Of a DNA stretch of 41,370 bases, positions 1 to 41,370 are shown piece by piece. The notes below the pieces were generated by a model. It searched no databases. It had not been told where the DNA came from and worked only from the letters and a program-made list of their open reading frames with translations. The DNA comes from an uncultured Opitutia bacterium (GTDB lineage Bacteria; Verrucomicrobiota; Verrucomicrobiia; Opitutales; Opitutaceae): positions 1 through 41,370 of the forward strand of contig CAIRTK010000038.1 in the NCBI GenBank assembly GCA_903881475.1, in the 5' to 3' direction. The position numbers were made by a program, and so were the translations under genes. Numbering within the stretch: the stretch's first letter is position 1; every line of letters begins with the position of its first letter.

Positions 1-53
1 AGCCGGGCCTTCCCTCCGCCAGGGATGGACAACCAGCGTCAGGAGTATCAACA

Positions 54-188
54 TCAATTAACCATCCAGACCGACTCTGAAGGTGGCTCGAAAAGGTGGA
101 TCCGTTCAATGGACTCCCGCGGGCCATATTCGTCATCCACCACCAAAACAAGGGGCTTTTCACCCAGGGCAGAAGAGGTGGTTAGCAT
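54..188 (-). pseudogene. 5' remnant of a response regulator (receiver domain N-terminus)
   Basis: A 44-codon reading frame starts at ATG 188. Its residues 11-27 (KPLVLVVDDEYGPRESI) are the hallmark first strand of a CheY-like receiver domain: a hydrophobic beta-1 strand, the acidic pair DD, and the GPRE turn common in NtrC-type regulators. After this the sequence stops resembling a receiver and ends at a stop after about 17 unrelated residues. A receiver domain needs about 120 residues and must contain the phospho-acceptor Asp, which is absent. It lies divergent to rmuC. Most likely this is a broken gene whose remainder was deleted or lies elsewhere. A chance match in a short frame is possible but unlikely given the motif quality. 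Confidence 0.5.
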
Positions 189-333
189 ACGGCGGTCAGC
201 AGCGCGGGGTTCGCCATTTGCCGGGGTAAATAACTCACGTGGAGCATGACGCGTGTTTGCAGAGCGGGCCAACTTGTGTCAAGGAACGCGTCCGGCATTG
301 ATTTGCAGACGTCGGCCCCAAACTATCCTTTAC

Positions 334-1617
334 GTGGTTTTTACACTCATCGCCCTCTTCGCCGCTGTCCTTGCCGGTGCCTTCGTCTGGCTCATCCTGA
401 GCGGCCGACAGGCCGCGGTGACCGAGCGCCTGCGCGCCGGCGAAGCCGAAAACGCCCGCCTCGCCGCCGAGGTGCAGTCCCTCCGTGCGGATGCCGCCCG
501 GCTCTCGACGCTGAACACCCAGCTCAACACGCAATTGACGGCGGAGCGCGACGCCCAGGTCCGCCTCTCGCACGAGTTCAAGGCCCTTTCCGCCGACGCC
601 CTCAGCCGCAACAACACATCCTTCCTCGAACTCGCCCGCGAGTCCTTCGCCAAGCTCCAGCAGCAATCCACCGGCGACCTCGACAAGCGCCAGCAGGCCA
701 TCGATGCGCTGGTCAAGCCACTGAAGGAGTCCCTTCAGCAGGTCGACACCAAGATCGCGGCCCTCGAAAACGCCCGCAAGGAGGCCTACGGCTCCCTGAC
801 CGAGCAGCTTCGGTCGCTCAATACCGCGCAGGTTCAGCTCCAGGGCGAAGCGGCCAAACTCTCGACCGCCCTGCGTTCCACCACCACGGCCGGTACCTGG
901 GGGGAACTGCAGCTGCGGCGGGTGGTGGAGATGTCCGGCATGGCCGGCTATTGTGATTTCACCGAGCAGGAGTCCGCGGGCGGCCTGCGCGCCGACCTCG
1001 TGGTCCGCCTGCCCGGCGGACAGCAGATCGTGATCGACGCCAAGGCTCCGCTCGACGCCTACCGCGAGGCCGCCAACGCCCCCGACGAAGCCACCCGCGC
1101 AGCCAAGCTGGGCGAGCATGCCGCAAAGGTCCGCGGCCACATCGACGCCCTCGGCGCGAAAAACTACTGGGAGCAATTCCAGCCTTCGCCCGAGTTCGTC
1201 GTGCTGTTCCTGCCGGGCGACCAGTTTCTGTCCGGCGCACTGCAATCCGACCCGACCTTGATCGACCGCGCCATCGCCCGCAAAATCCTGCTCACTACCC
1301 CCGCCTCCCTCATCGCCCTGCTCAAGGCGGCTGCCTACGGCTGGAGGCAGGAGGCCGTGTCGAAGAACGCCGAGGTCATCGCCTCGCTCGGCCGTGAGCT
1401 GCACGACCGTGTCTCCACGTTCGCCGAGCATCTCGAGAACGTCGGTTCCGGTCTCAAGACGACGCTCGCCCATTACAACCGGGCCGTCGGCTCGTACGAG
1501 GGCGCCCTGCTCCCCGGCGCGCGCAAGCTCGCCGATCTCGGCGCCAAGGGCGCCAAGGAACTGCCCGAGCCTGCTCCGATCGAGATTGCCCCGCGCGAGA
1601 TCACCAAGCGCAGCTGA
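334..1617 (+). CDS. rmuC: DNA recombination protein RmuC
   Basis: RmuC-family protein, a predicted membrane-anchored nuclease-like factor that limits recombination between inverted repeats. I place the start at GTG 334 because the transmembrane segment (VFTLIALFAAVLAGAFVWLI) then sits at the extreme N-terminus as in the family. The frame stays open back to a GTG at 253. Next come a long Ala/Glu/Arg-rich coiled coil (about residues 25-180) and the conserved RmuC domain, with GTWGELQLRRVVEMSGM near residue 187 and the nuclease-like core VIDAKAPLDAY near 233. The length of 427 aa fits the family. The TIGR03067 gene begins 13 bp downstream, so co-transcription is likely. The family call is secure; the start is not. 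Confidence 0.9.
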   Translation: MVFTLIALFAAVLAGAFVWLILSGRQAAVTERLRAGEAENARLAAEVQSLRADAARLSTLNTQLNTQLTAERDAQVRLSHEFKALSADALSRNNTSFLELARESFAKLQQQSTGDLDKRQQAIDALVKPLKESLQQVDTKIAALENARKEAYGSLTEQLRSLNTAQVQLQGEAAKLSTALRSTTTAGTWGELQLRRVVEMSGMAGYCDFTEQESAGGLRADLVVRLPGGQQIVIDAKAPLDAYREAANAPDEATRAAKLGEHAAKVRGHIDALGAKNYWEQFQPSPEFVVLFLPGDQFLSGALQSDPTLIDRAIARKILLTTPASLIALLKAAAYGWRQEAVSKNAEVIASLGRELHDRVSTFAEHLENVGSGLKTTLAHYNRAVGSYEGALLPGARKLADLGAKGAKELPEPAPIEIAPREITKRS

Positions 1618-1629
1618 CGGCGCAATTCC

Positions 1630-1992
1630 ATGGATCATCCCGCCAAACTCGACGGCATCTGGCAGATCGTGAAGGCCGAGCTGGCGGGAGAGGATATGCC
1701 CGCGTTTGTCGCGGAGAAAATCGAGGTCGAGCTCTCCGGCGGATCCTACACCGTTCGTTTCGCCGGCGAAGTGTCGGATCGCGGCACGGTCATGTTGGGC
1801 ACCAGCGGCGAGCACCAGACGATGCACCTCACCGGGGTCGAGGGCGCCAATGCCGGACGGACCATCCCGGCGATCTACCGGCACGTTGGCGACCGGCTGC
1901 GTGTGTGCTACGGGCTGGATGGGACCGCCCCCAGCGCCTTTGCCACTGGCACAGGTCAAAAGCTCTACCTCGCCACCTACCGCCGGAAGTAG
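1630..1992 (+). CDS. TIGR03067 domain protein
   Basis: Small soluble protein of 120 aa. It opens with LDGIWQIVKAEL and closes with LYLATYRRK, the pattern of the TIGR03067 domain: a lipocalin-like small beta-barrel unit common in Planctomycetes and Verrucomicrobia, with no known biochemical function. No signal peptide or membrane segment is visible. It starts 13 bp after rmuC and is probably in its transcript. The central part alternates charged and hydrophobic residues as expected for beta strands. The family assignment rests on the N-terminal (DGxW) and C-terminal (Y-RR) signature, and no function can be inferred. Confidence 0.7.
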   Translation: MDHPAKLDGIWQIVKAELAGEDMPAFVAEKIEVELSGGSYTVRFAGEVSDRGTVMLGTSGEHQTMHLTGVEGANAGRTIPAIYRHVGDRLRVCYGLDGTAPSAFATGTGQKLYLATYRRK

Positions 1993-2003
1993 GGCGCCGT
2001 CTC

Positions 2004-2112
2004 TGGCCCGCCTTTCGAGGCGGAACGGGTTGCCCTCAACCCGCTAAGCATCGCCGGCTGGATTTAATCCGTACACGGAGCCAAACAATGCGTTGAGGGC
2101 AACGCGTTCCAC
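2004..2112. repeat. Palindromic intergenic repeat, GGAACGSGTTGCCCTCAAC family
   Basis: Two arms of about 25 bp (2018-2044 and 2088-2112) are imperfect reverse complements sharing GGAACGSGTTGCCCTCAAC. The left side also holds a small hairpin CGCCT-ttcg-AGGCG (2009-2022). A second, rearranged copy of the same arm and of its preceding GGCCCGCCTTTC lies at 28767-28834. It sits just after the TIGR03067 gene and may act as an mRNA 3' structure. It looks like a REP/MITE-type dispersed repeat; copy number in the genome is unknown. Confidence 0.65.
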
Positions 2113-2277
2113 CTTTCAGTCAGGATCATCGAAGTCCGCTTGTTCCGCCAGTTGGATGGCGGCGAATCCTCCGGATGAGCCGGGTCGCGCGGCTCGTCGA
2201 GAGCGACGCGCCCTGCCTCTGAGCCAATGCCGCTCCGGCGTTGCCAATACCCCCTTCCCGTCCGAACCTCAGTCGCC

Positions 2278-3087
2278 ATGCATGTCAGCGGCCTGTTTCT
2301 CTATCCCGTAAAATCGCTGCGCGGCCTGGCGGTGACTTCCGCCGAAATCGACGCCCTCGGTTTCGTCGGAGACCGGCGCTTCATGGTGGTGGATGAGCAG
2401 GGCCAGTTCCTTACCCAGCGCACCCTGCCCCGCATGGCGCTGATCGAAACCGCGCTCAGCGCGCGGGAACTGATCCTCCACACCGACCAAGGCGGCTCCT
2501 GTGCGGTGCCGCTGCAGGCCACAGCGCCCACCCGAATCATCCCGGTCCGCGTCTGGAAAAGCGAAGGCCTGCTCGCCGAGGATTGCGGTGCGGAAGTCGC
2601 CGCCTGGCTCTCCGATTTTCTCCGCGGGCCCTCCCGCCTCGTCCGGATCGGCACGCAGTTCACGCGGCCGATCCTGAAACCCGGCAACGCACAGCCCGGC
2701 GACATCGTGAATTTCGCCGACGGCTATCCCTTTCTCGTGATCAGCGAGGCCTCGCTCGCGGACCTTAATGCCCGCCTCACCGCCCCGCTGCCCATGAATC
2801 GTTTCCGCCCGAGCTTCATGGTGGCCGGCTGCGAGGCCTTCGCCGAAGACACCTGGACTCGTTTTCAGGCCGGCGGCATCACCTTCCGCACCGCCGGCCC
2901 GTGCGCCCGCTGCGTGGTCACCACTACCGACCAGCTCACCGCCGAGCGCGGCAAGGAGCCGCTGCGCACCCTCGCCACCTACCGCCGCGACCCCGAGGAC
3001 CCGACCGACGTCAATTTCGGCCAGAACCTGATCCACGAAACCAAGTCCGGTACCCTCCGCCTCGGCGACCGGATCGTTCTGATTTAA
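2278..3087 (+). CDS. MOSC domain-containing protein (YcbX-like)
   Basis: MOSC-family protein of 269 aa, related to molybdenum-cofactor sulfurase C-terminal domains and to bacterial YcbX/mARC-type proteins that use Moco to reduce N-hydroxylated compounds. Start ATG 2278 gives MHVSGLFLYPVKSLRG, the canonical beginning of the MOSC N-terminal beta-barrel. The conserved FLTQRTLPRMALI segment follows at about residues 43-55. The MOSC core ends with GPCARCVVTTTDQ (about 206-218), where the second Cys is the family's predicted Moco ligand, then FGQN near the end. No YcbX-type ferredoxin domain is fused, so an electron-transfer partner would have to be separate. The frame remains open upstream to 2227 but has no family similarity there. 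Confidence 0.88.
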   Translation: MHVSGLFLYPVKSLRGLAVTSAEIDALGFVGDRRFMVVDEQGQFLTQRTLPRMALIETALSARELILHTDQGGSCAVPLQATAPTRIIPVRVWKSEGLLAEDCGAEVAAWLSDFLRGPSRLVRIGTQFTRPILKPGNAQPGDIVNFADGYPFLVISEASLADLNARLTAPLPMNRFRPSFMVAGCEAFAEDTWTRFQAGGITFRTAGPCARCVVTTTDQLTAERGKEPLRTLATYRRDPEDPTDVNFGQNLIHETKSGTLRLGDRIVLI

Positions 3088-3129
3088 ATGAATGCATGCT
3101 GCATGTAACCACTGCAACCCGACAAACCC

Positions 3130-3762
3130 ATGATCAAGCACCTCAGAATCCCTCTGTTGGCCAGCATCAGCTTCGCCGCGTTCCTGATCGGCCATGCCCA
3201 AACCTCATCCGCGACCGTTGAGGGCACAACGGGCGGTCACTCCTTCCTGCATGTGATGCAGTTTGCCAACGCACTGGGTCTCACCCCTGCCCAGCAGGCC
3301 CAATTCCGGGCCATCCGCACCCAAGAGGAAATTGCGCTCAGGGCGATCCGATCGGACACCGATCCCGATTCCGCGCAACGCCGCAACGAAGCGGAGGCTA
3401 CATATCAGCACTATGACGCCCAACGGGAGGCACTGCTGACTCCGGAACAGCGGGCGACGCTTTGGCGGTACTTTGAGCACGCTCAGACTGAGCAGGTCAC
3501 CAAAACCCAAATAAAATACTCCTTGTCGTGGCTCGCACATGAGCTGGGGCTGAGTCCCGGACAAATTGACGCGTTTCGGACCCAGCGTGAACAGGAAGAG
3601 GTCGCGCTTCGGGCCATCCATGACAATCCTGCCCTCACCTATCAGGAGAAGTATGGGGAGGTCGAAGCCATCCGCATTCAATCCATCGCCCAAAGGGAAC
3701 AATTATTGACCCCCGAGCAGCTCGCCAAATTCCAACGCATGCACGCGGCCGGTAAAATATAG
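3130..3762 (+). CDS. Secreted protein with two Spy-like (LTxxQ) repeats
   Basis: A 210-aa exported protein of unknown function. Residues 1-23 form a signal peptide (Lys/Arg start, hydrophobic core, cleavage around GHA-Q). The mature part is two tandem copies of one helical unit (about 40-118 and 130-207). Each copy opens with LGLTPAQ or LGLSPGQ, continues with QEEIALRAI or QEEVALRAI, and ends with QREALLTPEQ or QREQLLTPEQ. The LTPxQ motif and helical, charged composition recall the periplasmic Spy/CpxP chaperone family, but with an internal duplication. It is less GC-rich than its neighbours. Upstream is the small palindromic sequence ATGCATGCTGCAT. A chaperone role is inference only. Confidence 0.72.
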   Translation: MIKHLRIPLLASISFAAFLIGHAQTSSATVEGTTGGHSFLHVMQFANALGLTPAQQAQFRAIRTQEEIALRAIRSDTDPDSAQRRNEAEATYQHYDAQREALLTPEQRATLWRYFEHAQTEQVTKTQIKYSLSWLAHELGLSPGQIDAFRTQREQEEVALRAIHDNPALTYQEKYGEVEAIRIQSIAQREQLLTPEQLAKFQRMHAAGKI

Positions 3763-3875
3763 GCACTTGGATCAGGTCTAAGATACTGGCGAGTCACTCG
3801 CTCCCCACCCGTCCGCGCGGCGGCTTGGTGCCGGCCCGGTGCTCCCCGGACTCGATCAGCCGGTTAGGAGCCCGC

Positions 3876-4286
3876 TCATGCCAACTCCGCTTGCACGCGC
3901 TTCCTCATGTCGGTGTAGGCCGCATCGATGAGCTTCATCAAAGCCATGGCATCGATGTCATCTCCGGGCCTGAGCTTCACGTGACGCATGAACTTTCCTG
4001 TGCCTTCCAACAGGCCCTTCGGATCGGCAATCTCGGCACCTCGAAAAAATCCGACATTCACGTGGGCTTTGAAGGCGTTAACGTATCCGAAACCCGCGTC
4101 AGCGATGCACGCCGTGGGATGGCCGTCATGCAGTAGTTCCCGCACATCGTCGCCGCGCCCACGCATGACTTCAAACCAATGCCGGGCGATACCACCCAGT
4201 TCGCGCGGCTGCCTCTTCATCCAGGCCTCGATGGCCGGATCCCGCTGAACCGAACCGGTGAACCGCAAGAGCTGGGTTGTTTTCAT
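3876..4286 (-). CDS. DUF1801 family protein (YdhG-like)
   Basis: A 136-aa cytosolic protein. The pattern FxxxRGRGDDVRELLHDGHPTACI, followed by FGYVNAFKAHVNVGFFRGAEI and LLEGTGKFMRHVKL, is the DUF1801/YdhG fold seen in many small stand-alone proteins of unknown function. It starts at ATG 4286. It lies downstream of, and on the same strand as, the broken release-factor-like gene. The region between it and the Spy-like gene (3763-3875) holds nothing I recognise. Confidence 0.75.
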   Translation of the reverse strand: MKTTQLLRFTGSVQRDPAIEAWMKRQPRELGGIARHWFEVMRGRGDDVRELLHDGHPTACIADAGFGYVNAFKAHVNVGFFRGAEIADPKGLLEGTGKFMRHVKLRPGDDIDAMALMKLIDAAYTDMRKRVQAELA

Positions 4287-4397
4287 CTTCGATTCTTAGT
4301 CTAGCGTTTCAATGAATCGCCCTCGGCGCGGGCTCTGGAGGTGAGTTGGTTTTCCTTATTAACCGACGCGCGAAGCAAGACTGCCTCTTGCCGAAAC

Positions 4398-4686
4398 TCA
4401 ATCCATCCCCACCCGCCCGCGTTGCGATTTGACGCCCGCCCGGCGTTTTTTCGACTCGATCATCCGGACTTTCTGCCCGCGGCTTTTCTGGCGGTGACGG
4501 CGGCGGTTCCTTTCGCGTTCATCTGCCCGCGCCGCTTCGACCGCGCGCTGATGCGCCTCCAGCTTCGCGCACAACTCGGCCCAGGCAATTTCGCGATTCG
4601 CGGCCTGTGACCGCTCCCGCTGGCAACGCACCTCGATCCCCGTCGGCCGGTGTCGCAGCCAGACCGTGGACGAGGTCTTGTTGATT
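4398..4686 (-). pseudogene. C-terminal part of a split RF-1-domain (release-factor-like) gene
   Basis: Reading leftwards from 4686, the frame encodes INKTSSTVWLRHRPTGIEVR and on to a Lys/Arg-rich tail, stopping at TGA 4400-4398. This is the second part of an RF-1 domain protein (stand-alone GGQ-type peptidyl-tRNA hydrolase/ribosome rescue family, as in ArfB or mtRF-R). The GGQ motif itself and everything before it are missing, and upstream sequence is unrelated. The missing half, ending in GSGPGGQKI, is found at 8903-9006 on the same strand. Placing the halves together restores GGQKINKTSS, the family consensus. A GTG at 4631 could start a 77-aa product, but it would lack the catalytic loop. 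Confidence 0.85.
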
Positions 4687-4981
4687 AACGGAGCTCCCGC
4701 GGCCTAAGACACCGGTCTACGCGGAATTCGCGGTTGGCTTTTCCCAATCCTTGGATTTTGCAACAGCCCGAAATCGAGTTCTGCGCCTCGTGTGTGATCT
4801 TAGGAGGACGACGTCACAGCAATGACGTTGCGCGCGGTCGGTCGCCGGACGGATACAGCAGGGCTTGGGGACGGCGACGAAGGCGCCCTCGTTCGTTGTC
4901 TCATTTTGTGAAAGGCGTCTTTCGGTGTTCATCTCCCCGACGAGCGATTGCGAACGGTCGACAGGTCCCCGTGCGAATACT

Positions 4982-6145
4982 TTACGGCGACGTTGGAGCG
5001 GATGACGGCAAAGCGTCATCGAAAAATGACCGAAGGTTGCCTGCAGTTAGCGCGATCTGCCTCGGGCCGTCGATCTCTACCATTCCTAAGCGCCGCAGAA
5101 CACCGATGACGAGGTGGCTTTTCAGCCGCGCACCGTCGTCGCTGAAAAAAAAGTGGTTCGCACCCGGAATCGTTACGAGCTTCCTCGTCGCCGCAGGAAG
5201 CCGGCCATACACCGCCTGGATATCGTGCATGATGGCGGTCGATTGGGGATCATCTTCCCGGTGGTGATCGCCGAGCAGGAACATGAACGGTCGACTGATC
5301 GCGGCATTTGCTGTGCTGCCAAACATTCCGCCGTCGATGTCTACACCGGCACGACAGCGCGGATCATTCACGCAGAACTGCGCGGCAGCGGTGCCACCGA
5401 ACGAGTGACCGAAGACGCCCACCCGGCCGAGATCGAGCCGTCCGGTGAAGAGGCCTGTCGGGTCCGAAACGTTCAGGCGCGTTAGATGATCGGTGGCGCG
5501 GCTCAGGTCGCGAGTCCAAGCGTCGATCAGTCGTTGAATGGTGGCATCGTCGTGGCGTTCAGCCGCTAATTCCGGATCGTTTTCAGGGGGGCGAGTCGCA
5601 ACAGCCCCGTTCGCCATCACGACGGTTTTCGTGCGGTAGGGAATATCGAATCCGACGACGACGTAACCGTAACTCGCGAGATTTTCGGCTAGCGTCGTAT
5701 AATTCCATATGGGCGCCGAGGCGCCGCCACGCATCAACAACACCGGAAATGATCGGGGCGTGGGAGCCAGCGGGGCTCCGTCGACGCTGTGCACCCGGAC
5801 TTTGGAGACGTCCCGGGTAACCAGGTTGATTAACCACCCCTGATTGCGCATGACCGCGGCAGACAACTCGGTTGGCAGAAAGAGGCTCGTTTTTCCTGGT
5901 TCGGAATGACCGGTAGCTGGATACCATATCCAAGCGATTAGTTGCTGCTCATTCGGGGCCGGCGGTGGTTCTGACCAAACGAGGTGAACCCGCCCGACGG
6001 CATAAGGTCCCGGCGGCGGAGGAAGGACAGTTTCGAAACGGTGCTCGATCCACAAAGCGGCGATCAACACCGTGACGCCCGCTGCGAACAGCGCGATTAC
6101 ACGAGTTATAATGGCAAGCCACCGTCGCCGTTTCCAGAAAACCAT
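4982..6145 (-). CDS. Membrane-anchored alpha/beta hydrolase (PAF-acetylhydrolase/dienelactone-hydrolase-like)
   Basis: Predicted serine hydrolase of about 387 aa. I prefer start ATG 6145 (MVFWKRRRW), because this puts a basic stretch directly before one transmembrane helix (WLAIITRVIALFAAGVTVLI). The frame is open to an ATG at 6289. The catalytic domain has the strand VGFDIPYR, the nucleophile elbow GHSFGG (Ser), VDIDGGMFG after it, a plausible acid in FLLGDHHREDD, and the catalytic His in GANHFFFSDD. This order matches the PAF-acetylhydrolase isoform-II/dienelactone hydrolase superfamily. The enzyme probably faces the periplasm. Its substrate is unknown. It lies within the inserted islet, on the same strand as the SDR gene. 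Confidence 0.8.
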   Translation of the reverse strand: MVFWKRRRWLAIITRVIALFAAGVTVLIAALWIEHRFETVLPPPPGPYAVGRVHLVWSEPPPAPNEQQLIAWIWYPATGHSEPGKTSLFLPTELSAAVMRNQGWLINLVTRDVSKVRVHSVDGAPLAPTPRSFPVLLMRGGASAPIWNYTTLAENLASYGYVVVGFDIPYRTKTVVMANGAVATRPPENDPELAAERHDDATIQRLIDAWTRDLSRATDHLTRLNVSDPTGLFTGRLDLGRVGVFGHSFGGTAAAQFCVNDPRCRAGVDIDGGMFGSTANAAISRPFMFLLGDHHREDDPQSTAIMHDIQAVYGRLPAATRKLVTIPGANHFFFSDDGARLKSHLVIGVLRRLGMVEIDGPRQIALTAGNLRSFFDDALPSSAPTSP

Positions 6146-6483
6146 CCAATCAGTGTGCCACCTGATTGTGAAGCCGTGATGAAGCGGTGGTGAAGTCACG
6201 ATGAAATCTGCGTGACGGAAGTCGGAAGGGTCAACTTCACTATTATGCTCGGTGGCGGCATCAGAACCGTCACGCTTTTGCCCCGTCAAGGAGGCACCCC
6301 GACGGACGCATACGTTTCAACCACTGAGCAGGAGACGGATTCATAAGAACACCACGTGCTGGAGCATTGCCGGGTTCGCGGCTGGATGGATCCTCTGATA
6401 ATCCGAGATTCAGCGTCCGGTGTCAGCACGAGCCGACCCGGGCTCGAAACCATTCCGACGCACGTGCGGGCCGGTCGGGTCCT

Positions 6484-7437
6484 TCAGGTTGTAGACAAGC
6501 CCACGCCAGAGACCTTGACGACGGCCTTCCAAGCGGCTTCCTGGTTTACTCGGTCGTGTAGGTGTGGGTGGCGCTGCGCCTCAATTGGGCCTGAGAACTT
6601 CCCTTGAGCCGAGGCGAAGAATTGCCCTGAGACGTCGGTTCCGAACTCCGACGCCTGGAGGTAGCGACGGGCGGCGGTCTCAGGCGTCTGATTCATGCCG
6701 GGGATGAGGTTCGCAATTGGGATAAACAGATACTTCACGGCCAGGCTAGCTTGTCTCGAAACCTTGGTAGCGGTCGCGGCACCGGGCGACACGGCGTATA
6801 CGGCCATGCCGGAGGGTAGCCGGCGGGCCAGCGCCGCGGCCCACCAAGCGATAATGAGCTTCGCGTCGGCATACGAATTGTTGGGCACGTATTTCACGTT
6901 CGGCCCGTTGCGAATCAGGGCTTCCACCGCGGCGGTTCGGTCACCCTGGTGGTATTTGGCCGCGAAGGCTGGCACGTCGGTGTAGTTGAACATGGGGACG
7001 CCCCCTCGGGCAGGCTCCGCGCCGGCGATAACAATCCGCGCGTTGGGGCTCAGCAGGTTGGCGCGAAGCAAGCCGACAGTCAGTTGATGATGGCCGATCA
7101 GCGGGGCCTGAGACGCCTCGACGCCCGCCGCAGTGAGCACGCGCGCCTTGCCAGGGACCATCCCTGCATTGAGCAGTAGAAAATCGATTGGCCGACCTCG
7201 CTTAACCAGCTCGGCGAGGGCGAAATGAACGCTGGCCGGCGTGTCCAGATCCATCTCCAGCGGCGTGAAAACCGGTGTCTTCGTCTCAGCCATGAGTTGA
7301 GCGGCCGTTTCCTTGATCCGGGCTAGGCTGCGCCCGGTGATGATGATCTCGCGCCAGCCTTCGGCGGCGAGCAAGCGGGCTGCCGCGTGACCGAGTCCGG
7401 AGGTCGTGCCGGTGACGAGCACGATTGAATGTTTCAT
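6484..7437 (-). CDS. Short-chain dehydrogenase/reductase (SDR)
   Basis: Classical SDR oxidoreductase of 317 aa. The cofactor-binding TGTTSGLG motif is at residues 10-17, followed by ITGRS (Arg suggests NADP(H) preference). DLDTPAS lies in the adenine-binding loop and LLLNAG is the NAG motif. IVIAGAEP stands at the usual Ser position, and the active-site YADAK motif is present. The canonical catalytic Ser is therefore not obvious, as in some plant protochlorophyllide-reductase-like SDRs. A good ribosome site (GGAGA) lies before ATG 7437. It is divergent from the TetR gene with 142 bp between them, so it is the likely regulated target. The substrate is unknown. Confidence 0.88.
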   Translation of the reverse strand: MKHSIVLVTGTTSGLGHAAARLLAAEGWREIIITGRSLARIKETAAQLMAETKTPVFTPLEMDLDTPASVHFALAELVKRGRPIDFLLLNAGMVPGKARVLTAAGVEASQAPLIGHHQLTVGLLRANLLSPNARIVIAGAEPARGGVPMFNYTDVPAFAAKYHQGDRTAAVEALIRNGPNVKYVPNNSYADAKLIIAWWAAALARRLPSGMAVYAVSPGAATATKVSRQASLAVKYLFIPIANLIPGMNQTPETAARRYLQASEFGTDVSGQFFASAQGKFSGPIEAQRHPHLHDRVNQEAAWKAVVKVSGVGLSTT

Positions 7438-7510
7438 GGGCGTCTCCGTGGTGAGGGGGACGTTACTGCTGTTTTTCCTTTGAACCGATCCATGTTGTCT
7501 CCTGTGTTTA

Positions 7511-7531
7511 TCTGTCTTGAAGTATTACAGA
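7511..7531. promoter_or_regulatory. Candidate TetR operator
   Basis: Short inverted repeat TCTGT-N11-ACAGA in the AT-rich gap between the divergent SDR and TetR genes. Its position suits an autoregulatory operator, but the arms are only 5 bp, so chance is possible. Confidence 0.25.
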
Positions 7532-7579
7532 CCCTAAAGTACGTTAATCAAAGCTGCAAGGCCAGGAGTTTCTTACGCA

Positions 7580-8191
7580 ATGGTAACTAATCTTTCAAAG
7601 CGCGCCAGAGGGCGTCCCAGAGCCTTTATCCCCGATGAAGCACTCGACCGTGCCGTTGAGATGTTTTGGGAGAACGGGTACGAAGGCGTCGACGTGGATC
7701 GGATCGCGCGCGCCGTGAACGTCACCAAACCCGCGCTATACCGAGCCTTCGGAGACAAGCCCACCCTGCTGCTCAAGGCGGTCGAGCGCTATGCCCTGAC
7801 GTATGGGGCTCCCAGAATGGCAGCATTTCAAGCGGAGCCTGACATCCGTAAGGCCGTGACCGCCTTTTTCGAGGCCGCTGTCAACAGCGCTACGGGCGAG
7901 GCTCGTGGCGGCTGCATGATGGTCGCTGCCGCGCTGGGACAGTCGGAGCGAGTTGATGAGATCCGTTCCTTTTTCGCGAAGAGCCTCAACGCGAGCGCCA
8001 ATGCGTTCGCGCAAAGGTTCGAGCGGGAAATGAAGGCAGGGAATCTGACGAGCACGCCCTCGGCCCGGGTGCGAGGCCATGCGTTCATCGACCTGATTCA
8101 GGGTCTGCGGCTTCGCGCCAAGGCCGGTATTGCGCGCGAACAATTGCTGCAGGACGCCCGAAGCTATGTGCCCCTGATTCTGGGCAAGTAA
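7580..8191 (+). CDS. TetR/AcrR family transcriptional regulator
   Basis: A 203-aa repressor. The N-terminal helix-turn-helix runs from RPRAFIPDEALDRAVEMF through GVDVDRIARAVNVTKPALYRAFGDK (residues about 13-58), the standard TetR DNA-binding domain. The C-terminal helices form the ligand-binding and dimer part, with GGCMMVAAAL about residues 110-120, as in the YxaF/AcrR_C-type subgroup. A ribosome site AGGAG precedes ATG 7580. It is transcribed away from the SDR gene and probably represses it and itself. The ligand is unknown. It lies in the inserted islet, whose non-coding parts are AT-richer than the rest of the window. Confidence 0.92.
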   Translation: MVTNLSKRARGRPRAFIPDEALDRAVEMFWENGYEGVDVDRIARAVNVTKPALYRAFGDKPTLLLKAVERYALTYGAPRMAAFQAEPDIRKAVTAFFEAAVNSATGEARGGCMMVAAALGQSERVDEIRSFFAKSLNASANAFAQRFEREMKAGNLTSTPSARVRGHAFIDLIQGLRLRAKAGIAREQLLQDARSYVPLILGK

Positions 8192-8464
8192 ATCGAACGC
8201 ACTTCTCGGCGGGGATGCGTCCGGACGAGTGCCAAATCGCCAACGCGCTTATCAAATGGCGCGTTTCAAATAGGACCGATTCTGCAACGATGACTCAGCG
8301 AGCCTTGATGTGCGTTAGGGTGTTCATCCCGACAAGGGGGGCGTTTTTGAAACAGAGGATTTCAGCCGCCGCGGCTTCATGAGAAAAGGGCTGTCCCTCG
8401 CTTCCCCTACTCCTATGCCAAGGCGGCAAGCCTGGCAGCAACTCCTCGCAGAAGACGGAAATCG

Positions 8465-8851
8465 TCAGTCTCTTTCTGGCCGACCTCTCTGGACCTTGAT
8501 ACCCGCGCGATGCTTCTTGGATTGAATCATGCGGATCTTCTGGCCGCGGGATTTTTGCCGGTTTCTGCGGCGTCCTTGCTCTCGTTCATCCGTTTGCTTG
8601 GCCCGTTCCGCGCGTTGCCGCTCTTCCAACTTCGCGCACAGCTCTGTCCAGGCCAGTTCGCGATTAGCCGACTGCGAGCGCTCCCGCTGGCATCTCGTCT
8701 CGACGCCGGTCGGACGATGACGCAGCCACACACAGGAACTCGTCTTCTGCAGCTTTTGCCCGCCGTGACCCGAGCCGAGGATGAATCGTTCATCCACGTC
8801 CGAGGCCCGCACCCCGAGAGCCGCCAATCTGACTTCAATTGCCTTGTTCAT
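8465..8851 (-). CDS. RF-1 domain release-factor-like protein (intact copy)
   Basis: Complete 128-aa stand-alone RF-1 domain protein. It has the catalytic GSGHGGQK loop at residues 27-34, then QKTSSCVWLRHRPTG and RCQRERSQSANRELAW, and a very basic tail ending RGQKIRMIQSKKHRAGIK. Such proteins (ArfB/YaeJ, mtRF-R) hydrolyse peptidyl-tRNA on stalled ribosomes; the tail reaches into the mRNA channel. It is clearly related to, but not identical with, the split gene around the islet, for example MNKAIEVRLAALG against MNQAVEARLAALG. It lies just inside the right edge of the islet, so it can replace the lost function. The gap to the TetR gene (8192-8464) has no clear content. Confidence 0.85.
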   Translation of the reverse strand: MNKAIEVRLAALGVRASDVDERFILGSGHGGQKLQKTSSCVWLRHRPTGVETRCQRERSQSANRELAWTELCAKLEERQRAERAKQTDEREQGRRRNRQKSRGQKIRMIQSKKHRAGIKVQRGRPERD

Positions 8852-8902
8852 CGGTGGAGATCTGACGGCGGCACAGAAACAGTAGGAATCGACTTGGATA
8901 TC

Positions 8903-9006
8903 TTGATTTTTTGTCCGCCCGGCCCGGAGCCGCGGACAAAGCTCTCCACCACCTCCCGGCTGCTAAGTCCCAGGGCGGCCAATCTGGCTTCAACGGCTTG
9001 GTTCAT
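8903..9006 (-). pseudogene. N-terminal part of the split RF-1-domain gene
   Basis: From ATG 9006 the frame encodes MNQAVEARLAALGLSSREVV and then ESFVRGSGPGGQKI, that is the start and GGQ loop of an RF-1 domain protein. It then runs into unrelated residues (KISKSIPT and on) and stops at 8848. The matching C-terminal part is 4.2 kb away at 4398-4686. The reading frame is open upstream of 9006, but family similarity begins there. The gene originally lay about 100 bp downstream of the FAD-linked oxidase. Confidence 0.85.
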
Positions 9007-9108
9007 GGAGTCGGGCGGGTCTCGCGGCACGAAACGCCGCGATTCAGGCCGCACCATGCGAGCAGCCGGCCTCCCCAAGCGCAATCCCAGTCCCGTCGCC
9101 CCGCCGGA

Positions 9109-10533
9109 TCAGCCGTACAGGAATCGCGGCAGGCTGGAGGCCAGGGCCGGGGCGACCGGAAATCCCTTCATCTTCCCGGGGTTGAGCAGGCCCTTGGGAT
9201 CAGCCTCCTGCTTGAGCGAGACTTGGGCCGCGGATCCGTTGCCGCGCCCGCCTTCCTCGAGGTAGCAGGTGTGCGGGTTGCTGCTGGAAATGCCCAGCTC
9301 GGCGGCATAGGCGATGACCTCGCGCAGGTGATCCTCGCTCACGAATTCCACCACAGGAATGAGCACGGGGATCACCAGCCCAAACTCGCCGGTTGGGTGG
9401 TGGCCGCGCACAAATTCGAAGTGGAGGTGGATCTGGCCGGGAAAGCGCGCCTGCAGTTGAGCCGCCTGCTCCGCGAAATTCGGCCCCATGCCCAGCTGCA
9501 GATAGGTGTGCCCCGGGTGGCTCTTGAGCATCCACAGCGTGCTGTGGTTCCAACCGTACTCCATGAGCATCGGCTGCCGCTTGGGCTCATGATGAGGGAT
9601 GACGAGCGGAACATGCAGCCCCTTCAGCCGGGCCTCGCCCACGACCGCCTCCGTGAACGATTGATCCACCTCCAGCCAGATGAAGGCATGCCCCTCCGGC
9701 AGCCACTTGCGCAGCGGCTTGAAACTGGCGCCGAAGCTCGGCTCGAGGAGCGACATCAGGCGCTTGGGGATCGCATCGTCATACGCCACGCAGCGGGCGA
9801 AGGCGGTGACCTCCTCCCAGTCCGGGCCGGTGACGACGATCTGGTCCCAGCGGCGGGCCGGCGCGAGGCGGAGCTGCAACTCGATGATCACCCCGTTGGT
9901 GCCGTAGGCGTGAAACGCCCGCAGGGTCTCGGATTCCTCAAGGACGATCTCCCGCGGCTCGGCTTCCATGGTGAGGAGCTTGAGCCGCTTGATGGTACCG
10001 GGCTCCCGCAGGCCTCCCCAGGTAATCGACCCGATGCCGGCGCTCCCTCCGGAAATGAATCCCCCGATCGTGGATTTTACCCACGTGGACGGCAGGCACC
10101 GCATCTCCCAGCCCACGGCCCGCACCGCCCGCTCCAGGTTGATCACCCGCACGCCCGGCTCGGTTGTCACCACCCCGTCCTCGATCCCGATGATTTGATC
10201 CAGCCCGGTGATATCAATGACCAGCCCGCCGCTCAGGGGAATGCATTGCCCATAGTTGCCCGTGGCACCGCCCCGCACGGTGACCGGCAGCTCATGCCGG
10301 TAGGCCAGCGCCAGGACCCGCTTGAGTTCCTGGACCGAACCCACCTTCACCACCGCGGAAGCGTTCCGCGGCTCCAAACGCGCCTTCAAGACCGGCGAAT
10401 ACCAGTAGCAGTCTTTCGACAGCGTTTCGACCTCGGCCTGGGTGGAAATCACCTGGTCATAGCCGACCAAGGTCTGAAGTTCTTCCAGCAGGGCGGAATC
10501 AACGGTGACAAATCCAGGAGTTGGCTGGGACAT
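9109..10533 (-). CDS. FAD-binding oxidoreductase (PCMH-type, GlcD-like)
   Basis: Flavoprotein of 474 aa from ATG 10533 (MSQPTPGFV). The PCMH-type FAD-binding domain is clear: VSTQAEV and RNASAVVKVGSVQELKRVLALA, then PVTVRGGATGNYGQCIPLSGG (the GGxTGN phosphate loop), then IGGFISGGSAGIGSITWG. The C-terminal half carries HLHFEFVRGHHPTGEFG and ends with the cap-domain signature KQEADPKGLLNPGKMKGF, as in glycolate and D-lactate oxidases. It probably oxidises a hydroxy acid, substrate unknown. There are no fused iron-sulfur clusters. An upstream open frame to 10611 lacks similarity and is not included. Confidence 0.85.
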   Translation of the reverse strand: MSQPTPGFVTVDSALLEELQTLVGYDQVISTQAEVETLSKDCYWYSPVLKARLEPRNASAVVKVGSVQELKRVLALAYRHELPVTVRGGATGNYGQCIPLSGGLVIDITGLDQIIGIEDGVVTTEPGVRVINLERAVRAVGWEMRCLPSTWVKSTIGGFISGGSAGIGSITWGGLREPGTIKRLKLLTMEAEPREIVLEESETLRAFHAYGTNGVIIELQLRLAPARRWDQIVVTGPDWEEVTAFARCVAYDDAIPKRLMSLLEPSFGASFKPLRKWLPEGHAFIWLEVDQSFTEAVVGEARLKGLHVPLVIPHHEPKRQPMLMEYGWNHSTLWMLKSHPGHTYLQLGMGPNFAEQAAQLQARFPGQIHLHFEFVRGHHPTGEFGLVIPVLIPVVEFVSEDHLREVIAYAAELGISSSNPHTCYLEEGGRGNGSAAQVSLKQEADPKGLLNPGKMKGFPVAPALASSLPRFLYG

Positions 10534-10954
10534 AATCGGCAGGGAAGGCGGTTTGGGTAAGAGTGCTGGCACGTGTCCGACGCACCTTGCATCGGGGTCG
10601 GCCAGCCACAAAACGTGAAGCGTAGATCATGCCTGCAACCGGCGGGCCGGAGACTATTAGCCGCCCGCTCCTATAGGACAAAATCCGACCGGCCCGAAGT
10701 CGGGCGCAACTTGGCCGCCAAGAGATCGGGATATCTGGCGCCGTGCGATCTTCGCAGAGCCGCCGCCTGGTTTTTTCCTGACCCTGCGATATTTAGGTCT
10801 CACTCCGAAGCCCAGCCGTCACCGGGCATCATTCCGGGAAGCCCGCCACCGGCCGATTTGAGGTGGCAAAGGCATCGGGGCGGCTTTTTCCTGATGGAAA
10901 CTTATTCCCGGCCCCGCAGTCAAACCAGCCCCATCTCCTCCCCTCTCTTTTCCC
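10534..10954. other. Intergenic region between FAD oxidase and moxR
   Basis: A 421-bp gap between two divergent genes, so it must hold both promoters. I see no strong sigma-70 pair, repeat or small gene. Short AT-rich patches occur near 10670-10690 and 10787-10800, and a CT-rich leader precedes the moxR ATG. Confidence 0.4.
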
Positions 10955-11918
<964 letters not shown>

Positions 11919-11920
<2 letters not shown>

Positions 11921-12009
11921 TCGTTCTCGTTCTCTTAATCCTAATCTTACTCCCAGGAACAGGAGATCGCCGAAGGGTGAGAGAAAGATTAGCATTAGAA
12001 GAACGATTT
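11919..12009. repeat. Palindromic repeat, AATCGTTCT...AGAACGATT
   Basis: Imperfect inverted repeat filling nearly the whole gap between moxR and the DUF58 gene. The left arm at 11919-11949 begins AATCGTTCT and ends CTAATCTT. The right arm at 11982-12009 begins AAAGATTAG and ends AGAACGATT. The left arm overlaps the moxR stop codon. It can fold in the mRNA and might tune expression of the downstream genes. It is AT-rich against its surroundings and looks like an inserted REP-like unit. Confidence 0.6.
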
Positions 12010-12019
12010 TTCCGACCCA

Positions 12020-12919
12020 ATGCCCGTCGCAGCCCAACCCGCCCCGCAAAATCCCCTGGCCCTCCTGCGCCAGCTCGAGTGGCGCGTGCGCCATGCCGTC
12101 GAGAATGTCCTCAGCGGCGAATACCGCTCCACCTTCCGCGGCCGCGGCATGGAGTTCGACCAGGTCGTGAAATACGAGTTTGGCGACGATGTCCGCGACA
12201 TCGACTGGAACGTCACCGCCCGCCTCGGCGAGCCCTACCGGAAGAAGTTCGTCGAGGAACGCGAGGTGACCCTGCTCCTCGTGTTCGAGGATTCGCCCTC
12301 CCTCCATTTCGGATCCGGCGCGCAATCGAAGCGCGAGGCTCTGCTCGAGCTGGCCGGCCTCGTCATGCTCCTCGGCGCCGTCAACCGCGACCGCGTCGGC
12401 TTCGTTTACGCTGCGCCCGGCGGGAATCTGGTCCGCGAACCCGTGCGTGGCCGCGGCGCGATCCTCCATGCCGCCGCCACGCTGCTCGGGCGCCCCGCCC
12501 CCGCGCCCACGGCCGGCGCCGCTGAAATCCCCTGGCGCTTCCTCGCGCGCGCCGCGCCGAAGCACAGCGTGCTGCTCTGGCTGGGGGACTTTCCGCCGCG
12601 GGCCGAGCCCGAGGGCTGGGCCGTGCTCCAGCGCCGCTACCAGACCATGGGCTTTCGCGTCGACGACCCGTGGGAGCGCGAACTTCCTGCGCAAGAAACA
12701 TTCGCCGCCTACGATCCCGCCGCCGGCCGGCTCGTCACGCTAGATGGCAGCGCCGCCGAACGCGCCGCGCACGCCGCCTGGGTGGCCCGGCGCGAGGCCG
12801 CCTGGCAGGCACTGTTTCCCGACCGGCTCAGCCGGCTCGTGGTCGACACCGGCCAGAACCGCCTCGATGCCTTGGTCAGATTCTTCCACGCCCGGATGGT
12901 TCAGCGCGCCGGGCGCTGA
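12020..12919 (+). CDS. DUF58 domain protein of the MoxR/Bat operon
   Basis: A 299-aa protein with the DUF58 signature at residues about 33-80: GEYRSTFRGRGMEF, then YEFGDDVRDIDWNVTAR, then PYRKKFVEERE. A VWA-like fold follows, with LLLVFEDSPS replacing the MIDAS DxSxS by DSPS. No membrane segments are seen. DUF58 proteins always accompany MoxR ATPases and VWA proteins, and probably link the ATPase to the Bat membrane complex. The gene follows moxR after the palindromic repeat. The start ATG 12020 fits the family. Confidence 0.9.
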   Translation: MPVAAQPAPQNPLALLRQLEWRVRHAVENVLSGEYRSTFRGRGMEFDQVVKYEFGDDVRDIDWNVTARLGEPYRKKFVEEREVTLLLVFEDSPSLHFGSGAQSKREALLELAGLVMLLGAVNRDRVGFVYAAPGGNLVREPVRGRGAILHAAATLLGRPAPAPTAGAAEIPWRFLARAAPKHSVLLWLGDFPPRAEPEGWAVLQRRYQTMGFRVDDPWERELPAQETFAAYDPAAGRLVTLDGSAAERAAHAAWVARREAAWQALFPDRLSRLVVDTGQNRLDALVRFFHARMVQRAGR

Positions 12920-12932
12920 ATCATAGGTGGCT

Positions 12933-13020
12933 AGTACCAAGGACCCAGTAACAAGAAGCCGATTCGAGATGATCACGACCGCCGCCTTTTCTTGTCACTC
13001 GTCACTGGTCACTTGGCACT
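12933..13020. repeat. Palindromic repeat overlapping the batA start
   Basis: Arms 12933-12957 (AGTACCAAGGACCCAGTAACAAGAA, given here in two parts: AGTACCAAGG and ACAAGAA ends) and 12989-13020 (TTCTTGTCAC to TTGGCACT) are imperfect reverse complements. The element spans the only upstream ATG of batA (12969), and its right arm would encode CHSSLVTWHLA. It resembles a dispersed palindromic element rather than gene sequence. Confidence 0.6.
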
Positions 13021-14057
13021 TGGCCGCCTTGGGCGGCCTCAGCGGCTACGTCCTCAAGGACCCGCTCTGGCTGCTCGCCCTGCTGGCGCTTCCGCTCCTG
13101 GTCTGGGTGCGCGGACGTCGCCGTGTGCCCGTCCTGCTCGTGCCGTTTGCCGCCGCCTGGCACCGTCCTTCGCTCGCCTCGGTTTCCCGCTGGCCGGTGG
13201 CCCTGGCCTTGCTCGGGCTGGTGCTGCTGGTCGTAGGCCTCGCCCGCCCGCAGCACGTCGAGGACAAGCGCGAGGTCCACTCGCAGGGCTACGACATCAT
13301 GCTGGCGGTCGACCTCTCCGGCTCGATGCTCGCCGAGGATTACGAGAAGGATGGCGAGCGCCTCAACCGCCTGCAGGCGATCAAGCCCGTCATCCAGGCC
13401 TTCATCAACGACCGGCCCAACGACCGGATCGGCATCGTGGTCTTCTCCGGCCGGGCTTATACCCTCGCACCGCTCACCTTCGACCACGAGTGGCTCGCCC
13501 GGCAGACGGAGCGGCTGAGAATCGGCATGATTGAGGACGGCACCGCCATCGGCGACGGCCTGGGCATCGCCCTCACCCGGCTCGATCAGGCCAAGCGCGA
13601 AAGCGGCGGCAAACGCTCCGGCGCCTTCGTCGTGCTATTGACCGACGGTGCGAATAACCGCGGCACACTCACGCCGGAACAGGCCACCGAGATCGCCAAG
13701 GGCCGCGGCGTGCCCGTCTATACGATCGGCGCCGGCAAGGACGGCATCGTGCCGTTTCCCGTCTTTGACGACAAGGGTAACAAGATCGGCTACACGCACC
13801 TGATGGCCGACCTCGACGAGGACGCATTGCGCCGGATTTCCGAGGCGACCGGCGGCCATTTCTTCCGGGCCGCTGATGTCGACACGGTCGAGTCCGCCTT
13901 CAAGGCCATTGATCGCGCCCAGAAGATCGAGTTTCAGGCCAAGAGCTACCTCGTCACGACCGAGCTCTTCTACTGGACCGCCGCGCCCGGGCTCTGCGCC
14001 CTCCTGCTGGCCGCAGTGTTCGCCCGGCCGCTCTGGCAACGGGAGGCCGCCGCATGA
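12969..14057 (+). CDS. batA: BatA-type VWA-domain membrane protein
   Basis: Von Willebrand factor A protein of the Bat (Bacteroides aerotolerance) complex. It has two N-terminal membrane helices (DPLWLLALLALPLLVWV and PVALALLGLVLLVVGLA). The VWA domain follows, with a complete MIDAS site: DLSGSM near residue 114, the Thr in EDGTAIGDG and the Asp in LLTDGANN. A C-terminal helix (LFYWTAAPGLCALLLAAVFA) ends the protein. ATG 12969 lies within a palindromic repeat; TTG 13020 or 13029 would remove repeat-derived residues and start just before the first helix. It overlaps batB by 4 bp (ATGA), so the two are translationally coupled. The likely role is periplasmic stress tolerance. Confidence 0.9.
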   Translation: MITTAAFSCHSSLVTWHLAALGGLSGYVLKDPLWLLALLALPLLVWVRGRRRVPVLLVPFAAAWHRPSLASVSRWPVALALLGLVLLVVGLARPQHVEDKREVHSQGYDIMLAVDLSGSMLAEDYEKDGERLNRLQAIKPVIQAFINDRPNDRIGIVVFSGRAYTLAPLTFDHEWLARQTERLRIGMIEDGTAIGDGLGIALTRLDQAKRESGGKRSGAFVVLLTDGANNRGTLTPEQATEIAKGRGVPVYTIGAGKDGIVPFPVFDDKGNKIGYTHLMADLDEDALRRISEATGGHFFRAADVDTVESAFKAIDRAQKIEFQAKSYLVTTELFYWTAAPGLCALLLAAVFARPLWQREAAA

Positions 14058-15961
14058 CGTTTGCCTGGCCCCAGCTTCTCTGGCTGCTGCTCGTGCCGGT
14101 CGCCCTGCTCACCGCCGAACTCCTGCGGCGTCGTCGGGCTGCCGCCACCGCTGGCCATCCGAAGATCCTCCACGCCGAGGCTGGCACGCATGAGCTCTCC
14201 CTGGTCCAGACACCCGCCGCATCCCACCGGAGCCGCCCCTGGCTGTGCGCCGGGCTCATCCTCGCGATCATCGCCCTCGCCCGTCCGCAATATGGCCGGC
14301 TGGAGGAGCCCGTGTTCGACCAGGCCCGGGAAATCATCATCGCGATCGACCTTTCCCGCTCGATGCTGTCCCAGGACGTGAAGCCGTCCCGCCTGGAACG
14401 CGCCAAGCTGCTCACCCAGTCGCTGCTCGAAAAACTGTCCGGTGAGCGCGTCGGGCTCGTGACGTTCTCCGGCACCGCCTTCCTCCAAAGCCCGCTCAGC
14501 TCGGACTACGAGATCCTCCGCGAATTCCTGCCCGCGCTCAACCCCGACTTCCTTCCCGAGGGCGGCACCAACTACCGCGCCCTGATCGACACCTCCGTGT
14601 CCGCCTTCGGCGCCACCAATGCCGCCGACCGCTTCCTCATCGTGCTCAGCGATGGCGAGGCCACCGACGACGATTGGAAGCCCGAGGTCGCGGAGCTGAA
14701 GAAAAAGGGCATCCGCGTGATCGGCCTCGGCGTGGGCACCACCTCAGGTGCCATGATTCCCGACGGCTCCGGCGGCTTCATGAAGGATGAGCGCGGCGCG
14801 GTCGTCCTGTCCAAGCTCGAGAGCAGCACCCTGCAGGAACTCGCCGCAGTCACCAACGGCACGTATCGCGATGCCAGCACGTGGATCGACCTCGCCGGCG
14901 TGCTCCGTTCCACCGTCGAGGCCGGCCGGAAGGGCCGGTTTATTGATAAAACCACCGTGCGGCTCGCCGAGCGCTTCCAATGGCCGCTCGCCCTCGGCCT
15001 CTGGTGCCTCCTGGTGAGTTTCTGCTACGAATTCCCGGTGCACCCCAAGCCCCGCGAGCTGAAGCTGCGCAGGAAGCCCGAAACGGGGGATCCAACATCT
15101 GCGGGCCCAGGCTCGAAATTCGAAGGACCCGATCCGAAATCCGCGAAACTCACCGCGCTCACGGCAGCCGCCGTGTTGCTAGCCCTATCCGGTATCCGGT
15201 ATCCGCCATCCGCCATCGCCGCCGCCGAACCGGCGGAGGCGCCCCCGCCCCTCGCGAAAATCGTCTCCCGCCTTTCCACCCAGGACGATGCATCGGCCCG
15301 CGACTGGGCCGAGCTCGCCCGCGAGACCGTCACGTGGGGCCAGCATATCCAGTCCGAATCGCGGCCGGTGCCGCCCGGTCCGGTGCGCGATGCCCTGGCC
15401 GCCACCGAACTCGGGTCGGCGCGGGATCCCAAAACCGCCGACTGGCCCAAGCTGCGCGAGGACCTGGCGGCCCTGCTGAAAACTCCCGACGAGCAGAAGC
15501 CGCCGCAAAACCAGCAGAATCAACCGGACCAGCAGCAGCAAAAGCCGGATCAATCGGACCAGCAGAATCAAAGCCAGCAAAACCAGGACCCGTCGAAACC
15601 CAACCGGCAAAAGCAGGATCCCACCTCGCAATCGAAGCCGTCGCAGGATTCATCCTCCCAACCCCGGCAGCAGGATTCTTCGCCGCCGACCAGGCCGAAA
15701 CCGGAAACCGGGAGCCAGTCGCCCTCCGCGTTTGGCGACATGAAGGAAGCCGCGAAACAACCACCGCCCTCCCGCGAAATGCAGAAGGTCGGCGGCACCC
15801 CGGAGAAGAGGGACGCCGACAAAGCTCCCTTGGATTCCCAGCTGGCCCTGCAGCTCCAAAAACTTGACCAACTCCGCAACCAGGATTCCCCCGCCGAACT
15901 CTTCCAGCTGATGGACACCGACAAAAAGACCACGCCGAAAAAAACCGGCAAAGACTGGTGA
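14054..15961 (+). CDS. batB: BatB-type VWA protein with fused BatC-like tail
   Basis: A 635-aa membrane protein. Helices lie at about 7-24 and 65-80. A VWA domain with MIDAS residues DLSRS (about 99), EGGTNYRALI and LSDGEATDD follows, then helices near 310-325 and 365-385. The usual BatB ends there. Here a further 250 residues follow, with a Gln/Pro/Asn/Ser-rich low-complexity linker (about 475-560) and the end QKLDQLRNQDSPAELFQLMD, typical of BatC-type tails. The second linker (encoded by 15112-15219) contains repeat-like sequence. It overlaps batA (ATGA) and batD (GTGA) by 4 bp each, so the operon is tightly coupled. Confidence 0.88.
   Translation: MTFAWPQLLWLLLVPVALLTAELLRRRRAAATAGHPKILHAEAGTHELSLVQTPAASHRSRPWLCAGLILAIIALARPQYGRLEEPVFDQAREIIIAIDLSRSMLSQDVKPSRLERAKLLTQSLLEKLSGERVGLVTFSGTAFLQSPLSSDYEILREFLPALNPDFLPEGGTNYRALIDTSVSAFGATNAADRFLIVLSDGEATDDDWKPEVAELKKKGIRVIGLGVGTTSGAMIPDGSGGFMKDERGAVVLSKLESSTLQELAAVTNGTYRDASTWIDLAGVLRSTVEAGRKGRFIDKTTVRLAERFQWPLALGLWCLLVSFCYEFPVHPKPRELKLRRKPETGDPTSAGPGSKFEGPDPKSAKLTALTAAAVLLALSGIRYPPSAIAAAEPAEAPPPLAKIVSRLSTQDDASARDWAELARETVTWGQHIQSESRPVPPGPVRDALAATELGSARDPKTADWPKLREDLAALLKTPDEQKPPQNQQNQPDQQQQKPDQSDQQNQSQQNQDPSKPNRQKQDPTSQSKPSQDSSSQPRQQDSSPPTRPKPETGSQSPSAFGDMKEAAKQPPPSREMQKVGGTPEKRDADKAPLDSQLALQLQKLDQLRNQDSPAELFQLMDTDKKTTPKKTGKDW
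15112..15219. repeat. Repeat-derived sequence inside batB linker
   Basis: Two stretches within the coding sequence look like single arms of dispersed elements. At 15112-15150 AAATTCGAAGG followed by TCCGAAA matches the palindrome at 18634-18744. At 15183-15219 there are tandem ATCCGGT and ATCCGCC units. Both are read in frame and encode part of a variable linker. Confidence 0.45.
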
Positions 15962-18639
15962 CCGCCATGCACCACCGTACCGCAAAGTCCACACCGGCAA
16001 TGAGCACGCCCAACCCCGGAAATTGGCCGCAAAGCGGCTCAAAAAATTCCGCGGCTGCGTCTCGCATCTCCCGTGCGCCCATCGGCGCCATGGTGGCTCC
16101 TTCGCCGTCCCCGGCCCCTCGTGCCTTTTTGTGGCCAAAGCTTCCGAAGGTTGGGTTTGCCCGTGGCTCAACCGCGCTCCACCGCTTCCTCGCCCTCCTT
16201 CTCCTCCCCCTCCTGGCCCTGGTCGCCCGCGCCCAATCCGTGCACTGGGAAGGGTCCCCCGACGATCCCGCCGAGGTGCAGCTCGTGTTCGAGGACTGCG
16301 CTCCGGACGGGGATCCCCAGCTGCCGGTCATGGCTGAAACTTCCCTGACCCTGACTGGCAATTCGACACAGACCTCGATCATGAACGGGTCGTTCTCCCG
16401 CTCAACGATCCTCACCTACAGCGCCCGCGCGCACCGGGCCGGCGCCACCCTGCAAATCCCCGCCTTCACCGTTCAGACCAACAAGGGGCCCAAGTCCGTC
16501 GCCTCCTTCACCGGCGGGGCGGCCCGCGTCATTTCCGACGCCATGGTCAACGCCCGGCTTGTGCCCGGTTCCGGAACCGTGTGGGCCGGCGAAGTGTTCC
16601 CGCTGACCTATGTGCTCGACGCCGCCCGGCGCAGTTTCAACCAGCTCGCCAGCCCCATCGATTGGAATGCCAGCCCGCTGATCGTCGAGGACTGGTCCAA
16701 GCCCGAGCCGGTCGAAACCAGTCTCAATGGCGAATCCCGCCTCAATATCATCTACAAGGCCCGGGCTTACGCCAGGTCATCCGGCCCGGTCACGCTCAAT
16801 CCCACCACCCAGCTGGTGAACATCGCCACCGGCAGCGTCGGCTTCGGCCTGTTTCAGCAGCAGCGCGTCGAGCAGCTCTCGGTAAATTCGAAGCGCGTCG
16901 ATCTCATCGTCCATCCGCTGCCACCGCCGCCGCCCGGTTTCACCGGCGCGGTCGGGCAGTTCAAGCTCGTCTCCAAGGTCGTGCCCACCAGCGCCGCCGT
17001 CGGCGAGCCGATCACCTGGACCCTTGAGCTCAGCGGCACGGGCAACTGGCCGGACATCGCCGGGCTGCCGCAGCGCGAGGTGTCCAAGGATTTCCAGGTC
17101 GTGCAACCCCAGGCCAAGCGCGTTCCCGCCGACGGGAAACTCTTCGATGTCACGCTCACCGAGGACGTCGTGCTCGTCCCCACCCGCACCGGCGACTACC
17201 CGCTCAAGCCGGTCACATTCGTTTATTTCGACCCCAGGGCCGGCGAGTACAAGACCCTCACCACGGCCGGCACCACGGTCACGATCACCGCCGCAGTGAC
17301 GCCGGCCGGCTCCGCCCCGCGATTCCAAGTGGGCTCGCCCGAGACGCCCTCGGCCGCGCCGGCTGCCGCGGCCGCTCCGCGGGCCGACACCCCGCCCACC
17401 GCACCGCCCGAGGGCATTCCGCGCGATGCCCTGCCCGGCAGTGATCATGCGCCTGTGCCGTTGCCTGACGGCCGGCTCTTGGCACTGGTGGCCGCGCCGT
17501 TCGCGTTGCTCCTGGTTTTCTGGGGCGGCCTCGCCGTGCGGCGCGCGCGACAGACCGACCCGCGCCGCCGCCGCCGCGAGGCCCATGCCCGGCTCGCCGC
17601 GACACTCGCCAGGCTCCGCACCGCCGCCGCGGCGGACCGCCCCGCCCTGCTCCTCGCCTGGCAGCATGATTCCGCCATCCTCTGGGAAATCCTCCACGCC
17701 GCGCCGCCGCCGGCCGCGTTCGGCGACGCCGGATGGAGCCAGCTCCGGGTGGAATCGGATCGCGCCCTCTACCGCGCCGACACCGCGCTGCCGGACGACT
17801 GGCTCGCCCGGGCCGAGGCCGCCCTCGCCGCCCGCCGCGTGCCGGACTTTTCGCCGCTGGCCGCGCTGCGACCGCGCAATCTCGCTCCTTTCCTCGTGTT
17901 CGCGGCGGCCGCATTGCTCACGACCTCCCTTGGTGCCGAGGATGGCCTCGCCGCCTACCGTCGCGGCGACTTCCCCGCTGCGGAAAAGGCCTGGACCGCC
18001 GCGGTCGCCCAGGATCCAACCAACCCGGTCGCGCGGTACAACCTCTCGCTCGCACTGGCGCAGCAGGACCGCTGGGACCTCGCCCTGACCCACGCCACCG
18101 CCGCGCTGGTCCAAGATCCCGCCAACGAGTCCATCCGCTGGCAGTTCGCCCTCGCCGGCGAAAAGTCCGGTTTTCTGCCCGCGCCCCTCGTGGCCTTTCC
18201 CCGACCGGGCCCACTGCAATCGCTCGCGGAACTGGCGTCGCCGGGTGCGTGGCAACGGTGGCTGCTGGCCGGCGCGGCGGGGGCCGCCCTCTCGCTCGGT
18301 CTCCTGCTCCGCGGCGCCTACGGCCGGTCGTCCGCCTTACGGGCCTGGAGTGCCGGGATCCTGCTGGGCGTGAGCGTCCTGCTGTCCGCCGCGGCCCTCG
18401 CCGCCCTGACGGCCTATGGCCCGACCGCCGACAATCGCGCCGTCATCCTCTGGCGCGGCAGCGTCCTGCGTTCCATTCCAACCGAGGCCGACATCACCCA
18501 GAAAAGCACGGCGCTCTCCGCCGGCAGCGTCGCCATCGTGGACCGGACTTTCCTCGACGGCAACTGGGTGCGCCTCTCCTTTGACAACGGCCAGACCGGC
18601 TGGGTGCGGAAGGAGGATGTGATCGGGCTCTGGAAATGA
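15958..18639 (+). CDS. batD: BatD-type protein fused to BatE-like TPR and SH3 domains
   Basis: A large protein of 893 aa as read from GTG 15958 (GTGA overlap with batB). A signal peptide lies only at about residues 75-93 (LHRFLALLLLPLLALVARAQ). The first 70 codons include a degenerate palindromic repeat (16020-16145), so ATG 16090 or TTG 16129 is a more likely start. The BatD domain (beta-rich, from FEDCAPDG to about 430) is followed by a helix near 505-525. Next come a TPR pair (DGLAAYRRGDFPAAEKAW, PTNPVARYNLSLALAQQ), helices and a C-terminal bacterial SH3 domain (VLRSIPTE to GWVRKEDVIGLW). TPR plus SH3 is BatE, so BatD and BatE are fused. The protein is periplasmic and completes the Bat complex. 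Confidence 0.88.
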   Translation: MTAMHHRTAKSTPAMSTPNPGNWPQSGSKNSAAASRISRAPIGAMVAPSPSPAPRAFLWPKLPKVGFARGSTALHRFLALLLLPLLALVARAQSVHWEGSPDDPAEVQLVFEDCAPDGDPQLPVMAETSLTLTGNSTQTSIMNGSFSRSTILTYSARAHRAGATLQIPAFTVQTNKGPKSVASFTGGAARVISDAMVNARLVPGSGTVWAGEVFPLTYVLDAARRSFNQLASPIDWNASPLIVEDWSKPEPVETSLNGESRLNIIYKARAYARSSGPVTLNPTTQLVNIATGSVGFGLFQQQRVEQLSVNSKRVDLIVHPLPPPPPGFTGAVGQFKLVSKVVPTSAAVGEPITWTLELSGTGNWPDIAGLPQREVSKDFQVVQPQAKRVPADGKLFDVTLTEDVVLVPTRTGDYPLKPVTFVYFDPRAGEYKTLTTAGTTVTITAAVTPAGSAPRFQVGSPETPSAAPAAAAAPRADTPPTAPPEGIPRDALPGSDHAPVPLPDGRLLALVAAPFALLLVFWGGLAVRRARQTDPRRRRREAHARLAATLARLRTAAAADRPALLLAWQHDSAILWEILHAAPPPAAFGDAGWSQLRVESDRALYRADTALPDDWLARAEAALAARRVPDFSPLAALRPRNLAPFLVFAAAALLTTSLGAEDGLAAYRRGDFPAAEKAWTAAVAQDPTNPVARYNLSLALAQQDRWDLALTHATAALVQDPANESIRWQFALAGEKSGFLPAPLVAFPRPGPLQSLAELASPGAWQRWLLAGAAGAALSLGLLLRGAYGRSSALRAWSAGILLGVSVLLSAAALAALTAYGPTADNRAVILWRGSVLRSIPTEADITQKSTALSAGSVAIVDRTFLDGNWVRLSFDNGQTGWVRKEDVIGLWK
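16020..16145. repeat. Degenerate palindromic repeat at batD 5' end
   Basis: The left arm (TTGGCCGCAAAGCGGCTCAA, about 16023-16042) and right arm (TGCCTTTTTGTGGCCAAAG, about 16123-16141) are imperfect reverse complements. They match the cleaner copy at 38676-38780 (GCCACAAAAAGGCGCAA arms). It is translated as part of the batD frame if the upstream start is used. Confidence 0.5.
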
Positions 18640-18744
18640 AATTCGAAGGTAGAAGTCCGAAACTCGAAAATCAGGACCCGTTCCATCAAGCAGTTCGGCA
18701 GGTCGATCTGCAGGTTTCGAATTTCCTCCTTAGAATTTCATTTT
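18634..18744. repeat. Palindromic repeat spanning two convergent stop codons
   Basis: The left arm 18634-18667 begins AAATGAAATTCGAAGG. The right arm 18713-18744, read in reverse, begins AAATGAAATTCTAAGG. TGA of batD lies in the left arm and TAA of the Nudix gene in the right arm. A hairpin here could act as a shared terminator or 3' stabiliser for the convergent transcripts. No T-run is present. Confidence 0.65.
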
Positions 18745-19272
18745 CCTCACCATCCTTGCCATCGACTCTTCGGGGTTAAGCCCCGTCACCTTCGAGATTT
18801 CCACCCAGGCAAGATCTTTTGACTCGTTGGTCACCGTCAACGGCTCCGCCGGGTCCGCCTCAATCATGAAGCGCAGGTCGTAATGCCAGTGCGCGGGCTC
18901 GGCTTTCCGCTCGGGAATCCAGTGCCGGTCAAGATCGAAAATTTCCCGGGTCACCGGCCGCAGCCGCGTCAGCCCGCTTTCCTCCCGGGCCTCGCGCAGC
19001 GCCACAGCCAGCAGGTCCGGATCACCGTCGGCGTGACCCCCGAGCTGCAGCCACTTGTCGAGCTTGCGATGATGCGTCAGCAGCGTCCGCGTACGCCCCG
19101 CATCCACCACCCACGCCGAACCGGTCAGATGCCCGCTCAGCTGGGTGCGCTGCAGGCAATCGGCATGGGCTTCGACAAACCGGATCGTCTCCGCGGTCAT
19201 CGCGGCTTCATGCGGGTCAAGCGGCCGGCCGGCGTGGGCCTGCAGCAGTTGGAGAACTTGGGTGCGGTGCAT
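18730..19272 (-). CDS. Nudix hydrolase
   Basis: A 180-aa Nudix protein. The Nudix box is GHADGDPDLLAVALREAREESGL. Both catalytic REAREE glutamates are kept, but the first Glu of the consensus GX5E is Pro. Before it stands LLTHHRKLDKWLQLGGH, and afterwards come LDRHWIPERK and HYDLRFMIEA, typical of the ADP-ribose or NDP-X hydrolase group. I use ATG 19272 (MHRTQVLQLL); an ATG 36 bp upstream, and the frame beyond it, fall next to or inside a palindromic repeat. Substrate unknown. Convergent with batD. Confidence 0.87.
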   Translation of the reverse strand: MHRTQVLQLLQAHAGRPLDPHEAAMTAETIRFVEAHADCLQRTQLSGHLTGSAWVVDAGRTRTLLTHHRKLDKWLQLGGHADGDPDLLAVALREAREESGLTRLRPVTREIFDLDRHWIPERKAEPAHWHYDLRFMIEADPAEPLTVTNESKDLAWVEISKVTGLNPEESMARMVRKMKF

Positions 19273-19302
19273 TTTGAATCCCGATCTATAACCACGATTC
19301 AT

Positions 19303-19380
19303 TTTACAGGAGGCAACCGAGGGAACGGAGGAATTGCTTCCCATTCCAAACTCTCAGTTTCCTCGGTTGCCTCCTGTAAA
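19303..19380. repeat. Perfect 20-bp inverted repeat between Nudix and LOG genes
   Basis: TTTACAGGAGGCAACCGAGG at 19303-19322 is exactly reverse-complemented at 19361-19380, with a 38-bp loop. The same motif (ACAGG...ACGGAGGGAA) forms the outer arms of the nested element at 28141-28344. It lies between two genes on the minus strand, upstream of the Nudix start and just after the LOG stop. Confidence 0.75.
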
Positions 19381-19390
19381 CATTCTGGGT

Positions 19391-19972
19391 CTAGCGCGTT
19401 TCGAACCATTTCGGTTCCGCCCGCACGCCGGCCGCCGCGTCGATCTGGGTAAAAATATCCGGGACCGTCGCCGCCACCCGGAACAGGTCCATGTTCGAGG
19501 GCTTGAAGAATTTCTCCCGCAGCATCCGCTCAAACAGCCGCAGCAGGTCGTCGTAGAAGCCATCCTGGTTGAAAAACACACAGGGCTTTTTCACCACGTC
19601 GAGCTGGCGCAGGGTGAGGATCTCCATGATTTCCTCCAGTGTGCCGAATCCCCCCGGCAGGGTCACGAAGGCGTCGGCCCGCGTCTCCATCAGCAGCTTG
19701 CGCTCGCGCATGGTCACGACCGTCACGAGTTCGTCCGCCTCGTCGTAGGCCAGTTCGCGCGCCTTCATGAATTCTGGAATCACGCCGACGACGTGGCCGC
19801 CGCTTTCCTTCACGGCGCGCGCCACCGCGCCCATCAGGCCGGTCTTGCCGCCGCCATAGACGAGGCCCCAGCCCCGGGCGACCATGGCCCGCCCCAGCTC
19901 CGCCGCCGACGCCGCATATTTGGGGTCGAGCCGGTCGCTTGACGAGCAGTAAACACAAAGCAATTTCGGCAT
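19391..19972 (-). CDS. LOG family protein (TIGR00730; cytokinin-type phosphoribohydrolase)
   Basis: Rossmann-fold protein of 193 aa. It has the LOG signatures VYCSSSD at the start, GWGLVYGGGKTGLMGAVA at about 34-51, and PGGFGTLEEIMEILT around residue 105 (the PGGxGTxxE nucleotide motif). MRERKLLM precedes that motif. Members cleave nucleoside 5'-monophosphates to base and ribose 5-phosphate and are often misnamed lysine decarboxylase. ATG 19972 (MPKLLCVYC) is the family start. A palindromic repeat begins 9 bp upstream, and gluQ is divergent on the other side of it. Confidence 0.92.
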   Translation of the reverse strand: MPKLLCVYCSSSDRLDPKYAASAAELGRAMVARGWGLVYGGGKTGLMGAVARAVKESGGHVVGVIPEFMKARELAYDEADELVTVVTMRERKLLMETRADAFVTLPGGFGTLEEIMEILTLRQLDVVKKPCVFFNQDGFYDDLLRLFERMLREKFFKPSNMDLFRVAATVPDIFTQIDAAAGVRAEPKWFETR

Positions 19973-19980
19973 GACCTTTG

Positions 19981-20075
19981 TGAACCACGAATGAACACGA
20001 ATTGACACGAATAAAAGCGGAGAAAGCGCTGTATCGTCCGGGCGATTCGTGTTCATTCGTGTCCATTCGTGGTTT
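19981..20075. repeat. Palindromic repeat, CCACGAATGAACACGAAT family
   Basis: The left arm 19981-20012 (TGAACCACGAATGAACACGA onward) and the right arm 20045-20075 are near-perfect reverse complements. A 23-bp stretch of the right arm (20051-20073) occurs again at 29538-29560. The element fills the space between LOG and gluQ and includes the GTG that opens the gluQ frame. Confidence 0.75.
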
Positions 20076-20941
20076 TCCCCGTCTCCAGTTACCGTGGCCG
20101 CCTCGCGCCGTCGCCAACAGGGCATCTTCATCTCGGCCATGCCCGCACGTTCTGGGTGGCCGCGGAGCGCGCACGGGCCGCCGGCGGCGTGCTCGTGCTG
20201 CGCAACGAGGACCTCGACGCCGTGCGCTTCCGCCTGGATTTCGTCGACGCCATGCTCGAGGACCTGCGCTGGCTCGGCTTCACCTGGCAGGAGGGCCCGG
20301 ATGTCGGCGGACCCTGCGCCCCGTACAACCAGAGCGCCCGCCGCTCCCACTATCGGGCCGCCCTCGGCCAGCTGCACGCCGCCGGGTTGATTTTTCCCTG
20401 CACGCATTCGCGCCGCGACGTGCTCGAGGCCATCGGCGCCCCGCACGAGGGCGCGGGTACCGATGACGAGCCGGTTTATCCCCGGGAGTTCCGTCCGCCC
20501 GCCGGCGCGCCGCTGCCGCCGCTCGGCGAAAAGATCACCGTGAACTGGCGCCTGCGCGTGCCGGACGGCGGGGAAATCGCCTTCACCGACGGGCGCTTCG
20601 GCGAACAACGGGCGGTCGTGGGACGCGACTTCGGCGATTTCCTGGTCTGGCGCAAGGACGACGTGCCCAGCTACCAACTCGCGTGCGCCGTGGACGATGC
20701 TGCGATGGGTATCACCGAGGTCGTCCGCGGCGCCGACCTCATCAAGAGCACCTTCCGCCAGCTGCTGATCTACCGCGCGCTCCGCGCCACCGCCCCGGCC
20801 TTTTATCACTGTCCGCTGATGACTGACGTGAGCGGCCAGCGGCTCGCCAAGCGCCACGACGCCCTGAGCCTGCGCACCCTCCGGGCCCAAGGCGTGACCC
20901 CTTCCGATATCCTGGCGAAGTTTCAGGCAGAAACCTGCTGA
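20069..20941 (+). CDS. gluQ: Glutamyl-Q tRNA(Asp) synthetase
   Basis: A 290-aa truncated glutamyl-tRNA synthetase paralogue that charges glutamate onto queuosine at position 34 of tRNA(Asp). It shows YRGRLAPSPTGHLHLGH at residues 8-24, with HLGH as the class-I HIGH motif. It also has LRNEDLDAVR, VWRKDDVPSYQLACAVDD, VRGADLIKST and the KMSKR-like RLAKRHDALSLR near 257. No anticodon-binding domain is present, as expected. The zinc-site region reads FPCTHSRRD, with only one Cys. The upstream-most start is GTG 20069, which lies inside a palindromic repeat; no other start codon occurs before the conserved YRGRLAPSP. Confidence 0.93.
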   Translation: MVFPVSSYRGRLAPSPTGHLHLGHARTFWVAAERARAAGGVLVLRNEDLDAVRFRLDFVDAMLEDLRWLGFTWQEGPDVGGPCAPYNQSARRSHYRAALGQLHAAGLIFPCTHSRRDVLEAIGAPHEGAGTDDEPVYPREFRPPAGAPLPPLGEKITVNWRLRVPDGGEIAFTDGRFGEQRAVVGRDFGDFLVWRKDDVPSYQLACAVDDAAMGITEVVRGADLIKSTFRQLLIYRALRATAPAFYHCPLMTDVSGQRLAKRHDALSLRTLRAQGVTPSDILAKFQAETC

Positions 20942-21009
20942 GCGGCAGACGGCGGGGGAATCCGGGCTTGCTCCCGGAATGCCATCGCCGGCACGCTGGT
21001 GAAGCTGGC

Positions 21010-22143
21010 ATGGAGCAGATCGATCCTCCGCATCACGACAACCCGGTGGAGCCAACGCAGTCGGAACCGACCGCTGGGGACGGACTTTCCGGCCCGAAGC
21101 CGGGGGCCCCGCCGCCCTTGGCGCCTTCCCCGTCGCCGGCGCCCTTCATTTTCCATGGCAATGCCACGGAGTACTTCCGGATCTGGATTGTAAACACGCT
21201 GCTGAGTGTCCTGACGCTCGGGATTTTCTCAGCCTGGGCCAAGGTGCGGAAGCGACGGTACCTGCGCGGCAACACGGAATTGCTCGGCCACCGCTTTGAT
21301 TACACGGCTGATTCCCGGCGCATTCTCGTGGGCAACCTCATCGTCGTGGTGCTCTTTCTCGGCTATGCCCTCTTCGGCGCCGTATACCCCGCCATCCGGT
21401 TCCTCGCCATCGGCGTCATCGTGCTCGCGCTGCCGTGGATCATCGTGCGCTCCCTCGCCTTCAACGCGCACCATACGGTCTGGTGCGGGCTGCGCTTCCG
21501 GTTCCATCCCAGCCTGAGCGCCGCCGTCATGGTCTTCCTGCTCAAGTCTGTGCTGATCGTGGTTTCGCTTGGCTTTTACTACCCCGCCTGGGTCCGGGAT
21601 AAGAATGATTTCATCATCAGCCGCCACCGGCTGGGCACCGCCTATTTCCATTTCACCGCCCGGACCAGCCGGTTTTATTTTTCCTACTTCGTGACCGGGA
21701 TCCTGGTCTTCGCCTTTCTGGTGGCGCTGGCCGTGACCATGGGCCTCCTCGTTGGCCACAACGGCGGGCATGCGCCGAGCCCCACCCAGTTGCTGCCTGT
21801 GCTCGCCGCCTATGCGGCCGTGCTGTACGCGGCCAAGCAGCTGACCTTCGCCCTCCTGTTCAACCACATCTGGAACGGGACCCAGCTCGATGAGCATCGC
21901 TTCCGCGGACGGATGAAGACGGGCCGGTGGCTGGGCCTCCAGGTCACCAACCTTGCGGCCATTATCGGCACCTGCGGTCTCCTCTATCCCTGGGCCCTGA
22001 TCCGCACCACCCGCTATGTGCAGGACTGCCTTGAATTCATTCCCGCCGGCCCGCTCGATTCCATTTCCCGGCTGGGCAGCACGGCCGGGAGCGCCGTCGG
22101 GGACACCGCCGCGGAGTTCGTCGGCTTTGACTTCGGCCTGTGA
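21010..22143 (+). CDS. DUF898 family membrane protein (YjgN-like)
   Basis: A 377-aa inner-membrane protein of the DUF898/YjgN family. A Pro-rich cytosolic start is followed by FIFHGNATEYFRIWIVNTLLS, then LGIFSAWAKVRKRRYLRGNT, the diagnostic segment. About six to eight hydrophobic helices follow, with a repeat of the motif in WNGTQLDEHRFRGRM and YPWALIRTTRY. Function is unknown. Start ATG 21010 is chosen because upstream codons lack similarity. The stop overlaps the GTG of the next gene (GTGA), indicating coupling to the M48 peptidase, a pairing also known elsewhere for DUF898 proteins. Confidence 0.88.
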   Translation: MEQIDPPHHDNPVEPTQSEPTAGDGLSGPKPGAPPPLAPSPSPAPFIFHGNATEYFRIWIVNTLLSVLTLGIFSAWAKVRKRRYLRGNTELLGHRFDYTADSRRILVGNLIVVVLFLGYALFGAVYPAIRFLAIGVIVLALPWIIVRSLAFNAHHTVWCGLRFRFHPSLSAAVMVFLLKSVLIVVSLGFYYPAWVRDKNDFIISRHRLGTAYFHFTARTSRFYFSYFVTGILVFAFLVALAVTMGLLVGHNGGHAPSPTQLLPVLAAYAAVLYAAKQLTFALLFNHIWNGTQLDEHRFRGRMKTGRWLGLQVTNLAAIIGTCGLLYPWALIRTTRYVQDCLEFIPAGPLDSISRLGSTAGSAVGDTAAEFVGFDFGL

Positions 22144-23643
22144 ACACCGTGATTTCCGCGACCTATTTCGATGGCGAGATCCTGCGGGGGCAGGCGGTCG
22201 GCGTGGCGCTCACCGACGACCGGCACCTGCGGATCACCGGCGGACCGGTGGACCTGCGAATCCCGGCCGCGCAGGCGCAGATCAGCGACCAGCTCGGGAG
22301 CATTCCGTTTTTCCTGCGGTTATCCGGCCGGGGGATGCTCGAAATTCCCGCCAGCGACGAAGCCGCCGCATTCCTCGACGGGCTCCGGCCGTCCCCTTCG
22401 CGCACCTCGCTGATTCACCGCCTCGAATCCCACGCCACGGTCGCCGCGGCCGCCACGCTCTTGCTGGCCGGCGTCGTGGCGGTCTCCCTCTGGCTCGGAC
22501 TCCCGCGCCTGGCCCGCCGGGCGGCGTATGCGGTGCCCGCCGAGATCGAGCTCCAGGCCGGCAAGGCGGGCTACGCCGCCTTTGCCCAAAGCTTCCTCCC
22601 CTCCAACCTGGGCTATTATGAAAAGGAGCGGGTGAGGCACGCACTCGGACGGCTCAAGCAGACGCGGACCCTGCACCTCGATCCTAAGGTCGTGTTCTTC
22701 CAGATGAACGCGCCCAACGCCTTCGCCCCTGCCCGGGGGCACGATCGTCGTCACCGACGAACTCGTCCGCCTCGCGCTGAACGAAGATGAACTGGCCGCC
22801 GTGCTGGCCCACGAGCTCGGGCACGTGGAACTGCGCCACGGACTGCAAAGCGTGCTGCGCAACAGCTCGGCCCTGATCGTGGTCAGCACGGTGACCGGGG
22901 ATCTGTCCACCCTTTCCACCTTTTCCGGAACGCTCCCTTTCATCCTGCTCCAGTACGGCTACAGCCGCGAGTTCGAGCGCGAGGCCGATGCTTTCGCCGT
23001 GGACCTGCTCCGCGACGCACACATCAACCCCGTCGCGCTTGCGTCCATCCTCCAGCGGCTGGAAGAAAAACGTCCCACCCACGGCACCGATTTCAGCTAC
23101 CTGAGCACGCATCCGGGCACGGAGGAGCGGGTGAAATTCATCCGCTCGTTTGGGCCGACGCTGGCGACGACGGTACCGCCACGGAATCCCGCCCCTTCGC
23201 TTTCCTTTACCGGCACCTTGCCGCCCGCCCCCTCGATGTCGGTGCTCAAGTGGAACGCCGGCTCCTTTCCGGCCAAGGTCCCGGCCATGCATTCCACCAC
23301 CTCCACGATTCCGGGCGGCGACACCGGACCCCTGGATTTGTCGATGGTGGAACGCGTGCCCCGGGCCCTCTCCCAACCACCGCCGCACTATCCGGCCGCC
23401 ATGCGCCATGCGGGAATCCCCGGCGTGGTCGTCGTAGATTTTATTGTGGATCGGGACGGAGCCGTGCGCATTGCATCGGTGCTTTCATCCTCCCGCCATG
23501 AGTTTGATCAATCGGCCTTGGAGGCCGTCCAACAGTGGCTATTCGAGCCGGGATTGAGAAACGGTGTTCCTGTTCGGACCCACATGCAGGTTCCCATCCA
23601 GTTCGAAGCTGATTCCTCGCCTTCATCCGAACATAATAAATAA
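22140..23643 (+). pseudogene. M48 metallopeptidase with C-terminal TonB domain, frameshifted
   Basis: Two frames encode one protein. The first (22140-22790) has an N-terminal beta domain, a membrane helix (TVAAAATLLLAGVVAVSLWL) and then FFQMNAPNAFA. Family members continue LPGGTIVVTDELVRLALNED, and this is found in the next frame. One extra C in the CCCC run at 22726-22729 explains the shift. The second frame carries the zinc motif HELGH, the third ligand in EREADAFAVD and, at its end, a TonB_C domain (PPHYPAAMRHAGIPGVVVV onward). The protein is coupled to the DUF898 gene. It may be a real pseudogene, programmed slippage or a sequencing error; a product starting in the second frame would lack the anchor. 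Confidence 0.85.
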
Positions 23644-23756
23644 CGCGGAACGGCTTGCCGCCTTCCGCCGGCCGGAGGTTGCAGTCGCCCGCGAACCATT
23701 TCAGCCTCGAGAGGTCAGTCAATTCCGCGGCTAGCCCAGCTCAACTCCCGCCCTCC

Positions 23757-24101
23757 ATGCCCTACCTCAAAATCCAGACCAATCTGCCGATCGGGAAAAA
23801 ATCCCGGCAAACCATCCTGCGCAACGCCTCCTCCCTCGTGGCGCGCGAACTTGAGAAGCCCGAGGAACTGGTGATGGTCGCACTGCAGGACGATACCACC
23901 ATGCTGTTTGCGGGCAGCGATGATCCCGTGGCCTTTCTCGAGCTCAAGAGCGTCGGGCTGCCCGGCCGCAAGACCAGGAAACTCAGCCAGGCTCTCTGCA
24001 CCCTCATCGATGAGCACCTCGGCATCACCAAGGAGCGCGTCTATGTGAAGTTCATCGACGTCAACCGCGGCATGTGGGGCTGGAAGGGCGATACGTTCTG
24101 A
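23757..24101 (+). CDS. MIF-type tautomerase family protein
   Basis: A 114-aa protein of the tautomerase/macrophage migration inhibitory factor family. The mature N-terminus is the catalytic Pro after the start Met (MPYLKIQTN). Lys 33 is not obvious, but the typical SxxxARELEKPEELVMVAL and LFAGSDDPVAFLELKSVG are present, followed by GITKERVYVKFIDVNRGMWGW. This last segment is the MIF signature with the Asn at the active site. It probably forms trimers with phenylpyruvate-tautomerase-like activity; the physiological substrate is unknown. Start ATG 23757 is fixed by the requirement for Pro1. Confidence 0.92.
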   Translation: MPYLKIQTNLPIGKKSRQTILRNASSLVARELEKPEELVMVALQDDTTMLFAGSDDPVAFLELKSVGLPGRKTRKLSQALCTLIDEHLGITKERVYVKFIDVNRGMWGWKGDTF

Positions 24102-24174
24102 GAATTTGCGAGGTGGGATTTTCGATTTACGATTGATCGGAATCGGGGCAGCGCTCCTCAAATCGTCCCTCGTC

Positions 24175-24540
24175 CTAGAGTTCGTCGTATTTCTCCGAGC
24201 GCCCGCGCGCCTTGTCCACCGGGTATTTCTTCGCATTGGCCGCCATCTTCGCCTCGATCGCCGCGGCGACGTCCAGCCCCGTGGCATTGGCAAACTCCAG
24301 TGCGTAGATCACCACATCGGCGAGTTCCTCGGCGATCTTCGCGCGCTTCACCTGGTCCTGGACGATCGCATGGGACTGCTCGGGCGTCGCCCACAGGAAA
24401 TGCTCCATCAGCTCGCCCGCCTCGGCGGCCAGCGCCATGCTGAGGTTCTTTGGCGCGTGAAACTGCTCCCAGTCCCGCTCGCGGACGAAGGCAAGCAGGC
24501 GGGTCTTGAGCTCGGCCGTCGTGGTGGTGGAGTCATTCAT
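24175..24540 (-). CDS. MazG-like nucleotide pyrophosphohydrolase
   Basis: A 121-aa all-alpha NTP pyrophosphohydrolase of the MazG/RS21-C6 (dCTPase) type. It has WEQFHAPKNLSMALAAEAGELMEHFLW, with the metal-binding ExxE, and then KIAEELADVVIYALEFANATG, with the ExxD pair, and ends with KYPVDKARGRSEKY. Such enzymes hydrolyse non-canonical or excess dNTPs to monophosphates. It is convergent with the tautomerase gene (73 bp between) and divergent from the hsp20 region. Length and start are typical. Confidence 0.9.
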   Translation of the reverse strand: MNDSTTTTAELKTRLLAFVRERDWEQFHAPKNLSMALAAEAGELMEHFLWATPEQSHAIVQDQVKRAKIAEELADVVIYALEFANATGLDVAAAIEAKMAANAKKYPVDKARGRSEKYDEL

Positions 24541-24601
24541 CTTCGCCAGCCTGCCGCCGCCCGGCCGTCACGCAATCTTGACGTGATGACAAAATAAATT
24601 C

Positions 24602-24618
24602 TTGGCACGCGTTCTGCA
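24602..24618 (+). promoter_or_regulatory. Sigma-54 promoter upstream of hsp20
   Basis: TTGGCACGCGTTCTGCA matches the -24/-12 consensus, with GG at 24604-24605, exactly ten bases, then GC at 24616-24617. An AT-rich patch (AAAATAAATT) lies directly upstream. Transcription would begin near 24630, about 235 nt before hsp20. The enhancer-binding activator is not in this window. Confidence 0.6.
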
Positions 24619-24864
24619 GTATGCATGGTCTCCCAGCGTTCCAATGACCGTTCAGCAAAAACATCTCCGCGGCTCCGCCGGCACTTCGATTACGAAGGCC
24701 TGCGTCGCTCTTTGCCGCGCCCAGATGCGACCGGTCGTCCTTAATTGGGGCAAACACCAGACCGGCACGGGCTTCCAGGCCTAAACCTCCGTTTAACGGA
24801 CCCCGTTTAGAAAATCCTGAAGCCCGGCGGCCCACCAGCCCCGAGGTTCATCCTCCATTTTCCC
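24619..24864 (+). other. Long leader before hsp20
   Basis: This region would be the 5' leader if the sigma-54 promoter is used. It holds a possible 46-codon frame (24644-24784, MTVQQKHLRG start) with no recognisable family, and a palindrome TCCGTTTAACGGA at 24788-24800. No Shine-Dalgarno sequence is seen before ATG 24865. A thermosensor or regulatory leader is possible but unproven. Confidence 0.3.
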
Positions 24865-25266
24865 ATGACCACCATCATCCATCCCCTCCGTCCGGCCCGT
24901 CGCCCGCGCAGTGCAGATGCTTCGTCTCTCTCGGCCGAGCTCCGCAAACCGAGCTACGACTGCCGCGAGCACGCGGACGCGGTGAAGCTCACGGTCTACG
25001 TCCCGGGCGTGGAAGCATCCGGCGTGGAAATCGAGATGCGCGGCCCCGACCTGATCGTCACCGCCCGCAAGGTTCACTTTGTCCGCGTCAACTGGCAGGC
25101 CCTCCACCTCGAGAGCGCCCAGCGGGACTACCAACTCCGGCTGCGCCTTGGGCACGGCGTGGATTACTCCGCGCTGCACGCCGAGATCCATCAGGGCGTG
25201 CTCACCGTTGTGCTCCCCAAGCGCCTCCCGCTCGGGGAAAGCCTGCCCGCCCGACGCGTCGCCTAG
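24865..25266 (+). CDS. Hsp20/alpha-crystallin small heat-shock protein
   Basis: A 133-aa small heat-shock protein. The alpha-crystallin domain begins YDCREHADAVKLTVYVPGV and continues EIEMRGPDLIVTARK, LRLRLGHGVDYSALHAEIHQG and VLTVVLPKR. The G-VLTVVLPK segment is the family signature. The usual C-terminal I-x-I/V motif is missing (the end reads LPLGESLPARRVA), so oligomer assembly may differ. The N-terminal arm is short. It is an ATP-independent holdase for unfolding proteins. It is probably expressed from the sigma-54 promoter at 24602. Confidence 0.87.
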   Translation: MTTIIHPLRPARRPRSADASSLSAELRKPSYDCREHADAVKLTVYVPGVEASGVEIEMRGPDLIVTARKVHFVRVNWQALHLESAQRDYQLRLRLGHGVDYSALHAEIHQGVLTVVLPKRLPLGESLPARRVA

Positions 25267-25280
25267 GCCGACGCAAAGGT

Positions 25281-25412
25281 GGGCGGGTGCAGCCCGACCT
25301 CAGCGGGTCGAAGGATCCGCGGGCGCGCATTCGTTGATGCTGCCCGCCCGCAGCGCCAATGGAACCGGACCCGGGGTCCGGCACCCGGCAGGCACAGGGG
25401 CTGCACCCGCCC
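25281..25412. repeat. Structured element: 15-bp closing stem with internal hairpins
   Basis: GGGCGGGTGCAGCCC at 25281-25295 is exactly reverse-complemented at 25398-25412. Between them lie three further hairpins: CGACC-tcagcg-GGTCG, GCTGC-ccgccc-GCAGC and CCGGACC-cgg-GGTCCGG. The result is a cloverleaf-like fold. It sits 14 bp after hsp20 and could be a structured RNA, a 3' element or a REP-type DNA repeat. Confidence 0.6.
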
Positions 25413-25502
25413 AGCCTGGCCGCAGGGATTTTCACGGCCCAGTAATTTTTCCTAAAATTCCTGGCACCTTGTTCCGAAGTAATGGTCAAGAAGCACCCTG
25501 AC

Positions 25503-25694
25503 ATGAATCTGCCCAACCCAGAGTTCCTAACACCGCACGCGCGAGAGATCCCGGCCATCGTCCGGGTGATCAAGCGCGAGGATGTCGTGTGGAACCGGCC
25601 GACCTTCAAGGCTCCGCCGCTGGTGGTGGTCGTTCCGTCGGCCTCTGAGCTGTTTGCCGTCGATTCCCACGCGGGGAATCAGGCCGGCCGCTGA
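25503..25694 (+). CDS. Hypothetical small protein
   Basis: A 63-codon frame from ATG 25503 (MNLPNPEFLTPHAREIPAIV start). It has a hydrophobic strand PPLVVVVPSASELF and no recognised domain. The first 50 codons have a plausible amino-acid mix, but there is no clear ribosome site. It may be a remnant or a chance frame. It lies between the structured element and rlmJ (convergent). Confidence 0.35.
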   Translation: MNLPNPEFLTPHAREIPAIVRVIKREDVVWNRPTFKAPPLVVVVPSASELFAVDSHAGNQAGR

Positions 25695-25769
25695 GTCGAG
25701 TGCCGGCGTTGCCGGGCGGCTTGGTAACTCCGGCGGCTTGCATCGACCAGCGGGCAGGATCGGAAAGGC

Positions 25770-26636
25770 CTACTCAGGCACCAGCCAGCGGCACTTGGCG
25801 CGCCCGCCCGCTTCCTGGGCCAGCGCGTCGGCCAGCCAGTCCAACATCCGGCGCGCTTCCCCGTCGAATTGCCAGGGCGGGTTGATCACGACCAGCCCGC
25901 AGCCCCGCATTTTAACGGCCGACTGCTCGCCGGCCACGGTGAGTTCCAGTTCGAGCGTCGGCGGCAGCTTCAGGGCCAGGAGCTCGCCAAAAAACGCCTC
26001 CACCCGCGCCCGCTCGGTCAGGGGGTACCAGATCGCAAACACGGCGCCGGGCAGCCGCCGCAATCCTTCGCCTACGGCGGCCGCAATCCGCGCAAACTCA
26101 TCCTGGGCCTCGAATGGCGGGTCGATCAGGATCAGCGCCCGACGCTCGGGCGGCGGCAGCAGGGCCCGCGGCGCGGCATAACCATCCATCGTGAGCACCT
26201 TGACCCGCGGGTCACGGCCGAAGCCGATGTCGAGCAGTTCGCTCTCCGCCGGCTGTTTCTCGCATAGCACCAGCCGCTCCTGCGGCCGGGCCAGCAGCCG
26301 GGCAATCCACGGCGACCCGGGATAAAATCGCGGCGCCTCACCCGGATTGCCCTGCTCCCGGTCAAATCGCTTCACCAGGGCCACGTACTCCGCCAGGCCC
26401 TCCGGCAGGTCGGGCCGTCCCCAGAGCCGCCCGATGCCCTGGGGATGCTCCGGCTGGCGCGCGAGCGTGTCGCCTTGCGCCGCCGCGGTCAGGTCGTAGC
26501 TGCCGCGCCCGGCATGCGTGTCGAGGTACAGAAACCCCTTTTCCTTCCGCTGCAGGCCGGCCACGAGCCGCCCCAGCAGGGCGTGCTTCATCACGTCGGC
26601 AAAATTCCCGGCGTGAAAATGATGACGGTAATTCAT
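25770..26636 (-). CDS. rlmJ: 23S rRNA (adenine(2030)-N6)-methyltransferase RlmJ
   Basis: A 288-aa SAM-dependent methyltransferase that modifies A2030 of 23S rRNA. It opens with MNYRHHFHAGNFADVMKH, the invariant RlmJ start, then FLYLDTHAGRGSYDL (SAM-binding, with the family THAG motif), YPGSPWIA and LCEKQPAE. The catalytic motif IDPPFE follows, then FAIWYPL and the C-terminal NPPWQFD. All family hallmarks are present and the length is normal (E. coli protein 280 aa). The stop of the yhcH-type gene lies 17 bp upstream on the same strand, so the two may share a transcript. Confidence 0.95.
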   Translation of the reverse strand: MNYRHHFHAGNFADVMKHALLGRLVAGLQRKEKGFLYLDTHAGRGSYDLTAAAQGDTLARQPEHPQGIGRLWGRPDLPEGLAEYVALVKRFDREQGNPGEAPRFYPGSPWIARLLARPQERLVLCEKQPAESELLDIGFGRDPRVKVLTMDGYAAPRALLPPPERRALILIDPPFEAQDEFARIAAAVGEGLRRLPGAVFAIWYPLTERARVEAFFGELLALKLPPTLELELTVAGEQSAVKMRGCGLVVINPPWQFDGEARRMLDWLADALAQEAGGRAKCRWLVPE

Positions 26637-26652
26637 CCGTGCGCGACCCGCC

Positions 26653-27153
26653 TCAGGCCGGCACCGGCACCTTGACCACGGTCTTGCGGACTAGCGTCGG
26701 CTCCGATCCCGCCCGCAGCCCCGGCATATGCCCGTCTGCCGGGAAGAACACCGCCACTTCGCCCGCCTTCACGCGTAGCAGCGAGGCCTCCGTGCAGTCC
26801 GCATAAACGACGAGATCCCGCTCGGCCTTGTAGTCCTGGCGGATCATCAGCCGCGAAACGTCCGCCAGTTCCATCACTTCCTCGCCCTCGAACACCACCT
26901 GCACGTCGATATACCTGCGGTGCGATTCAAAGAAGCCGTCCGCCCTTACCTTGGCCGGATAGACCTGCTCGAGTGCAAAGGCCCCGCCGCTGAGTTCGAT
27001 CCGCTGCGTCTCGCCCGCCGCGGTGCCGCGCAGACGCAGGTCCGCCGCCGATCCCGGCCGGAACAGCTCGTCCAGGTAGGAGAAGGCCGGGGCAAAGATT
27101 TCCATCCGCGCCGTCTGCGCGCGGACCGTACTGAGTGAACCGTAAATCGCCAT
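26653..27153 (-). CDS. YhcH/YjgK/YiaL family protein (DUF386)
   Basis: A 166-aa cupin-like protein of the YhcH/YjgK/YiaL family, found with sialic acid and sugar-acid catabolism. Diagnostic segments are SHRRYIDVQVVFEGEE (a metal-binding His and the strand), then VYADCTEASLLRVKAGEVAVFFPADGHMPGL (second metal site) and VRKTVVKVPV at the end. No sugar pathway genes are nearby, so the substrate cannot be deduced. The start ATG 27153 fits. Confidence 0.9.
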   Translation of the reverse strand: MAIYGSLSTVRAQTARMEIFAPAFSYLDELFRPGSAADLRLRGTAAGETQRIELSGGAFALEQVYPAKVRADGFFESHRRYIDVQVVFEGEEVMELADVSRLMIRQDYKAERDLVVYADCTEASLLRVKAGEVAVFFPADGHMPGLRAGSEPTLVRKTVVKVPVPA

Positions 27154-27305
27154 GCCGCGAATCCACGCGCCGCGCGGCGCACTGGCAAGCGCCGAAACCG
27201 CCCGGTCCCTCTCGGCTCCGGGCTTGGGCCGCTGGAATCGTCCGTCGCCCCCTCGTCACTCCTTGCCAATCCGCCTTTCGCCCTCCGGAATTCGCCCTTC
27301 AAAAG

Positions 27306-28130
27306 GTGTCCACCGACGTCATCCGCATTCTTTCCGACCTGCACTACGGCGACCGGGCGAGCCGCATCCGGACGCTCCCGGCGCTGGCGCCCCTGTTTGA
27401 GGGCGTCGCTTCGCTCGTGCTCAACGGCGACACGATCGACACGCGGCCCAGCCGCACCCCGGAGGTGACCGCGGCCTTGCGCGCCGAGACCCGGGAGTTC
27501 TTTGGGCAGTCGGCTCCGCCCACCACGTTCCTCACCGGCAATCACGACCCTGACATTTCCACCCGCCATACCCTCGACCTCGCCGGCGGCAGGATTTTCG
27601 TCACCCACGGAGACATCATCTTTGAAGACCTCGTGCCCTGGGGACAGGATGCACCGGTCATCCGCGAGCGCATCGCCCGTGAACTGGCCAAGCTGGACCC
27701 GGCAGTACGCGAACAACTCGATCCGCGGCTGGCGGTCTATCGCCGGGTCGCCGCCTCCATTCCTCAGCGCCACCAGTCGGAGCGCAACGGCCTCAAGTAC
27801 ACGCTGGGTCTCCTGGCCGACACCATCTGGCCTCCCCTGCGCATCCTGCGGGTGCTGGGTGCCTGGCGCCGCGCACCCGGTCTCGCCGCCGCGCTAAGCC
27901 AGCGGTACCGGCCCCATGCCGGATTTATCGTCATCGGCCACATCCACCGGCCGGGCTTCTGGCGGATGCCCAACGGGGTCACGGTCATCAACACCGGCTC
28001 GTTCGGCCCGCCGCTGGGCGGCTGGCTGGTCGACGTGCACCCCGACCGCCTGACGCTGCGCGCCATCGACCAACGTCAGCATGAGTTTCATCCCGGTCGG
28101 ATCGTGGCTGAGTTTCCCCTCAGTGAGTGA
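27306..28130 (+). CDS. Calcineurin-like metallophosphoesterase
   Basis: A 274-aa phosphoesterase. All five metal-site motifs occur in order: DLHYGD (residues 11-16), GDTID, GNHDPD, THGD and GHIHRPG. The last is followed by VTVINTGSFGPP, as in UDP-2,3-diacylglucosamine-hydrolase-like and UPF0025 relatives. The GTG start at 27306 follows an AAAAGG sequence; upstream codons back to 27135 show no similarity. Substrate unknown. Roughly 20 kDa of the protein is the core; the rest (about 120-200) is a helical insert (RERIARELAKLDPAV). Confidence 0.85.
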   Translation: MSTDVIRILSDLHYGDRASRIRTLPALAPLFEGVASLVLNGDTIDTRPSRTPEVTAALRAETREFFGQSAPPTTFLTGNHDPDISTRHTLDLAGGRIFVTHGDIIFEDLVPWGQDAPVIRERIARELAKLDPAVREQLDPRLAVYRRVAASIPQRHQSERNGLKYTLGLLADTIWPPLRILRVLGAWRRAPGLAAALSQRYRPHAGFIVIGHIHRPGFWRMPNGVTVINTGSFGPPLGGWLVDVHPDRLTLRAIDQRQHEFHPGRIVAEFPLSE

Positions 28131-28140
28131 ACGGGCTTTT

Positions 28141-28344
28141 TCACAGGGGACAACGGAGGGAATGAAGGCGATCAGGCATTCAGACGATTTGACCACGGAT
28201 TTCACGGATTCGATCCGGAAAAGACCTCAAGCATCACCTCAATGCCTTGGCTGTATTCTCCCATCCGGGGATATCCGTGTAATCCGTGGTTTAAAGCTCC
28301 GAGGTCTGCTTCTCCTCACCGTTCCCTCCGCTACCTCCTGTAAA
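28141..28344. repeat. Nested palindrome (one repeat family inside another)
   Basis: The outer arms 28141-28162 (ACAGGGGACAACGGAGGGAA) and 28321-28344 (TTCCCTCCGCTACCTCCTGT) enclose inner arms 28191-28209 (ACCACGGATTTCACGGAT) and 28273-28292 (ATCCGTGTAATCCGTGGT). The outer arms match the family at 19303-19380. The inner pair is a different family. This fills the gap between the phosphoesterase gene and a small hypothetical gene. Confidence 0.7.
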
Positions 28345-28402
28345 AATTAAACTCCGCAGTCCCACCTTGCGGGTTGCCACCGCCATCCGTCTAACTGTCG
28401 CC

Positions 28403-28753
28403 ATGAGCATCGAGTTCGGCTGGTGGAACAAGGACGCGGACGGGAAAAAATTCCAGGTCAGCGCAATCGTGCACGGAGGTAACATCGAGTGGACCAAGCA
28501 CCAGGGACATCATTCGTCCTGGATTCCTTATACCCCCGACGACGACGATCGCGAGCGGCTCATCTATGAGGCCGAGAAGCGCGTGCCGCGCCGGCTGATC
28601 TCGACCAAGCAGTTCGAGGAGATCAAGCGCCTCAGTGAAAACACCGGCCCCGGAAAGATCACAGGGCGACGCGTGACCGGCAACGGACCGTCGTTTTACG
28701 AACCCGGCTCGCAAAACCCGGCCATGGACCGTCCGGCGACCGAGCAAAGGTAG
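28403..28753 (+). CDS. Hypothetical protein
   Basis: A 116-aa soluble protein of unknown family, from ATG 28403. It begins MSIEFGWWNKDADGKKFQVS and continues HGGNIEWTKHQGHHSSWIPY, then acidic PDDDDRERLIYEAEKRVPRR. The Trp- and His-rich first half and the helical charged second half suggest a small folded protein. The C-terminus (FYEPGSQNPAMDRP) is probably disordered. Codon use matches the neighbours, which supports a real gene. No function can be assigned. Confidence 0.65.
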   Translation: MSIEFGWWNKDADGKKFQVSAIVHGGNIEWTKHQGHHSSWIPYTPDDDDRERLIYEAEKRVPRRLISTKQFEEIKRLSENTGPGKITGRRVTGNGPSFYEPGSQNPAMDRPATEQR

Positions 28754-28766
28754 GCAAGAAACGCTG

Positions 28767-28885
28767 GGCCCGCCTTTCCGGGGTGGAACGCGTTGCCCCA
28801 AACGCGTTGGGTCGGATTGTATCTCAACCCAACGTCTGGGGGACAAGCCGCTCCACTTTCTATGCAAGGCGGCTCAGAGACCCGC
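28767..28885. repeat. Second copy of the GGAACGCGTTGCCC repeat plus an adjoining repeat
   Basis: GGCCCGCCTTTC (28768-28779) and GGTGGAACGCGTTGCCC (28782-28798) match the element at 2004-2112. A hairpin CGTTGGG/CCCAACG follows (28804-28834), then GCAAGGCGGCTCAGAGACCC (28864 onward), which looks like another dispersed unit. It lies between convergent genes and could serve as a bidirectional terminator. Confidence 0.55.
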
Positions 28886-28886
28886 C

Positions 28887-29387
28887 CTACTTTTCCTTCG
28901 CCTTCGTCCAGATCCAGCGGAACCCCGGGCAAAATTCCTGCGGGCGTAGCGATAACCAGCGCTCGAGTACGATGCGGTCGATCCACTGACCGGTTTCAAT
29001 TTCCTGCGGATGCAGGATAAACGGCCCGTCAGCTGTGGTGCGGTAGATCCAGGAAAACTCCCAATCCGTCTCGGCGCAGGCTTCGACCCGGAACCAGCGC
29101 TCCGGCGGGGTTTCCTGCCTCAGCCCGAGTTCCTCGCCCAGCTCGCGCCTGGCCGCGGCATCGTAGTCCTCCCCCGCATCCACGTGCCCCGAACAGGAGA
29201 CCGTCCACAGTCCCGGCGACACGTCCTTGGTCAGCGAGCGTTTCTGCAGGAAGATCCGGCCGGCCGCATTGAAGACAAAGATCAGCACGGCCCGGTGCCG
29301 TAGTCCACGGGCGTGAACGTCGGCGCGCAACGCCCGGCCGACCGGTTCGTCCCGCTCGTTCACCACGTCGAAGTATTCCTCAGTCAT
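28887..29387 (-). CDS. Nudix hydrolase (YfcD/IPP-isomerase-like)
   Basis: A 166-aa Nudix protein with a complete box: GHVDAGEDYDAAARRELGEELGL, all consensus Glu and Gly residues present. The N-terminal DVVNERDEPVGRALRADVHA and RHRAVLIFVFNAAGRIFLQKRS are characteristic of the YfcD/IDI subgroup. It ends with WSxx-type CPGFRWIWTKAKEK. Substrate unknown; the relatives hydrolyse diphosphates rather than isomerise IPP. Start ATG 29387 abuts a palindromic MITE-like repeat. Confidence 0.9.
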   Translation of the reverse strand: MTEEYFDVVNERDEPVGRALRADVHARGLRHRAVLIFVFNAAGRIFLQKRSLTKDVSPGLWTVSCSGHVDAGEDYDAAARRELGEELGLRQETPPERWFRVEACAETDWEFSWIYRTTADGPFILHPQEIETGQWIDRIVLERWLSLRPQEFCPGFRWIWTKAKEK

Positions 29388-29512
29388 GGGTAGTGGTACA
29401 GTTTGTCATTGCGAGGAGCCCGCGCAGCGGGCGACGAAGCAATCCATCGAGCTGGATCGCCACACCCGGCTTCGCTGGGCTCGCGATGACAGGGCAAACT
29501 GAGCCACTACCC
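29388..29512. repeat. MITE-like palindrome, GTCATTGCGAGGAGCC type
   Basis: The left end 29388-29420 (GGGTAGTGGTACAGTTTG, then TCATTGCGAGGAGCC) and right end 29477-29512 are imperfect reverse complements. GCGACGAAGCAATCC lies between them. This sequence type is a widespread non-coding mobile repeat in many bacterial phyla. No coding capacity. It directly precedes the Nudix start codon. Confidence 0.7.
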
Positions 29513-29536
29513 AGCCATGCGCCGCCTTTACATTCC

Positions 29537-29560
29537 GGTTCATTCGTGTCCATTCGTGGT
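29537..29560. repeat. Half copy of the ATTCGTGTCCATTCGTGG repeat
   Basis: A 23-bp stretch ending CATTCGTGTCCATTCGTGGT is identical to 20051-20073. Only one arm is present here. It lies about 20 bp before the ATG of the next gene. Confidence 0.7.
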
Positions 29561-29579
29561 CCCCCAAACAGAAAACACC

Positions 29580-30014
29580 ATGCCGAAAATTGACGTCAGC
29601 AAAGTCGCGGAGATTTTAAAGAAGAACCAGATCGACCCCACCGTCCTCCGCCGCGTGATCGAGGAGATGAACATCGCCGTGCAGCCTGACACCGGCGAGG
29701 AAAAGCCGCCGGCGGTCAAGAAACAGTGGGTCATCGTCATCTCGGATCCCGAAGAACGGCTCCCCAAGGGCGACTTCGTCGGCTGGGTGCTGCAGATTCC
29801 GGAAAATGACAGCGTGGTCACCACGCCCGACCGCGTCCTGCGCGGTGTTTATGATTTCAATGCCTCGAAGAAAGGCCGCCTGCTGCCGGTCAAGACCGTC
29901 GGCGAGGCCTTCGAAAACGTCCCCGCCAAGCATTTCAAGGACGCCGACCTCTGGGTGAAGACCAAGACGCCCGTCCTCATGCTCCGGACCAATAACGAAA
30001 TCCCGAAGGAGTAA
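29580..30014 (+). CDS. Conserved-looking hypothetical protein
   Basis: A 144-aa soluble protein from ATG 29580 (MPKIDVSKVAEILKKNQIDP). It has a basic helical N-terminus (KVAEILKKNQIDPTVLRRVI), then a beta-rich part (WVIVISDPEERLPKGDF, VGWVLQIPEND), and ends LMLRTNNEIPKE. I do not recognise the family. Codon use and composition are gene-like, and it is convergent with the glutaminyl cyclase gene (14 bp). No membrane segment or signal peptide. A role cannot be proposed. Confidence 0.75.
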   Translation: MPKIDVSKVAEILKKNQIDPTVLRRVIEEMNIAVQPDTGEEKPPAVKKQWVIVISDPEERLPKGDFVGWVLQIPENDSVVTTPDRVLRGVYDFNASKKGRLLPVKTVGEAFENVPAKHFKDADLWVKTKTPVLMLRTNNEIPKE

Positions 30015-30028
30015 TCACCGGGGACGTG

Positions 30029-30856
30029 TCAGGGCCGGGCCTTCAGCCGTACCTCGTAGATCTTCGGCCAGCGCTTTCCCGTGACAAAGAGCCGGTCATT
30101 CGCCGCGTCGAAGGCAATCCCGTTGAGGACGTCCGTCTCCGGCCCGCGGTCCAGCGGCGCCAGCAGGCCCGAAAAATCGATCACCCCGCGCACCTGGCCC
30201 GTCGCCGGGTCGATGCGGACGATCTCGTCCGTCTGCCAGACGTTCGAGAAAATCTCGCCGTTGACCCACTCCAGCTCGTTCAGCCGGTTGACCGGCTGGC
30301 CGTTTTCAAGCACTTCGATGGTCCGCACGACCTTGAACGTCACCGGGTCGAGAAAGCGGATGCGGTTGGTGCCATCGCTCAGGATCAGCCAGTGTCCGTC
30401 CGTCGCCAGGCCCCAGCCCTCGCCGTCGTAGGCAAATTCCTTTTCCAGCCGGAATGTGTCGGCGTCATAGACGAACCCCTTCCCGTTCCGCCACGTGAGC
30501 TGGTAGGCTTGGTCGCCGATCACGGCGAGCCCCTCCGCAAAATATTGCGACGGCACCGGCACCTGCTTCAGGACCCGGCCGGTGTTCACCTCCACTTCCC
30601 GCAGGGACGACTGGCCGTACAGCCCGGTGCTTTCCACAAACTCCCCGTTGCGGAAGACAAGCCCCTGGGTGAACGCCCGCGCATCATGCGGCCAGGTCGC
30701 GATCACCTCATAGGTATAGTGGGTGACCGCCGGTGCCGCGGGCGTCGGTGGCACGCTCGGGATCTTTTCCGCGGCGGATTTTCCGCAGGCGGCGACCGCG
30801 AGGAGGACGGTCACGAGAAGCAGGCTGCGCCACGAAACCGGATTTGCGTTTTTCAC
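30029..30856 (-). CDS. Glutaminyl-peptide cyclotransferase, lipoprotein
   Basis: A 275-aa exported lipoprotein with lipobox LAVAAC (Cys 24). The mature protein is a five-bladed beta-propeller of the glutamine cyclotransferase family. It has FTQGLVFRNGEFVESTGLYGQSSLR, AEGLAVIGDQAYQLTWRNG, GEGWGLATDGHWLILSDGTN, LNELEWVNGEIFSNVWQTDEI and DVLNGIAFD, the repeated signatures of plant and bacterial QC enzymes. It converts N-terminal Gln of peptides to pyroglutamate, probably at the outer or inner membrane face. It is divergent from the M24 peptidase gene. Confidence 0.92.
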   Translation of the reverse strand: MKNANPVSWRSLLLVTVLLAVAACGKSAAEKIPSVPPTPAAPAVTHYTYEVIATWPHDARAFTQGLVFRNGEFVESTGLYGQSSLREVEVNTGRVLKQVPVPSQYFAEGLAVIGDQAYQLTWRNGKGFVYDADTFRLEKEFAYDGEGWGLATDGHWLILSDGTNRIRFLDPVTFKVVRTIEVLENGQPVNRLNELEWVNGEIFSNVWQTDEIVRIDPATGQVRGVIDFSGLLAPLDRGPETDVLNGIAFDAANDRLFVTGKRWPKIYEVRLKARP

Positions 30857-30907
30857 AGACTCGTTGGCTAATCACGCCCGTCGTTCGATTCAACCTCTCT
30901 CTCCACC

Positions 30908-32047
30908 GTGGCCCGTTCCCCGCTCCCTCCTCTCCTTTACGCCGACACCGCCACCAGTTCCGACCAGCTCTATTTCAGCCGCGTCGGCGTGCCGGACCCG
31001 TTCATCTCCTTCGGCGTCGGGAAAAAACGCTTCACCCTGCAGAACGCGCTCGAGCTGGGCCGCGTCAGGAAGGCCCGTACCTTTGACGCCGTCCTGCCCC
31101 TCGCCGACTGGCAGGCCAAGGCCGCCGCCCGCTGGCCCCGCCGCAAGGTCGGCGTGGCCGAGGTCATCGCCGAGCTCGCCCGCGCCTACCGCGTGCCGGG
31201 GTTTCGCGTGCCGGATGATTTTCCCGTCGCGCTCTTCCTGAAGCTCCGCGCCCTCGGCGTGAAGGTCGAACCGGCCGGCGGCCAGATGTTTCCCGAGCGG
31301 GAGATCAAGTCCGCCGCCGAGGCCGCCGCCATCCGCGAGGGCAACCGCCTCAGCTCCGTCGGTTTCGCCGCCGCCGAGGCCATCCTGCGTGCGTCGCGCC
31401 CGAAAGGCCGCTCCCTCCGCTACGCCGGCCAGCCCCTCACGTCCGAGGTCCTGAAATTCGCCATCGAGAGCGCCATCCTCCGCGAGGGCGGATCGTCGCT
31501 CAACACCATCGTCGCCGGCGGCGACCAGGCCTGCGACCCGCACAACCGCGGCACCGGTCCGCTGCGCCCGAACGAACTCATCATCCTCGATATTTTCCCG
31601 AGTGTCACGGCAACCGGCTACTACGGTGACATGACCCGCACCTTCCTCCGCGGCCGCGCCAGCGACGCCCAGCGCAACCTCGTCGCCACTGTGCGCGCCG
31701 CGCAACTGGCTGCCCTCCGGATGATCCGCACGGGCGTGGACGGCCAGAAGGTGCACCAAAAAGTCGCCGCCACCTTCGTCGAAGCCGGCTACAAGACGAA
31801 GCACACGAAGAATGGCTCCGTCGGTTATTTCCACGGCACCGGCCACGGCCTCGGCCTCGCCGTCCACGAAATGCCGCGCCTGAGCCCCACCGTTTCCATG
31901 CTCCTGAAAAAGGGCGCGGTGGTCACGGTCGAGCCCGGGCTGTATTATCCGGGTCTCGGCGGGTGCCGCATCGAGGATGTCGTGCAAGTCACCGACCGCG
32001 CCCCCAGGATGCTTTCCAACTACCACTACGAATGGGAACTCAGATAA
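30908..32047 (+). CDS. M24 family metallopeptidase (Xaa-Pro aminopeptidase-like)
   Basis: A 379-aa protein with an N-terminal creatinase-like domain (about 1-130) and a pita-bread C-terminal domain. All five metal ligands are visible: Asp in LDIFPS, Asp in YYGDMTRTF, His in GTGHGLGL, Glu in VTVEPGLY and Glu in CRIEDVV. HEMPRLS is also typical. It probably cleaves Xaa-Pro peptides in the cytosol. The start is GTG 30908. The gene overlaps the downstream rfaE1-type gene by 16 bp, so they are in one operon. Confidence 0.92.
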   Translation: MARSPLPPLLYADTATSSDQLYFSRVGVPDPFISFGVGKKRFTLQNALELGRVRKARTFDAVLPLADWQAKAAARWPRRKVGVAEVIAELARAYRVPGFRVPDDFPVALFLKLRALGVKVEPAGGQMFPEREIKSAAEAAAIREGNRLSSVGFAAAEAILRASRPKGRSLRYAGQPLTSEVLKFAIESAILREGGSSLNTIVAGGDQACDPHNRGTGPLRPNELIILDIFPSVTATGYYGDMTRTFLRGRASDAQRNLVATVRAAQLAALRMIRTGVDGQKVHQKVAATFVEAGYKTKHTKNGSVGYFHGTGHGLGLAVHEMPRLSPTVSMLLKKGAVVTVEPGLYYPGLGGCRIEDVVQVTDRAPRMLSNYHYEWELR

Positions 32048-33021
32048 AAGGCCTCCCCGGTCTGCTCCGGAAAATCGCGAAGCTGCGCATCCTCGTCGTC
32101 GGCGACGTGATGCTCGACCGGTATATCTGGGGCGATGCCACGCGCATCTCACCCGAGGCTCCCGTGCCCGTCATCGACATCAACCGGGAAACCTGGACCG
32201 CCGGCGGCGGCGGCAACGTCGCCCTGAACCTCGCCGCGCTGGGCGCCCGCTGCACCGTCGCGGGTTATTTCGGCGCCGATGACGCCGGCGGGAAACTGCG
32301 CCAGACTCTCCAGGACAAGGGCATCGCCGTCCTCTCCACCCCGGGCTCCGCCCAGACAATCCTGAAGACCCGCGTGATGGTCCAGCGCCAGCAGCTCTGC
32401 CGCATCGACCGCGAGTCCCCGCCCGCCTCCTATCATGTCACGGCCGCCCAGGCCGAAAAGCTGCTCGCGAAGGAAATCGCCGCCTGCGATGCCGTCATCC
32501 TTTCGGACTATGCCAAGGGCATCCTGAACGACGAACTTGTAACCCGCGTTGCGCAGCTGGCCCGGACCGCCGGCAAATTCATCGCCCTCGACCCGAAGCC
32601 CCGCCGTCCACTCGCCTTCCGCGACCTCGACCTGATCACGCCCAACAAGCGCGAATCGCTCCAGCTCGCCGGCATCGAGTTGCCCCCGCATGCGCCCTAC
32701 CCCGCCGCCGTGGTCTGTGCTGAGCTGCATCGGCGCTACGGCACCCGGCATCTCGTCATCACCCTCGGCGAGGAGGGCATGCTCCTCAGCGCCGGCGGCC
32801 GGATCCTGAAAACCATCCCGACGGCCGCCCGCGAGGTGTTCGATGTTTCGGGCGCGGGTGACACCTCCCTCGCGGCGCTCGTGCTGGCCCTTACCGCCGG
32901 CGCCCCGCTGGAGCAGGCTGCGTATTTCTCCAACGCCGCCGCCGGCGTGGTCGTCGGCAAGATCGGCACGGCCACCGTCACACCCCGGGAGCTCGCGGCG
33001 TACGTGGCGCACGAGTCATGA
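32032..33021 (+). CDS. RfaE1-type heptose-7-phosphate kinase (PfkB family)
   Basis: A 329-aa sugar kinase. LRILVVGDVMLDRYIWGD and RISPEAPVPVIDI are the diagnostic start of the RfaE/HldE kinase domain. PfkB features follow: GGGGNVALNLAALGA, ILSDYAKGIL, DPKPRRP, TPNKRESLQLAG and the catalytic DVSGAGDTSLAAL. It phosphorylates D-glycero-D-manno-heptose 7-phosphate at C1 on the way to ADP-heptose for LPS. The HldE cytidylyl/adenylyltransferase domain is absent, so that step must be encoded elsewhere. It overlaps the M24 gene by 16 bp and the phosphatase gene by 4 bp. Confidence 0.92.
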   Translation: MGTQIKGLPGLLRKIAKLRILVVGDVMLDRYIWGDATRISPEAPVPVIDINRETWTAGGGGNVALNLAALGARCTVAGYFGADDAGGKLRQTLQDKGIAVLSTPGSAQTILKTRVMVQRQQLCRIDRESPPASYHVTAAQAEKLLAKEIAACDAVILSDYAKGILNDELVTRVAQLARTAGKFIALDPKPRRPLAFRDLDLITPNKRESLQLAGIELPPHAPYPAAVVCAELHRRYGTRHLVITLGEEGMLLSAGGRILKTIPTAAREVFDVSGAGDTSLAALVLALTAGAPLEQAAYFSNAAAGVVVGKIGTATVTPRELAAYVAHES

Positions 33022-33548
33022 GCAAGGCGCTGTTCCTCGACCGCGACGGCACGCTCATCCTCGACAAAGTTTACCTCGCCGATCCGGCCGGCGTGGAGCT
33101 CATCCCCGGCGCCGCCGCGGGGCTAAACCGGGCCCGCGCGCTCGGCTACAAGCTCTTCCTTTTCACCAACCAGTCCGGCATCGGTCGCGGCTTCCATACC
33201 CGCGACGATACCCTCCGCGTCAACGCCCGCATGGAGGAACTGCTCGGCCTCGGTTCACCATTGTTCGCCGGCGTCTGCATCGCACCCGAGGCTCCGGGCC
33301 AGCCCGTGGTTTACCGCAAGCCCTCTCCGCGTTATATCCTGGAGAAAATCGAGCAACACCGTCTCGATCCCACGCAATGCTGGATGGTCGGCGACTCCGC
33401 CGCCGACATCGGCTCGGCCCTCGCCGCCCGGATCAACATCGCCGCCGTCCGCACGGGAAAAGTCGATCCGTCCACCCTGCCCGAAATCGCCGCCCACCGC
33501 ATTCCGATCTACCCCAGTTTCGCCGAGTTCGCCGCCACCCTGACGTGA
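33018..33548 (+). CDS. gmhB: HAD-IIIA phosphatase (GmhB-like)
   Basis: A 176-aa HAD phosphatase. FLDRDGTL (nucleophile Asp and acid Asp), FTNQSGIGRGF (motif II), YRKPSPRYI (motif III Lys) and WMVGDSAADIGSA (motif IV) are all present. Next to the heptose kinase, it should remove the 7-phosphate of heptose 1,7-bisphosphate. The usual GmhB zinc loop (C-x-H...C-x-C) is lost: the region reads CIAPEAPGQPVVYRKP with a single Cys. This may alter substrate preference. Overlap ATGA with the kinase gene. Confidence 0.85.
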   Translation: MSKALFLDRDGTLILDKVYLADPAGVELIPGAAAGLNRARALGYKLFLFTNQSGIGRGFHTRDDTLRVNARMEELLGLGSPLFAGVCIAPEAPGQPVVYRKPSPRYILEKIEQHRLDPTQCWMVGDSAADIGSALAARINIAAVRTGKVDPSTLPEIAAHRIPIYPSFAEFAATLT

Positions 33549-33553
33549 GCCCT

Positions 33554-34966
33554 ATGAAACCCCCGCGCCTCGCCTTCCTGCTCGCCCTGTCCGTCACCCG
33601 CATCAGTGCCCAACCCGCGCCTGACCCCATCATCGCCGTGCGGGCACCCGTCGTCGTGCTCACCCACGCCCGCGTGATCGATGGACTCGGCCATGCGCCC
33701 CTGGAAAACCAGACGGTTATTCTGAGCGGCGGCAAAATCGAATCCATCGGTGCGGACCTAAAAATTCCCGACGGCGCCACCGTGCGCGACCTCACCGGCA
33801 AATCGGTGCTGCCCGGCCTCGTCATGGTGCACGAGCATCTCTTTTATTCGTCCCTCGCCGGCGGCCCGTTCCATGTGAACGAAATGGAGTTCTCCTTCCC
33901 GCGGCTCTATCTCGCCGCCGGCGTCACCTCCGCCCGTACCACCGGCAGCATGGAGCCGTACACCGACCTGGAGATGAAGGCCCGGATCGAGAGCGGCACT
34001 TCCTTTGGCCCGAAACTCCATCTTACGGCACCCTACTTTGACGGCGCCGGCACGGGCATTCCCCAGCTGCACGCGGTGGCCAGCCCCGCCGCCGCGACCC
34101 GCATGGTCAACTACTGGGCCGACGAGGGGTTCACCTCGATCAAGGTCTACGTCAATCTGCCGGCCGACATCATGGCCGCCACGATTACGGCCGCCCACGC
34201 GCGCGGGCTGCAGGTCACCGGCCATATCGGCAAGGTCAGCTACCGCGAGGCCGCCGGGCTCGGCATCGACAATCTCGAGCACGGCTTCATGGCCATGTCC
34301 GACCTCATCCCCGGCCGGAAGCCGGGCGATCCTTCCAACGCGCTCAACACCTACCGCTCCCTCGAGGCGCTCGATCCCGACACCCCGGAGATCAACGGGC
34401 TTATCGCGCTGCTAATCAGCCAGCATGTCACGCTTACCTCCACGCTCGCCATCTTCGAGACCTTCACCCCCGGCCGCCGTGTCGCCAGCAAAGCCGAGCT
34501 CGACACCCTTGCGCCCCCGCTGCGCGAGAGCTACCTGACTCGCTGGGCCGCCATCAACCTCCAGAACAGCAAGACCTCGCGGGACGCCTTTGCGCGCGAC
34601 ATGCAGCTGGAGGCCAGGTTCTTCCGCGCCGGCGGCCTGCTGGTGGCCGGCACCGATCCCACGGGTTACGGCGGCTGCCTCGCGGGCTATGGCAACTGGC
34701 GGGCCATCGAGCTGCTCGTCGAGGCCGGGCTGACGCCCCTCGAAGCGATCGAGGTTGCGACGCACAACGGCGCCAAGCTGCTCAAGATCGACGCCCAGAC
34801 CGGCAGCCTTGAGGCCGGTAAGGCCGCGGACCTGATCATCGTCAACGGCGACCCGTCCCGGAACATCTCCGACCTCCGCAAGGCCGAGATCGTCTTCAAG
34901 GACGGCGTGGGCTACGATTCCCAAAAACTCTTCGAGTCCGTCAAAGGCCTCGTCGGCATTCAATAG
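33554..34966 (+). CDS. Secreted metal-dependent amidohydrolase
   Basis: A 470-aa amidohydrolase-superfamily enzyme with a signal peptide (residues 1-19, MKPPRLAFLLALSVTRISAQ). The TIM-barrel shows LPGLVMVHEHLFY (metal HxH), VTGHIGKVS, DNLEHGF and GTDPTGYGG (Asp ligand), and the C-terminal SLEAGKAADLIIVNGDPSRNI. These features are common to imidazolonepropionase-like and Xaa-Pro dipeptidase-type periplasmic amidohydrolases. The substrate is unknown. It follows the phosphatase gene by 5 bp and precedes the glycosylase gene by 5 bp. Its relation to heptose synthesis is not evident. Confidence 0.88.
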   Translation: MKPPRLAFLLALSVTRISAQPAPDPIIAVRAPVVVLTHARVIDGLGHAPLENQTVILSGGKIESIGADLKIPDGATVRDLTGKSVLPGLVMVHEHLFYSSLAGGPFHVNEMEFSFPRLYLAAGVTSARTTGSMEPYTDLEMKARIESGTSFGPKLHLTAPYFDGAGTGIPQLHAVASPAAATRMVNYWADEGFTSIKVYVNLPADIMAATITAAHARGLQVTGHIGKVSYREAAGLGIDNLEHGFMAMSDLIPGRKPGDPSNALNTYRSLEALDPDTPEINGLIALLISQHVTLTSTLAIFETFTPGRRVASKAELDTLAPPLRESYLTRWAAINLQNSKTSRDAFARDMQLEARFFRAGGLLVAGTDPTGYGGCLAGYGNWRAIELLVEAGLTPLEAIEVATHNGAKLLKIDAQTGSLEAGKAADLIIVNGDPSRNISDLRKAEIVFKDGVGYDSQKLFESVKGLVGIQ

Positions 34967-34971
34967 CTCCC

Positions 34972-35796
34972 ATGCCCGAGTTCGCCGAGGTAGAGTTTTT
35001 CCGCAAGCGCTGGGCCCAGGCTACTGCCGGCCAGCGCATCAGGTCCGTCGAGCTGCACCCGGCCGCGAAGATCTTCCGCGGGACCAATCCTGCCGCAATC
35101 AAGCGCGCCCTCACCGGCGCGAAGTACCTTTCGTCAGAGGCCCAGGCGAAGCAGATGCTCTTCCGTTTCAGCGGTGGCTCCTGGCTGGGCGTGCATCTCG
35201 GCATGAGTGGCGAGCTCCGGGCCGAACCCATCGGCTACACCCTGCTCAAGCACGATCACCTCGTGCTCGCCACCGCGAAGCACCAGCTGGTATTCTCCGA
35301 CCCGCGGATGTTCGGCCGGGTCCAATTCCATCACGGTCCCACGCCGCCGGCATGGTGGACCAAAATCGCCCCGCCCATTCTTTCCCCCGAATTCAACGTC
35401 GAAGCCGTCGCCGCCTTCCTGAAACGCCGCGCCCGCGCCCCGATCAAGGCCGTCCTGCTCATGCAGGAGCGTTTCCCTGGCATCGGCAATTGGATGGCCG
35501 ATGAAATCCTCTGGCGCGCTGCCCTCCACCCCAAGCGCCTCGCCGGCTCGCTCCAACCCGCCGAAGTGAAGATCCTCTGGCGCGAATGTAGACACATCTG
35601 CCGGCTCGCCCTCGATACGATCGCCGGCCGCGGCAATTACCTGCCGCCCGACCTCAACGCCCACATCCCCCGTACCTGGCTGTTCTGGCACCGCTGGGAG
35701 GACGGCGGACGCTGCCCGCGAACCGGCGTACTGCTGGTGCGTGAGGAAGTCGGGGGCCGCACGACCTGCTGGTCCCCGCGCCGGCAGAATTTGTAA
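34972..35796 (+). CDS. Fpg/Nei-family DNA glycosylase with incomplete zinc finger
   Basis: A 274-aa H2TH glycosylase that removes oxidised bases from DNA. The catalytic Pro-Glu start is MPEFAEVEFF (Phe 4 instead of the usual Leu). GVHLGMSGELR, FSDPRMFGRVQF and the H2TH segment FPGIGNWMADEILWRA are intact. The final zinc finger normally has four Cys (CxxCG...CxxCQ). Here it reads GGRCPRTGVLL and TTCWSPRRQ, with two Cys lost (to Thr and Pro). This may be a zincless finger, as in NEIL1 and plant Fpg. It is convergent with the AraC gene. Confidence 0.87.
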   Translation: MPEFAEVEFFRKRWAQATAGQRIRSVELHPAAKIFRGTNPAAIKRALTGAKYLSSEAQAKQMLFRFSGGSWLGVHLGMSGELRAEPIGYTLLKHDHLVLATAKHQLVFSDPRMFGRVQFHHGPTPPAWWTKIAPPILSPEFNVEAVAAFLKRRARAPIKAVLLMQERFPGIGNWMADEILWRAALHPKRLAGSLQPAEVKILWRECRHICRLALDTIAGRGNYLPPDLNAHIPRTWLFWHRWEDGGRCPRTGVLLVREEVGGRTTCWSPRRQNL

Positions 35797-35818
35797 TCCC
35801 GGGCGCGCAGCCCGAATT

Positions 35819-35888
35819 CGTAGCAGCCGACGTAAGGAGGCTGGGATGAACCACCGAGTCCGCCAACCGCTTCGCGCCGGCTGCTACG
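35819..35888. repeat. Inverted repeat CGTAGCAGCCG between convergent genes
   Basis: CGTAGCAGCCG at 35819-35829 is exactly reverse-complemented at 35878-35888, with a 48-bp loop. The element lies between the fpg and AraC stop codons and could be a shared terminator or REP unit. Confidence 0.6.
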
Positions 35889-35900
35889 GGCCGCAAAGCC

Positions 35901-36764
35901 TCAGGATGCGATCTGGGCCTCGCGTTCAACCTGATACTTGGCGCGATAAGCCCGCGGCGTCAGTCCGGCATATTTCCGGAACAGCCGGCTGAAGTGCGCC
36001 GCATCGGCGAAACCCAGTTCCATGGCCACCTCCGTGACGGTGCACTCCCGGTCGAGGAGCCGGGCGCAGGCGTGGTGGACGCGCCGCCGTTGATAATACT
36101 CCAGTGGCGCAAGGCCCGTCGCGCGACGAAACAGCCGGCTCGCATGATCGGCCGTGACCGGCCAGGCGCGCAGCTGGGCCGACTGGTCGAAGGGCCGCCC
36201 ATTCTCGATGCAGGTCTCAACCCCCTGCATCACTGACCAGACCGCCGGGGAAAACTCCTCCCGGGAAACGTCCCCCGCGCGCGAGAGCCGCACCAGCACC
36301 TTCAGGAAGGCCGCCTTGATGAAAAGCGGCGAGGGACGGACCGCCTCCAGTTCCCGTTGAATCTCCTCTAGGTCGGCCCCAACCGCCGCCGCCGACCGCG
36401 GATCCAGCCGGAATACCGCCGGCCGCGGCTTCTCCGCCCGCCGGAACAGTACTTGGGCAAGAAACAGGGGCACCAGCCCGCGCTCCGCCCATTGCTCGCG
36501 CCAACCCACGGCCAGCCATTCCGCGAGATAGTAAAGATTGATGAACTCGACCCCGCGGGGCCGCGAGAAGGCATGCACGCCACCCGGCGCGATCACGATC
36601 ACTGAGCCCGGCTGCAGTTCCTGGGTGCCGTCCGCCGTGTGGTGCCGGCAACGTCCCCGCACCACGATGCTGACTTCGTAGTAGTCGTGGTCATGCGGCG
36701 CGATATCCACCGTCACCACGGCCGGCTCGACATTGAGCGGACGGGTGGCACTCAGCCGCACCAT
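35901..36764 (-). CDS. AraC family transcriptional regulator
   Basis: A 287-aa regulator from ATG 36764. The N-terminal cupin domain has HDHDYYEVSIVVRGRCRHHT, GSVIVIAPGGVHAF and EFINLYYLAEWL. The C-terminal double helix-turn-helix includes HASRLFRRATGLAPLEYYQRRR and VTEVAMELGFADAAHFSRLFRKYAG, ending TPRAYRAKY. It probably senses a sugar or similar ligand and controls the divergent PhyH gene. A TTG at 36830 extends the frame, but it lies on the direct repeat that looks like this regulator's operator, so I reject it. Confidence 0.92.
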   Translation of the reverse strand: MVRLSATRPLNVEPAVVTVDIAPHDHDYYEVSIVVRGRCRHHTADGTQELQPGSVIVIAPGGVHAFSRPRGVEFINLYYLAEWLAVGWREQWAERGLVPLFLAQVLFRRAEKPRPAVFRLDPRSAAAVGADLEEIQRELEAVRPSPLFIKAAFLKVLVRLSRAGDVSREEFSPAVWSVMQGVETCIENGRPFDQSAQLRAWPVTADHASRLFRRATGLAPLEYYQRRRVHHACARLLDRECTVTEVAMELGFADAAHFSRLFRKYAGLTPRAYRAKYQVEREAQIAS

Positions 36765-36802
36765 GGCTTGGTTGATGGTATAGGTTGCGGTAATGCCGGA
36801 AA

Positions 36803-36831
36803 CGTTCAAGTTTATGGCCGGCCCGTTCAAG
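36803..36831. promoter_or_regulatory. Likely AraC-type operator (direct repeat, 21-bp period)
   Basis: CGTTCAAG occurs at 36803-36810 and again at 36824-36831, exactly 21 bp apart, two helical turns. This is the usual spacing of AraC-family half-sites. It lies between the divergent AraC and PhyH genes. Confidence 0.55.
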
Positions 36832-36865
36832 CTTCAATGACCGCCATCCGTTAAACTGCCCCTCC

Positions 36866-37639
36866 GTGAACGACGACTATCCCCTCTCCATCCAGCAAGT
36901 CACCGCCTACCAGCGTGACGGTTACATTCAACTGAACGAGGTCATCACCGGCGATGACCTGGTGCAGTTCCGCGACGCCGTAAATGCCGCGGTGAAAAAG
37001 GACACCGCCCAGCTCGACCCCAACCGCCCGAAAAGCAGCTACGAGCAGATTTTCATCCAGTGCGTGAACCTCTGGCACCGCTATCCGGCCGTGAAGCCCT
37101 TCGTGCTGCACCGCCGGCTGGGCAACATCGCCTCGAAGTTGAGCGGCTTGAGCGTGCGCCTCTGGCACGATCACGCCCTGTTCAAGGAGCCTCACACCGG
37201 GGCCAAGACGCCCTGGCATCAGGACACCCCCTACTGGCCGCACCAGCAAAAGATGCACCAGCTGACCATCTGGGTCGCCCTGCAGGACACCACGATTCAC
37301 AACGGCTGCATGTCCTTCATTCCGGGGACCCAGCGAATGCTGGATATCGAGCCGGTCAACCTCGGCGAGCCGCAGGACCTTTACGCCGTGGCGCCCCAGA
37401 CCAAGGGCATCAAGCCCGTCACCTGCGAATTGAAGGCCGGTTCCGTCACCGTGCACAATGGCATGACCTTCCATTATGCCGGCCCGAACCGCTCGGACGG
37501 CATGCGCGAGGCCATCGCCATCATCTACATGCCCGATGGCACGACCTACAGCGGTTCGCCGCACTCAGTCGCCGACCCGATGAAGCTCACTGTCGGACAA
37601 AAGCTCGACACCGAGTTTTTCCCACTGGTGTCGAACTGA
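36866..37639 (+). CDS. Phytanoyl-CoA dioxygenase (PhyH) family protein
   Basis: A 257-aa Fe(II)/2-oxoglutarate-dependent oxygenase. The iron-binding triad is visible as TPWHQDTPYWP (HxD) and VTVHNGMTFHYAGPNRS (distal His), followed by DGMREAIAIIYMPD. WVALQDTTIHNGCMSFIPGT is the family's substrate-side motif. Start GTG 36866. The divergent AraC regulator and the following sugar-binding protein suggest a role in uptake or modification of a small organic substrate; no substrate can be named. Length and motifs are complete. Confidence 0.9.
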   Translation: MNDDYPLSIQQVTAYQRDGYIQLNEVITGDDLVQFRDAVNAAVKKDTAQLDPNRPKSSYEQIFIQCVNLWHRYPAVKPFVLHRRLGNIASKLSGLSVRLWHDHALFKEPHTGAKTPWHQDTPYWPHQQKMHQLTIWVALQDTTIHNGCMSFIPGTQRMLDIEPVNLGEPQDLYAVAPQTKGIKPVTCELKAGSVTVHNGMTFHYAGPNRSDGMREAIAIIYMPDGTTYSGSPHSVADPMKLTVGQKLDTEFFPLVSN

Positions 37640-37685
37640 GTTGTCCAGGCTATGGTCGTGATGCGGGCGGGCCTGTCCCACCCGC

Positions 37686-38663
37686 TCAGGGCGAAGGCTT
37701 CAGCAATGCCGCGATGACCGGATCATCGAGGTTTTCCGCGGTCGCGAGCCGCACACCCGTGTCCACCATGGCCGGCACTTTCCGGCCCTGCAGCACGTCA
37801 ATAATGGTCTTCACCCCAAGGTAGCCCATCCGCACCGGGTCCTGCAGGATCAGGCCGTGAAGATTATTGCGCTTCAACGCATCGGCAAACGTGCGGCTGT
37901 TGGCAAATCCGACCAGCTTCACGCGGCCGCCGCCCAGGCCGGCATTGTCCAGCGCCAGCAGCATGCCGGCGAGGGTGGATTCGTTGGGCGTGAAGATGCC
38001 GTCGACCTGCGAGCCCAGGCGGTTCAGCAGGTTCTGTGAGGCAGCCAGCGCCGTGTCGCGTGTCGCACCGCCGTGCTGGTTGGAAGAAATGACCTTGATG
38101 GCGGGATACGTGGCCGCAAGTTCCTCGAGGAAACCGGCCTCCCGCTCCTCGCAGCTGCCCGAACCCACCTGCACCCGGAGCAGGATCACGTTGCCGCGCC
38201 CATGGAGCAACTCGCCCAGCCGCCGCGCGGCAAGGCGTCCGCCAGCGCGGTTGTCGGTGACGATGAAGCTCACGGGAGCCGGCGACCTGAGCCCGGAGTC
38301 CACGATCACGACCGGGATGCCGGCCTTCACCGCCTCTTCCACCGGCGCCACCAGGGCCCGCTGGTCAAGCGGCGCCAGTACCATCCCGCTCACCCGCCGG
38401 CCGATGAAATTCTCCACAACCTGCACCTGCTGGTCGCGGTCGTCTTCACGCAACGGTCCCTTCCAGATGATGTCCACCGCCACGCCCCCGGCCTTGAGCT
38501 CCGCCTGCGCCTTGAGGGCGCCCGCATGGATCAGCTTCCAATACTCATGCGTCGTTCCCATCGGAATCACCGCGATGGTGTAGTCGCGCTCAACGGCCAT
38601 GGATGCCGGAATCAACAGACCGAGAAAGAAAGCCAGCGTGACAACAAAGCGACGTGTGTTCAT
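37686..38663 (-). CDS. Periplasmic sugar-binding protein (RbsB/LacI type)
   Basis: A 325-aa exported substrate-binding protein. Residues 1-23 are a signal peptide (VVTLAFFLGLLIPASMA). The type-I periplasmic-binding fold starts YTIAVIPMGTTHEYWKLIHAGA and shows GMVLAPLDQRALVAPVEEAV, IPVVIVDSGL, FIVTDNRAGGRLAARRLGE, GIFTPNESTLAGML and QDPVRMGYLGVKTIID. The last matches the ribose/simple-sugar ABC binding family. No permease or ATPase gene is in the window, so it may work with a distant transporter or as a sensor input. It is convergent with the PhyH gene. Confidence 0.9.
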   Translation of the reverse strand: MNTRRFVVTLAFFLGLLIPASMAVERDYTIAVIPMGTTHEYWKLIHAGALKAQAELKAGGVAVDIIWKGPLREDDRDQQVQVVENFIGRRVSGMVLAPLDQRALVAPVEEAVKAGIPVVIVDSGLRSPAPVSFIVTDNRAGGRLAARRLGELLHGRGNVILLRVQVGSGSCEEREAGFLEELAATYPAIKVISSNQHGGATRDTALAASQNLLNRLGSQVDGIFTPNESTLAGMLLALDNAGLGGGRVKLVGFANSRTFADALKRNNLHGLILQDPVRMGYLGVKTIIDVLQGRKVPAMVDTGVRLATAENLDDPVIAALLKPSP

Positions 38664-38675
38664 GGGGAGGTGTTA

Positions 38676-38780
38676 GCCACAAAAAGGCGCAAAAAAGCAC
38701 AAAGACCAGGCCGATCGAAGTGCCTATGGGCGCAATTGTGACCCCTTCGCAGCCCCACTCCCCTTGCGCCTTTTTGTGGC
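38676..38780. repeat. Palindromic repeat with 17-bp arms (GCCACAAAAAGGCGCAA)
   Basis: GCCACAAAAAGGCGCAA at 38676-38692 is exactly reverse-complemented at 38764-38780. A degenerate version lies at the batD 5' end (16020-16145). It starts 13 bp upstream of the sugar-binding protein start codon. The rest of the gap to the NHL gene (38781-38906) holds nothing recognised. Confidence 0.75.
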
Positions 38781-38906
38781 CACACTCAGCTCCGAGGCTT
38801 CGGACTCGTCAGCCAATGACTCATCACTACGCTGCACGCCGACAAAATAAACCTGCTTAGCAAAGTCGCCTTCACAGGCGACTCCCGGACCATATTATTC
38901 CTCTTC

Positions 38907-40883
38907 ATGTTTTCTTGTCGCGTGATCACCTGTTCATTTCTCGGCTCGTTCCACCATCTCGCCTCCTCGTCACTTCGCGATCTCAATTTTCCTCTTTTCG
39001 GTTTCAGGGCTATCCGCCCACTGACCTTCATCGCGATCACGACGCTGAGCGCCGCGCTGCTCAGCGCTCAGAGCTATACGTTTACACCCTTGGTCAGGGG
39101 CTTCAGCAGTCCTCAAGCAGTGGCTGTGGATAGTGCCGGGAATGTCTTCGTCGCCGATACCAACAACTCTGCGGTCAAGAAAATCGACTCCCACGGCAAC
39201 GTTTCTATCCTCGCCACTGGCTTCAGCAACGCCGCTGGAGTGGCCGTCGACAGCGCCGGTAATGTCTTTGTCACTGATTCGGGCAACAATACGGTCAAGA
39301 AAATCTCCGCCAGCGGCATTGTGTCCACTCTCGTCAGCGGCTTCAGCGGCCTCAGTGCTCCCGTTGGTGTGGCCGTCGACAGCATCGACAACGTTTTCGT
39401 CGCCGATTCGGGTCACAATTCGGTCAAGAAAATCGAACCCAGCGGGAATGTGTCCATCTTTGCCAGCGGCTTCAGTTACCCAGCCGGAGTGGCCCTCGAC
39501 AGCACCGGCAACGTCTTCGTCGCTGATTCGGGCAACAATGCGGTCAAAAAAATTTCCTCCGGCGGCATTGTGTCCACCCTTGCCAGCGGCTTCGACCAGC
39601 CTTGGGGCGTGGCCGTCGACAGCACTGGCAATGTCTTCGTCGCCGATGCAAACAATTCAGCTGTCAAGAAAATCGACTTCAGCGGTAACGTGTCCGCCAT
39701 CGGCAGCGGCTTCAACCAGCCTTGGGGCGTGGCCGTCGACAGCGCCGGCAACGTCTTCGTCGCCGATTCTAGCAACTCTGCGGTCAAGAAAATCGACCCC
39801 GGCGGCAACACATCCACCCTCGCCGGCAATGACTTCAACCAGCCCTATTGCGTGGCAGTCGACAGCGCCGGCAACATCTACATCGCCGATTCGTTCGACA
39901 ATGCGATCAAGCGAATCGACCTCAGCGGCAACGTATCCGCCGTCGGCAGCGGCTTCAGCTCTCCCACTGGCGTAGCCGTCGACAGCGCCGGCAACATCTT
40001 TGTCGCCGATTTCGGCAACAATGCGGTCAAGAAAATCGATGCCAGCGGCAACGTGATTACTCTCGGCAGCGGTTTCAGCCTACCCCATGGCGTAGCCGTC
40101 GATAGCGCAGGCAACGTCTTTGTCGCCGACTATGGCAACAATGCGGTCAAGAAAATCGACCCCAGCGGCAACACGTCCACCCTCGCCAGCGGTTTCAACC
40201 ACCCCAATGACGTGGCAGCCGACAGTGCCGGCAACGTCTTCGTCGCCGACTATGGCAACAATGCGGTCAAGAAAATCGATGCCAGCGGCAGCGTGTCCAC
40301 CTTCGGCAGCGGCTTCAGCCATCCCGCTGCGGTAGCTATCGACAGCGCCGGCAACGTTTTCGTCGCTGATTCGTTCAACAAGGCCGTCAAGAAAATCGAC
40401 CCCAGCGGCAACGTGTCCACACTCGGCAGCGGTCTCAACTTACCCACTGGTGTAGCCGTCGACAGCACTGGGAATGTCTACGAGGCTGACCAGGGTAACA
40501 ACCTCTACTGGGGCGCCCCGGCCATTCCGGCCCAAACCAGCGCCACGACCTCCAGCGGCACTTTGGGCCAAAACTTCAGCTATACCTCCGTTTTCACCTC
40601 AACCCTCGGAAGGTACGGCGCCACGAACCTGCCCGCCGGTCTGTCGATCAACCCCGCCACTGGGGTGATCTCCGGCACTCCTGCAGCCGCCGGCTCCTTC
40701 ACCGTGACTCTCACAGCCCTCAACGGAGCGGGTATCGGCACGGGCAGCGTGATGGTTTCGATCAACACCATCGGCGCATCCGGCGCGCCGACACTCATCA
40801 CCTCACCGCTACCTCTGACCGTCACCAGCGGCAGCCCGGCGACACTGAGTGTCACTGCCAGTGGCACCGGACCTTTAAGCTAG
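38907..40883 (+). CDS. NHL-repeat surface protein with Ig-like domains (3' truncated)
   Basis: An exported protein of 658 aa as read. A signal-like helix (PLTFIAITTLSAALLSAQ) lies near residues 38-55, so the true start may be later than 38907. Twelve tandem 40-aa NHL units follow (39110-40480), each close to VAVDSAGNVFVAD, NNAVKKID and SGNVSTLGSGF, spaced 120 bp (two slightly longer). Twelve fit two six-bladed propellers. Then come a putative Ig (He_PIG) domain (FSYTSVFTS to ATGVISGTPAAAGSFTVTL) and the start of another Ig domain. The frame ends at TAG 40881 inside that domain. Related proteins are secreted or cell-surface and bind ligands. Confidence 0.82.
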   Translation: MFSCRVITCSFLGSFHHLASSSLRDLNFPLFGFRAIRPLTFIAITTLSAALLSAQSYTFTPLVRGFSSPQAVAVDSAGNVFVADTNNSAVKKIDSHGNVSILATGFSNAAGVAVDSAGNVFVTDSGNNTVKKISASGIVSTLVSGFSGLSAPVGVAVDSIDNVFVADSGHNSVKKIEPSGNVSIFASGFSYPAGVALDSTGNVFVADSGNNAVKKISSGGIVSTLASGFDQPWGVAVDSTGNVFVADANNSAVKKIDFSGNVSAIGSGFNQPWGVAVDSAGNVFVADSSNSAVKKIDPGGNTSTLAGNDFNQPYCVAVDSAGNIYIADSFDNAIKRIDLSGNVSAVGSGFSSPTGVAVDSAGNIFVADFGNNAVKKIDASGNVITLGSGFSLPHGVAVDSAGNVFVADYGNNAVKKIDPSGNTSTLASGFNHPNDVAADSAGNVFVADYGNNAVKKIDASGSVSTFGSGFSHPAAVAIDSAGNVFVADSFNKAVKKIDPSGNVSTLGSGLNLPTGVAVDSTGNVYEADQGNNLYWGAPAIPAQTSATTSSGTLGQNFSYTSVFTSTLGRYGATNLPAGLSINPATGVISGTPAAAGSFTVTLTALNGAGIGTGSVMVSINTIGASGAPTLITSPLPLTVTSGSPATLSVTASGTGPLS

Positions 40884-41044
40884 CCTCGGCTGCCAGCTCG
40901 GTCGGCGCCTTTGCCTTTAGCAGCGTCACCAGTAAGGATGCCGCGCTCCTCGTCACCCTCCCCCCCGGGGTCTATTCCGCCCAAATCTCTGGTGTTGCAG
41001 CCACCACAGGCGTCGCTCTCGTCGAGATCTACGAGGTCCCCTGA
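40884..41044 (+). pseudogene. Out-of-frame C-terminal tail of an NHL-type surface protein
   Basis: In a different frame from the preceding gene, this stretch encodes SVGAFAFSSVTSKDAALLVT and PPGVYSAQISGV, ending TTGVALVEIYEVP and a stop (41042-41044). That ending is typical of long surface proteins in Opitutaceae. It follows the truncated gene directly, with part of an Ig domain missing, so a deletion plus frameshift has joined the two parts. Confidence 0.65.
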
Positions 41045-41270
41045 TTCTGCAAAGCCGACCGGCGGTGACCGGACAGTTTGTCTTGTCATAGTGCTTGGTA
41101 CAGCAGGGGTGCAACGATCCAGGCGGATGCATGGCTTCCGCCTTCGCAGGTCTCTGGCGGTAATATCGGCGTCCACTATATCGGTCTGCCGGCCAGCGGA
41201 ATCACGATGATGGTAAACGGTACTACGACCTGTGTCGGCACCGGTTGTCTGGACACAAGACAAAGGTTAA
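41045..41270. other. Gap before the transposase end
   Basis: TTTGTCTTGT at 41077-41086 is reverse-complemented at 41255-41264. In between, one + strand frame reads QVSGGNIGVHYIGLP and ITMMVNGTTTCVGTG, which could be a fragment of a gene cut by the element to the right. I cannot identify it. Confidence 0.35.
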
Positions 41271-41370
41271 TCAGGCGGCTAAGAGGGTAGATTTCTGGTG
41301 GTCGCGGCGGGCTTCGAGCGGGCTCCTGTAGCGGAGCTTTTCGAGGCGCCAGTCGCGGTTGTATATTTCG
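41271..41370 (-). CDS. IS3-family transposase, C-terminal end (partial)
   Basis: The last 32 codons of a frame entering from beyond the window edge. EIYNRDWRLEKLRYRSPLEA, ending in RRDHQKSTLLAA, is the C-terminal integrase-core (rve_3) ending of IS3-group transposases (YN...R-H/L-LxYxSP). The stop TGA is at 41273-41271. The insertion-sequence end would lie a little further left, perhaps near TGTCTGGACA at 41246. The rest of the element is outside the window. Confidence 0.75.
   Translation of the reverse strand, partial: EIYNRDWRLEKLRYRSPLEARRDHQKSTLLAA

Follow-up and report, generated by a model that had tools for sequence, protein, structure and literature searches.

Apparent serial in-situ displacement of a small RF-1-domain gene beside MoxR in Opitutaceae

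Integrative elements exist that restore the gene they enter, the target being interrupted and the incomer supplying the function. Trees are the usual ground for inferring that a foreign ortholog has replaced a gene in place, and such events leave little trace of their mechanism. A reported example is that of ribosomal proteins L30 and L15 in Thermus thermophilus (PMC1274311). The prfH/RFH-RtcB unit is described as sporadic and horizontally spread (PMC6514570).

Here we analyze the 41,370-nt contig CAIRTK010000038.1 (the window, meaning this whole stretch of DNA), which belongs to a 3.2 Mb Opitutaceae genome. The original prediction described a release-factor-like (RF) gene split by an islet that carries an intact copy, and proposed a new class of islet targeting the NKTSS codons of such genes. 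The observation is real and the phenomenon larger than described; the proposed islet class is not established. We consider it very probable that in-situ xenologous displacement itself occurred at this RF locus, the displaced gene being, to judge from its sequence, a small RF-1-domain gene of the peptidyl-tRNA-hydrolase type. Intermediates are kept here as heads, tails, junctions and chimeras; one genome has two layers of them, and about a dozen relatives show them in varying states of decay, so that sequence can test how a foreign ortholog takes a resident's place with the neighborhood undisturbed. The literature searched yielded no report of nested RF displacement.

Layout of the nested locus

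Read along the minus strand away from MoxR, the locus consists of the head of an older resident (RF0), an FAD oxidase gene, the head of a second broken gene (RF1), a 51-base junction and an intact gene (RF2), followed by a TetR gene on the plus strand, an SDR gene, a hydrolase gene, the RF1 tail, a DUF1801 gene and the RF0 tail. Beyond lie a gene whose resemblance to LTXXQ proteins is weak and falls short of the Pfam cut-off, and then a MOSC gene. The features are as follows.

10955..11920, plus strand: MoxR-type AAA ATPase, conserved head-side flank (Pfam AAA_3; adjoins RF in most loci read)
about 10849..10875, minus strand: RF0 head, the opening 8-9 codons of the older resident gene, MPLPPQI... 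(motif 15/16 at -2019 from RF2; leader peptide)
9109..10611, minus strand: FAD-binding oxidase gene, between RF0 head and RF1 head (Pfam FAD_binding_4)
8903..9006, minus strand: RF1 head, MNQAVE...GGQKI (37.2 bits to RF profile)
8852..8902, minus strand: junction of RF1 head and RF2, perhaps decayed RF codons (sequence comparison with native codons)
8465..8851, minus strand: RF2, intact type-2 RF-1-domain gene, GHGGQKLQKTSSC (Pfam RF-1, 74 bits; tree)
7580..8191, plus strand: TetR-family regulator, cargo (Pfam TetR_N)
6484..7437, minus strand: SDR gene, cargo (Pfam adh_short)
4982..6187, minus strand: alpha/beta hydrolase-type gene, cargo, start uncertain (Pfam PAF-AH_p_II)
4398..4686, minus strand: RF1 tail, INKTSS... 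to stop (158.7 bits to RF profile; 78% to G008 gene)
3876..4286, minus strand: DUF1801 gene, between RF1 tail and RF0 tail (Pfam DUF1801)
3794..3865, minus strand: RF0 tail, last about 23 codons (repeat match; score 84 to G008 gene)
2227..3087, plus strand: MOSC-domain gene, tail-side flank (Pfam MOSC)

The two halves first predicted, a C-terminal one (4398-4686) and an N-terminal one (8903-9006), are both present on the minus strand, and between them stand the complete RF gene (8465-8851) and the hydrolase-type, SDR and TetR genes that had been named, each supported by Pfam. The two-halves description was nevertheless incomplete, as two further RF pieces (3794-3865 and about 10849-10875) belong to the structure. 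The RF1 tail has no internal stops and scores 60.3 bits against Pfam RF-1 (cut-off 35). The RF0 tail finds its best-scoring partner in the intact gene of the same-genus genome G008, where its score of 84 compares with 65 for the best of 300 shuffles; against the RF profile it reaches only 11.9 bits (E 0.22). The RF0 head is preceded by the leader peptide ISFHQEKAAP, as is the intact G008 gene. RF0 was broken at about codon 8, a different gene position from the RF1 break. The broken RF1 is itself of a displaced type, as it begins with MN where the head usual in the genus is M[AP]LP[TP]QI; its neighbors are now the FAD oxidase and DUF1801 genes. The pieces are nested in the right order, showing that RF0 was interrupted and replaced by RF1, and RF1 by RF2. 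This is the nesting to be expected had RF1 and its neighbors broken RF0, and RF2 and its neighbors then broken RF1.

Third-position GC is 65-74% in the window cargo and 67% in RF2, versus 83-88% in the flanks (MOSC, MoxR, the next two genes and a gene that we take to be rmuC). The LTXXQ-like gene, outside the inner islet, is low too (69%), and the FAD oxidase gene is not (83%). Of the 252 family genomes, only the window's own matched the SDR gene at E<=1e-60, and 40 had relatives of the FAD oxidase gene at E<=1e-100. No tRNA was found in the whole window.

RF2 has an RF-1 domain with a GGQ motif, as do RF-1-domain peptidyl hydrolases. It falls below the NCBIfam cut-offs of prfA, prfB, prfH and ArfB (34.9 bits against ArfB, NF006718, with a curated cut-off of 100), and its closest solved structure by sequence is C12orf65 (7a5h, E 1.6e-13). 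We take the gene to encode a small accessory factor of the ribosome-rescue type. Matches to the RF gene at E<=1e-20 were present in 185 of 252 family genomes and in 124 of the 165 good assemblies, suggesting that the gene is dispensable.

The type-2 allele and its carriers

We read 121 RF loci (61 and then 60 more) among the 185 matching genomes. Native genes read GGQKINKTSS, and type 2 reads GGQK(L/I)QKTSS; the motif GGQK(L/I)QKTSSC occurred in 12 of the first 61 loci, and the further 60 added one carrier, L199, with a native-like head. The 12 type-2 genes come from eight genera, and named carriers of the same gene type are Opitutae or Opitutaceae records. In a 62-row tree, in which the bootstrap was not settled and 29 of 59 inner branches were open, the type-2 rows formed one group with support of 92/91 for the 12 and 99/88 with L040 included. 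The best between-genus identities of type-2 genes in seven genus pairs were 91, 89, 89, 72, 90, 88 and 88%, those of native genes in the corresponding pairs being 78, 76, 80, 77, 84, 73 and 81%; type 2 thus exceeded the natives in six of seven pairs (88-91% versus 73-84%), the exception being g1-g26. The sequences indicate that RF2 is a replacement gene from another lineage, an origin that had been raised as a possibility: its nearest row is G027, of another genus, at 91%. Neither outcome that would have spoken against the original reading appeared: an intact ancestral gene does occur in relatives, and local duplication is not what the tree shows for the copy.

The uninterrupted allele lies beside MoxR in relatives, including G008 of the window's own genus and G070 of the genus of G027. 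RF2, beside MoxR and with remnants of the resident, therefore occupies the same chromosomal place as the resident ortholog. Ten of the 12 type-2 genes have their own start, and in all 10 the ATG of a beheaded resident lies 155-161 bases upstream, the heads in L099 and L039 being strongly decayed; in L104 the head is missing, and nothing in its stretch matches MoxR. In the window and in L043 the beheaded gene is of the displaced type, with an older native-type head further upstream. Three loci with an MN start and no type 2 are similar to these two, the upstream native head being recognized by motif in L037 and L053 and by eye only in L051. A profile search scored RF fragments above 11 bits at 8 of the 12 type-2 loci and at none of the 49 others; heads as short as those of L037 and L053 escape it. 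The 60 further loci showed no second fragment at E<=1e-3 within about 3 kb to either side (less where a contig ended). We attribute to chance a weak match to RF in L054, on the opposite strand (E 0.03), and the 13/16 head motifs that lie far upstream in L107 and L052. Where type 2 is absent, the RF start lies 86-412 bases from MoxR (42 loci, median 135), and in 31 of these loci the gap from RF to MOSC ranges from 4 to 6398 bases, indicating that unrelated genes also gather behind RF in the absence of type 2. A small accessory gene for a rescue factor is thus a recurrent landing place for unrelated genes.

A second complete case is provided by L096 (genome G175, genus g7), with a head beside MoxR and a decayed RF tail about 9.6 kb behind RF2, directly followed by the last 60 residues of an amidase gene. 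The same amidase gene stands behind RF in 10 uninterrupted loci (L098, L054, L055, L046, L058, L178, L179, L180, L183 and L184), and in part in L195. With its head beside MoxR and its tail beside the amidase, G175 restores the native order, so that a second insertion of the same kind is visible. In L094 (G169, also g7), the amidase start lies about 600 bases behind RF2, with little or no cargo and the tail gone. This amidase was excluded as cargo, being the native 3' neighbor, as were three other frames located at or beyond the MOSC gene. The amidase comparison strengthens displacement, not any particular mechanism.

The scanned cargo behind RF2 includes parts of a molybdopterin dehydrogenase in L093, a peroxidase-domain protein in L095, a sulfatase in L099 and a PEP-CTERM protein in L035; other frames there encode a 3062-residue protein in L039 and two very long products in L096. 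No cargo match between type-2 loci was found beyond the amidase end and the genes of the flanks. Several findings leave the proposed NKTSS islet class unsupported: type-2 loci lack common cargo, G169 has only about 600 bases to its native neighbor, the older displacement broke RF0 at about codon 8 instead, and the tail side is visible in only two genomes. What stands of the gene-replacement strategy first suggested is a foreign RF gene inside the gene it replaced, with no new class of islet established.

Junctions and route of spread

Recombination within the gene does occur, as the chimeras L097 (in which a native head continues in frame into a type-2 body) and L098 (a native-motif gene with a type-2-like C-terminus) demonstrate. 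We regard serial in-situ xenologous displacement beside MoxR in Opitutaceae, together with spread by homologous recombination, as somewhat better than an even proposition, homologous recombination being probably the route of spread. Incoming DNA with an already interrupted RF allele would recombine in the conserved GGQ codons of the resident, and the recipient would retain its promoter, start and head while the foreign gene replaces the body; no integrase would be needed. For a while the head would survive as a leader frame that stops at the new start codon; later the tail would be deleted and the head decay. Cargo may ride along or gather in the 3' gap, a gap that also varies where type 2 is absent. 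The proposal would cover the spread of the interrupted allele, not the first arrival of type 2 inside an RF gene. Recombination via the GGQ region would explain the recipient heads, the common junction and the absence of a recombinase from the cargo scanned. ComEC- and DprA-family genes are present in the genome, as in most control genomes.

The junction itself bears on this proposal. TTGATT, the complement of AATCAA in the K-I-N codons of GGQKIN, is present at both halves as predicted (4681-4686 and 8903-8908). The exact join that had been drawn through it stands less firmly, as the N-terminal half may continue past it, and TTGATT is at most a candidate target-site duplication. In five related loci, the head-side bases after TTGATT align to native NKTSSTVWLRH in nearly the same register (shift +3 to +5), with shuffle P values of 0.077 in the window, 0.07 in L035, 0.24 in L093, 0.06 in L094 and 0.02 in L043; the other 5 of the 10 type-2 loci gave 0.37-0.73. 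In a gapped test, the score was reached by 0 of 300 shuffles for L043, 7 of 300 each for the window and L094, and 47-290 of 300 for the other seven. A cruder profile score, biased by overlap length, showed no resemblance of the junction to native codons. A junction of decayed native RF codons is thus only moderately supported by sequence. If these codons are real, the two halves have about ten codons in common, and what looks like an "exact" join is conserved coding sequence that both share; the type-2 unit would then carry a piece of an older broken RF gene.

In the window, the RF1 head frame reads through the junction to a terminal ATGA where RF2 begins. Of 10 loci, 9 have a head frame that terminates no more than 14 bases from the start of RF2, with an overlap in 7, and a 22-codon head frame in L037 also ends in ATGA. 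Other frames are often open in the leaders too, so that translational coupling of the head frame to RF2 is only a suggestion; selection on the open leader frame is weakened as an idea for the same reason. Among nine testable loci, leaders are nearest to their own genus in L035, L095 and L100, that of L093 is nearest to another genus (0.82 versus 0.66 for its own), and the comparison gave no decision in the window, L043, L094, L096 and L099. Over their last 56 bases, type-2 heads resemble native genes as much as they resemble one another. There is thus no sign of a donor head shared through recombination, and a fixed insertion point is possible.

This last point favors a site-specific mobile element, which we think unlikely but the most serious of the competing explanations. 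Its right end would be the 51-base junction with RF2 and its left end GCTCCGT; it would enter AAATC(A/G)A-like RF codons, its own copy restoring function, with a recombinase acting in trans or since lost. The head distance is indeed constant in 10 loci whose carriers share no common heads, and GCTCCGT stands just before RF homology resumes on the tail side in the window and G175, although the left side, unlike the right, is seen in these two only. RF0 breaks in the window, L037, L043 and L053 come after CAAATCG, and RF1 or RF0 breaks in most type-2 loci after AAAATCAA-like bases. However, no recombinase was found among 10 cargo proteins scanned from the window and six carriers (a part of all cargo), nor in the FAD oxidase or DUF1801 proteins, and none of the nine genomic matches to PF00589, the tyrosine recombinase family searched, is on the contig, in agreement with the original remark that no integrase is visible. 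The carriers show no cargo match to one another, and one has little or no cargo. A viral scan for an RF vehicle gave 74 pattern matches with 0 confirmed, and plasmids and phages yielded distant RF matches only, whose best place stayed below 60% identity in all 38 and all 29 records, respectively; no donor molecule carrying the type-2 allele was found in these viral, plasmid and phage records. In the window, the repeat search listed no inverted repeats at the two ends, and no repeat pairs with arms there, of at least 14 bases.

It is also conceivable, at a similarly low level of confidence, that type-2 RF acts as a "usurper", an allele spreading by itself through repeated invasion of its own ortholog, which keeps its victim's promoter, start codon and head as a coupled leader (the ATGA overlap), brings unrelated neighbors and can itself be usurped, the locus growing by nested layers without a recombinase of its own.

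A single ancient insertion, inherited vertically with many losses, would account for the common junction sequence and spacing; we consider it improbable, as type 2 cuts across genera that have native genes, exceeds the natives in identity in six of seven genus pairs, and has leaders matching their own genus in L035, L095 and L100. A local tandem duplication whose first copy was later broken up when unrelated DNA inserted is scarcely tenable: the two genes share a strand and lie 51 bases apart, but the tree groups RF2 with other genera rather than with the RF1 tail or the natives of its own genus, and a single RF gene is the rule among the 185 matching genomes, with two listed in the window's genome and in G229. 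An assembly artefact is just as implausible, for although all 11 carriers of type 2 besides the window are MAG records, a head followed by type 2 is found in 10 genomes, with accessions of several series.

Comparison with known systems

We regard the locus as a well-preserved, unusual case of serial in-situ gene displacement. It resembles the integrative elements that restore their target in that the gene is interrupted and the incomer supplies the function, but here a whole foreign gene is brought rather than a replacement end, the scanned cargo holds no recombinase, and the cargo is not conserved. The rescue factors C12orf65, ArfB and PrfH likewise have an RF-1 domain with GGQ (PMC6514570). 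In outcome the locus resembles the Thermus ribosomal protein genes, where a foreign ortholog is also reported to replace the resident with the neighborhood unmoved, displacement being deduced from trees (PMC1274311). Here, in contrast, broken pieces of the displaced genes persist beside the newcomer in two layers, and unrelated genes have entered too.

Chimeric RF genes

The small RF-1-domain (RF) gene of G284 (locus L097) is a chimera, in which a body of type 2, the foreign allele group, is joined to a head (5' part) of the resident, native type. The RF gene of G176 (L098) is likewise a chimera; it carries the native GGQKINKTSSTVW motif, yet its C-terminus is type-2-like, and it is 83% identical over its whole length to RF2, the intact type-2 gene of the window. 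In the complete genome of IMCC26134 (L199 / L123), the RF gene has a native-like head but carries GRGGQKIQKTSSCVW, the motif of type 2, and no RF remnant accompanies it; this gene may be another chimera, or it may represent an early form.

Genes neighboring the RF loci

Window 3130-3762: LTXXQ-like gene, between the RF0 tail (remnant of an older displaced RF gene) and the MOSC gene
L096 (G175) 411-9054: a pair of very long reading frames, of 1849 and 1125 residues, that separate the type-2 gene of this locus from its RF tail

The LTXXQ-like gene has a low GC3 (69%) and no matches in the first 40 relatives' loci, and is possibly a further arrival. The long frames of L096 may represent a split cyclic-glucan-synthase-type gene. 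A 181-base segment (81% identity) common to L096 and L094 (G169), of the same genus, is the terminal part of an amidase gene; in several genera this gene is the native neighbor of RF on the 3' side.

Remoter RF genes

RF genes bearing the SSCVWLRH or GGQKxQK signature, 38–62% identical to type 2, were also observed in records from Chlamydiae, Lentisphaerae, Coxiellaceae and others (L125-L151).
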